From IMG/VR virus record IMGVR_UViG_3300037585_002540, positions 1-40,678 of that record: a DNA stretch of 40,678 nt; one strand, written 5' to 3'. Source of the stretch: a virus. Positions 1-40,678 of this stretch are shown here, piece after piece. Below the pieces are notes generated by a model. The model saw only the letters and a list, made by a program, of their open reading frames with translations. It was not told where the DNA came from and did no database searches. The translations under genes were made by a program, and so were the position numbers. Numbering within the stretch: position 1 is the first letter of the stretch; each line of letters begins with the position of its first letter.

Positions 1-1
1 A

Positions 2-3000
2 TTAAACAGTTTTATTTCTAAACTATTCCTAGAGCGTCCTGCGTTCGCTGCAAGAAACTGGATAACAAATAAGTCTCTTATGGCTTTAGATGGTCTCTCA
101 CTTAGTGAAGCATTTTTAACACAAGAATCATACTACAGACGAGTATGGGGTGACGTTGAGTTTGCATCTAAAGCGTTTTCAAAATCTGCTATTGGTGAAA
201 CACTATCTGGTGCAGTACCTATACGCGGAGAAACAAACTGGTATAAGGTAGCACTCGGGCAACGAAACGAAAAAATAGTAGCTGCAAAGGGTATGAAGAA
301 GTTCTTCTTAACTATGAAGGGTGGTGGTATTCCCTTTATCGGTGGTGGTCTACCATTTATTCATGCACGAGAACTTTCTGGATTAGCAGAAGCAACAGAC
401 CGTATGCGTATTATTGATAAAGCAGGTGCTCGCTGGTATCGACAACTTGCTACTGAAGAGTCCATTAAAAATCTTATACGAACACAATACCCTGACGCAT
501 GGCGTATCTTAGGTGATACAGACCTAGGAGAAGATGGTAAACTTCTACAACAAATTATTGAATCTATGCAAAACCCTGCAAACGTCAGTATGGACCAGAT
601 AATTAGAACTGTTGAGGATGTCTCAGATACAAGTCGAATCTTACTTGAAACTATGATAAGTCCAAAACAATTATTCAGAGAGCTAGGATTTAACCCGGCT
701 CACATGGCGGACTTAGACTTAGATAGACTTGTCAGCAAGCTCTTAAGAGACTTTGATGTCCACTCTCCTAGTTCCCCTTTTACACCTGCACAGAGATTAA
801 TAAGAGCAATTGATGCAGAGATTGCAGAACTAACTGATCATTCTAGACTAAAAGGTATTGGTGCAGGGTTTAGTCCAAATGGAGAGTTTAACTCACAAGC
901 ATTAAGAGCATTAAAAGATGAATTATTTGAGCAAGGCGATGCAAGATTATTCCCTGAAGATATTTTAGACTTACCTGTAGAAGATTTAGAAAGAGACATC
1001 TTTACTAACTTACTTACACTATGGCCTAGATACTTTGAAGAAGCAAAAGTTAAACTGGCGGGAGAGGGGAACACACCAACAGAAGATATGGTTAAACGTG
1101 CTGAAGTACTCGCTAGTCAGGCGGTGTTCACAATTGCTAAACCATTGCGGGCTGTTGAAGAACTTAAGGCATATCTTAAGCTACAGCTTGAGAACCCTTC
1201 TTTACACACAGAAACTAACTATGGTTGGGTGCGTAAATTAACAAAGCTTGGGTTTGGTTTAGAAGATCGAACGTATGGTAGAACTCCTATAGGTGGAGAA
1301 AAAGTAAGAATACATGAAACAATACAGGAAGCTAGCGCAACTCCTATTGCCAAAAGCTTTGATGAGCTGCAAGGGCAAGACCACATAGTCCATTCTCATT
1401 TACCTAACACGCTATACCATGCTACTACAGGTAATACTGAAGTGTCTAAAAATGCAATACTAAAAGTAGGGACTACAGGAACTGGTGGACTAGGAGGTAG
1501 TGGTGGTGATGCTCTTTCACTTACAGATAACTTTGAAATTGCTACTAATATCAAAACACAATATAGACGAATACATGAATTAGCTAATGCTGATATACGA
1601 GATACAGAAAAACTTTTATTAAAGTATAGAGATGAAGATCTAAAAGTACTTACTGACACAGAAAAATACAATCTTGAAAAACTACGTGAAGCAGGTTTCT
1701 TTACAGATGAGATTGATGCTATTCTTAATCCTAATATAGATAATTGGTATGGCTTAAAAATCACTAATGAGGATCAAAATAACGCTTACAATTTTGCTCG
1801 ATTTGATTTTAACGAATTAGCAAACGCAAGTGAAGAAGCACAGATGTTTGCTAAAGGTAGAATGATAAATCTTTTCTTTCATAATAGAGAAGAAATGGGT
1901 GCTTTAATTCTTAACTTAAGAACTAGACTTGATGAAGGGTTTAGTGATACAAGAAAGCTATATGACTCAGCTACTCTTAGAAATAAAGATGGAAGTATAA
2001 CAAACTTTCCAATTGATATAAAAAGTAGGGGAATATTAGGAGATAAAGGGTGGGCTGTTGGTGGTCAAGGTTGGGAAAAAGATGCTCGTTTATACTCGTT
2101 TGTAGACCCTTATATATTAACTTTACAAGACACAAGCCCCGAGCAGCAAACATCAAGAGTGGCAGCTTTTATGGTAGCGATGGGCAAAAAGAGCCGAGCT
2201 GATTTTGATATAATACATGTAAGAAGAGACCTAATACCAGATAACGCGGCTATTGATGTATTTAAAAAAGAAAATCTTCGTGAATACGCAGTACATTCAG
2301 ATATTCCAGTAGGTAATCCAGAAAATAAACGAGTAAAGTTTTGGAATACTTATAAAAAATTAAGAGATGATCTTGACTGGGATAATCCTATGACCGTTTA
2401 TGAAGATAAAGATGGGGACATAGTTCCTTTTATGCCTCCAAACGTAAACGCAGAGTTTGTAAAAGATATTAAAGATGATGATGTCCGGATTACGTTAAGT
2501 AATATTATGGCACTTGTCAGAGCTGCTGCAGAGCCTTTGGAAGAAGGTAGAGAAGTAAATCAAATTGGCCCAGATGTAGGTTCTTCTATTCGACAAACAA
2601 TAAACGAAGAAAGAGCAAAAGACCACGCTAAAATTGCTGGAAGAGTACTTGATAATTTACGTAGGCTAACAACAAGTGCTGCACGTTCTGAACGTAAAAC
2701 AAAAATACCAAACGAGAGAACAGCAATTAGACAAGTAAGAGATAATCTAAACAAACGATTAGAAGGAATAAAACCAGATTTAGAAGGCCGTTATTCACAA
2801 GAAGCTAAAGACGCTGTTCTTGATATGACTCTTACAGATATTCTTTTAAGACAATTTGATAGGGTTAGTCCTAACCACGTACCCGGAATGAGTAATGCAA
2901 CTCATGCAAATATAAGACTTAACCCAGAAAGCATTCTTAACACATATTTTACTAAGGCTCAACGTAAGCTTTTTAGAATAGTAGATATTGAACTTGCTTT

Positions 3001-6000
3001 GATAAAACAGATTAAAGAAGGACGAGCTGTTTATGCAGATGTACCTGCAGATGAGTTAATTAAATCACCTCTAGAAATATCTCCTAGTATTCGTATCTGG
3101 AGAGAAATGAATCCACCAGAAGAAGTCTTTGTGCCTATGGCAGGAGATACCGTTGGATTTACAGGAAGAACAGAAGGTATACCTCAAACTGCTGCTGAAG
3201 CAGGAGCTTGGTGGGAACGTGCACAAGACGCACGATTTTGGTTTAATGAAAGTACTGAAGGACAAAGAGAGTACCGTAGAATTGTTAACAACGATACGCG
3301 AACTGACTTACAAGTTGCAGAAGATAACCTTAAAGATTTTGGTGACCCACACCAGTTATTAGACGTACCATATGATCAAGCAGATATAGCAGCGTGGAGT
3401 CCAGAACCTTCTCCTGCATTAAAAAAGATTTGGAAAGATTTAGGTGAAGACTTAAGTTGGATGGCTAATGAAGCTACTAAAGCTAGGCTATCTAGAACAC
3501 AACTAAAAAACCAAATTAGTGAATTTGAAACACAAGTTAATACACAAATGACAGAAGCCATTAAAGAAGCTTTAGCTGGATTACAAGGGTTAGGCACAGG
3601 AACACAATCAGTAAGAGCTAGAGGTAATCAATTAATAAATGAACTTACAGCTCAGTTAGAGGTAAGAGTTAATAGACTAGTCAACGCTACACAGGAAGAT
3701 GATAAGTTTGTTGGCTATAACACTATCTTAGATGAGTTGGGAATAGATGATGCACGAGAAGTCACACTTGGTAAATTAACCGGGAGTGGAGAACGCAGCA
3801 TGTCTAGAGCTGACAGGATGGGTAAGAACATTTGGCATGATGATGATAACGATGTGTTCGCAAACTGGCTAACTAACACAGCACCAAAACTTGCTTTCTT
3901 AAGACAGTTTAGAAAGAAAGCTATGGAAGATCTTGCACTAGGCGCACAACCAGATAGTGTTACAACTCAGTTTATTAATAGAATTAGAGAGTTTGATGTT
4001 CAACAAGCTATGCGATATGGTGGAATGCATCTTGATACTGAACTTGATGAAGTTGGCTTAAGTGCAGCTGCTGACGATCTTATTTACTTAAGAGCAGAAA
4101 GAGACGGACGTTCTAGACGTGCATTAGAAGATTTAACATCGCCTGAACTACGACCAGACGAAGGTATATACCGTAGAGGAATACCTCGTTATAATACTTG
4201 GTCTGACTTTTTGAAGTTTAACTTTGCTGAAGTATTAGAAACGTCTGTAGCTATGAGCCATGCAGTAGGAAATAAAAGCTTTAGTGACTCTGCAAAAACA
4301 TTCTCAAAGCCGACTAGAACACTTATATATCCTAGAGGAGTCACAGAAGATATAGATAAGTCTACGATTTTAAGTCCGTCAACTCGTGCATTAGATACAC
4401 AGTCAGGAACTCGTATAGCAGGTGTAGAGCTTTCTGATGAAGCAAGACTTTTATATAACGAACGAACTGGAAAGAACATTGTTGCAGGTGAACGAGTAAA
4501 ATGGTATTTGCCTGATGGCAGAAGTAACGTAGAGTTTGATGAAAATAGTGCAGTACTTCCTGCTAACTATGGTATGCCTATTCATAGACGAGATGACAAT
4601 ATGTTAGTAGAAGGTGCACCTTCACAAGGAGTTCACGGTCGTGTATTTATGCAACAGACTCCTCAGACTATTATAGTGGATCCTAGAACCGGAATAGAAA
4701 CTGTACAAGAATACGTTGCAGTTATTACAGATGACAGTTGGCCGGTAGACGCTAGACGAATGGCTATCTTTATTAAAAAAGGTTCGTCAGAAGCTGACAT
4801 TGAAAAAGAAGTTATGGCGTTAGCTAGATACACAAAGAAGACTAAAAAGAAAAGAAAGCAAATTGGGCTTGACTTCCGTATGACTTCTCGTGGTGATCAC
4901 AACTGGACGGGCTTTAGAACCTCATGGTCAGGTACTTCAGGGGGAACGGGTCTTATGGATCCAGCTAATGCACAAGCAGAAATGAGTCGTGTTATAGATG
5001 AAATTGAAGGCTTGGCAGACCCAGAAGATACTAAGGGAACTTTCAAAAAGTTTATAAGTGGGCTACGTAAATCAGGTTTGTCTGAAGAAGAAGCAGACAG
5101 AGAGCGTGGTATACGCCGACGTGCACTTATTAATGTTGTTAACTACATGCAAGAACAGTGGGAAAAAGGCTGGCCTATATACGGTATGACTAATGATACT
5201 CTTGAAGATATACTTCCTTTGTTTATTAGAGAGCAACGGATATTTGAAAACTCTAGAGCCTCCGTTATAAATAGAGGTCTTAGAAGTGGATTACAAGACC
5301 CTTCAGTTAGTCAGACTGGTTTAGATATAACTCCTAGATTACCTTTAAAATCCTACAATACTCTTTCTAAAGAAGATGGTGAGTCACTTACACACGCACT
5401 TAAAGGTCTTGAAAAAGAAACAAACAACTTACGTAGAACAGCTGGCTCTCTTGGTAGAGCTAATGCTGACTGGATTCTACACGATTACAACAATACAAAT
5501 AACTTAGATTATATTCTACGTTGGATAGGTCCTTGGCATATTTGGCAGACACGTACTACAGGTAAGTTAGCTGCAACATTAGTAGACCACCCTCACCTAC
5601 TAAACCAATTTACAGCTTTCCAACAGACTATGCGAGAAATAAACAGAGAAGGAGATTCATCTAGTTGGACAGGATACGACCTACCAATAGGACAGATGGC
5701 ACAACCTTTCTATGGATTAGCTAAAGCTAGTGGTTTAAACGTAGGTGGTTGGGTAGATGCAGTAGAATCTAACGTCGCACCTAAAGGCGCGGCTATGAAC
5801 ATAGATGCGTTTTTGTTCTGGAATGATATGTTTGATTACTACCCTGCAGGGGGTAGAAGTGTAAGAGATGCTAAAGACCCAACAATTGCAGGAGATGACC
5901 CACTACGCTACTTTGATGAGTACAGTACTCTTGGAAAAGCAGCAGACATATATGCAGGAGTATTAAAGCTCCCAATTAACCCACTATTTACAGCTGGACT

Positions 6001-9000
6001 TACATTGTCAGGTGCATTTGGTGAGCAAGTTGATAAGACTGAAAAAGTATTTGGTTCACTTACTAGACCGGCTGATGCAACGCTAGGTTGGACAACCTCT
6101 TTATTTGGTAAGCATACAAAGACACAGGTAATTAGAACTAACAGAGACCTTCGAGAAATCGACTGGATGTATTTTAACACTGCGATGCAGGAAGTTATGC
6201 GGAATGGTCCTGATGTAGAAAACAACCCAAAACTAAAACTAATACTCATGTCATACGACATGTGGAGCCGAAAGAAAAACGACCCACTAATTAATGTTCC
6301 CCTACTCTCTGTTATTGGAGCAAGTAGTGGAGATATCTTTGGTAATGAGTTGACAGGTAATGACCCGGCTATTGATCCTGTTACAGGTGAGAAACTAGAC
6401 TCAACCGCTTTAGCAAGCACACACGCTGAAGTTGTTTCAGCTGCTGCTTCACGTCGTGCTCAAAGAGATACTTGGTCAATGCTAGTAGGTATGGCAGTAA
6501 ATGTACCTTATCCTACTGTAGTTGACCCTAAAACAGGACACAAAGTAGATGCTGGAAGTATTATGCAAGAGTATTATGACATAGTACAGAATAGATCAAT
6601 GTCTAGCACACAAAGAACTGCAGCTTATGATGAATTATTTAAAGAGCATCCTTATGTACGAAATTACTTAAATAATAAAAAGTTTGAAACTGCACCTATT
6701 AAGACTGCACAAGCTACAAGTATGTTCTATAGCGGATTAGATGATTTAAATCTTATGTACGAACAGGACTTAGAAGCTATTCCAGATAGAGTTCCTGTAC
6801 CATCTTCACCTATAGATGCACAAAGAAGTATACAAGAAGAAGCAGGTCTTACTGATCAGCCTATGGATAACTTTACTTTCTTTGGAGCTAGAGCTGACGC
6901 AAGTGAGCGAAGAAGAAGGAGTACACAAGAACTTAAAGTTAGAATATTTGAGGCTACAGGTGTAAACACTGGTATAGAAGGTGAAGAGTATGGAGAAATA
7001 CACCCTGCATTTGCTGTAGATAAGAGGTCATTTGGTGACATCTCTTTGTTTAGAGAAATGCATAAAGAAAATCTTTTCCGTAATGATATGTTTATGACAC
7101 TGTTTGCAGATGATCCTATGGCAGGTGTAACACGTATAGAAACTGTACTTGATTCTCTTTTTCCAGATGGAAGATATAGAGCAGTCAGTAGAGAAGATGT
7201 AGAAGATGTCATAGATGAAATTGCTCAAGAAAAGCTAGACCGTCAAGACCAAAAGTACCCTAGAGAGTATATTACAGTTGACATGTTTAATGCATGGCAG
7301 CTTGAAAGCTATATGCAAATGCTTCGTAAAGATAAGTGGAGTAAAGTACCTCCACTATTCTCTCAAGAGTTTAGAGACTTATACACGATAAGGGGAACAA
7401 ACGCAACTAATTGGAATGAGTACTACGAAGACTTAGAGGCGTGGGAAACTAAGATTAAATCTGATGACCCTGAAGCATTTAGAGCTTTCCAGATATATGA
7501 AGCCAGTACTGCAGACATGAATTACATTGTAGATAAGGCAATTGAAAATGTTATGCGAGGTGTACAGGAAAACATTAATGCTGCTTACGAACTTGGTAGG
7601 GGAGACGCAATTGCTACTGCTAGACAAGTTCAGTTTATTGAAGATACTTGGAAAAAACCAACAGTTGAAAACGTATTAGAGTGGTTACGTACTAATGAAT
7701 ACGGAGATATTTGGTTAAACCATAATGATTACTCTGAAGTTGATTTAGTATCACAGATTAAAAAACGATTAACTACTGTCGAAGACATTACTTTTGAGGA
7801 CATGCGTGATGGCAAGTATGAAGAAAAGATAACAAAACTAGCTAGACAGCTTGATTTAGACGTTCCGTTTAAAGAACAGTATCATTTCCTTTCTCCAAAC
7901 AAAGAGAGAACTATTCACAATCAGGAAACTCTTGATGACTTTGTAAAGGCGTATGAGGTATACCGCTTACTAGACTTTGCAAAAAAGAATAATATTAATA
8001 TGTACCTTAATCCAACTGAGATAGATATGCATGCTTTGTACTATGAGTACTTTGTAAATGGTAGTGAGACTCGAAAAGCACAAGCTGCTGCATTACATGA
8101 ACTCTATGAAGATGGTAAGTACGAAGAAGCAGCCCAACTAAAAGAGAAGTTTAAACAGCGTAATACATCTGGATGGCCTTTAGGTGCTATTGGACAACTA
8201 CCCCAAGTTGCTTCAGGTAACATGCCGCCTAATGAGTTCTCTGTATCTGAGGGTGGGTTCCCCTCTACAGGTGCTTCTGCTTATAACATTAATAGAAACT
8301 ATCAGCTATTTGATTTAGGACAAACTCCTGCTTTATCTAGTGAAGGAAGAAAGATTAAATCTTATCACACTTCAAGATACTACGAAGGGAATCAAGAAAT
8401 TCCCGGTGACTTTATCTTTGAGACATTTGGAAGAAATGGTGTAGCAAGTAGAGAAGACATCGTAGATATGTGGGAAAGTATATACCCACAGATGCGCGCT
8501 CTATATGGAGAAGCATTAAACCATCCTTCTGTACTTACATTACTTGCTATGACAGATTCAAATGGTAAAGCAAAAGAAGATGCTTCTATTGCAACATACT
8601 GGTATATAGATGCACTTGCTGATGTAGTAGCGTCTGCAATTGGTATTAAGAGTATAAATAGAAGACCAGTTCGTACAGTTGTACAAACTAAAAAGGCTTC
8701 TATTCCTTCTTCTGCATCCTCTAAAGTAACAACACCTTCAACAAATGGAGCAGGTGGATTACCTACATGGGCAGAAGTAACAAGGCATATGACTATGGTA
8801 TTCCACGATACTGAACTAGAAAAGTCCGTAATTGCTTTCTTTATGAACCCTTCAAAGACTCTTACAAACAATCATCAAAGAATGTTAAGAGCTATGTATA
8901 GGACATTCCCAATAGGAAGTGGGTACACGTTTGAACAATGGTTACAGGCACTTAAACTAATATATCAAACAAAGATGTTAGTAGGTGGTGGAAGTAGTAG

Positions 9001-9079
9001 CAACTACCAAAGTCAAGGTAGAAACCAGTACTTCCAATACCCATCTAATACGCCAAGATTGGCAAAATACAGAGATTAA
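2..9079 (+). CDS. Giant virion-associated protein, 5' partial
   Basis: The frame is open to the left edge, giving at least 3,025 residues. The first ATG (position 80) has no Shine-Dalgarno sequence, and the 26 codons before it read like protein (LERPAFAARNWITNKSLM), so the true start lies outside the window. Roughly 440-495 residues after that ATG is a stretch starting LYHATTG and continuing with glycines and LSLTDNFEIATN, which resembles the start of ADP-ribosyltransferase-like (ART) folds carried by some large phage proteins. Around residue 1,810-1,830 is an aromatic segment (ILRWIGPWHIWQTRT). The rest is mostly charged and helical. It lies just before scaffold and capsid genes, where internal or ejected virion proteins are often found. 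Function as an injected or core protein is inference. Virion RNA polymerase was considered, but no polymerase motifs were seen. Confidence 0.75.
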   Translation, partial: LNSFISKLFLERPAFAARNWITNKSLMALDGLSLSEAFLTQESYYRRVWGDVEFASKAFSKSAIGETLSGAVPIRGETNWYKVALGQRNEKIVAAKGMKKFFLTMKGGGIPFIGGGLPFIHARELSGLAEATDRMRIIDKAGARWYRQLATEESIKNLIRTQYPDAWRILGDTDLGEDGKLLQQIIESMQNPANVSMDQIIRTVEDVSDTSRILLETMISPKQLFRELGFNPAHMADLDLDRLVSKLLRDFDVHSPSSPFTPAQRLIRAIDAEIAELTDHSRLKGIGAGFSPNGEFNSQALRALKDELFEQGDARLFPEDILDLPVEDLERDIFTNLLTLWPRYFEEAKVKLAGEGNTPTEDMVKRAEVLASQAVFTIAKPLRAVEELKAYLKLQLENPSLHTETNYGWVRKLTKLGFGLEDRTYGRTPIGGEKVRIHETIQEASATPIAKSFDELQGQDHIVHSHLPNTLYHATTGNTEVSKNAILKVGTTGTGGLGGSGGDALSLTDNFEIATNIKTQYRRIHELANADIRDTEKLLLKYRDEDLKVLTDTEKYNLEKLREAGFFTDEIDAILNPNIDNWYGLKITNEDQNNAYNFARFDFNELANASEEAQMFAKGRMINLFFHNREEMGALILNLRTRLDEGFSDTRKLYDSATLRNKDGSITNFPIDIKSRGILGDKGWAVGGQGWEKDARLYSFVDPYILTLQDTSPEQQTSRVAAFMVAMGKKSRADFDIIHVRRDLIPDNAAIDVFKKENLREYAVHSDIPVGNPENKRVKFWNTYKKLRDDLDWDNPMTVYEDKDGDIVPFMPPNVNAEFVKDIKDDDVRITLSNIMALVRAAAEPLEEGREVNQIGPDVGSSIRQTINEERAKDHAKIAGRVLDNLRRLTTSAARSERKTKIPNERTAIRQVRDNLNKRLEGIKPDLEGRYSQEAKDAVLDMTLTDILLRQFDRVSPNHVPGMSNATHANIRLNPESILNTYFTKAQRKLFRIVDIELALIKQIKEGRAVYADVPADELIKSPLEISPSIRIWREMNPPEEVFVPMAGDTVGFTGRTEGIPQTAAEAGAWWERAQDARFWFNESTEGQREYRRIVNNDTRTDLQVAEDNLKDFGDPHQLLDVPYDQADIAAWSPEPSPALKKIWKDLGEDLSWMANEATKARLSRTQLKNQISEFETQVNTQMTEAIKEALAGLQGLGTGTQSVRARGNQLINELTAQLEVRVNRLVNATQEDDKFVGYNTILDELGIDDAREVTLGKLTGSGERSMSRADRMGKNIWHDDDNDVFANWLTNTAPKLAFLRQFRKKAMEDLALGAQPDSVTTQFINRIREFDVQQAMRYGGMHLDTELDEVGLSAAADDLIYLRAERDGRSRRALEDLTSPELRPDEGIYRRGIPRYNTWSDFLKFNFAEVLETSVAMSHAVGNKSFSDSAKTFSKPTRTLIYPRGVTEDIDKSTILSPSTRALDTQSGTRIAGVELSDEARLLYNERTGKNIVAGERVKWYLPDGRSNVEFDENSAVLPANYGMPIHRRDDNMLVEGAPSQGVHGRVFMQQTPQTIIVDPRTGIETVQEYVAVITDDSWPVDARRMAIFIKKGSSEADIEKEVMALARYTKKTKKKRKQIGLDFRMTSRGDHNWTGFRTSWSGTSGGTGLMDPANAQAEMSRVIDEIEGLADPEDTKGTFKKFISGLRKSGLSEEEADRERGIRRRALINVVNYMQEQWEKGWPIYGMTNDTLEDILPLFIREQRIFENSRASVINRGLRSGLQDPSVSQTGLDITPRLPLKSYNTLSKEDGESLTHALKGLEKETNNLRRTAGSLGRANADWILHDYNNTNNLDYILRWIGPWHIWQTRTTGKLAATLVDHPHLLNQFTAFQQTMREINREGDSSSWTGYDLPIGQMAQPFYGLAKASGLNVGGWVDAVESNVAPKGAAMNIDAFLFWNDMFDYYPAGGRSVRDAKDPTIAGDDPLRYFDEYSTLGKAADIYAGVLKLPINPLFTAGLTLSGAFGEQVDKTEKVFGSLTRPADATLGWTTSLFGKHTKTQVIRTNRDLREIDWMYFNTAMQEVMRNGPDVENNPKLKLILMSYDMWSRKKNDPLINVPLLSVIGASSGDIFGNELTGNDPAIDPVTGEKLDSTALASTHAEVVSAAASRRAQRDTWSMLVGMAVNVPYPTVVDPKTGHKVDAGSIMQEYYDIVQNRSMSSTQRTAAYDELFKEHPYVRNYLNNKKFETAPIKTAQATSMFYSGLDDLNLMYEQDLEAIPDRVPVPSSPIDAQRSIQEEAGLTDQPMDNFTFFGARADASERRRRSTQELKVRIFEATGVNTGIEGEEYGEIHPAFAVDKRSFGDISLFREMHKENLFRNDMFMTLFADDPMAGVTRIETVLDSLFPDGRYRAVSREDVEDVIDEIAQEKLDRQDQKYPREYITVDMFNAWQLESYMQMLRKDKWSKVPPLFSQEFRDLYTIRGTNATNWNEYYEDLEAWETKIKSDDPEAFRAFQIYEASTADMNYIVDKAIENVMRGVQENINAAYELGRGDAIATARQVQFIEDTWKKPTVENVLEWLRTNEYGDIWLNHNDYSEVDLVSQIKKRLTTVEDITFEDMRDGKYEEKITKLARQLDLDVPFKEQYHFLSPNKERTIHNQETLDDFVKAYEVYRLLDFAKKNNINMYLNPTEIDMHALYYEYFVNGSETRKAQAAALHELYEDGKYEEAAQLKEKFKQRNTSGWPLGAIGQLPQVASGNMPPNEFSVSEGGFPSTGASAYNINRNYQLFDLGQTPALSSEGRKIKSYHTSRYYEGNQEIPGDFIFETFGRNGVASREDIVDMWESIYPQMRALYGEALNHPSVLTLLAMTDSNGKAKEDASIATYWYIDALADVVASAIGIKSINRRPVRTVVQTKKASIPSSASSKVTTPSTNGAGGLPTWAEVTRHMTMVFHDTELEKSVIAFFMNPSKTLTNNHQRMLRAMYRTFPIGSGYTFEQWLQALKLIYQTKMLVGGGSSSNYQSQGRNQYFQYPSNTPRLAKYRD

Positions 9080-9082
9080 CAC

Positions 9083-9111
9083 TTGTCAAAAGTTGACAAT
9101 AGTGTTATAAT
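9083..9111 (+). promoter_or_regulatory. Promoter with overlapping palindrome ahead of scaffold/capsid genes
   Basis: TTGTCA (9083-9088), a 17-base spacer and TATAAT (9106-9111) form a good sigma70-type promoter, with a predicted start near 9118, just before the GGAGGA ribosome site of the scaffold gene. The -35 lies in an inverted repeat, TTGTCAA-AAG-TTGACAA (9083-9099), which extends imperfectly to AACAC/GTGTT on the outside. The repeat may be an operator, or a stem-loop ending the upstream transcript, though no T-tract follows it. Confidence 0.6.
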
Positions 9112-9132
9112 AAATATGAATGGAGGATTAGT

Positions 9133-9945
9133 ATGACTAACGAAACAGAGGATATTATGGAGCAGTCCACGGACTCACTTCAGGATAATCCCAATCTGTC
9201 ATCAGATGACATGCAAGCCAAAATCGCAGAACTAGAATCGGAAAAGAAAGATCTGAATTCAAGAGTTGGTGACATGGCTCGTAAAATGGGGGAACAGGAA
9301 CGTGACCTAGAAGGTAGATACCAAGAATGGTACACGGGACTACAATCTTATTATGACGAGCAGCTTAAAGCCAAAGATGGAGCTATTAACACTCTTGAGC
9401 AACGATTAATCGAAGCCGATGACACAGATGGAGCCAAATTGGTTCTTGAAGAAAGACAACAGCGTGACGATGCTGCTGCACAAGCTGAACAAGAACGTAG
9501 AGAACAACAAATGCGAAGGCAGGAAGTTCTTTCACAGGCTGTTCAACAAGCAGTAAGTTCGTTTCCTGATGTTGACCCTAGTGCGTTAAGCGGTGCTCAA
9601 ACACCTCAACAGGTTTGGCAAATGGCAGGTGACTTAAGTTCAAAAGCGCAAGAATCTAAAATGGATGCGCGTATAAACAACTTAAAAGAAGAATTACTAG
9701 CTGCAGTCAAACCTAATAGAGATGCTCAAGTACCCGCACAAGAAGAAGCGTCCCGTACACCGGGAACATCGCGTGGATCTGAAACTGCCTCAACGAGTAG
9801 GCGCGATGGCAGTGATGCTGTCAACGCAGGGCTAATTGAGCTGGAGGAAAGATATAACGAGGCCCGAAAGGGAAAGAAACTCGCAATGGCTGTAGCACTT
9901 CAAGGTCAGATAATTTCTTACAAGAAAAGTTTTGGACTCCAGTAA
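9133..9945 (+). CDS. Capsid scaffolding protein (probable)
   Basis: A 270-residue, highly charged, Glu/Gln-rich protein. Residues from about 25 to 150 are predicted coiled coil (runs such as EQERREQQMRRQEV), followed by a Pro/Ser/Thr-rich linker and a short basic C-terminal segment. This composition and its place directly before the major capsid gene are typical of scaffolding proteins, which guide procapsid assembly and are then lost. GGAGGA lies 5 bases before the ATG. No protease domain is seen here. The assignment rests on composition and position, not on recognised family motifs. Confidence 0.7.
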   Translation: MTNETEDIMEQSTDSLQDNPNLSSDDMQAKIAELESEKKDLNSRVGDMARKMGEQERDLEGRYQEWYTGLQSYYDEQLKAKDGAINTLEQRLIEADDTDGAKLVLEERQQRDDAAAQAEQERREQQMRRQEVLSQAVQQAVSSFPDVDPSALSGAQTPQQVWQMAGDLSSKAQESKMDARINNLKEELLAAVKPNRDAQVPAQEEASRTPGTSRGSETASTSRRDGSDAVNAGLIELEERYNEARKGKKLAMAVALQGQIISYKKSFGLQ

Positions 9946-9964
9946 CAAATTGGAGGATACCTAA

Positions 9965-11215
9965 ATGGTAACGGCATTTACCGGCACAGATGGTGCCGCC
10001 GGTGGTATGAGGTCTATCTTTGATAGCGGTGCTTATACTACCAAACAGAATGTATCAGAATTCATTGATGCAATCGACCCTAGGGATATCCCATTACTTT
10101 CCATGTTGGGCATGGGTTCAGAAGCAGGATCTGCAGTAGCAGGTGCTGATTCACTAGCGTACCCTTGTCTTGCTACAACGCATACATGGCAAAGTGATGA
10201 GTTAATCCCTTCACAAGTTCTACTAACTGGTTCAGACGGATCAGGTGGTGAAACATTAACAGTTGGAACAACCTCAGTTAACTACTTCAAGATAGGTGAC
10301 TTGATTGCAGTTGGTAACGTAGCCCGTACTTACGGTGTTGTTACAGCAATGAACACATCTGCAGGTACGCTAACTATTGCAGCTGCAGATGAAACAGAAG
10401 ACGCATCACACGGACTAGATGTTAACGTATCTGGTCAGACTATCTACAATCTTGGTAACCTACAAGCAGATGGTGCGACCTTCTCTACGGTTTACAATTC
10501 AACTGCGCTAGGCACAGATAGTAATTACACTCAGATCTTCCACGATGCAGTATCAGTTTCTGGTACTTCAGAGTCAGTTGAGAAGTTTGGTATTACTAAT
10601 GAGTTTGATAGAGAGTTTGCTAAGAAGTTCCAAGAAATCGTAATTAAGCTTGAAAGAGCTGCTCACTACGGTATCAGGAATGACCTTCCTTCTTCTAACA
10701 CTGCACAAGCAGCACGAAGAATGGGTGGACTGTACGGGTTTATTAAGACCTCTACTACTGCCAACGTAACAGATGCTTCTGACGCTAAACTAACTGAGAA
10801 AACTCTTGTCGATGCTCTACAAGATATCTGGAATGATGGTGGAAAGCCAGACACGATTCTAGTAAACGCAACACAGAAGCGAGTTCTTTCTTCTTTCGCT
10901 AGCCCGTATGTACGGACTGACCGACAAGAAAGTGCACTCGGTGTGATTGTTGGTACTTACGAGTCTGAGTTTGGTGACCTAGACATTGTTCTTGATCGCT
11001 ATGTACAGGCAGAAGACTTGATTATAGTACAAAAAGAGTACTTAGGCATTGGTGCACTTAAGGGTAACGGCAACGACCGTTCATTCTTTACTACACCAGT
11101 CCCAGTAGACGGCGACCGACAGATTGCTGCCATTACTGGTGAGTACACAATGGAAGTACGAAATGCTGATAAGGCCCATGGCTGGATTCATTCGTTGAGT
11201 ACAACCTTAAGTTAA
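9965..11215 (+). CDS. Major capsid protein, SU10/DUF5309-like
   Basis: A 416-residue HK97-fold-type capsid subunit by similarity to the SU10/DUF5309 group. It shows an early segment on low-energy fold contacts (DAIDPRDIPLLSMLG), a central helical stretch with EFDREFAKKFQEIVIKLERA, and the conserved late block with DTILVNATQKRVLSSF, YESEFGDLDIVLDR and the closing ITGEYTMEVRNADKAHGW. Length fits the family. A strong GGAGGA site lies 8 bases before the ATG. It sits directly after the scaffold gene in the order usual for tailed phages. Family assignment is from recalled motif patterns, so it should hold at fold level even if the subfamily is wrong. Confidence 0.85.
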   Translation: MVTAFTGTDGAAGGMRSIFDSGAYTTKQNVSEFIDAIDPRDIPLLSMLGMGSEAGSAVAGADSLAYPCLATTHTWQSDELIPSQVLLTGSDGSGGETLTVGTTSVNYFKIGDLIAVGNVARTYGVVTAMNTSAGTLTIAAADETEDASHGLDVNVSGQTIYNLGNLQADGATFSTVYNSTALGTDSNYTQIFHDAVSVSGTSESVEKFGITNEFDREFAKKFQEIVIKLERAAHYGIRNDLPSSNTAQAARRMGGLYGFIKTSTTANVTDASDAKLTEKTLVDALQDIWNDGGKPDTILVNATQKRVLSSFASPYVRTDRQESALGVIVGTYESEFGDLDIVLDRYVQAEDLIIVQKEYLGIGALKGNGNDRSFFTTPVPVDGDRQIAAITGEYTMEVRNADKAHGWIHSLSTTLS

Positions 11216-11232
11216 AGGAGGAGGTGATATAA

Positions 11233-11658
11233 ATGGGTAACACTGCAGAATCATATCGGTTCTTTGGTCACACTATGCCCAAAGTTGATGATCACTTTCG
11301 ATTACCGATAACAGTACACATTCCCGGAAACTTAGCAGAAGACGAGGGTTATAGTGATCTCACCGCTGGTGTAGTCGCTGCCTTCTCTGCTCCTGCTTCT
11401 GGGTATATAGATATGTATGACTGGTACGTTGGTGTCCAAGATGGCGGCACTGATACAGTAATACGACTTACTAACGCTACAACATCTTCATACTCTACGC
11501 TAACATTAGCGGCTGGAGTAGATGGTGCTTTTGGTCAGGCTATAGCCGGATCTGATGAAACTTATTTCACAAAGGGTGACGTAGTTCAAGTCGATGTGCA
11601 GTCCTCACACGGGACTCACGCTATTGATACAACGATGATCTTTCATATGAGAGTTTAG
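11233..11658 (+). CDS. Head decoration or stabilisation protein (putative)
   Basis: A 141-residue beta-rich protein directly downstream of the major capsid gene, with a strong AGGAGGAGGTG ribosome site. The sequence has alternating polar and hydrophobic strands (DTVIRLTNATTSSYSTLTLA) and few charged residues, as in capsid decoration proteins, which is also what its position suggests. No diagnostic motif is recognised, so the role is positional inference. It is the last gene before a strong stem-loop at 11675-11696, so head genes may be made in excess over those that follow. Confidence 0.5.
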   Translation: MGNTAESYRFFGHTMPKVDDHFRLPITVHIPGNLAEDEGYSDLTAGVVAAFSAPASGYIDMYDWYVGVQDGGTDTVIRLTNATTSSYSTLTLAAGVDGAFGQAIAGSDETYFTKGDVVQVDVQSSHGTHAIDTTMIFHMRV

Positions 11659-11674
11659 TTTAGTATAGTTAGTT

Positions 11675-11696
11675 AGGGGGGATTAAGTTCCCCCCT
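11675..11696 (+). terminator. G/C stem-loop terminator after capsid genes
   Basis: AGGGGGGA (11675-11682), loop TTAAGT, TCCCCCCT (11689-11696): a perfect 8-bp stem with a 6-base loop, followed by only TCTACTATAAA rather than a long T-run. It sits in the only sizeable gap of the head module. It probably acts as a partial terminator, or as a 3' stabilising hairpin for the scaffold/capsid message, allowing read-through into the tail genes. Confidence 0.65.
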
Positions 11697-11718
11697 TCTA
11701 CTATAAAGGAAGTGAAAA

Positions 11719-12189
11719 ATGTCAGGTGGAGTATCTTATGGGCACAATTTACATAATGCTATGCCCTATATGGACAACTTAACTTTAGTATCGTCTGCTG
11801 CTAGAACTGCGAGTGATACAACAACTGTGAAAGGACTTGCTCCATATACGAGTGCTTACTTCATGCTTGATGTTACATCCGCAGCCACAGAAGCAGGTGA
11901 CAAACTTGCTGTATTTATTCAGCGAGAGATGCCTAATGGTGACTGGATGGATATTGTATCCTTCACAGAAGTCTTAGGTAACGGGGGTGCAAAGAAGCTT
12001 CGTGCTGATGTATATCCCGGTGCAACAGGCGGTGAAACGTCTGGAACAATTAATGATGGTGCGTTGACAGCTGGTTCAGTTGCTGACCTTGCATGGGGTG
12101 ATGCACTCCGTGTGAAGTGGACAGTGACAGATGCTAGCACGGATAACGCTTCATTTACTTTTTCAGTAACAGGGACATTTAGAGTATAA
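11719..12189 (+). CDS. Unrecognised beta-rich structural protein
   Basis: A 156-residue, Ala/Thr/Gly-rich protein of beta-sandwich appearance (FMLDVTSAAT..AVFIQREMPNGDWMDIVSF, ending in FTFSVTGTFRV). No family is recognised. Proteins of this style are common near marine phage capsid genes and may be decoration or fibre-base proteins. GGAAG precedes the ATG. Its stop codon overlaps the ATG of the next small gene (TAATG), showing translational coupling. It follows the stem-loop at 11675-11696, so its level relative to capsid depends on read-through. Confidence 0.5.
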   Translation: MSGGVSYGHNLHNAMPYMDNLTLVSSAARTASDTTTVKGLAPYTSAYFMLDVTSAATEAGDKLAVFIQREMPNGDWMDIVSFTEVLGNGGAKKLRADVYPGATGGETSGTINDGALTAGSVADLAWGDALRVKWTVTDASTDNASFTFSVTGTFRV

Positions 12190-12350
12190 TGGCTGGTCTT
12201 ACAACAGGTACAGGAAATGTAGGATATGCTGCTGGTAATACAGGAAGTAAGGAAACTTATGGAGGTACCTCTAAATATGGAACCCCTAAATATAACGCAG
12301 TAGAAATTCAACTTATCTTTAGACGAAATAGACGTAGAAGGTATAGTTAG
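12189..12350 (+). CDS. Short Gly/Thr-rich protein with basic tail
   Basis: A 53-residue ORF starting on the ATG of a TAATG overlap with the gene before it. The first two-thirds is Gly/Thr/Tyr-rich (MAGLTTGTGNVGYAAGNTG) and the end is strongly basic (IFRRNRRRRYS). No family is recognised. Support is the coupled start, the tight fit in a gap otherwise unexplained, and the GAGGAGAT site for the next gene beginning right after its stop. A minor virion component or DNA-contacting peptide is possible, but this is a guess. Confidence 0.55.
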   Translation: MAGLTTGTGNVGYAAGNTGSKETYGGTSKYGTPKYNAVEIQLIFRRNRRRRYS

Positions 12351-12360
12351 AGGAGATTAA

Positions 12361-13323
12361 ATGGCAGGTACTACCGCATATCCCGGTGCATTGGATGATA
12401 ATGATAATCTAGATGAAACTCTTACAGATGGTACGGATACCATTGCTGCTGCCCATCAAAATAATCAAAATGCTGCAATCAAAGCAGGGCAATCAAAATT
12501 AGGCATTACCGCAAGCACCGCTACTAGTGGTAAGATTCTTGTTGGAGGTTCATCGGCAGGTACGAGCGAATGGCAAGCAGTATCTGGGGATGCGTCCTTA
12601 GCAAGCACAGGTGCTATAACAGTAACAGATAATAGCCACGCTCACAACGCAACAACAATGACTGGCCTAGGAAACTGGAAATTAGTATATACGAACGGCT
12701 CTGGTGCTGCCACTGAATTAGCTCTAGGGGCTTCTGGTACCGTCTTAACTGGTGGTGGAACGTCTTCAGCTCCAACATTTGCTGCTGCGGCAGGAGGGGG
12801 TGGTCAGTGGGAACTAATAGCGTCAGATGTAGGTACTACTATATCAACTACTGGTGGTACAGCCACTGCTGTTGTTAAAGAGTTTGACAGTTTAAGTGTT
12901 CCCGCGACGACTCCAATGAAAATGGTATTCCAAGCCCACTTCGATGCCGATGGTACAAGTCAGAACATGTCCGTCAATGCTTTTAAAGAATTAAATGATA
13001 CAGAGACTGGGGGCACTGGAGCATACCTCCAAGCCACAACGACGGCTGATAATGAAAGATTTTTTTGGGTTGAATGTATCATAGGTGGTCGTGAATCTGC
13101 TGATACTAACTGGAGAGGCTACCAACACGCGATGTTATATGGGGGAACATATCACAACGGGGTTAACTATTACGGAATTAAACCTCAATATAATGGTGGT
13201 GGTCCCGACATGGGCGGTACAATTGTAGTGGATACTGTTACAAAAGTAGGTCTAGGAATAGGTACCCAAGGAGCCCACTCTGACATTAGAAACATATACT
13301 TATATAAAATGATTGTTGCATAG
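12361..13323 (+). CDS. Tail fibre / receptor-binding protein with shared N-terminal module
   Basis: A 320-residue protein. The first 90 or so residues (starting MAGTTAYPGALDDN, with AAAHQNNQNAAIKA and GGSSAGTSEWQ) are nearly the same as those of the gene at 13735, while the rest differs. This is the usual layout of phage fibres: a conserved virion-binding end and a variable receptor-binding end. The C-terminal part is beta-rich with a glycine patch (AAAAGGGGQWELI) and looks like a jelly-roll tip. AGAGGAG precedes the ATG. Attachment function is inferred from architecture and neighbours. Confidence 0.65.
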   Translation: MAGTTAYPGALDDNDNLDETLTDGTDTIAAAHQNNQNAAIKAGQSKLGITASTATSGKILVGGSSAGTSEWQAVSGDASLASTGAITVTDNSHAHNATTMTGLGNWKLVYTNGSGAATELALGASGTVLTGGGTSSAPTFAAAAGGGGQWELIASDVGTTISTTGGTATAVVKEFDSLSVPATTPMKMVFQAHFDADGTSQNMSVNAFKELNDTETGGTGAYLQATTTADNERFFWVECIIGGRESADTNWRGYQHAMLYGGTYHNGVNYYGIKPQYNGGGPDMGGTIVVDTVTKVGLGIGTQGAHSDIRNIYLYKMIVA

Positions 13324-13332
13324 GAGATTATG

Positions 13333-13725
13333 ATGGCTATAAAATACAGAGTATTTAAACAAAAAAGTACTGATAAGTATTTTAATCGAATGGATACAAC
13401 CGACGGTGAGTGGGGAACGAGCGAGGCTACCGCTATTAGGGGAGTCTCTCTAGAGTACGTTGTAGATATTAGTGATATCGAACTTATTGAAGATACTTCT
13501 GATAGTCGAAGTGGTACTATTATCAAACCTATAACTGCGTGGACAGCCCAAGACAGGGATGTTAGGAATTTAGCATTAGCAGCGAGTGACTGGACCCAAT
13601 CTCCGGATACTGCGTTATCCGATTCTAAAAAAGCTGAATGGGCAACATACAGACAAGCTCTTAGAGATTTGCCTAGTGCACAATCAAACTTAGCTGAAGT
13701 AGTTTATCCAACAGAGCCAAGTTAA
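13333..13725 (+). CDS. Tail fibre assembly / chaperone-like protein
   Basis: A 130-residue protein with a recognisable C-terminal signature, SDWTQSPDTALSDSKKAEW followed by ATYRQALRDLPS and VVYPTEPS. This pattern (SDWTQ, W..YRQALRDLP, final Pro-rich end) is shared by many phage tail-assembly and fibre-associated proteins (XkdW-like). It lies between two paralogous fibre genes, which fits a fibre-folding or attachment role. An ATG also occurs at 13330, but AGGAG is 6 bases before the ATG at 13333 and only 3 before the first, so the second is preferred. Confidence 0.6.
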   Translation: MAIKYRVFKQKSTDKYFNRMDTTDGEWGTSEATAIRGVSLEYVVDISDIELIEDTSDSRSGTIIKPITAWTAQDRDVRNLALAASDWTQSPDTALSDSKKAEWATYRQALRDLPSAQSNLAEVVYPTEPS

Positions 13726-13734
13726 GGAGTATGA

Positions 13735-14562
13735 ATGGCAGGAACAACAGCTTATCCCGGTGCGTTAGATGATAATACTAACCTTAATGAGAACCTTGCG
13801 GATAACGTAGATACTGCCGCTGCTGCTCACCAAAATAACCAGAACGCTGCGATTAAAGCAACACAAGCTAAAGTAGGTATTACTGCAAGCACTCCTACTA
13901 GCGCCAAAGTACTTATTGGCGGCTCGTCAGCGGGAACAAGTGAATGGCAGACATTATCTGGTAACGCAACAATTACAAACGCAGGTGTAGTTAGTGTAAC
14001 TGGGGGAACATTTGCTTCCACCCTTTACGTAAATGAATCTGCTAATGGTAGTATGACACTCGGTGTAACAATTAACCAAGGCGCAAATGACAATGAAGTA
14101 CTTGCATTTAAGTCAAGTGATATTGCACATGCGTATACTACAGGGGGTGAAACAGACACCTATGCAGCTTTCCAAAAATCTTCTGCTACATTAGGTGGAT
14201 TAAAAATAACATCTATAGCAGAGGATGCTGCAGAAGACCAAGTAACACAGATACATTCTATTGGTGGTACTGCTATGACAACTAAGACTACATCTGGTGT
14301 AGGTCTTGTTGATATCTACGTAGCAGAGCACGATGGTTCTAACGCATTAGCAGATATTACAGCAGATGGAAACGTCTTCTCTGTACGTGCTCGTGTTGGT
14401 AGTGCAGATGTTACAAGGTTTTTAGTAGATGAAGACGCTGATGCTTACATATTCGGTAATGCAATTGTCACAGGTACAGCTACAGCTGGTGGTACAACAC
14501 TAACTGGTGCTATAAATCAAGGTGATGAAAGTGTTGTATTACACGGAAGAGTATTTTCCTAG
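13735..14562 (+). CDS. Tail fibre paralogue sharing N-terminal module with 12361-13323
   Basis: A 275-residue protein beginning MAGTTAYPGALDDN and with AAAHQNNQNAAIKA and GGSSAGTSEWQ, as in the fibre gene upstream. After about residue 90 the two part ways. This one carries a different beta-rich region with repeated short strands (IYVAEHDGSNALADITADGN; FSVRARVGSADVTRFLVDE), like fibre shafts. The pair arose by duplication of the docking module with exchange of the distal part. GGAG lies just before the ATG. A receptor-binding or fibre-shaft role is inferred. Confidence 0.65.
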   Translation: MAGTTAYPGALDDNTNLNENLADNVDTAAAAHQNNQNAAIKATQAKVGITASTPTSAKVLIGGSSAGTSEWQTLSGNATITNAGVVSVTGGTFASTLYVNESANGSMTLGVTINQGANDNEVLAFKSSDIAHAYTTGGETDTYAAFQKSSATLGGLKITSIAEDAAEDQVTQIHSIGGTAMTTKTTSGVGLVDIYVAEHDGSNALADITADGNVFSVRARVGSADVTRFLVDEDADAYIFGNAIVTGTATAGGTTLTGAINQGDESVVLHGRVFS

Positions 14563-14572
14563 GAGGAAATAA

Positions 14573-14926
14573 ATGGCAACAATAACAAAGGACGACTTAT
14601 CAGGCAGTACTACTGGTCAAATGATCGCAGTAGCGGCCACATCCTCCGCAGGAACTACCATTCACACAGCAGTGGCTGGTACAACTAACTGGGATGAAAT
14701 ATGGATCTATGCAAATAACATAGATGGAACAGACAGAAAACTCACTATTGAGTGGGGAAACACTACAGCTATTGGTGGACATATTGAGTACACCGTAGTA
14801 GCTGAGTCAGGATTAGCTCTTGTAATTCCCGGACTTATTCTTCAGAATGGTCTTGTAGTTAAAGCGTTTGCTGCAACTACAAACGTGATTATGCTTTCGG
14901 GATATGTTAATAAGATAACTGCCTAG
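14573..14926 (+). CDS. Small beta-sandwich virion protein
   Basis: A 117-residue protein with alternating hydrophobic strands and almost no Cys (MATITKDDLSGSTTGQMI, DRKLTIEWGNTTAIGG, LALVIPGLILQNGLVVKAF). It is located between fibre and adhesin genes and has an AGGAGG site. No named family is recognised. The composition and the ending (VIMLSGYVNKI) resemble the small fibre-linked or decoration proteins often found next to receptor-binding genes in environmental phages. A structural role is likely, but the exact place in the virion cannot be read from the sequence. Confidence 0.5.
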   Translation: MATITKDDLSGSTTGQMIAVAATSSAGTTIHTAVAGTTNWDEIWIYANNIDGTDRKLTIEWGNTTAIGGHIEYTVVAESGLALVIPGLILQNGLVVKAFAATTNVIMLSGYVNKITA

Positions 14927-14935
14927 GAGTGGTGA

Positions 14936-16234
14936 ATGACTAGAGTAGATCAACAAAGAACAAATCCAAGCAAGGCTGTTTCCAACTTTAAAGGAAGGTG
15001 GGATTCAACTTTTGCTTGGCCTTCAACAGCCATCTCCACATGGTTAAACGGTGGCTTGTTTGGTGGAGCAGCTTGGGCTGTCATAGATGGTGGAACAGAA
15101 GTGACGTATGCCGGTTACCACGCTGAGAAATTCACTTCTTCTGGCACACTGACTGTTTCGGCAGCGGGTTATGCAGAATGCTTAGTTGTCGGCGGTGGAG
15201 GAGGTGCAGCACAAGGAACCCCCTCTAATGGAGGTGGCGGAGGCGGTGGCGGCGGTGCTGTCCGCGCACAATCTGCTGATTTAAATGAAGGAGATGATGG
15301 AAATCTTGGTGTAACAGGATGGGTTTATTTAGAAGCTGGTGATTACACTGTCTCAGTTGGAGGTGGTGGTGCTAGTGGCAGTGGAAGTTCCAATCACTAC
15401 GGCGCTATGGGAACTCAAAGTTACATAGAAGCCCCTAGTGGAACTCCATTTCATGATGGGACTTCTGCTTCAGCCTATATGCGGGCTGGTCCGGGAGGAG
15501 GCGGTGGCGGTGGAACAGGTGCCGGTAGAAACTGGAATCAGGGTTCCCCTACTGGTATAGTAAACGCAACTGGTGGATCAGGTGGCGGAGGTGGACAAGG
15601 AGGCCTTGGTTACATTGGTTCTAGTGGTGGAGCTGGCGGAACTGGCGGCAGTGGAGATATGGGAAATAATGGTGGCACAGGTGGTTACGTAGGAATGGCC
15701 CATGGTGCCAATCCCGCAGGTGGCGGCGGTGGAGCTGGTAGTGCTGCAGGTGGAGGTTCTTCCTATAACTCAGCTGGAGGTGATCCAACACAAGCTTACA
15801 CTACAACACAATGGACCGGAGGTACTGAATGGTACGGTGGCGGTGGCGGTGGTCACATATACCAGTTTAATGGCACTACATACGCATGGGGAAGTAATGC
15901 GGCTGGCGGTTCTTCTGCCGCATCCTATGGTGGAACTGTAACCGATATAGGTGGCGCAGGAACTCATGCAAATACAGACGGAATGATGTTTTCAGACGAG
16001 GGTAGTGCCTCCTATAATAACACAGGTTCTGGTGGATGGGGCAGAGGGAACAATGGCCTTATAGGAAGTGGACAATTCAGCACCCAGACAACATCCTACT
16101 CTCCAGCTCATACGATGAATGCTAGAGCCAACTCTGGCGGTGGCGGTGGAGGTGATGGAAAAGGACATTATGCTACTGCAAACAATTGTGGCAATGGTGG
16201 TTCTGGAGTAGTAATAGTTAGAGTGGCGGTGTAA
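14936..16234 (+). CDS. Glycine-rich adhesin / fibre tip protein
   Basis: A 432-residue protein. After an N-terminal part of about 70 residues there is a beta-strand lead-in (FTSSGTLTVSAAGYAECLVV) and then a roughly 330-residue region with many runs of 3-9 glycines mixed with Ser, Asn, Ala and Tyr. It ends GNGGSGVVIVRVAV, the typical close of Gly_rich_2-type phage domains. Such regions form packed polyglycine helices in adhesins such as the T-even-type Gp38, where loops between glycine runs contact the receptor. It probably sets host range. G/C content is locally higher because of GGN codons. Confidence 0.7.
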   Translation: MTRVDQQRTNPSKAVSNFKGRWDSTFAWPSTAISTWLNGGLFGGAAWAVIDGGTEVTYAGYHAEKFTSSGTLTVSAAGYAECLVVGGGGGAAQGTPSNGGGGGGGGGAVRAQSADLNEGDDGNLGVTGWVYLEAGDYTVSVGGGGASGSGSSNHYGAMGTQSYIEAPSGTPFHDGTSASAYMRAGPGGGGGGGTGAGRNWNQGSPTGIVNATGGSGGGGGQGGLGYIGSSGGAGGTGGSGDMGNNGGTGGYVGMAHGANPAGGGGGAGSAAGGGSSYNSAGGDPTQAYTTTQWTGGTEWYGGGGGGHIYQFNGTTYAWGSNAAGGSSAASYGGTVTDIGGAGTHANTDGMMFSDEGSASYNNTGSGGWGRGNNGLIGSGQFSTQTTSYSPAHTMNARANSGGGGGGDGKGHYATANNCGNGGSGVVIVRVAV

Positions 16235-16236
16235 CA

Positions 16237-16677
16237 ATGGCTCATTTTGCAAAACTAAACGATAGTAACGAGGTTTTAGAAGTAGTTGTTATTGCTGATA
16301 GTAATGCTCCAAATGAGGCTGCTGGAATTGCTTTCTGTAAATCTTTATACGGTGATGATACAACTTGGAAACAAACTTCCTATAATACTCACGGTAATGT
16401 ACATAATGAAGGAGGCACTCCTTTTAGAAAAAACTATGCTGCAATAGACAATACTGTATATGACCCAACATTAGATGCATTTATCTTAAAAAGACCAATA
16501 GATGACGATGGGGATTCTTGTACTTCTTGGACTCTTAATACTACTACAGGATTATGGGGTCCTCCATTGGATGATCCAGATGACGGGAAGATTTACAAGT
16601 GGGATGAATCAGTGCACCAAGCAGATAACACGCAAGGATGGGTAAAAGTTGCAGATGGAATCGCATCTGGAGAGTAA
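16237..16677 (+). CDS. Cyanophage-type tail-associated protein
   Basis: A 146-residue protein of a family common in cyanophages and other marine phages. It begins MAHFAKLNDSNEVLEVVV and contains the motifs KQTSYNTHG and PFRKNYAAIDNTVYDP, then a Trp/Pro-rich end (SWTLNTTTGLWGPP). Its exact function is not established. Members usually lie among fibre and baseplate genes, as here after the glycine-rich adhesin. The next gene starts right at its stop (TAAATG), so translation is coupled. The family call is from recalled motif similarity. Confidence 0.65.
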   Translation: MAHFAKLNDSNEVLEVVVIADSNAPNEAAGIAFCKSLYGDDTTWKQTSYNTHGNVHNEGGTPFRKNYAAIDNTVYDPTLDAFILKRPIDDDGDSCTSWTLNTTTGLWGPPLDDPDDGKIYKWDESVHQADNTQGWVKVADGIASGE

Positions 16678-16884
16678 ATGTCTATACAACGTGAAGCTAT
16701 TGCACGAATTGAAGAACAATTAGAAGATGTGATAGAGCACGTTCGGAGAATAGAAAAGAATACTGCAATTACTAACGGAAGGATTAGCAGTTTGGAAAGA
16801 TGGAGGGCTGGTATTGTAGGAGGGGGAACCTTACTTACAGCATTAGCCGGAAGCAGTGCCGTATGGGTACTAATAGGAGCTTAG
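16678..16884 (+). CDS. Coiled-coil plus single membrane segment protein (XhlA-like layout)
   Basis: A 68-residue protein: residues 5-45 form an amphipathic coiled coil (IARIEEQLEDVIEHVRRIEK), and residues 48-67 form one hydrophobic segment (VGGGTLLTALAGSSAVWVLI). The layout is like the small XhlA or spanin/holin-accessory proteins of some phages, but no specific motif confirms this. The start codon directly follows the preceding stop. It could be a membrane-anchored lysis accessory or a small tail-membrane contact protein. The main holin candidate is a different gene (23706). Confidence 0.5.
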   Translation: MSIQREAIARIEEQLEDVIEHVRRIEKNTAITNGRISSLERWRAGIVGGGTLLTALAGSSAVWVLIGA

Positions 16885-16887
16885 CTA

Positions 16888-17004
16888 ATGCCGATGTTAG
16901 ATGGAAAAAAGTTTGCATATACTCCAGCTGGAAAAGCTAAGTACTTAAAGGCAAAGAAGATGAAAGAGATTAAGAGCAAGAAGAGCACTAAGAGGAGCTA
17001 CTAA
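16888..17004 (+). CDS. Very basic 38-residue protein
   Basis: A 38-residue ORF rich in lysine (MPMLDGKKFAYTPAGKAKY, then KAKKMKEIKSKKSTKRSY). GGAGC lies shortly before the ATG, and its TAA stop overlaps the next ATG (TAATG), so it is coupled to the following basic protein. The start resembles short marine phage proteins of the type 'P-M-x-G-K-K-F-x-Y-T-x-x-G'. A role in DNA binding or condensation in the virion is possible because of its charge, but is not shown. Confidence 0.55.
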   Translation: MPMLDGKKFAYTPAGKAKYLKAKKMKEIKSKKSTKRSY

Positions 17005-17390
17005 TGTCTAAAAGAGTAGAAATAAAAAAAGCTGTACGTCGTAAAAAATCTAAGCAGAGTAAAACCAAAGAAAGAGATAAGCTTAAAAAGGGACAGGCTG
17101 GTATTAGTACCTTTACATCTCCTACTGGAACACGAATAAGGGCTACAGCTAGTAGAGCTGAAGCAAAGTATGAAAGAGACGTATTAAATAAAAGACCACA
17201 AAAGATGTCTGCCGCTATGTGGACACCGAAAGATTGGCCCGCAAGAAGAGAAGAAGGAAGACACGGCACTCGTGGTGCACCCTCTACTGAGAAAAGGTTT
17301 AATGAACCCATGAAGATAAAAAAAGTACCACATGGGGAGATTTTGGGAAAGAAAAAAGGAACTTTTTACGAGAAGAGGAAGAGGAAGTAG
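17004..17390 (+). CDS. Basic protein, possibly DNA- or RNA-binding
   Basis: A 128-residue protein with about a third Lys and Arg, especially at both ends (KKAVRRKKSKQSKTKERDKL and KKKGTFYEKRKRK). No folded domain is recognised. It starts inside the stop of the 38-residue basic gene upstream and sits between tail-tip genes and neck genes. A packaged DNA-associated protein or an assembly factor is possible. Codon use and ribosome site are like the neighbours, so it is a true member of the late operon. Confidence 0.5.
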   Translation: MSKRVEIKKAVRRKKSKQSKTKERDKLKKGQAGISTFTSPTGTRIRATASRAEAKYERDVLNKRPQKMSAAMWTPKDWPARREEGRHGTRGAPSTEKRFNEPMKIKKVPHGEILGKKKGTFYEKRKRK

Positions 17391-17399
17391 TAGGAGGCT

Positions 17400-17696
17400 A
17401 TGACAGAAGAGAAGAAACCCCGTGGATGGTACGGACAGCGCGTAAAAGAACTGGACGTAGAGTTCAAAAAAATTAGAGAAGATCTAGAGCAATTGTTGCG
17501 AAACTCCCCTGAAATAGAAGGCTTGCTCAATCATCCGATCATCCACGAGTATGAACATTGGGAACAAAGAATACGACGGATAGAACAATCGCAACAGTCG
17601 TTAATTCATACACAACAGCAATTGGATTCATTAGTAAGACGAGCTGAAATTGCTGCACAATCCTTAGAAAGAAGTCAGGGGAGAGGAGCGCGTTAA
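17400..17696 (+). CDS. Coiled-coil protein, unrecognised
   Basis: A 98-residue protein, helical almost throughout, with heptad-like spacing (FKKIREDLEQLLRN and RIRRIEQSQQSLIHTQQQLD) and a basic end (RSQGRGAR). GGAGG precedes its ATG and its stop overlaps the ATG of the neck gene (TAATG). No family is recognised. Position next to a connector-like gene suggests a virion assembly or neck-associated role. It might also be a scaffold-like helper. Neither can be chosen from sequence alone. Confidence 0.45.
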   Translation: MTEEKKPRGWYGQRVKELDVEFKKIREDLEQLLRNSPEIEGLLNHPIIHEYEHWEQRIRRIEQSQQSLIHTQQQLDSLVRRAEIAAQSLERSQGRGAR

Positions 17697-18556
17697 TGAG
17701 TAGACACCATTCCCTTGCGGATTTGAGGTCGGATATTACTACTGAGTTGAGAAACCCTACTACGGCATCTCGGTATACCGATACAGAAATAGACCTAGCT
17801 ATCCGCCGAGCAACTAACTTTCTATCTGAATACTTCTGGTATGAAGACAAAGATACAAGTAAAAGCTTTGTAAACGGTACATATCAGTACACATACAATG
17901 ACCCTATAAAAGACATATATCGTGTAGACTTTGTGGATTCAGCTACGAGTCCACCACAGATTGCTGTCGATTGGTATGAAGAAAAGAATATGGCTGGTAC
18001 AGAGTTATATTTTTTAGAGAATCATACTGATGCGTCTACCATACATGTATGGTATGAACGTCACCCCACAGCGTTCCCCTCTGACCTGACGATGAACGGA
18101 AGTATTAATCATGCTGTGACAGAGATTCCTATCTCATCTGGTACTAATACAATTGATTGGCCCGCTACGGGGTATTTAAAAATTGATAACGAAGTAATGT
18201 CTTATAGTGCAATCACACGTACTGTATCTCCCGAGGTATTGACAGTAGCTAGAGGAAAAATAGATACAGCTGCACAGAGTCATACTACAGCATCTCTTCT
18301 TTCTTTTGTTAATTTAGTTGAGAAAGAGATATTCTTTGATGGTGTCCGGGATATTGCAATAGCTTATTTAAATCGTATGCGTATTGTAGACGCGCCCTCT
18401 GCGGATATAGGGGGGAACATTACTGTTATGAGAGAGATAATGGAGCAATTACGTCCATGGATACGAGAGCATCGTATGCGATCTAAACGACCAGCCAAAC
18501 CAAAACAGGGTAGATCTAGGCCCATGCGTCACAGGAAGCGAGGCGTAAGGGGGTAG
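17696..18556 (+). CDS. Head-tail adaptor / neck protein (putative)
   Basis: A 286-residue protein. The N-terminal part (LADLRSDITTELRNPTT, TDTEIDLAIRRATNFLSEYF) has the helical pattern of head-to-tail connector proteins, in which 'YTD.EI..AI..A' marks the adaptor fold. It is followed by a beta-rich part with YQYTYNDPIKDIYRVDFV and a basic C-terminus rich in Arg/Lys/Pro (KPKQGRSRPMRHRKRG). It is immediately followed by the 946-residue tail protein. The adaptor role is by motif resemblance and position; a tail-tube protein A-like role is the alternative. Confidence 0.55.
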   Translation: MSRHHSLADLRSDITTELRNPTTASRYTDTEIDLAIRRATNFLSEYFWYEDKDTSKSFVNGTYQYTYNDPIKDIYRVDFVDSATSPPQIAVDWYEEKNMAGTELYFLENHTDASTIHVWYERHPTAFPSDLTMNGSINHAVTEIPISSGTNTIDWPATGYLKIDNEVMSYSAITRTVSPEVLTVARGKIDTAAQSHTTASLLSFVNLVEKEIFFDGVRDIAIAYLNRMRIVDAPSADIGGNITVMREIMEQLRPWIREHRMRSKRPAKPKQGRSRPMRHRKRGVRG

Positions 18557-18559
18557 TCA

Positions 18560-21400
18560 ATGGCAACATTAGGTGAATTTTTATATGGTGCCGAAACATA
18601 TGCTGCCTCTATTGGTTCAGGAGACCAAGCAGGAGTTACTCATAATATAGTTATGGATAACGTAGGTCTTATGACTGCAGGTACTCCTACTCGTTCAGAT
18701 ATTACATCTGCTATACCACGTATCTCTATTGGTTCTGAACAACGACAGCATACAGACTTTTCTGAGCGAGATACCTTTGGGCAGAGCACATACCATCATG
18801 GGTTTGGAGAGTTAAACTTTTCTGATCGTGCAAAGTTTATGTCGTCAGAAGGTGTATGGACTCTAGTACCAAACCAAGTAACTCTTGCGCCACAATGGAC
18901 ATCCTTTCAATGGGAAAATGCAGATGGTACTGGTGATGATTATGACTTCAATGGAGTTATAAAATCGCAGAGTGAGTGGGCTGCTAATACATGGATTCTT
19001 GTTTCAGGAGATGCTGCTGCACAAAACGCACTTTACTATTGGTATAATGCAGGTAATAGGTGGAGGAAGCACGCTGCGGCAATCACAGCTATGAATACAT
19101 CCTCTGGTTCTCCTACAGATCTACAAGGATTTGGTACTGGTGCTAATAGTAATTTGTATATAGCACAAGGTGAAGCTACTAATATGGTTAGACTTAATTC
19201 TAACTTGTCAACTGCAGCAGATAATGGTGTTCCTGCTAAGTTTGTAGAATCTTTTGCTGGTAAGTTGTGGAGAGCAGATAACCTAAACGAAATATACTAT
19301 TCAGTAGACCCACATACAGATGGCAGTGCAACATGGACAGCACCTACAGGAGAAAATGAGGGAACTGTTGGAGATTCTACCTACCTTATTAGAGGCATGA
19401 CAGTACATGATAATGCATTATGGATAGGTAAAGATGACGGTATATATAAAATATATAACTCTGCAAGCGCGTCAGGTACAGAGGTTTGGCAGACTCAAAA
19501 AGTAATCGATTTGTCTCATCTAATAAGCGAGTTCAATGGTCAAGCTATGATTAGCTTTGGGGGTAATTTATACTTCTCAGTTGATAGAGGATTAGGTAAG
19601 TGGGATGGGGCTACTATGCAGATGATGGGGCCTGATAAAGGTTCTAATGCTACAGAGAATTTTATGCAGCTAAAATCTATATACGACACAGCATTACCAC
19701 AAGATGTAAACACAGAAGCAGCCTCACTTAACTCAGGTGCTGTAGGTACTATACGCTCTATGACACATGATGGTACTAATTTATATGTTGCAGTAGATTC
19801 TGGCGGAGATGCGTCCGGAGGTTCAGGAGGAGAATCTCGTGTAATGGCATGGAACGGATCTGGTTGGCACCAAGTATATTCTACAAATGAATGGAATACT
19901 TCTTATCATGAGCCGGGAGATTATCGAACACAGTTTGTTGGTTTCATACCTAGAAAAGGGAACTCAGGGTGGGAGAACTATCCACGTATTATTATAGGTA
20001 ATGAAGCTGTAACAAATGAAGAAGAAGATGGTGTAGAAAAAGACGATAGAGTAATACAATGTTACTTACCTAGGTGGGGACAGAACTTACTAGATGATAC
20101 AGCTTCAGATGGTGCGTATAACTTACGATTTCAGCCTACTGGTTATTTAATTACTTCATGGTTTGATGGTGGGCTACCTGATGTTGAAAAGACTTTCTTT
20201 GATGTAGTTGTTGAAGCCCAAGCTGTTGGACTAAGTACTGGAGATAACAGTATAAAAGTTGAATACCAAGTAGATAATATAGATGTATGGAATGAACTCC
20301 ATCAACAAACTGATAAGACAGCTAGTGATGTTGACTTAATTATTTCAAGTCCGTTACAGAAACTTACTTTTCCTGACAATGGAAATCTTGATAGGTCTAT
20401 ATATGCTAAAAGAATTAGGCTAAGGTTTACACTTACACAGGCAACTACTGGTGGTAGTCGAGAATACCTCACACCTGTACTTAAATCATGGGCGTATCAT
20501 TTTGTTGTTCGTCCTGAATCTAGATTTGGTTGGAATCTTACAGTAAAATGTTATGACAACCTCATAGATTTACAACGTAGACAGGTAAGCAGACCTGCAG
20601 ACGAGCTTCGACAGTACCTATACTCACTCCGTGACCAGAAGATACCTATTATTTTTCATGATGGTACTGAGCTACACCAGATTAAAAACAAAGTACTTAA
20701 TCCATCTATGGAGTATCTAACTCTTCTTGAAGGCTCTGCTCCTAATGGGTACACAGCGGTTGGTAGTACTATAAGTACTACGTCACAATACAGATCACAT
20801 GGATTTAGATCAATGAAGGTAGATCCAAGTGCTGCGACAGGGGACGCTTCTGTTACAATAGGAACATTTGATTTGCTTAAATACGACAATGTGTTTGCTG
20901 CGGCAACTATATTTGTACCAGAGGGTACAGATAATGTGTACTTACAAGTAGTTAAAACTTCAGACAGTTCTATACTAGCTGAGATAGAGTATACTCCAAT
21001 GACTGCTTCTGGTGAGTTTGGCGATATTTATTTAGCTAACCATACTAGGTGGGTACGAAAAACATTGTTTGCTGAAGGTATTCCTGCGGCAGCTAACTAT
21101 ACGTTTAGAGTTATACGTAAGTCTGCGGATGCTGATACTACTGCGCCTTTCTATGTTGATACAGTTGAATTCTCTAACAACGGACCTAACAACTTAAAGC
21201 AAACAAACTACGATTATGTTGATGGAGATCAGCTACGTTGTAGATGGCTAGGCACACCACATAATTCTGAGAGTGTACGACAATCTGGGTATCAAGTATA
21301 CATTACAGGTATGACAGAATCTCTTAGGTATCCTGAAGTACTAGCAACTAGTACAACCTTTGATAGTGAGATAACATTATCTCTTAGAGAGGTTTCGTAG
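18560..21400 (+). CDS. Large beta-rich tail protein (nozzle/tubular B-like candidate)
   Basis: A 946-residue protein. Residues from about 190 to 460 show repeated short beta strands with Trp and Gly turns (LYIAQGEATNMVRLN, LWIGKDDGIYKIYN, LYFSVDRGLGKWDG, LYVAVDSGGDASGG), like propeller blades. A later region (about 710-870) begins NPSMEYL and looks like a carbohydrate-binding jelly roll. Between them is a stretch with IPIIFHDGTELHQIK. It follows the adaptor-like gene, in the order podoviruses use for tubular proteins A and B. A tail nozzle with sugar-binding capability is inferred. No tape-measure gene is near, in keeping with a short tail. Confidence 0.55.
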   Translation: MATLGEFLYGAETYAASIGSGDQAGVTHNIVMDNVGLMTAGTPTRSDITSAIPRISIGSEQRQHTDFSERDTFGQSTYHHGFGELNFSDRAKFMSSEGVWTLVPNQVTLAPQWTSFQWENADGTGDDYDFNGVIKSQSEWAANTWILVSGDAAAQNALYYWYNAGNRWRKHAAAITAMNTSSGSPTDLQGFGTGANSNLYIAQGEATNMVRLNSNLSTAADNGVPAKFVESFAGKLWRADNLNEIYYSVDPHTDGSATWTAPTGENEGTVGDSTYLIRGMTVHDNALWIGKDDGIYKIYNSASASGTEVWQTQKVIDLSHLISEFNGQAMISFGGNLYFSVDRGLGKWDGATMQMMGPDKGSNATENFMQLKSIYDTALPQDVNTEAASLNSGAVGTIRSMTHDGTNLYVAVDSGGDASGGSGGESRVMAWNGSGWHQVYSTNEWNTSYHEPGDYRTQFVGFIPRKGNSGWENYPRIIIGNEAVTNEEEDGVEKDDRVIQCYLPRWGQNLLDDTASDGAYNLRFQPTGYLITSWFDGGLPDVEKTFFDVVVEAQAVGLSTGDNSIKVEYQVDNIDVWNELHQQTDKTASDVDLIISSPLQKLTFPDNGNLDRSIYAKRIRLRFTLTQATTGGSREYLTPVLKSWAYHFVVRPESRFGWNLTVKCYDNLIDLQRRQVSRPADELRQYLYSLRDQKIPIIFHDGTELHQIKNKVLNPSMEYLTLLEGSAPNGYTAVGSTISTTSQYRSHGFRSMKVDPSAATGDASVTIGTFDLLKYDNVFAAATIFVPEGTDNVYLQVVKTSDSSILAEIEYTPMTASGEFGDIYLANHTRWVRKTLFAEGIPAAANYTFRVIRKSADADTTAPFYVDTVEFSNNGPNNLKQTNYDYVDGDQLRCRWLGTPHNSESVRQSGYQVYITGMTESLRYPEVLATSTTFDSEITLSLREVS

Positions 21401-21912
21401 TGGCTGGTATTAAAAGTTTAAGAGGAGCAAGACAAGCATCTGCTTATCCTAAGTTCCCCCGCAAGTATACTAAAACTAATACTGATAGTGTGTTAAGGGA
21501 TAGGCGTAGAAAGCCACCTGAGTTTGGATATGACAGACTTGAAAATAGAGCGTCACCTAAAACAGGCTCACTTGCACTAGCTACACTACCAGAACGTATT
21601 GTACATAAAAAGCTTACTCAAATGTTACAGGGTGGTAGCCGATTTATTTTTCAACGTGAAGAACTAGGTGGTCGTAATTATATTGGCGGGTTTATTCTTG
21701 ACTTTACAATTATAGATAGATCTCCTTATATAGCTATTGAAATTCTTGGAGATTACTGGCATCAAGCTTATGAAAAAGCCGCAGATTTAGAAAGACAAAT
21801 GGCAGTATTAAGAGAAGGTTATATATACCATGAACTATGGGAAAGTGAAATTTATATTAGTGATGAATTTTTAGAAAGTAAACTAGCGGTTATACTAGAA
21901 GGAAGACTCTAG
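21400..21912 (+). CDS. Vsr/DUF559-like endonuclease domain protein
   Basis: A 170-residue protein starting with GTG inside the stop of the tail gene (TAGTG overlap). Residues 1-50 are basic. Then come LPERIVHKKL (E65), GGFILDF (D101), IAIEILGDYWH (E114, W120, H121) and R132 in DLERQMAVLREGY, a pattern of the very-short-patch-repair / DUF559 branch of PD-(D/E)XK nucleases. A nuclease at the end of a tail gene run is unusual. It may process genome ends, attack host DNA, or be a stand-alone mobile gene. Catalytic residues look intact. The specific substrate is unknown. Confidence 0.65.
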   Translation: MAGIKSLRGARQASAYPKFPRKYTKTNTDSVLRDRRRKPPEFGYDRLENRASPKTGSLALATLPERIVHKKLTQMLQGGSRFIFQREELGGRNYIGGFILDFTIIDRSPYIAIEILGDYWHQAYEKAADLERQMAVLREGYIYHELWESEIYISDEFLESKLAVILEGRL

Positions 21913-21920
21913 GAGGAAAT

Positions 21921-22610
21921 ATGTTAAATCAATACGGGAATGCTCGCGGTTGGATGCCGGATGTAAACCACATAGGCACAACACAGTACGGGTACGCTGA
22001 TGTTCCCCCTAACACTATGAAACCAATAGCTGTAATTAACCACATTATGCAGGGCTATGCTCGAACTATGATTGAGTGGGCTGAAACTAACAGTGTACAA
22101 AAGTCTGCACACTTTATTGTAGATAGAGAAGGTAACATCACACAGACCGTGAGTATATACTCACCTGCATGGCATGCTGGTCGTACTGCTAAAGAATCAT
22201 GGAAGTCATTTCCCGGAGGTAATCCGAATAAGTATACTGTGGGCATAGAACATGAGGGATTCAGTGTAGATCCCGGCTATGGTTATGACTTTATATATGA
22301 AGATGAGTGGCCTGAAGCCATGATGCAAGCCTCAGCTAAGATACATCAGTGGGTACTGGGGGAACTAGGGCTTGAAGCTAATGACCAGACGGTCATAGGT
22401 CACTATGAAACGGATGCTGTTAGTCGTGCTAATGATCCCGGTCCTGCATGGAGTAAAGATACTCTGCTTAGTCTGATTGCGGGAGAGTCCAGTCATTCAG
22501 AAACTGATCAATCAGTTTGTAATTGCGATGAGAGATTAGCCACCATAGAACAGAGGCTAGACAAACTAGAAACATGGGCACGAAAAGAAGATGATAATTC
22601 ATTCGACTAG
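21921..22610 (+). CDS. Endolysin: N-acetylmuramoyl-L-alanine amidase (Amidase_2/PGRP)
   Basis: A 229-residue lysin that would cut the amide between muramic acid and L-alanine in peptidoglycan. The zinc ligands are H41 (VINHIMQG), H161 (VIGHYE) and D172 (RANDPGP), and the domain also shows AHFIVDREGNITQTV, PAWHAGRTA and YTVGIEHEG. Residues from about 196 to 220 are a coiled coil (DERLATIEQRLDKLETWARK) that could drive oligomer formation. AGGAGG lies before the ATG. No signal peptide is seen, so export needs the holin, and a holin candidate lies 1.1 kb downstream. Confidence 0.9.
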   Translation: MLNQYGNARGWMPDVNHIGTTQYGYADVPPNTMKPIAVINHIMQGYARTMIEWAETNSVQKSAHFIVDREGNITQTVSIYSPAWHAGRTAKESWKSFPGGNPNKYTVGIEHEGFSVDPGYGYDFIYEDEWPEAMMQASAKIHQWVLGELGLEANDQTVIGHYETDAVSRANDPGPAWSKDTLLSLIAGESSHSETDQSVCNCDERLATIEQRLDKLETWARKEDDNSFD

Positions 22611-22864
22611 TCGTCTTTAATCGAGCCGAGTTCCACCTTATTATCTTGGTTAATAAACGATTCATAATGTGACCCCATCCAATCTACAGGTACTTTATCA
22701 TTATCGGATAATCTTACGAATAGATCCATACATTCTTCACTACATATTGAAGTAGTTTGTTTTTCATCAATATCTTTTGATATTCTAATAGACGTGTTTT
22801 CAGGTAATGTGCCACAAAAAACACAGGGTCCCTCTACTGTATCTAGGAATTCAACTTTTAACAT
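22607..22864 (-). CDS. Small zinc-ribbon-like protein on the opposite strand
   Basis: An 85-residue protein encoded against its neighbours, between the lysin and the metallophosphoesterase. Cysteines are spaced CVFCG and CSEEC about 25 residues apart, a Cx2C/Cx3C metal-binding pair. The rest is acidic and ends ELGSIKDD. AGGAG lies 4 bases before the ATG (22864), with a TTG directly upstream. Its stop overlaps the last bases of the lysin gene. It is transcribed from the divergent promoter at 22896-22905. The family is unknown, and a regulator or host-interaction role is only a guess. Confidence 0.6.
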   Translation of the reverse strand: MLKVEFLDTVEGPCVFCGTLPENTSIRISKDIDEKQTTSICSEECMDLFVRLSDNDKVPVDWMGSHYESFINQDNKVELGSIKDD

Positions 22865-22872
22865 CAAGCTCC

Positions 22873-22905
22873 TTGAAAAAGTTTTTTATATATGGTATAA
22901 TTATA
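22873..22905 (+). promoter_or_regulatory. Divergent promoter with symmetric -10, probably leaderless rightward
   Basis: Rightward: TTGAAA (22873-22878), a 17-base spacer and TATAAT (22896-22901). The predicted start falls at about 22908, the A of the metallophosphoesterase ATG, and no ribosome site is present, so the message is probably leaderless. The -10 is part of the perfect palindrome TATAATTATA (22896-22905), which offers a second TATAAT on the opposite strand. That one would serve the zinc-ribbon gene at 22864, with a weak -35 (TTTCAA) 17 bases away. Confidence 0.65.
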
Positions 22906-22907
22906 GC

Positions 22908-23696
22908 ATGAAACTAGTCACATTGAAAGCTGAAAAAGATATTCAGCTATTTCCCATAGGGGACGTACAATATGGGCCACCTGCATGTGATATCAATGGA
23001 TTCCAGCGTTGGGTAGACTATGCGATGTCGCATAAAAATCCAATGTTTATAGGTACTGGGGATTATATTGATTTAGGTAGCCCATCAAACAGGAACAGTA
23101 TCATTGCTGATATAAAGAAAGGAAATCTATATGACACTATCCAAGAAGCTTTGGATACAAAGTCAAGAGAATTCTTAGAAGTTATAAAAGATATACTGAA
23201 ACCGACAAGAGGTAAATGGTTAGGGCTTGTAGAAGGACACCACTATTGGGAGTACGCAGATGGTACGACAACAGATAAGGAACTTGCAGATTATCTAGGA
23301 TGTGAATTCCTAGGCACTTCAGGTATCGTTACCATGAAACTACCCAAAAAACAACAGTGTTCTATATGGTTACACCACGGTAAAGGTGGTGGCTCTGCGA
23401 TAGGTGGACCACTCACACAATTAGAAAAGATGCTACACTCTTTTGATGCAGATATATATTTAATCGGGCATCACCACAAAAAAGTAGCAACCAAAGTACA
23501 AAAGTTATATGCCAATAATCAAAAGCTATCTCATAAAGATGTGATACTTGCGTGTACTGGCAGCTGGCTGAAGGGTTATATGCAGGACTCTGATACATAT
23601 GTAGAAAAAGGCATGATGACCCCCGCCGCATTAGGCGGAATAAAGATAGATATCAAGACGGAGAATTCGTCTATGGATATGCAAATAGTACTGTAG
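22908..23696 (+). CDS. Calcineurin-like metallophosphoesterase
   Basis: A 262-residue enzyme with the full metal-binding set of the family: IGDVQYG (D19), GTGDYID (D52), VEGHHYWE (H111), WLHHGKG (H156/H157) and IGHHHKK (H188/H190). It would hydrolyse a phosphomonoester or diester using two metals. The substrate is unknown; nucleotides, nucleic acid ends or phosphorylated proteins are all possible. The ATG at 22908 is preferred over one at 22794, because the upstream stretch lies over the opposite-strand gene and the promoter sits directly before 22908. It lies between lysin and holin genes, an uncommon spot for this family. Confidence 0.8.
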   Translation: MKLVTLKAEKDIQLFPIGDVQYGPPACDINGFQRWVDYAMSHKNPMFIGTGDYIDLGSPSNRNSIIADIKKGNLYDTIQEALDTKSREFLEVIKDILKPTRGKWLGLVEGHHYWEYADGTTTDKELADYLGCEFLGTSGIVTMKLPKKQQCSIWLHHGKGGGSAIGGPLTQLEKMLHSFDADIYLIGHHHKKVATKVQKLYANNQKLSHKDVILACTGSWLKGYMQDSDTYVEKGMMTPAALGGIKIDIKTENSSMDMQIVL

Positions 23697-23705
23697 GAGG
23701 TACAA

Positions 23706-23921
23706 ATGTTTAAGGAAGCGAATTTAAAGGATTTGGGGGAACGCTGTGCGATGACATTTATCCAAGCATTTTTGGGTATTGTCGCAGCGGGACCACTAGT
23801 AGGTATGGATGTTGAACCTATGAAAGCAGGGGCAGCAGCTGGTGTTGCAGCCGTACTGTCAGTCGTAAAGACATACGTAGCACAACATTCTGGTGACAAG
23901 TCAGGAAGTATAATCTCGTAA
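23706..23921 (+). CDS. Holin, r1t-like
   Basis: A 71-residue protein with an N-terminal amphipathic part (FKEANLKDLGERCAMTFIQA) and two short hydrophobic stretches: FIQAFLGIVAAGPLV (about residues 18-32) and AGAAAGVAAVLSVVKTYVA (about 42-60). It ends GDKSGSIIS. This matches the r1t-type holins known from Gram-positive and actinobacterial phages (pattern 'F...F..AFL.....G......W..A..A...A..S...S......G...S'). It would form membrane holes to release the lysin. AGGAGG is placed 5 bases before the ATG. Confidence 0.7.
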   Translation: MFKEANLKDLGERCAMTFIQAFLGIVAAGPLVGMDVEPMKAGAAAGVAAVLSVVKTYVAQHSGDKSGSIIS

Positions 23922-23922
23922 C

Positions 23923-24108
23923 ATGAGTGAGATAAACATTTCATCGGATGAAATGATTCTTGCATATGGAGAAGTATGCCTGAAACTTCGTTTAACAGAA
24001 CACAAACTCGACGTTGCAAACGAAGAGATTAAACGATTGCAAGGGCAACTTGATTTTTATGATGATAAACTATGGAAAGAGTCTGTTACTCCATTGGAGA
24101 AAGACTAA
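23923..24108 (+). CDS. Small coiled-coil protein after holin
   Basis: A 61-residue, helical protein (YGEVCLKLRLTEHKLDVANE, EEIKRLQGQLDFYDDKLWKE) starting one base after the holin stop. No ribosome site is seen, so it probably relies on coupling to the holin. No transmembrane segment or signal peptide is evident, so a spanin is unlikely. It is the last gene of the rightward arm and faces the leftward uracil-DNA glycosylase gene only 7 bases away. Its role is unknown; a holin-linked antiholin is possible but not supported by sequence. Confidence 0.5.
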   Translation: MSEINISSDEMILAYGEVCLKLRLTEHKLDVANEEIKRLQGQLDFYDDKLWKESVTPLEKD

Positions 24109-24115
24109 TCGAGCC

Positions 24116-24715
24116 TTACCATATTAAGTCGTCTATGAGTTCTCGGAACTTTACTAAGTGCGAAGTAGTGTTTGGTATTTCATCACGGGAACGAGCTAAA
24201 TAAGCAGGATGATATAGGGGCATTATATACGTAGGATGTGTGGAGTCCCACCAAGCCTTACGTATGTGCCCCTGTATTTTTCCTATTCCACCTTTGTTTG
24301 GAAACTCTATAAACTTGTTGGTAGAGAACCTACCGAAAGTAATAACACCCTTTGGTTTTATAAGTTGTAATTGTTGGTTTAACCATGGTGCACATGATTC
24401 TATCTCATGTTGTTTAGGGTCAGGGTTTCCGTCACCTACCCAACACTTAACCATATTAGTTATATATGTGTCGGCTCGTGAGTACCCTGCGTTCTGTAAT
24501 AGTTGTGTCAGGAGTTGCCCAGAGTAACCAATAAAAGGTTTACCTGTGCGATTCTCTTGATCTCCCGGAGCTTCTCCTATCACAACAATGTCAGCGTTTA
24601 CTGGACCTTCCCCTGCTACACCGAATGTTCTATTGTCATGCAGACCACACTGGCGACAGGCTTTAATCCTATTTTCTATATCAGATAATTGGGTGGATGG
24701 GTCCTTTACGTTCAT
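24116..24715 (-). CDS. Uracil-DNA glycosylase, family 4 (Fe-S)
   Basis: A 199-residue enzyme that removes uracil from DNA. The four cluster cysteines are C20 and C23 (CRQCG), C91 (KCW) and C108 (SCAPW), in the spacing of family 4 glycosylases. Catalytic and binding motifs are GEAPGDQEN (47-55), GKPFIGYSG (58-66) and LYHPAYL (167-173). It is the final gene of the leftward operon, after the RNR, so the two together would raise dNTP supply and keep uracil low. A close relative, the polymerase-associated SPO1-type UDG domain, lacks this layout. Confidence 0.9.
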   Translation of the reverse strand: MNVKDPSTQLSDIENRIKACRQCGLHDNRTFGVAGEGPVNADIVVIGEAPGDQENRTGKPFIGYSGQLLTQLLQNAGYSRADTYITNMVKCWVGDGNPDPKQHEIESCAPWLNQQLQLIKPKGVITFGRFSTNKFIEFPNKGGIGKIQGHIRKAWWDSTHPTYIMPLYHPAYLARSRDEIPNTTSHLVKFRELIDDLIW

Positions 24716-24818
24716 ACAACGCCTTTCTGTTCATTCGTGATATCCATGCTCCGAAGTGCATGTCCCTTGGTTTACCTGCCAAGAGCTTCTGGTATTCTTT
24801 TAAATTAGTTTCAAACAT
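24681..24818 (-). CDS. Short 45-residue protein between RNR and UDG
   Basis: An ORF of 45 residues (begins MFETNLKEYQKLLAGKPRDM, ends KGPIHPII) in the 123-base gap between RNR and UDG. It overlaps the UDG start by 35 bases, as in compact phage operons. It is charged, helical at the start and basic in the middle (MNRKALYERK). The nearest purine-rich site is an AGGGAGGGG about 13 bases upstream, somewhat far. The family is unknown. It is supported mainly by its protein-like composition and by filling the gap. Confidence 0.5.
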   Translation of the reverse strand: MFETNLKEYQKLLAGKPRDMHFGAWISRMNRKALYERKGPIHPII

Positions 24819-24838
24819 TAGATATGTGGATCCCCTCC

Positions 24839-26818
24839 CTATATTGCACAAGCATCACCGTCACAGTACAGGTCAGCTTGCTTATCGCCATCACCAATAA
24901 CCGATAGTGCTAGTGGTTGTAGGTTTTGTTTCTTAGCGTTGTATACCTCTTCGGTAATGCCTTCGTAAGGAGCTTGTTGGTATGTACCACTAGGACTGAG
25001 AGGTAGGAACGCTATATCCTTTACCTTATCCTTACTCCAGTTAATCATATCGGTCAGTTGTTCTGGTCCGTATTCTTCTTTATCAAACTTAACAGTAGCA
25101 CTTACAGCGTTGTCTGCCCAGAATCTAGCTACGTCAGCTATCAACTCTAGGTGTTCCATAGGCTCTACGTCTGATTCAGAACGCACACCTACCCCTGCAT
25201 CTACAGGGAACTCAACTATTACAGAGTTATTAGGGTCAATGGCTGCAGGTTCTATATGATACCCTGCTGATTGTAATCTATCTACGAGTGGGCTGTTGTC
25301 CGCTAATGTGACACGTCTAATATGAAAGCGTCCTTCTACATTGTAATGTATACCGGGAGTTACACCGGCTACTAGGGACACTGTTCCACTAGGCTTTACT
25401 GAGGTCCTACGGATGCTGGCGGGTACATTAAACCACTGTGAGTATATTCTGTCATAGTCACCACTCCAGTGATAGCCATGGTCCATCCAGTCTTTAAGCA
25501 CTTCTCTGCCATGTTCCCCCACAAATTGTGTGATACCTGTAAGTGACAGGCCAATACGTCGATTCTCTCCCATGATTTCTCTAGAGGTTTCATCTTCTAT
25601 ATTGTTAGAGGCGAGGGTAACAGTCTTACCGTATAGGTAAGCAAACTTGATAACTCTTCTGAACTCTTCCTTACTCTTAATATGAGGTAAGTAGATTTCA
25701 ACAAGCGTACACATTTCTTTGTGTCCTAAAGGCTGCTCACCACAAGGGTTAAAGCCTAGCGCATGTTCGTCTGTTGTATCTATTATACCATTCATTCGTC
25801 CATAGTTGTGTACATTATCTAACCAAGCAAATCCCGGCTCACCATTGTGCCATGTACGCTCAGCTAATCTGCTAACGTCTGACTCAGGTGTTATGAATAC
25901 ACTGTTGTTAGATGCCCAACCATAATCAACACGCTCAGGATACTTGTTGTAATCCTTGAGGTCGATAAAGGTCTCATCATCTTCTTGACCAAAGGCTATC
26001 TCAGCTGAACGTCGGACATTACCTGCTATAACACAGCGTCCAATCATGTTTGCTATGTCAACAATCTCTCTAGTACCTAGTGTTCTACCTACACAGCTAT
26101 CAAGTACTGCTCGAATAGAATGATGTAGCTGCCTAAGAGGGTCAGGGCCACTAGCAATCCCACCAAATCCATTGATAGGTTCCCCTTTAGCACGTATCTT
26201 TCCATAGTCAAATTCAACTGTAGCCATACGTGAAGCTGTAAGATATGAATTAATTAGTAACTCAACGGACTTGACCCATCCTTCTCTAGTGTCGGGAATT
26301 TCTATAATAGCCCTAGTCTTAGTAGGTTTGTTTACGTTTATACTATCTCTACCATCTGTATCAAAGCCAACGCCTACTCCTAGCATACTCATATGCATTA
26401 TCCAAGAGAAGAATGAACCTTTCTCTCTCCTAAGATACCTAGAAGAAATAAACGCACAGTTCTGTAGGCACTCAGATACACCTCTGTTCATTACAAAGTC
26501 AGTACCCATCATCCATAGGCCACGTCCCGGTGGTGACCACTTCATCCTGAACATTAAATCAAATGCCTCTTGTGCTGAACGCTGTGCCTTATCAGAGTTC
26601 CATGACTGAGAGGGCATGTGATCTTGTTGTACTTGATACATACCATTGATAACACGCTCACATACATCGTGCCACTTCTCCATGCCATTTGTTTTAGGGT
26701 TATCAGAACGTGAATATGTCCTAAAAAAGACTACTTCACCTAACCCATTCCACCCAAAATCGGGTTGTAGTTCTTTGTATGTGTCTAGGAATGTTTGATT
26801 TAGGGCAAAGGTAGCCAT
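24839..26818 (-). CDS. nrdJ: Monomeric class II ribonucleotide reductase (adenosylcobalamin-dependent)
   Basis: A 659-residue ribonucleoside-triphosphate reductase of the Lactobacillus leichmannii type. All catalytic cysteines line up by spacing: C121 in LQNCAF, active-site C359 and E361 in FNPCGEQPL, C370 eleven residues further on, and the C-terminal pair C652/C657 in YCDGDACAI. It makes dNTPs from NTPs without oxygen or a second subunit but needs adenosylcobalamin from the host. Length is slightly below the 739 residues of the model enzyme. AAGGAGG lies before the ATG, and a palindromic promoter lies 50-70 bases upstream. It leads the metabolism end of the leftward arm. Confidence 0.93.
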   Translation of the reverse strand: MATFALNQTFLDTYKELQPDFGWNGLGEVVFFRTYSRSDNPKTNGMEKWHDVCERVINGMYQVQQDHMPSQSWNSDKAQRSAQEAFDLMFRMKWSPPGRGLWMMGTDFVMNRGVSECLQNCAFISSRYLRREKGSFFSWIMHMSMLGVGVGFDTDGRDSINVNKPTKTRAIIEIPDTREGWVKSVELLINSYLTASRMATVEFDYGKIRAKGEPINGFGGIASGPDPLRQLHHSIRAVLDSCVGRTLGTREIVDIANMIGRCVIAGNVRRSAEIAFGQEDDETFIDLKDYNKYPERVDYGWASNNSVFITPESDVSRLAERTWHNGEPGFAWLDNVHNYGRMNGIIDTTDEHALGFNPCGEQPLGHKEMCTLVEIYLPHIKSKEEFRRVIKFAYLYGKTVTLASNNIEDETSREIMGENRRIGLSLTGITQFVGEHGREVLKDWMDHGYHWSGDYDRIYSQWFNVPASIRRTSVKPSGTVSLVAGVTPGIHYNVEGRFHIRRVTLADNSPLVDRLQSAGYHIEPAAIDPNNSVIVEFPVDAGVGVRSESDVEPMEHLELIADVARFWADNAVSATVKFDKEEYGPEQLTDMINWSKDKVKDIAFLPLSPSGTYQQAPYEGITEEVYNAKKQNLQPLALSVIGDGDKQADLYCDGDACAI

Positions 26819-26867
26819 TGCATCCTCCTTGGATGTAAAAATTTTGCTAGGGATTCAGTGGAAAATT

Positions 26868-26890
26868 ACTGATATACTTATTATATCAGT
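26868..26890 (-). promoter_or_regulatory. Extended -10 promoter inside a palindrome, upstream of RNR
   Basis: On the - strand, TGATATAAT is an extended -10 (TATAAT at 26885-26880) with no good -35. It is embedded in the inverted repeat ACTGATATA-N5-TATATCAGT (26868-26890), with perfect 9-bp arms. A repressor or activator bound to the palindrome would cover the -10 and start site. The predicted start is near 26873, giving a leader of about 55 bases. No cobalamin riboswitch is visible in the short leader. Confidence 0.55.
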
Positions 26891-26925
26891 TAATTGTTTC
26901 AGTTATGTTACAGGAATGTTTCATT

Positions 26926-27270
26926 CTAGTAAAATTTGTGTAATTCTTTATTATGTACACGCATAAAGCTGTCTATGTATAGGTTACTTACTTCACTAAC
27001 ACACTGCTCTATTATATTAATAGCTTCATTACGCCGTGTTGATGGTGTCTGTTCGATAATCCAATCATGTAAGTCTGCCATACGTATATGCATTAACTCA
27101 TGCACAATAGCTTTAGCATACCTTTCTCTACTAGTAACTAGACTTGGTTTAACAATAATTGTAGCATCACGGTAATGAGGTATCCATGAAGTTGTAGCTT
27201 CTACTCGCTTATCTTTGTCAGCTTTAGTAGGTAGTATTACACTAATAGTCCATTGGGGTTCAAGCCCCAT
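26926..27270 (-). CDS. Small zinc metallopeptidase-like protein (HExxH)
   Basis: A 114-residue protein with the zinc-protease motif HELMH (residues 57-61) in the helix AKAIVHELMHIRMADL, and beta strands before it, as in minimal gluzincin/metzincin domains of phages. The third ligand is not certain; H68 is a candidate. It ends the recombination operon, before the RNR promoter. The ATG at 27270 has a weak ribosome site. Upstream codons in the same frame read like protein (ISKEDWKKFQDLTDYIAEE), so the real start may be a non-ATG codon near 27330. The substrate is unknown. Confidence 0.6.
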   Translation of the reverse strand: MGLEPQWTISVILPTKADKDKRVEATTSWIPHYRDATIIVKPSLVTSRERYAKAIVHELMHIRMADLHDWIIEQTPSTRRNEAINIIEQCVSEVSNLYIDSFMRVHNKELHKFY

Positions 27271-27329
27271 TTCTTCTGCAATATAATCTGTAAGGTCTTG
27301 AAACTTTTTCCAATCTTCTTTGCTGATAT

Positions 27330-27902
27330 TTAGTTTATCAAGTCCTGCAGATTCATCTTGTTTGGATCCTCTGGCTGATCTCCATAAAACTTCGTTACTG
27401 AAATTAAGAATTTTATATCTCCTTCTATATTAAACACTGGTTCATCTTCTAAATGTAATTCTTTAAGCCCACCCCTCTTAAGTATCTGAATCTTTTGTTC
27501 AAACAAATACGTAAGTTCTTCTGGATCATTTGTTGATTCCATAGGGTAACAATTACCTAAGTCTTGATTAGGACTAAACGCAATTATATATTTATGATCA
27601 TTTCTAGTAGCGTAATCATGTAGTCTAGCATATGTAGAAGATACATGCATCATAAGATGTGGGCTTTCTGCAAGCGTCTTAAGTAAGAACAACATAAAAG
27701 GTTCTACTTCTAACGCTTCTATGGAGAAGTCTACCTCTCCTGATTCTACAAAGACAATTAAATTTACCCCATCACGAGGTTCAATGTCTTCTGCTAATTG
27801 TATACTAAGTAGGGGTGGATGGTTGTACTGATCCTTCGACCCGTCCTTCCACATGAAGGAGGTACTCGGAAGGAAGCTTTCTTTTGTTATTTTCTTTACC
27901 AT
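27330..27902 (-). CDS. Hypothetical protein, recombination operon
   Basis: A 190-residue protein with no recognised family. It is mixed alpha/beta and acidic (LAEDIEPRDGVNLIVFVESG, LHLEDEPVFNIEGDIKFLIS). Its start overlaps the preceding gene by 98 bases in another frame, which is long even for a phage. Both frames look protein-like in the overlap, so the true start may be the internal Met at residue 17 (MWKDGSKDQY). Its neighbours are the ERCC4-type nuclease and the metallopeptidase, so a helper role in recombination is possible but not shown. Confidence 0.5.
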   Translation of the reverse strand: MVKKITKESFLPSTSFMWKDGSKDQYNHPPLLSIQLAEDIEPRDGVNLIVFVESGEVDFSIEALEVEPFMLFLLKTLAESPHLMMHVSSTYARLHDYATRNDHKYIIAFSPNQDLGNCYPMESTNDPEELTYLFEQKIQILKRGGLKELHLEDEPVFNIEGDIKFLISVTKFYGDQPEDPNKMNLQDLIN

Positions 27903-28146
27903 TTTTTAGTAAGTGATTATACACATGTGTCTTGATCACTTCTCCTATCTTATCATCGTTAAGTACATCTTTCTGATCAAGCAAGGCTGTATTCATTGTA
28001 GGGCTATCATACCCATCAACAAGCAATGACCTTGGTACTTTAATAAGACTGTCTGGTAAGTCTGAGAGTGATTCGTACATTGAATCTGTTGGGTCTACTA
28101 CCCATCTCTGACCTGTTTCATCTTCTATTATTAATTGAGATACCAT
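27805..28146 (-). CDS. Hypothetical acidic protein, recombination operon
   Basis: A 113-residue protein starting inside the 3' end of the ERCC4-type nuclease gene (overlap of 16 bases). The sequence (QLIIEDETGQRWVVDPTDSM, LSDLPDSLIKVPRSLLVDGY) is moderately acidic with a basic end region (KNGKENNKRKLPSE). No family is recognised. Overlap with the nuclease start-stop indicates coupled translation. The last 30 residues lie over the next gene in another frame. Confidence 0.5.
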   Translation of the reverse strand: MVSQLIIEDETGQRWVVDPTDSMYESLSDLPDSLIKVPRSLLVDGYDSPTMNTALLDQKDVLNDDKIGEVIKTHVYNHLLKNGKENNKRKLPSEYLLHVEGRVEGSVQPSTPT

Positions 28147-28832
28147 AATATTTCTTCCGCTGTCTTTTCTCCTACGCCTTTAACTGCCATAAGTTCTCTC
28201 TTATCGGAGTTGGCTAACTTCTTTATACTACCAAACTCAGTGAGAAGTTGTTGAGCCATCTTAGGACCCACACCTCTCATACCCATAAGAACTGTCCACT
28301 TAGATTGTGATCTAGGGGGAACTGCAAACGGCTTTGGAGACAAGGCCAAAGTATTATGCTCACTTCTACTTTCATACTTATACAAACTTAGTAGATGGAA
28401 GGGCAGGTACCAATCACTAGGATTGTACTCTACTCTAATTGCATGTGACTGTATCGTTCTGAGCTTAGATACAAACGCATCCGGTGAGTGTTGTAGATTA
28501 ATCTTCTTAGTCTTAATCTTACCACCCTTCATCCACTGATAGTATCCATCCACCAACAATACTACTACGTCAGCATCCGTGTCAAGACAGCCATTCAATT
28601 GACGGGCTATCTTACTACCGGGATCTCTCATAGTAGGGTTTGTTGAAGAGATGAAGTCTGTAGGAGTTTTTCTTTCTATTAGTACGGTACGTTCTGTACC
28701 ATCATCCTGAGTTATGTCCATGCGATAGTCACCATAGTCTAGTTTTTCAACTGAGACAGGAATCTTAGAAGCCCTGAAAGCTTCTTGAACAAGTTGTATA
28801 GATCCCTGTTCTCGTGAGTCTATGGTCAGCAT
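28131..28832 (-). CDS. ERCC4/XPF-type structure-specific nuclease with helix-hairpin-helix
   Basis: A 233-residue protein. The N-terminal half is an ERCC4 nuclease domain with DSREQGS (D5, E8), KLDYGDY (D32, D35) and the signature ERKTPTD (E53-D59, ERKxxxD). The C-terminal part holds two helix-hairpin-helix motifs (GMRGVGPKMAQQLL and AVKGVGEKTAEEIL, residues about 180-230), as in archaeal XPF/Hef and Mus81. It would cut flaps or branched DNA. It forms an operon with the RecB/Cas4-like nuclease and Sak4-like ATPase, so it likely resolves recombination or replication forks. Confidence 0.88.
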   Translation of the reverse strand: MLTIDSREQGSIQLVQEAFRASKIPVSVEKLDYGDYRMDITQDDGTERTVLIERKTPTDFISSTNPTMRDPGSKIARQLNGCLDTDADVVVLLVDGYYQWMKGGKIKTKKINLQHSPDAFVSKLRTIQSHAIRVEYNPSDWYLPFHLLSLYKYESRSEHNTLALSPKPFAVPPRSQSKWTVLMGMRGVGPKMAQQLLTEFGSIKKLANSDKRELMAVKGVGEKTAEEILWYLN

Positions 28833-28835
28833 TAA

Positions 28836-29624
28836 CTATGCGGGTAGTATAACTCGCCCTCCATTTTCTTTCTCTGTTTCGCAAGCATCAACGTATGTAC
28901 GCCATAGACCATTTTCTATGTCGAACTTAGTCCAGAGGCTTGACTTATTATTACCGAGGTACGGACGTACCTTATCTTTCATTGTGGCTATCTGGTAACT
29001 AACCGGAGCCATCTTAAGGTTAAGTGCAAACACAGTATCAAAGCGTTGTGTATTACGTTTTTCTCCACCGGGTTTAAACCCGGCCTGTTGCCACATAGCT
29101 GTGGTTTCTTGCACTGTTATATCTTTATCTTGACCAACACCTTCTATACTTACAGGGTGCGCCCATGCTGTAGCAGCTACATGAAATGGTGCACGACCAG
29201 TAGCTACATCTAAGAAGTCTTTGTTGTGCTTAGTCTTACACCAACCCCATTTGTCAATACCGGGTGCTGAAGTACCTAGCCTTAATTCTTCTACTCTATT
29301 AGACAATGTAATACCATTGACTTTCATTTCATAGTCAGCCTGTACTAAGTCCCAAGCTTTATCTAGCCCATCAATCATGAGCCAGTCACCTGCCTTAAGT
29401 ACCTGCTTTGCTTTGTTAAATGCGTCAGCTAATTGATCCCAATTCAAACAACCTTCTACCTCTATGTCGAGGTCAGGATACAAACCGTCTAACAGTTTGC
29501 CAAGTTTATTTTCTAGGTCAATCATATAGACCTTAGAATCAGGGTGCTTATCTGCTATATCTAACAGAGATGAGGATTTACCAGAGCTGTCTGGACCTAC
29601 TATTAATATTGTTTCTTTATACAT
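28836..29624 (-). CDS. Sak4-like RecA-family recombination ATPase
   Basis: A 262-residue P-loop ATPase. Walker A is GPDSSGKSS (residues 10-18) and Walker B is WLMIDGLD (81-88, D85), followed by a RecA-like core (VATGRAPFHVAATAWAHPVS; FDTVFALNLKM). This is the form of phage Sak4 proteins, which work with a single-strand-binding protein in strand annealing. It overlaps the RecB/Cas4-like nuclease gene by 8 bases and precedes the ERCC4-type nuclease, forming a classic recombination cassette. It acts in the cytoplasm on single-stranded DNA. Confidence 0.8.
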   Translation of the reverse strand: MYKETILIVGPDSSGKSSSLLDIADKHPDSKVYMIDLENKLGKLLDGLYPDLDIEVEGCLNWDQLADAFNKAKQVLKAGDWLMIDGLDKAWDLVQADYEMKVNGITLSNRVEELRLGTSAPGIDKWGWCKTKHNKDFLDVATGRAPFHVAATAWAHPVSIEGVGQDKDITVQETTAMWQQAGFKPGGEKRNTQRFDTVFALNLKMAPVSYQIATMKDKVRPYLGNNKSSLWTKFDIENGLWRTYVDACETEKENGGRVILPA

Positions 29625-30411
29625 AACTCAAACTTTCTACATTGACGGACACATTAGGTAATGCATCACATGGTAAGGAGCAGTTAGTACACCACCATCC
29701 CGGAGTAGGCGGAGTAATATCAGCTTCTAGAGAACGGATCACTGGTGGAATCATATCATTTAATAACCAATCAGTATGCCTCCTATCTCTAGTTGTGCTG
29801 CCCCACTCAATACGTGGAGCTTTTGTTTTTAAATATATAAACTGTACAAAGTGGACGTTTACTTTATCCCACCCGCTTAGTGCAGCATACACAGTAGCTT
29901 GTAAGTCTTGTTCAAGCCACCTAGTATTCATTGGACTGGTCTTAGTCTTCCAGTCTATTATTGTGTTAGGTTCCCCTATATAATCAATATATCCATGCAG
30001 CGTGTATTTAGCATCGAGTGGTTTTTCGATATGCCTTTCAGTTGCTATTGGATTAGTAAGGTAGGGGAACAGTTCATCGTACATGATTGGTACGAGAGAG
30101 ACAGAATCTTCCATAGACTTTTCTATAAAATCATTCTGCCAAGTACAACTATCTAATACGTTGATACCATTTTCTTCAAATCCATCGTTCCATAAGTTTT
30201 CCATGTGGTCAATAGCAGTATTCGTATCAGGCCAATCACCTGATTCAATCTGTATATTGATAATGTCTTCCATGAATTTGTGGACGATAGTTCCACGCAC
30301 AGTATACTGTGTAGCTTCTCTCTCAAGTATTAGATTAGATAGCTTCTCGCGCTTAAATCTTTCTGGACACTCAGAGAATAATGATAACCCGCTATAAGAT
30401 AATGTCGTCAT
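29617..30411 (-). CDS. PD-(D/E)XK exonuclease, RecB/Cas4-like with probable Fe-S cluster
   Basis: A 264-residue nuclease. The motifs in order are SGLSLFSECPERFK at the N-terminus (C15), GTIVHKFMED (H44, E48), GYIDYIG (D143), IIDWKTK (D153, K155) and QATVYA (Q171-Y175), the complete RecB-family active site. Near the end WWCTNCSLPC supplies C241, C244 and C248; with C15 these can hold an AddB/Cas4-type 4Fe-4S cluster. It probably makes single-stranded DNA for the Sak4-like annealer. There is no clear ribosome site before the ATG. The structured RNA at 30421-30587 ends 10 bases upstream. Confidence 0.85.
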   Translation of the reverse strand: MTTLSYSGLSLFSECPERFKREKLSNLILEREATQYTVRGTIVHKFMEDIINIQIESGDWPDTNTAIDHMENLWNDGFEENGINVLDSCTWQNDFIEKSMEDSVSLVPIMYDELFPYLTNPIATERHIEKPLDAKYTLHGYIDYIGEPNTIIDWKTKTSPMNTRWLEQDLQATVYAALSGWDKVNVHFVQFIYLKTKAPRIEWGSTTRDRRHTDWLLNDMIPPVIRSLEADITPPTPGWWCTNCSLPCDALPNVSVNVESLSYV

Positions 30412-30420
30412 AAATATTTA

Positions 30421-30587
30421 ATTGGTAGGCTCTTTAGAAATTATCAAGAATATGATTGCTCACATAAGGACTTATTCAGCGAGTTCCCCCTTCGCGTCAC
30501 CTTAAACCTTGTCTCATATGATTGGGTATCATGTAAGTATGAGAGTTAGTAATCCTTGATAATCTCTAAAGAGGCTACCAATCCTAT
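30421..30587 (-). ncRNA. Structured RNA candidate B (long closing helix), novel
   Basis: The arms 30421-30448 and 30555-30582 pair over 28 positions with 26 Watson-Crick matches. One non-match (30439/30564) is A-C on the + strand but U-G on the - strand; the other is G-G. Inside are a hairpin with TCTCATA/TATGAGA arms (30512-30518 / 30538-30544) extended by ATGAT/ATCAT, and a GCGA/TCGC hairpin (30479-30482 / 30492-30495). A promoter lies directly upstream, and the nuclease gene starts 10 bases downstream. It may be a leader or a separate small RNA. No family is recognised. Confidence 0.65.
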
Positions 30588-30593
30588 ACATAT

Positions 30594-30622
30594 ATTGTAA
30601 CACATATGCTGTAGATTGGCAA
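30594..30622 (-). promoter_or_regulatory. Promoter for structured RNA B and the recombination operon
   Basis: On the - strand: TTGCCA (30622-30617), a 17-base spacer and TACAAT (30599-30594); each hexamer matches the sigma70 consensus at five of six positions. The predicted start is near 30587, five bases before the first helix of RNA B. A weak 7-bp hairpin lies in the same spot (arms 30624-30640), perhaps part of the end of the upstream message. Confidence 0.65.
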
Positions 30623-30652
30623 CCCCTTTGTCAGAGGAGTTTTACTAGTTAC

Positions 30653-31201
30653 CTAGTAAGCTGCAGATACCTGCTGCTTGGATGCAAGAGCTTCGTCTTG
30701 AACAATAGCTATGCCACGTTCAAGGTCAAAGTCCTCAACATCACCTACTGTTGCCAGTATATCATACTTGCGCTCAGTTCGTCCACGGAATTCCTCCGTG
30801 TAAGAAGCGACCACAACAACCTTACCAACAAGGTCAGAACTACCGGGGTTCGGAAGTCCAGCGTCTGAACACTGTCGGGTTAGCCGACCAAGATCAGTCT
30901 TAGCATGCATAGATGGAGACTTACCGGACTCCAAAGCTTCTGCTTGTGCTCTACTGATGTTGATGTATAAGTCACGAGGACCTTGAGACGTTTCAGGATG
31001 TACCTGCTTGATTGTCCACTTTAGTTCCACTTTAGGGAATGAACGCTCTTCGCCAGTTTCCTTATCGTTGTAGGTAATCGTTCGTTTCTGAAACACAGGT
31101 TCCCCTGCAATCTCAGCTAAGATGACCGTTCGGTCAGAGACGTTGTTTGCATCAAGAAGATCTTCACCCAATTCCAACACCTCAATTGTTTCATTTGCCA
31201 T
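30653..31201 (-). CDS. Probable single-stranded DNA-binding protein
   Basis: A 182-residue protein with no named family recognised, but with the beta-rich, OB-like pattern and acidic ends expected of phage SSBs (VILAEIAGEPVFQKRTITYN, KVELKWTIKQVHP, LVGKVVVVASYTEEFRGR). It lies between the helicase and the recombination cassette containing a Sak4-like ATPase, and Sak4 is often encoded with an SSB. A RecT/Erf-type annealer seems less likely. Support is contextual and structural, not motif-based. Confidence 0.5.
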   Translation of the reverse strand: MANETIEVLELGEDLLDANNVSDRTVILAEIAGEPVFQKRTITYNDKETGEERSFPKVELKWTIKQVHPETSQGPRDLYINISRAQAEALESGKSPSMHAKTDLGRLTRQCSDAGLPNPGSSDLVGKVVVVASYTEEFRGRTERKYDILATVGDVEDFDLERGIAIVQDEALASKQQVSAAY

Positions 31202-31222
31202 TTATATTATATCCTTTATATA

Positions 31223-32800
31223 CTATTCTATTTCTAAGTACTTGATGGCTGCTTTGAACCACTGCGGAATGTCCTCACTATGTTTTCTAGCTATCTCCTC
31301 AAACATTGCGTCGAGTATATAGATAGAACAAAAGTCTTTCTCATTCCTCATACCTCTTCCTGAGCCTTGAATGATATCGGAAACTGCTTTCCATGTATAC
31401 CAGTTAGGGTCTTCAGAGAGCCGTTCACGTACTACTTTATCCCCAAGAGATAGGTAAGGTACCTTGGGCATAATCACGTAACGACATTGATCATGTGGAA
31501 AATCTTCTCCCTCCAAAATAGATGGAGAGATAAGTATGCTAGCCTCCTCTGACTCTTTGAATTTCCTTATGACCTCATTCTTATCACTCGCACCGTGTGT
31601 CATCATGAGCCGTTTATATTTAGAAGAGTTCTTAATAATCTCAGCTCGCTTATAACTCACAGTGTGAATAATACCTTTGTGTTGCTTCGCCATATGTGCA
31701 CCAATGATAGTATCAATTTCATCTATCATAGATGGCATAAGGCTAGGCTCAGACGCAGAAGACATACGGCCTACTGGTCTGTAGTAAACAGGTCTACGTT
31801 TAGGTTCGTATACACTGTCAACTTCTATTATATCATAATCGTCAATGCCAAGTCTTTCGACATCATCACGATTCATGGTGGCAGTCATTAATACTACCTT
31901 GTCTACATCTCCGAAGAGATACTTTGTATAGTCTGCTACGAATACTGGACGTACTTTGTATACAGAACCTATCTTGTCAAACACCCAAGGCTTACCTTGT
32001 TCGGTATCTAATCCAGCCCTTTGCATAAGGGTAAGATTACGAGCCAGCTTTTGATACTTACTGTACCTAGACATAGCACGTTTATAATCCCTAGTGTTCC
32101 CCTTGATTCTATCACCGGCATTTCCACCTGTGATACCGTATACCCACAACCTAGCACGTTGTAGTTCTTCTTCTACCTCAACCATATTATCTGCAGCCCA
32201 GTCAGCCATACCTTCTACAGTAAGGTCACGAGGTCTACGCCATGACATAGACCCTATATCCCGGTCAGATATCTCAGCAGATACATGCTTCTCTAACTCA
32301 AGGTGAGCTAGATGTGACTCATCACAAAACAATATATCTGGTCTCTTAAAGGTTGTGGAGAACTCAGAGGTATACATATATAAAGGGTAGTTAAAGATTG
32401 CAAAGTCAGAAACGTATGCACTCTCCCTATCCACGAAGTAATCACAAGAAGATTTAACAGCACACTGAAACCCCACTTGGCATGGAGCCTGTGTTACTGC
32501 TACATCTGCTATAAGACATTCGTAATTGTCTCTACCTTTTAGTACAGGTGCAAAGGCAAACGAAGATTGTAATTGATCTTGTAACCTAAGTGTAGATACT
32601 ACAACATGAGTACGTTTTTGCAACGCTCGTTGTGTTACAACTGATAGTAGAGACTTACCAGTACCTGTAGGTGCGACAAGAATAAGGAATCGTTTATCAG
32701 TATCATACCAGTCCAATATCTTTTGAGCTAGTTCTTGCTGATTGGGATACCATTCATCCTCATCTAACCCATATTCTTGTGGGCTTGATGCTACAAATAT
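31223..32800 (-). CDS. DinG/XPD-like superfamily 2 helicase, probable AUA start
   Basis: About 525 residues if begun at ATA (32800-32798), which is 8 bases after a GGAGG site. The only other candidate, TTG at 32716, would remove the Q-motif-like YPNQQELAQKILDWYD. From the ATA: Walker A APTGTGKS (43-50), four cysteines C95, C107, C113 and C119 in the region between motifs I and II as in XPD/DinG Fe-S helicases, DESH (160-163), and a late QGSGRGMRNEKD (motif VI). It would unwind DNA in replication or repair. It follows a 112-residue gene in the same frame, separated by just one stop codon. Confidence 0.82.
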   Translation of the reverse strand: MFVASSPQEYGLDEDEWYPNQQELAQKILDWYDTDKRFLILVAPTGTGKSLLSVVTQRALQKRTHVVVSTLRLQDQLQSSFAFAPVLKGRDNYECLIADVAVTQAPCQVGFQCAVKSSCDYFVDRESAYVSDFAIFNYPLYMYTSEFSTTFKRPDILFCDESHLAHLELEKHVSAEISDRDIGSMSWRRPRDLTVEGMADWAADNMVEVEEELQRARLWVYGITGGNAGDRIKGNTRDYKRAMSRYSKYQKLARNLTLMQRAGLDTEQGKPWVFDKIGSVYKVRPVFVADYTKYLFGDVDKVVLMTATMNRDDVERLGIDDYDIIEVDSVYEPKRRPVYYRPVGRMSSASEPSLMPSMIDEIDTIIGAHMAKQHKGIIHTVSYKRAEIIKNSSKYKRLMMTHGASDKNEVIRKFKESEEASILISPSILEGEDFPHDQCRYVIMPKVPYLSLGDKVVRERLSEDPNWYTWKAVSDIIQGSGRGMRNEKDFCSIYILDAMFEEIARKHSEDIPQWFKAAIKYLEIE

Positions 32801-33139
32801 TTATTTTTCCTCCTCCAGTTCTTCTACGCTTACGATTGAGTGTATGATTGAATACATCTCCTCTTTACTTATGTCAAGAATATCGGAAAACTGTTTTGTT
32901 AATCCATCTAACAAATCACTAGACATTGGAAGATATTCTGTTTTACTAAATACGTTTAACAATAAAGGGTGATTAGAACTAGTTAACCAGACATGTTCAA
33001 TGTCTCCATTACTATTCTCATTCATTCTAACAAACAACTCAAGAGTTATTAACCTTATCATACCGTTCATTAACTCTTTATGAGTCCATGATTTAAATTC
33101 TTTATCAGCTATCTCTGCAATTTCATCTAGTATACTCAA
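32801..33139 (-). CDS. Hypothetical helical acidic protein before helicase
   Basis: A 112-residue, helical, acidic protein (ILDEIAEIADKEFKSWTH, LLDGLTKQFSDILDISKEEM) ending VEELEEEK. Its start is TTG at 33139, which overlaps the TGA of the DUF932 gene and has AGGAG seven bases upstream. Its stop codon is followed directly by the helicase reading frame in the same phase, so rare read-through would give a fusion. The family is unknown. It may be a helicase partner. Confidence 0.55.
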   Translation of the reverse strand: MSILDEIAEIADKEFKSWTHKELMNGMIRLITLELFVRMNENSNGDIEHVWLTSSNHPLLLNVFSKTEYLPMSSDLLDGLTKQFSDILDISKEEMYSIIHSIVSVEELEEEK

Positions 33140-34134
33140 CTACCAACTCCTAATGCGTCTAACGCTGCGAATGTTTTCTTCTTAATCTGGTCACCACGTC
33201 CACTTACTAGTGAAGATGCAAATCTACGTTCACTCTGACTTCTAACAGTAGCAGATTCACGCTTGTTGAATGGGATACCATGGTCAGCATAACCTGTAGC
33301 TGCTTGTAAGAATGAGTACGCAGTCTCACCGTTACGGTCATACTCCTCATCGAGGAACTGAGTAACGAAGTTATTACGTTGGTTCTTCTGCCAGTTAGTC
33401 ATGTCTTCCTTTTGTGGGTCACCAAACAAGTGGTCAAGAATATCTTTCTCTCTTGATTCAGGGAGGTCAGTGACTAGAGCTTTCTCCATCCACTCTTTCA
33501 TACGTCTGTTTGCTGCAGTAGTAATCTGTACTGAGTCTCGTGCAATATCAAGGTTGGTACGCATATTAGTGTTATGTCGTATTTGGAAAGACGCTTTACT
33601 TGTCGTCCAATATTTGCTCTGTGTTGCAGCGGTAAGTGTATTATAGCATACTACACGAACATTTGTTGGAAGCAGGTGGATAGCATACTTACCATCATGT
33701 CCTGTTGATATAAGGAAGTACTGCCAGTAATCTTCATCACCAACTCGCATATCTTCCTCAAGCTTCATAAGACCGGCAAACTTCTTACCGCCATCAAGAA
33801 CCATCATTGATTCCCAATGAGCAACACCATCTTGTAGCAGATTATCTGCCCATTGAATTGCTTCTATGTTTTGAAATGGTTCATACTTATCAGATGTAAG
33901 ACCTAGAATCTGACGTGTATCTTCTCGTACAACTGCTACTTGATTAGGTACAGTTACATCATGATGTCCGTGTCTGTCTTTAATATATAACGGAGTCTTT
34001 GATACATGGTAATCAAAGTTCCCTAACTTCAATGCTTGTTCTGTGGTGAAGCTTTTAGGGACGGTTACCCCTACTCCATGCCACGCTGGTTTCTCTGCAT
34101 ATACTGCAGAACCTTCTTCTACTAAGTGAGCCAT
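33136..34134 (-). CDS. DUF932 / phage-plasmid-like protein (TIGR03299)
   Basis: A 332-residue member of the DUF932 family, which is common in phages and plasmids but has no settled function. Family signatures include AEKPAWHGVGVTVP near the start, VVREDTRQILGLTSDKYEPF, and LLPTNVRVVCYNTLTAA in the middle. Length is typical. It sits directly after the polymerase and before the helicase, so a replication-linked role is likely but unproven. The start (ATG 34134) follows the polymerase gene by 12 bases. Confidence 0.85.
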   Translation of the reverse strand: MAHLVEEGSAVYAEKPAWHGVGVTVPKSFTTEQALKLGNFDYHVSKTPLYIKDRHGHHDVTVPNQVAVVREDTRQILGLTSDKYEPFQNIEAIQWADNLLQDGVAHWESMMVLDGGKKFAGLMKLEEDMRVGDEDYWQYFLISTGHDGKYAIHLLPTNVRVVCYNTLTAATQSKYWTTSKASFQIRHNTNMRTNLDIARDSVQITTAANRRMKEWMEKALVTDLPESREKDILDHLFGDPQKEDMTNWQKNQRNNFVTQFLDEEYDRNGETAYSFLQAATGYADHGIPFNKRESATVRSQSERRFASSLVSGRGDQIKKKTFAALDALGVGS

Positions 34135-34146
34135 ACTATTTCCTTT

Positions 34147-36492
34147 CTAGTGAATGTCGCCCCAACTTTTTCCTATCTCATACTCTGCTATCAGTGGTAC
34201 TTTTAATATCATTGCTTGTTCAAAAGCACCTACGATATCAGCTGATATTGCTTTCAGTTCAGATTCATCTCCTTCCAGTAGAACTTCATCATGTATTTGT
34301 TGAACCAACTTTATACCGGGATTAAATTTGTCCGGATATATTTTGTCAAGTAATTCTTGTATTGTGTTGGTTGCTATTTTTGTAATGTCACCACTTGCTG
34401 TGCCTTGAAACAACGAATCAAATGCAGATCGTTCAGCACCTGCTCGTTCAGCAGAGTTAAATGACTTGATCCCATGTATATAAGAGCGGTGTCCTCCAAG
34501 TGATTCAACATAGCCATGCTTCCTTGCACCCTCAATAACAGTGGTACGTAGTCTTTCAATCTCTGGTATGTTTGACGCAATCTTATTAAGAACATTAGCT
34601 GCGTACTCCACTGGGCTATTTAACATAGTCGCAATCTTTATCGGAGAGGCCCCATAGATAACGGCGTATACAATATTTTTAGCTGCACTTCTTTGCTCTC
34701 CGGTAATCTCATTAACAGGAACTTCAAAGATAAGCGCCGCCATTTCTCTGTGGATATCTCTTGTCTCGTCAGAGAAAGCGTCAATGAGCGTCCTGTTTCC
34801 AGAGTAATGTGCGAGAATCCTATACTCAAGCTGTGCCGCATCAGCTGACATGAGTACGTTTTCGTCTTGAGCTTCAAAAAGTTGACGTATGGCTTTTCCA
34901 TTTTCTGTCCTTATCGGTATGTTCATTAGGTTAGGTTGCGTTGATGCAAGCCTACCTGTTATTACTCTGAATGGATTGAGTCGAGTATGTATCCTGTTGT
35001 CGGTACCAATGTACTCAGGGTAAGCCTTAAGGTATGTACTAATTAACTTTGCTAACTCTTTATACTCCATGATGTGTCCTATAACCTCATGTGTATTTTC
35101 AATTTTCTCAAGCTCTGCCTTAGATGTTGAGTATCCTGTCTTAGTACGTGCTGTAGTAGGTAAGCCTAACCTTTTAAACAGTAGGTTACTTAACTGAACA
35201 GGGCTGTTGACGTTCAATGGTTCCCCGTTAAACATCTGTATCCTGCTATTCAGTAACTCAGCACGTCCTTCTAGTTCATATAATAGTGGCGCTAACTTTT
35301 CCATATTAAGATACATACCGTTGTATGACATACGAATACAAGATACTAAGAAAGGCATCTCTACTTCCATATACCGGGTATGTTGTTCCTCAGTAAGTCT
35401 CTTGCCTAGTACCTGTCCTAGTCTGAACGACTTGACGGCATCATCAGCAGCGTAAGGAGCACCACGAGCAATATCAATGTTGTCAAAGGTATCCCCCTTT
35501 GTGACAGCACTAAACTCTTCCATGACATCACCAAGCACATCAGCTGATAACGCCTTGAGTCCAAGCTTATTCGGTTGTGGTACATGCATACCTAGCATAT
35601 ACGCGAATCCTTGTACATCTAATAGGTTAGTGGGGAACCCTAGTCCATGATCAGCTGCCATAAGTACATCGAATGACAGGTTCGCACCAACTAAAGTTTT
35701 CTTCGCTAACATAGGATGTAGCTGTTCTTTCACGGCATCCCAACTTACGTTAGAATATTCCCCTGAAACATTGTGTGCTACTGGTAGGTAGTACCCATGC
35801 TTCCCATCGAAACTAAATGACTCGCCAACAATATTATCGGTTTGCCAGTTTAGTCCATTGGTTTCTGTATCCCACCCTACTATGTCAACTTTGTCTAACA
35901 TAGCAAGGAACTTAGGTAAGTCTTGTATCACCTCATAGTTAGAGAATGACTCACGCCCTACCTTTACGTGGACATTATCAGCGATTGATTTCAATGTGAT
36001 GTCTCCTGTCTTAGGATTCTCCGCCCAATCCCATCGCTTCTTTCTTGTTTGTCCGGCCTTCATCTTAGCTGCCTTACTAGGCTCACTGATACCTTGATTG
36101 GCAAAGAATGATACGTCTCTGGGGTCATACCCTAAGTCAAGCTTAACTCTATTAGGTCGTACCTCCTCTGGATTTAACCAATGGTTAGAGGGTCTATAAC
36201 TTGTGGCACCATAGTAACTCAAAGCCAACACTTCAGGATTGTCTGAGAATACTACAGTACCTTCGGGAGATAACCCTGCACGTTTGATACTGTTCAATAC
36301 ATTAGTAGTGTAGTGACATCCTTGAAAGAATGTACCACGATTGTCTTCAGTATTGAATACTACTATTGTATCAGGATAGTGCATCATTTTCAACTTGTAA
36401 CACAGTCTTAGTGCGATCAGGTTGATTAGTTTGGTGTCCAACATTGGACTCATCTTGTTTATTAAACTTGGTAGGTCGAATAGTAATATCAT
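34147..36492 (-). CDS. polA: Family A DNA polymerase with 3'-5' exonuclease, Tyr at position 762
   Basis: A 781-residue replicative polymerase. Residues 1-150 form an unusual N-terminal extension (ILLFDLPSLINKMS; TIVVFNTEDNRGTFF). Exonuclease motifs are D208/E210 (GWDTETNG), D275 (NLSFDVL) and Y347/D351. Polymerase motif A is SADAAQLEYRIL (D551); motif B is R601, K605, Y609, Y613-G614; motif C is HDE (734-736). Y609 aligns with Phe762 of E. coli Pol I. Tyr at this site, as in T7, relaxes discrimination against dideoxynucleotides and is typical of fast lytic phages. Proofreading looks intact. It heads the helicase/DUF932 group. Confidence 0.95.
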   Translation of the reverse strand: MILLFDLPSLINKMSPMLDTKLINLIALRLCYKLKMMHYPDTIVVFNTEDNRGTFFQGCHYTTNVLNSIKRAGLSPEGTVVFSDNPEVLALSYYGATSYRPSNHWLNPEEVRPNRVKLDLGYDPRDVSFFANQGISEPSKAAKMKAGQTRKKRWDWAENPKTGDITLKSIADNVHVKVGRESFSNYEVIQDLPKFLAMLDKVDIVGWDTETNGLNWQTDNIVGESFSFDGKHGYYLPVAHNVSGEYSNVSWDAVKEQLHPMLAKKTLVGANLSFDVLMAADHGLGFPTNLLDVQGFAYMLGMHVPQPNKLGLKALSADVLGDVMEEFSAVTKGDTFDNIDIARGAPYAADDAVKSFRLGQVLGKRLTEEQHTRYMEVEMPFLVSCIRMSYNGMYLNMEKLAPLLYELEGRAELLNSRIQMFNGEPLNVNSPVQLSNLLFKRLGLPTTARTKTGYSTSKAELEKIENTHEVIGHIMEYKELAKLISTYLKAYPEYIGTDNRIHTRLNPFRVITGRLASTQPNLMNIPIRTENGKAIRQLFEAQDENVLMSADAAQLEYRILAHYSGNRTLIDAFSDETRDIHREMAALIFEVPVNEITGEQRSAAKNIVYAVIYGASPIKIATMLNSPVEYAANVLNKIASNIPEIERLRTTVIEGARKHGYVESLGGHRSYIHGIKSFNSAERAGAERSAFDSLFQGTASGDITKIATNTIQELLDKIYPDKFNPGIKLVQQIHDEVLLEGDESELKAISADIVGAFEQAMILKVPLIAEYEIGKSWGDIH

Positions 36493-36536
36493 CTATGACC
36501 TCTACCTCCTCAAAAGGTATGTAACTTATCCATACT

Positions 36537-36698
36537 CTATCCATATATTTGTCTCGCTGTCCATACATCTGAACTATCTGCTGCTGATTCCCAACAAAAT
36601 TTATGCGCGTCATAGCCATCAGCTGTACACCATGACTCTTCGTCCTTTTCTATGCCTTCTTCACAGAACCAGCACTCACTATCATATACTACTGTCAT
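36537..36698 (-). CDS. Short zinc-knuckle-like protein
   Basis: A 53-residue ORF (begins MTVVYDSECWFCEEGI, then SWCTADGYDAHKFCWESA). The cysteines and histidine are arranged CWFC, SWC and HKFC, suggesting one bound zinc. It lies in the gap between the polymerase and a second zinc-ribbon gene, overlapping that one by a few bases. Another frame over the same bases also looks somewhat protein-like (36371-36544) but would overlap the polymerase by over 100 bases. The family is unknown. Confidence 0.55.
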   Translation of the reverse strand: MTVVYDSECWFCEEGIEKDEESWCTADGYDAHKFCWESAADSSDVWTARQIYG

Positions 36699-36888
36699 TC
36701 ACAACTCCTATCTCAGGGAAATTCTCCCGTTGTTTTTGGGAAGCCCTCATCATAACATCTCCGGCAAAGGCTGTCAATACCTTACGCATTTGTTCTTTAC
36801 TAAATGTAAGTAAGCCGCACGTATTACACTGTAGTTCACCCGGATTATCTTCCCTAAAGGATGTACCGCTACATTTCTGACAGCTCAT
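36682..36888 (-). CDS. Zinc-ribbon protein with two CxxC pairs
   Basis: A 68-residue protein: MSCQKCSGTSF at the start and LQCNTCGLLTF about 20 residues later form a classic two-knuckle zinc ribbon, followed by a helical tail (EQMRKVLTAFAGDVMMRA). GAGG lies 6 bases before the ATG at 36888; a TTG at 36894 is a less likely start. It overlaps both neighbours slightly. It might be a small transcription or DNA-contact regulator, as zinc ribbons often are in phages, but no target is evident. Confidence 0.65.
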   Translation of the reverse strand: MSCQKCSGTSFREDNPGELQCNTCGLLTFSKEQMRKVLTAFAGDVMMRASQKQRENFPEIGVVNDSSI

Positions 36889-37411
36889 CTTCAACCTCTT
36901 TCATTAATGTAAATGTTTGCCTACCACTTACAAGTATCTCGTTAACTTCTTTTCTCTTCATCATGTATTTTATTTGTGTCATAATAGTGGAAGCATTTAA
37001 CTTACTACGTTTTTGTAATACTTTTATAGTAGTGTTCTCCATTACATGCCAATGTTTCAGTAGTGTACTACGTGACTTAAGAAACCGCATGTCTTTCGTT
37101 TGTTTCTTAACTCTATCTTCTGGTGCTATTACTGTACCGACCTCTTCTTGAAAGAGGTCAGGCATCCAATCATATTGACACTCACTACACATGCCGCAAA
37201 TACGATAGCGTTCTAGGCGGTGTGGATGCATAGTTATATCTACTTTCTCACTACAACCAACACACTCACCTTTTTCTACTGCATCTTTAGGTGTTCTACC
37301 AAAGAATCTAAGTGCAGTCTCGTCCATAACCTGCATCATACTGTCTGTTAATATTTCTGATACTCGCATATGTCTATTACCTTTACCTTCACCTATCGGC
37401 ATCCTTAACAT
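36869..37411 (-). CDS. Zinc-finger plus winged-helix-like regulator (putative)
   Basis: A 180-residue protein. The N-terminal part has CVGC and CGMCSEC pairs (about residues 50-80) with a nearby HPHRLERYRI, a probable zinc site. The C-terminal half (LLKHWHVMENTTIKVLQK, RSKLNASTIMTQIKYMMKR, EILVSGRQTFTLM) resembles a winged helix-turn-helix. Such two-part layout suits a transcription regulator, possibly controlling early-to-late switching. A GGAGTTGG site lies before the ATG. It sits upstream of zinc-ribbon genes and the polymerase. The regulator role is inferred from fold resemblance only. Confidence 0.5.
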   Translation of the reverse strand: MLRMPIGEGKGNRHMRVSEILTDSMMQVMDETALRFFGRTPKDAVEKGECVGCSEKVDITMHPHRLERYRICGMCSECQYDWMPDLFQEEVGTVIAPEDRVKKQTKDMRFLKSRSTLLKHWHVMENTTIKVLQKRSKLNASTIMTQIKYMMKRKEVNEILVSGRQTFTLMKEVEDELSEM

Positions 37412-37469
37412 CCAACTCCTATCCGTTGTACGGCAGCATCATAGTAATCCTTGACTATCTCACTACCTA

Positions 37470-37559
37470 TTACTTCTTACCATCTAACAATCCTTTTATC
37501 GCTATGTATAACATAATTGCAAACAAGCCGAGATACATATCACTTAGAAAAGATTGCAT
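37470..37559 (-). CDS. Short single-membrane-segment peptide
   Basis: A 29-residue ORF beginning MQSFLSDMYLGLFAIMLY, then IAIKGLLDGKK: one hydrophobic helix followed by a short basic end. It starts inside the 3' end of the 94-residue gene in another frame. It is too short to be recognised, but the layout is that of small phage membrane peptides. It is one of the few explanations for the 130-base gap 37412-37543. The ribosome site is weak. Confidence 0.35.
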   Translation of the reverse strand: MQSFLSDMYLGLFAIMLYIAIKGLLDGKK

Positions 37560-37828
37560 AACTTATCCCACATCTTACTTATACTTGACCGGGTATTTTT
37601 ATCATAGACACGTATCCAATAGTTACATAGTTCATTGACCGTATCTGTTACCTCACCAGCCTCTAATTTATTAGCACGTTCATACTTCTCAAGAGAGAGT
37701 AGAACATCAGTTCGTATGTGCTGTAGTACAGCTAGTGCTAGTCCCCTATTATCAAGATGTTTTTCTCTATGTACCCAACTCACTTCTATATCCTCCTGTA
37801 GTATTGCTTGATTCTTATAGTAACCCAT
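37544..37828 (-). CDS. Hypothetical helical protein
   Basis: A 94-residue, largely helical protein (NRGLALAVLQHIRTDVLLSL, EKYERANKLEAGEVTDTVNE) with no recognised family. It ends in MWDKLCNLF. It shares one base with the 95-residue gene before it, showing tight coupling in the small-gene cluster 36.5-39.8 kb. It may take part in host takeover, as such clusters in lytic phages often do, but this is inference by position. Confidence 0.5.
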   Translation of the reverse strand: MGYYKNQAILQEDIEVSWVHREKHLDNRGLALAVLQHIRTDVLLSLEKYERANKLEAGEVTDTVNELCNYWIRVYDKNTRSSISKMWDKLCNLF

Positions 37829-38115
37829 TAGCTATTCCAATTCCAATCTTCATTAGCATACTGATACTCATCATCATATAAGTTGGCCTTATCATCTAGG
37901 TCACGTTCCCATTGTTCGGCCTCATCATCAGATATTAAACGCCACGTACCACCACGTAGTAAGTCATCATTATCAATTGCTTTTTGTACGAAGTTTCCTA
38001 TAGCTTCCGTGATAACTTCATCTGGCATTTGAATGATAGCTTGATGTCCATCTTCAGCCATGAACTCTATATAAAACTTTGGGTATTCTTCTTTCCAACT
38101 CATTCTGGTAACCAT
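37828..38115 (-). CDS. Hypothetical acidic protein
   Basis: A 95-residue acidic protein with the C-terminus rich in Asp, Glu, Tyr and Trp (DDEYQYANEDWNWNS). An internal Met (MSWKEEYPKFYIEFMAEDG) at residue 5 is an alternative start. No family is recognised. Strongly acidic phage proteins are sometimes DNA mimics that block host DNA-binding enzymes. Here the acidity is mostly at the end, so this is only a possibility. It overlaps the Api92-like gene. Confidence 0.5.
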   Translation of the reverse strand: MVTRMSWKEEYPKFYIEFMAEDGHQAIIQMPDEVITEAIGNFVQKAIDNDDLLRGGTWRLISDDEAEQWERDLDDKANLYDDEYQYANEDWNWNS

Positions 38116-38537
38116 CCTGCTATTTGCATACCTTCTTCTTTATAAAACCATGAGAAGTTTAAGTCGGGATACTTATCTACTAGCTTATTGTAGATACCTA
38201 CGGGTGGTCCCCATGCTGTATCAAATTGTAGCTGTACTTCATCTTCATATATCCATACATCTTCATTGTTTGTAGCTGAAGCAGTCCACTTAGTTCCCCA
38301 GTTATCTATACACCAGTTATACCCAATGTCGTTATACCATTTCTGATATGGATGATTCAGTTGTTCTTCCATAGTAGAGTCAGGTGTTAAATCATCCCTT
38401 GATGGAGCATTAGGGTAGGGCATGATTTTCTCGAAGTCTATTACACTATCTGTAACACACTCATCTACAAATTGTTTTAACTGTTCTTTATTCTTGTGTC
38501 CGTATATAATTACTTCATTCGTGCACCAGTTAGGCAT
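38100..38537 (-). CDS. Api92/DUF1281-like ferredoxin-fold protein
   Basis: A 145-residue protein with the family start MPNWCTNEVIIYGHK, then FEKIMPYPNAPSRD and WCIDNWGTKW and a final PDLNFSWFYKEEGMQIAG. These are the hallmarks of the YubB/Api92 family found in phages and plasmids. The function is not known; the fold is ferredoxin-like. It lies in the cluster of small early-type genes, consistent with host interaction. Length fits family members at the lower end. Confidence 0.7.
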   Translation of the reverse strand: MPNWCTNEVIIYGHKNKEQLKQFVDECVTDSVIDFEKIMPYPNAPSRDDLTPDSTMEEQLNHPYQKWYNDIGYNWCIDNWGTKWTASATNNEDVWIYEDEVQLQFDTAWGPPVGIYNKLVDKYPDLNFSWFYKEEGMQIAGWLPE

Positions 38538-38778
38538 CGCTGTTCTCTCCTAAGTCTTCTTCTAGTATTTCTTTTATGATTGCCATCAATCTTTCCTCAT
38601 CAACACGTATAGTTATGTCACAATCTGTATTGCTATAGCCATCCCCTTCACCGCTGACGTTTATCTCATAGTCTATCTCACAGATACTACCGTGATCCTC
38701 AATGGCTGGTGCTAGGTGTCTGCCTAGTGCTGCTGTTATGCTCTCTATTGTTCCCTCAGTTAATGTTATGTTAGACAT
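38530..38778 (-). CDS. Small acidic hypothetical protein
   Basis: An 82-residue protein, markedly acidic throughout (IEDHGSICEIDYEINVSGEG, MAIIKEILEEDLGENSDA) with alternating beta strands (YSNTDCDITIRVD). No family is recognised. It overlaps both neighbours by 8 bases, typical of coupled expression. Its charge and small size would fit a DNA-mimic or enzyme inhibitor, but the sequence does not decide this. Confidence 0.5.
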   Translation of the reverse strand: MSNITLTEGTIESITAALGRHLAPAIEDHGSICEIDYEINVSGEGDGYSNTDCDITIRVDEERLMAIIKEILEEDLGENSDA

Positions 38779-39232
38779 ATATATCTATCTCCTGTTCTTT
38801 CTGAATTTCATCTACCCAATTAAGCATATCTCTGATAGCCCAAAAGGTTTCACTTGGTTCAACATAAATATTTTCCAGTAGTTGTAACTGGTATTTAATA
38901 TCTCCAACCTTACTCCTTACCACTGCATCTTGTTGCTCTAAGTAACACCTATCACATCCATGCTCATAAGCGCAGAGTTCAATATTGTTTGCTAACTTTA
39001 CATACTGTCCACATATAGTACATACATCACAGAACATAGACTCTAGTGTAGTGCTATGCTCTACATATGTAAAGTAATCCGGGTTAATTATTAAGTTCTT
39101 AGTACCACTAGCCCAGTTGAAGCAACCTTCACATAAAAAGGGGTAGTCTGAATAAGTGTCAGGGTTAGGACCTTCCTTATGTGGAAAGTACACTCGACCC
39201 TCTGTTCTTTTATATAGTAGTGCCATTACCAT
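38771..39232 (-). CDS. Multi-cysteine zinc-binding protein
   Basis: A 153-residue protein with several paired cysteines: CEGC (about residue 34-37), CDVCTICG (about 68-75), then a later C and CDRC (about 95-98). This suggests two zinc sites of treble-clef or ribbon type. The C-terminal part is helical (SETFWAIRDMLNWVDEIQKE). An internal Met at residue 3 is also possible as start. No family is recognised. It may be a nucleic-acid-binding or adaptor protein. It is one of five cysteine-pair proteins in this genome. Confidence 0.55.
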   Translation of the reverse strand: MVMALLYKRTEGRVYFPHKEGPNPDTYSDYPFLCEGCFNWASGTKNLIINPDYFTYVEHSTTLESMFCDVCTICGQYVKLANNIELCAYEHGCDRCYLEQQDAVVRSKVGDIKYQLQLLENIYVEPSETFWAIRDMLNWVDEIQKEQEIDIYV

Positions 39233-39576
39233 GTACTCCTAAAGTAATAAGTCTTGTCGTGGTATGATATGCTTACAAAGTCGTCAATCAATAAGTCATA
39301 TGCTACATCTTTGAAGTTAATTGCTGAGTATATAATTGGATCTAAGTCCATTACAGTATTATCAGTCTCATACATAGCTTGAGCAAACATGCCCTCATCA
39401 TAGTACTCACCTACATAAACATCTGCGTCTGGAAAAGCCTCTTGAAAATATAGGATGAATGCCCTTACTGCATCAGCAGGTACATCATCATTACCTCTCA
39501 TAAGTATCATGTCAGGTATATTATCTAATATATTATTTAACGTCTCCATAGTTAATCTTTCTTGCTGTTCTATCAT
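39226..39576 (-). CDS. ArdA-like antirestriction protein (putative)
   Basis: A 116-residue acidic protein. The second half (DADVYVGEYYDEGMFAQAM, then LDPIIYSAINFKDVAYDLLI and YHDKTYYFRS) follows the pattern of an ArdA C-terminal domain, in which 'YVGEY.s...FA' and 'Y.d...a.dL....f' recur. ArdA proteins mimic DNA and block type I restriction. The protein is shorter than full ArdA (about 165 residues) and lacks the first domain, so it may be a minimal form or a distant relative. It lies in the early-type small-gene cluster. Confidence 0.4.
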   Translation of the reverse strand: MIEQQERLTMETLNNILDNIPDMILMRGNDDVPADAVRAFILYFQEAFPDADVYVGEYYDEGMFAQAMYETDNTVMDLDPIIYSAINFKDVAYDLLIDDFVSISYHDKTYYFRSTW

Positions 39577-39791
39577 TAGTCCACCCTTTCTCTACCACTA
39601 AACGCAAAGTCATTACCATTCCAATGCTCATCTTGTCGTAGGTCTTGCCATATATGTATAGCCATACCCTCTATGTTACGGATATTCTCATCCTCTACAT
39701 GTTCCCCTGAATCCGTCAAGCCATCTTCTACAGCTTGTATCAATTCAATCAGGGTCATGTCACTATGTACTTCCATCTTTAATCTGGGCAT
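39576..39791 (-). CDS. Small hypothetical protein, first gene after the structured RNA
   Basis: A 71-residue acidic protein (IELIQAVEDGLTDSGEHVED, IEGMAIHIWQDLRQDEHWNG). It starts at ATG 39791 with AGAGGAG shortly upstream, 33 bases after the closing helix of the multibranch RNA element. It is the first gene of the small-gene cluster. No family is recognised. It overlaps the ArdA-like gene by one base. Confidence 0.5.
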   Translation of the reverse strand: MPRLKMEVHSDMTLIELIQAVEDGLTDSGEHVEDENIRNIEGMAIHIWQDLRQDEHWNGNDFAFSGRERVD

Positions 39792-39823
39792 ACAATCTCC
39801 TCTCGTAGTATCTACCTGTTAGA

Positions 39824-40043
39824 TACAAGTGGATCCAGTAGCAGCATCAGTGCCCTTAGTGTGCACTACACTGATACAATGGCAAGGAGTTCGCCGTTAG
39901 TCATACCTCATACCTCTATCTAATAGGTTCTTACAGGATGTGCTGTTTATACCAGTCCTTACACCAATGGGGTGTCCATCGGCAGCCTAGCCTATGCTAG
40001 ATAGAGTTACTCAATCGGTAAGTAACTACTGAATCCACTTGTA
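39824..40043 (-). ncRNA. Structured RNA candidate A, multibranch domain
   Basis: An 18-bp closing helix (39824-39841 with 40026-40043) has one non-match, C-A on + and G-U on -. Directly next to it are a hairpin (40007-40011 / 40021-40025) and a helix (39914-39922 / 39998-40006, 9 bp) extended by 39923-39927 / 39991-39995. Inside is CCAATGG/CCATCGG (39964-39970 / 39976-39982), whose one mismatch is again G-U only on the - strand. A further hairpin is 39846-39852 / 39869-39875 with an inner 39857-39860 / 39865-39868. Helices abut without gaps, as in a real multi-way junction. No RNA family is recognised. Confidence 0.65.
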
Positions 40044-40053
40044 TGTAATAGGT

Positions 40054-40127
40054 AATACTAGGCCAACAGATAAGAAAGGAGTAGGGGATGAATATACCCT
40101 TGTTAAATTATCTGCTGACCCAGTACC
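40054..40127 (-). ncRNA. Structured RNA candidate A, middle helix
   Basis: CAGATAA (40067-40073) pairs with TTATCTG (40108-40114). Outside a 4x4 internal loop, TACTAGG (40056-40062) pairs with CCCAGTA (40119-40125). The non-matches here (40060/40121, and 40055/40126 and 40054/40127 beyond) are all A-C on + and U-G on -. It lies between the multibranch domain and the 22-bp hairpin and is probably part of the same transcript. Confidence 0.5.
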
Positions 40128-40164
40128 AACATGGTCGTAAAGTATGATCGAGAGGGGTCACATA

Positions 40165-40260
40165 CCTTACTAGAGAGACACTTAACACAGAGGTGGTTAA
40201 TCCGTACATACTGTTGGTTAAGTCCGTACATACTTCATGCTAAGTATCTCTCTAGTAAGG
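40165..40260 (-). ncRNA. Structured RNA candidate A, 22-bp hairpin at its 5' end
   Basis: The arms 40165-40186 and 40239-40260 pair over 22 positions. The two non-matches (40179/40246 and 40185/40240) are C-A or A-C on the + strand, and G-U or U-G on the - strand, so the - strand RNA is paired all through. The 52-base loop carries a duplicated segment. A promoter-like pair lies directly upstream with a predicted start at the base of this stem. It may be a processing site for a double-strand RNase, or a structural 5' cap of a longer RNA. Confidence 0.65.
40195..40234. repeat. Direct repeat in the loop of the 22-bp hairpin
   Basis: TCCGTACATACT occurs at 40201-40212 and again at 40223-40234; both copies are preceded by GGTTAA, with a G inserted in the second. 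The unit is about 18-19 bases with a step of 22. Both copies fall in the loop of the 22-bp stem, so they would be presented as twin single-stranded sites in the RNA, or as twin protein sites in the DNA. Confidence 0.7.
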
Positions 40261-40264
40261 GGGA

Positions 40265-40293
40265 ACTATACGGCAGCAAGCTCCCACTGACTA
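40265..40293 (-). promoter_or_regulatory. Possible promoter for structured RNA A and small-gene cluster
   Basis: On the - strand: TAGTCA (40293-40288), a 17-base spacer and TATAGT (40270-40265), matching the sigma70 consensus at four and five of six positions. The predicted start is near 40258, at the base of the 22-bp stem. The layout repeats that before RNA B (promoter, then helix at once), which adds support to a moderate match. Confidence 0.45.
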
Positions 40294-40301
40294 GATTTTA
40301 T

Positions 40302-40577
40302 TTAACGAGCACCACGACGGGGAGCTTCAATAGCTTCACCATCATCAGCACCACCGAATTGCTCGGCAGCTAAGACAGCTAGCTTAGCCCACGTTGTAGC
40401 TGTAATAGGAGGTGCCATCTTAGTGTAGACATCACCACCGTCTTTGTATTGAGTAGACTTGCCGAAGCTAATCTGCTTAACACCGTTGTATTCTGATTGC
40501 CATGCAACCAGTGTAGTGTTTTCGCCAACACTAATGCGTACCGCATCTTCCGGTACTTCTACAAAACTTTTAGCCAT
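40302..40577 (-). CDS. Small protein, PC4/p15-like fold possible
   Basis: A 91-residue protein with a beta-rich core (AVRISVGENTTLVAWQSEYN, GVKQISFGKSTQYKDGG) and a following helix (ITATTWAKLAVLAAEQF), then a basic end (APRRGAR). The order strand-strand-strand-helix and the phrase 'isfGK...kdG' resemble PC4/p15-type ssDNA-binding proteins that phages sometimes carry, but the match is loose. AAAGG lies before the ATG. It is the rightmost gene seen and leads the leftward arm, so an early DNA-binding or transcription role is plausible. Confidence 0.45.
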   Translation of the reverse strand: MAKSFVEVPEDAVRISVGENTTLVAWQSEYNGVKQISFGKSTQYKDGGDVYTKMAPPITATTWAKLAVLAAEQFGGADDGEAIEAPRRGAR

Positions 40578-40653
40578 TTCATTACCTTTCTTTTGACTAT
40601 TATTTTATCTTGACAGTACTGCCGTACCGCCACCAAAACTGACGAGCCGACTG

Positions 40654-40678
40654 GACACCCCCTTCGGGGGTGGTGTCT
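40654..40678. terminator. Stem-loop at the right edge of the window
   Basis: GACACCCCC (40654-40662), loop TTC, GGGGG (40666-40670), then a 3-base bulge and TGTC (40674-40677). The + strand form allows a C(UUCG)G tetraloop, common in terminators. The sequence after it is outside the window, so a T-run cannot be checked. It could end a transcript from beyond the right edge, or one from the + strand. The stretch 40578-40653 holds no gene. Confidence 0.45.

Follow-up and report, generated by a model that had tools for sequence, protein, structure and literature searches.

A large modular structured RNA, best called a new family, in a small group of uncultivated phages

Positions 39792–40301 of an IMG/VR virus record form the single large gap in a tightly packed block of leftward genes, which raises the question of what this 510-base gene-free stretch encodes. 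An earlier note had proposed a structured RNA of about 450 bases here, maintained by selection on the leftward strand. The window (the whole stretch of DNA analyzed, 40,678 bases with linear ends) comes from an uncultivated, little-known virus whose host is probably a bacterium. It encodes, among other proteins, a family A DNA polymerase, a helicase, a phage-type major head protein, an endolysin, and a B12-dependent ribonucleotide reductase. Because of this gene set, the record most likely represents a tailed phage, and its closest capsid relatives among catalogued phages are at ~30% identity or below. An open frame of 2,999 amino acids (window 80–9079, plus strand) has no Pfam or PHROG match. 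The gap lies between two small open reading frames:

40302–40577, minus strand: upstream flanking gene, 91 amino acids
39576–39791, minus strand: downstream flanking gene, 71 amino acids

The 91-amino-acid protein has no PHROG match and belongs to no known family. Its low-confidence AlphaFold2 model (pLDDT of 64) has three strands and one helix, with no fold match in the PDB. The protein is very conserved, has an arginine-rich tail, and is a possible RNA-binding partner. Upstream of its gene, several lineages have a GC-rich hairpin with a GAA or UUCG-type loop (window 40655–40678; L005 2905–2925; L008, reverse complement, ~12630–12665), which is perhaps the end of the preceding transcript.

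We folded both strands of positions 39790–40300 against dinucleotide shuffles. The leftward strand reached a minimum free energy (MFE) of −193.9 kcal/mol versus −140.2 ± 6.5 for its 100 shuffles (z = −8.26), none of which was as good. The rightward strand reached −169.3 (z = −5.40). In all five full copies that we found (the window and relatives L004, L005, L006, and L008), the RNA strand is 19–55 kcal/mol more stable than its complement, with z scores of −7.7 to −14.1 (60 shuffles); the opposite strand of L004 has a similar z score. A sliding-window scan of the whole window was noisy, and both this RNA and a second one described below rank among its better windows. Energies far below those of shuffled sequence, with helices at the sites that had been named, bear out the proposed RNA of about 450 bases between two leftward genes. 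Its features are listed below from 5′ to 3′ on the leftward strand:

40261–40285, minus strand: hairpin P1, GGGAGCU/AGUUCCC (from the MFE fold)
40165–40260, minus strand: long hairpin P2, 24 bp, arms 40237–40260 and 40165–40188 (pairing and covariation)
40150–40157, minus strand: CCCCUCUC, predicted long-range partner of the ribosome-binding site (pair probability ~1 with 39799–39804)
40056–40125, minus strand: helix P3, 40108–40125 with 40056–40073, 18 bp including G-U (covariation)
40026–40052, minus strand: closing helix, 5′ arm (96% of cells paired; two pairs changed on both sides)
40007–40025, minus strand: hairpin Pa with the conserved loop CCGAU (MFE; CCGAU kept in five of five)
39914–40006, minus strand: variable branch Pb, stem CUCUAUCUA/UUAGAUAGAG (MFE)
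39897–39904, minus strand: linker AUGACUAA, invariant in five sequences
39878–39897, minus strand: hairpin P5 with the invariant loop ACUCC at 39886–39890 (C-G to U-A compensation in L006)
39844–39877, minus strand: hairpin P6 with a UAGU-GCAC-ACUA tip and an AGGG bulge at 39853–39856 (two double changes, others through G-U)
39815–39841, minus strand: closing helix, 3′ arm (MFE and covariation)
39808–39826, minus strand: alternative hairpin GUAUCUA-ACAGG-UAGAUAC, which would compete with the closing helix (sequence)
39797–39804, minus strand: ribosome-binding site GAGAGGAG of the downstream gene (sequence)

Three helical blocks had been described previously, and all three are where they had been placed, with lengths that needed revision. 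The hairpin at 40165–40260 has 24 bp rather than 22, and the helix at 40056–40125, previously given as 14 bp with interruptions, has 18 bp including G-U pairs. The multibranch domain does have the 18 bp said to close it, and an outer extension makes this helix 26–27 bp with one or two mismatches. Neighboring helices abut at 40006/40007 and 40025/40026 as described, and P1 is an addition to the helices of the earlier note.

We searched IMG/VR contigs for relatives via the 91-amino-acid neighbor and then via RNA motifs. In L004, L005, L006, and L008, the RNA occupies the same position, flanked by the same pair of genes, and homologues of the 91-amino-acid protein (76–81% identical) are encoded directly upstream of it in L005, L006, and L008. 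The L004 RNA is 93% identical to that of the window. L020 holds the 3′ end only, and the contig of a further group member, L018, begins beyond the RNA locus. The full copies are about 480–660 nt long, at ~480 nt in the window. They consist of an almost invariant 3′ junction domain of 159–238 nt and, on its 5′ side, hairpins that relatives may retain, replace, or add to. A covariance model built on the 3′ domain gave a single location per record, always accompanied by a weaker match on the opposite strand.

The unpaired core of the 3′ domain is near-invariant and comprises CCGAU in Pa, the linker, ACUCC in P5, and the GCAC tip and AGGG bulge of P6. A kissing contact between loop ACUCC and bulge AGGG, both invariant, is possible. 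The Pa stem is less clear in L005 and L006, and Pb is swapped for an unrelated hairpin in L008 and for a short one in L005 and L006. Among the 5′ hairpins, P1 and P2 occur in every full copy with unrelated sequence in L008, where a longer, different hairpin stands in the place of P1; L005 and L006 carry C-G for U-A in P1. P3 is found in four of the five copies and is absent from L008. Extra helices are present in L005 and L006, and an optional insert, ~82% identical over aligned columns, precedes the closing helix in both L006 and L008:

L006 2894–2982 and L008 ~1106–1217, minus strand: optional pseudoknotted insert, absent from the window, L004, and L005

The insert pseudoknot pairs GAUUGGC with GCCAGUC in L006 and GACUGAC with GUCAGUU in L008, across the stem UUCCUGU/ACAGGAA. 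Seven pairs form in each, of which one is changed on both sides and two vary through G-U, in a comparison of two sequences only. The plain MFE of the insert is not unusual (z = −1.0); a pseudoknot is outside the folding program's model. The insert looks like an independent RNA domain. We dropped a long-range pairing of the 5′ end with the junction (UAGUCA/UGACUA), which is broken in L006 and L008. Likewise, a likeness of 21–26 nt between a P2 arm and an 82-amino-acid gene of L005 is likely coincidence, as the best window and L004 matches occur only in L005 and its copy.

Next to synteny, we analyzed covariation, with rows that represent about three lineages; the relatives are few and partly close, and the statistics are accordingly modest. 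For the 3′ domain (alignment A6, with the variable branch Pb removed from two rows before aligning), 92.3% of cells are paired, and five pairs are changed on both sides versus 2.2 in shuffles (4 of 500 as high). Six of six slid controls gave no such pairs. The closing helix contributes L008's GGACUC/GAGUCC versus GGAUUC/GGAUCC to these double changes; pair 127/156, also one of the five, is weaker, with one cell unpaired. P2 has 99% of cells paired over four relatives and four pairs in which both bases differ (slid controls, 0–1). P3 has 100% of cells paired and two double changes, in L005/L006, a signal that is weak alone since there are only three distinct rows and 58 of 500 shuffles score as high. 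Altogether, 11 base pairs in three helix groups are changed on both sides and still pair.

Strand-specific G-U pairs had been put forward as a sign of selection on a leftward RNA and as an argument against a palindrome acting only as DNA. This evidence proved larger than claimed: read on the leftward strand, P2, P3, and the 3′ domain together contain 40 G-U cells versus 7 A-C cells across relatives. The alternative content of the gap, a conserved small protein, was rejected: no leftward frame is common to all lineages, and a likeness on the opposite strand follows the conserved nucleotides. Thus, none of the outcomes that the earlier note gave as refuting (no covariation, an energy no lower than shuffled sequence, or a conserved short protein) arose. 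Because folding energy, strand bias, synteny, and covariation agree, selection on a leftward RNA is well supported, and positions 39792–40301 very probably encode, leftward, a functional folded RNA.

The 3′ domain ends ~11 nt before the ribosome-binding site of the downstream gene and 24 nt before its start codon, and in the window, L005, L006, and L008 the conserved structured domain is followed immediately by a ribosome-binding site and start codon. In L004, L008, and L020, one more small gene separates the RNA from the homologue of the 71-amino-acid gene:

L004 ~3140–3286; L008 674–898, minus strand; L020 76–300: extra small gene directly after the RNA, absent from the window

In the window, which is without this gene, the leader is fused at 39791 to the next gene, whose start codon takes the position of the missing gene's. 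The ribosome-binding site is predicted to pair with an upstream CCUCU(C) in five of five copies. However, 5′ parts that had been shuffled still pair it ~70% of the time on average, and the predicted sequestration of the site therefore carries little weight. In L005 and L006, GUAUCU...AGAUAC has a different spacing from the alternative hairpin of the window and encloses the ribosome-binding site. We found no intrinsic terminator in the gap, whose leftward strand has a single promoter-like match (40293–40265), within the number expected by chance. Therefore, the RNA is probably part of a leftward mRNA.

A second gap of the same leftward gene block also encodes a structured RNA, with a leftward-strand z score of −6.4 and conservation (82–99%) in five other group records:

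Window 30412–30652, minus strand; L016 13047–13288; L020 10295–10536; L017 15816–16080: second RNA, between two leftward genes

In its closing helix of ~28 bp, the L017 lineage differs in both bases at three pairs (12 of 500 shuffles as high; slid controls, 0–1), and its core UUUAAGGUGACGCGAAGGGGGAACUCGCUGAAUAAGUCCUUA of 40 nt is invariant. Like the first RNA, it ends just before a start codon. It had no match in Rfam and no convincing match among catalogued phages. By eye only, the core words UGAC, GCGAA, AACUC, and ACUUAC give the two RNAs a faint likeness.

The earlier note had left open whether the RNA is new or a diverged relative of GOLLD, ROOL, OLE, or HEARO. At both strict and loose Rfam thresholds (gathering and E ≤ 5 for the window, E ≤ 10 for L006 and L008), no family fits at a meaningful score, which supports a new RNA. 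The GOLLD covariance model matched neither the window (gathering, E ≤ 5) nor L006 and L008 (E ≤ 10), and Rfam searches of the RNA likewise gave no match to ROOL, OLE, HEARO (a family which we take to be present in Rfam 15), or any ribozyme family. Eukaryotic miRNA and snoRNA hairpin models gave weak scores far below their cut-offs. A search of INPHARED with the window, L006, and L008 RNAs returned no real match, only an AT-rich hairpin in Acinetobacter phages (E = 5e-3). Extra matches from an IMG/VR motif scan beyond the group (L022–L026 and L027) are coding DNA or chance; prokaryote contigs, searched by motif and by DNA polymerase, gave nothing, and plasmids, searched with the optional insert only, gave no real match. 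The viral and prokaryote contig scans used exact patterns, which distant members may have escaped.

No match supports the idea of a diverged relative, and the likeness to GOLLD is limited to size and a conserved-3′/variable-5′ layout. GOLLD has a conserved 3′ region and a less conserved 5′ region, and both GOLLD and ROOL are phage RNAs without an established function that often lie near tRNA islands and assemble into RNA cages; the GOLLD, ROOL, and OLE profiles in that study were taken from Rfam (PMC12286853). The present RNA is likewise a large structured phage RNA, but it is shorter than many GOLLD RNAs, which exceed 800 nt, and has no tRNA island beside it. No tRNA was found in the window, and among relatives only L008 has one, a tRNA-Met at 8530–8604 (minus strand), ~7 kb from the RNA. 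The studied ROOL member has 659 nt with many helices and pseudoknots (PMC12286853). ROOL thus resembles the present RNA in being phage-borne, of similar length, and rich in helices and pseudoknots; unlike ROOL, the present RNA has a protein gene on either side and adjoins a ribosome-binding site. Precedents for structured leaders in phages are manA, wcaG, and PhotoRC-II of marine phages, which have likely leader positions (PMC2864571). These are linked to host-like metabolic genes, unlike the present RNA, which has no Rfam match to them. They are also far smaller. The put RNA of HK022 is a cis-acting RNA of early phage transcripts (PMC9378689). It consists of two small hairpins. Compared by description, it resembles the present RNA if the latter, too, acts in cis. 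The present RNA is filed under neither GOLLD/ROOL nor the marine leader motifs; it is a new family of a broadly known kind, best called a large modular structured RNA so far found only in one small uncultivated phage group.

What would such an RNA do? We give about an even chance to an element acting in cis on its own mRNA. In this reading the RNA belongs to the leftward mRNA, and its conserved 3′ junction domain, in which a closing helix of up to 27 bp encloses Pa, Pb, P5, and P6, would act on the following genes. Folding or unfolding of the closing helix, perhaps with a protein, a ribosome, or a small molecule bound, would set whether the ribosome-binding site is open. The hairpins on the 5′ side would serve as exchangeable spacers or stabilizers. 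We prefer this reading because the conserved domain ends so close to the ribosome-binding site of the next gene and because conservation is highest in the part closest to the start codon. The lack of a terminator or above-chance promoter supports it, as does the window's loss of the small gene exactly after the RNA, where RNA and ribosome-binding site stayed as a leader. The second covarying RNA, which differs in sequence, likewise stops right before a start codon. The predicted pairing of the ribosome-binding site in every copy fits too, but is uninformative given its persistence with shuffled 5′ parts. Usual cis regulators are smaller than 450–660 nt, which counts against a cis element, and optional domains with their own conserved pseudoknot better suit a free-standing RNA.

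Such a free-standing, ornate RNA, cut from the leftward transcript and serving as a trans scaffold or an oligomer like the GOLLD and ROOL cages, is the main rival explanation, possible but somewhat less probable. RNase III could act on helices as long as P2 and the closing helix. A length of 480–660 nt, very high stability, and optional inserted domains that include a covarying pseudoknot favor it, as does a conserved 3′ and less conserved 5′ region, as in GOLLD (PMC12286853). Against it stand the link of the conserved domain to a ribosome-binding site and the absence of an Rfam match, of an adjoining tRNA island, and, within the gap, of a terminator or above-chance promoter. It is improbable that the locus is a barrier of tandem RNase III hairpins that sets mRNA ends and half-lives and has no specific core function. 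P2 is indeed a nearly perfect duplex of 24 bp in the window and L006, replaced by a different long duplex in L008, but a barrier gives no reason why the unpaired CCGAU, AUGACUAA, ACUCC, and AGGG of the 3′ domain are invariant. A compact junction with invariant unpaired stretches and an optional pseudoknotted domain could also recall a self-cleaving ribozyme or its remnant, which we consider very unlikely as no Rfam ribozyme family matches. Unlikelier still is a replication origin or packaging site with palindromes acting as DNA: the complementary strand too folds better than shuffles, but the excess of G-U over A-C cells on one strand and the lower energy of that same strand in five of five copies largely refute it.

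We tentatively suggest that this RNA may represent a new class of large phage RNAs that has a function of its own, as an assembly of RNA alone or of RNA and protein made during infection or as a new kind of large modular mRNA switch, accompanied in the same phages by a second RNA (30412–30652) of similar general build. Phages are known to have very few RNAs this large and complex, and GOLLD and ROOL are without an established function. A new, unrelated family whose boundaries are defined and whose invariant core is mapped, and which has module insertions and a covarying pseudoknot, would be an independent test case for what such RNAs do. With a second covarying RNA at another operon boundary, the hypotheses of action on its own mRNA and of a free particle would be directly testable against each other.
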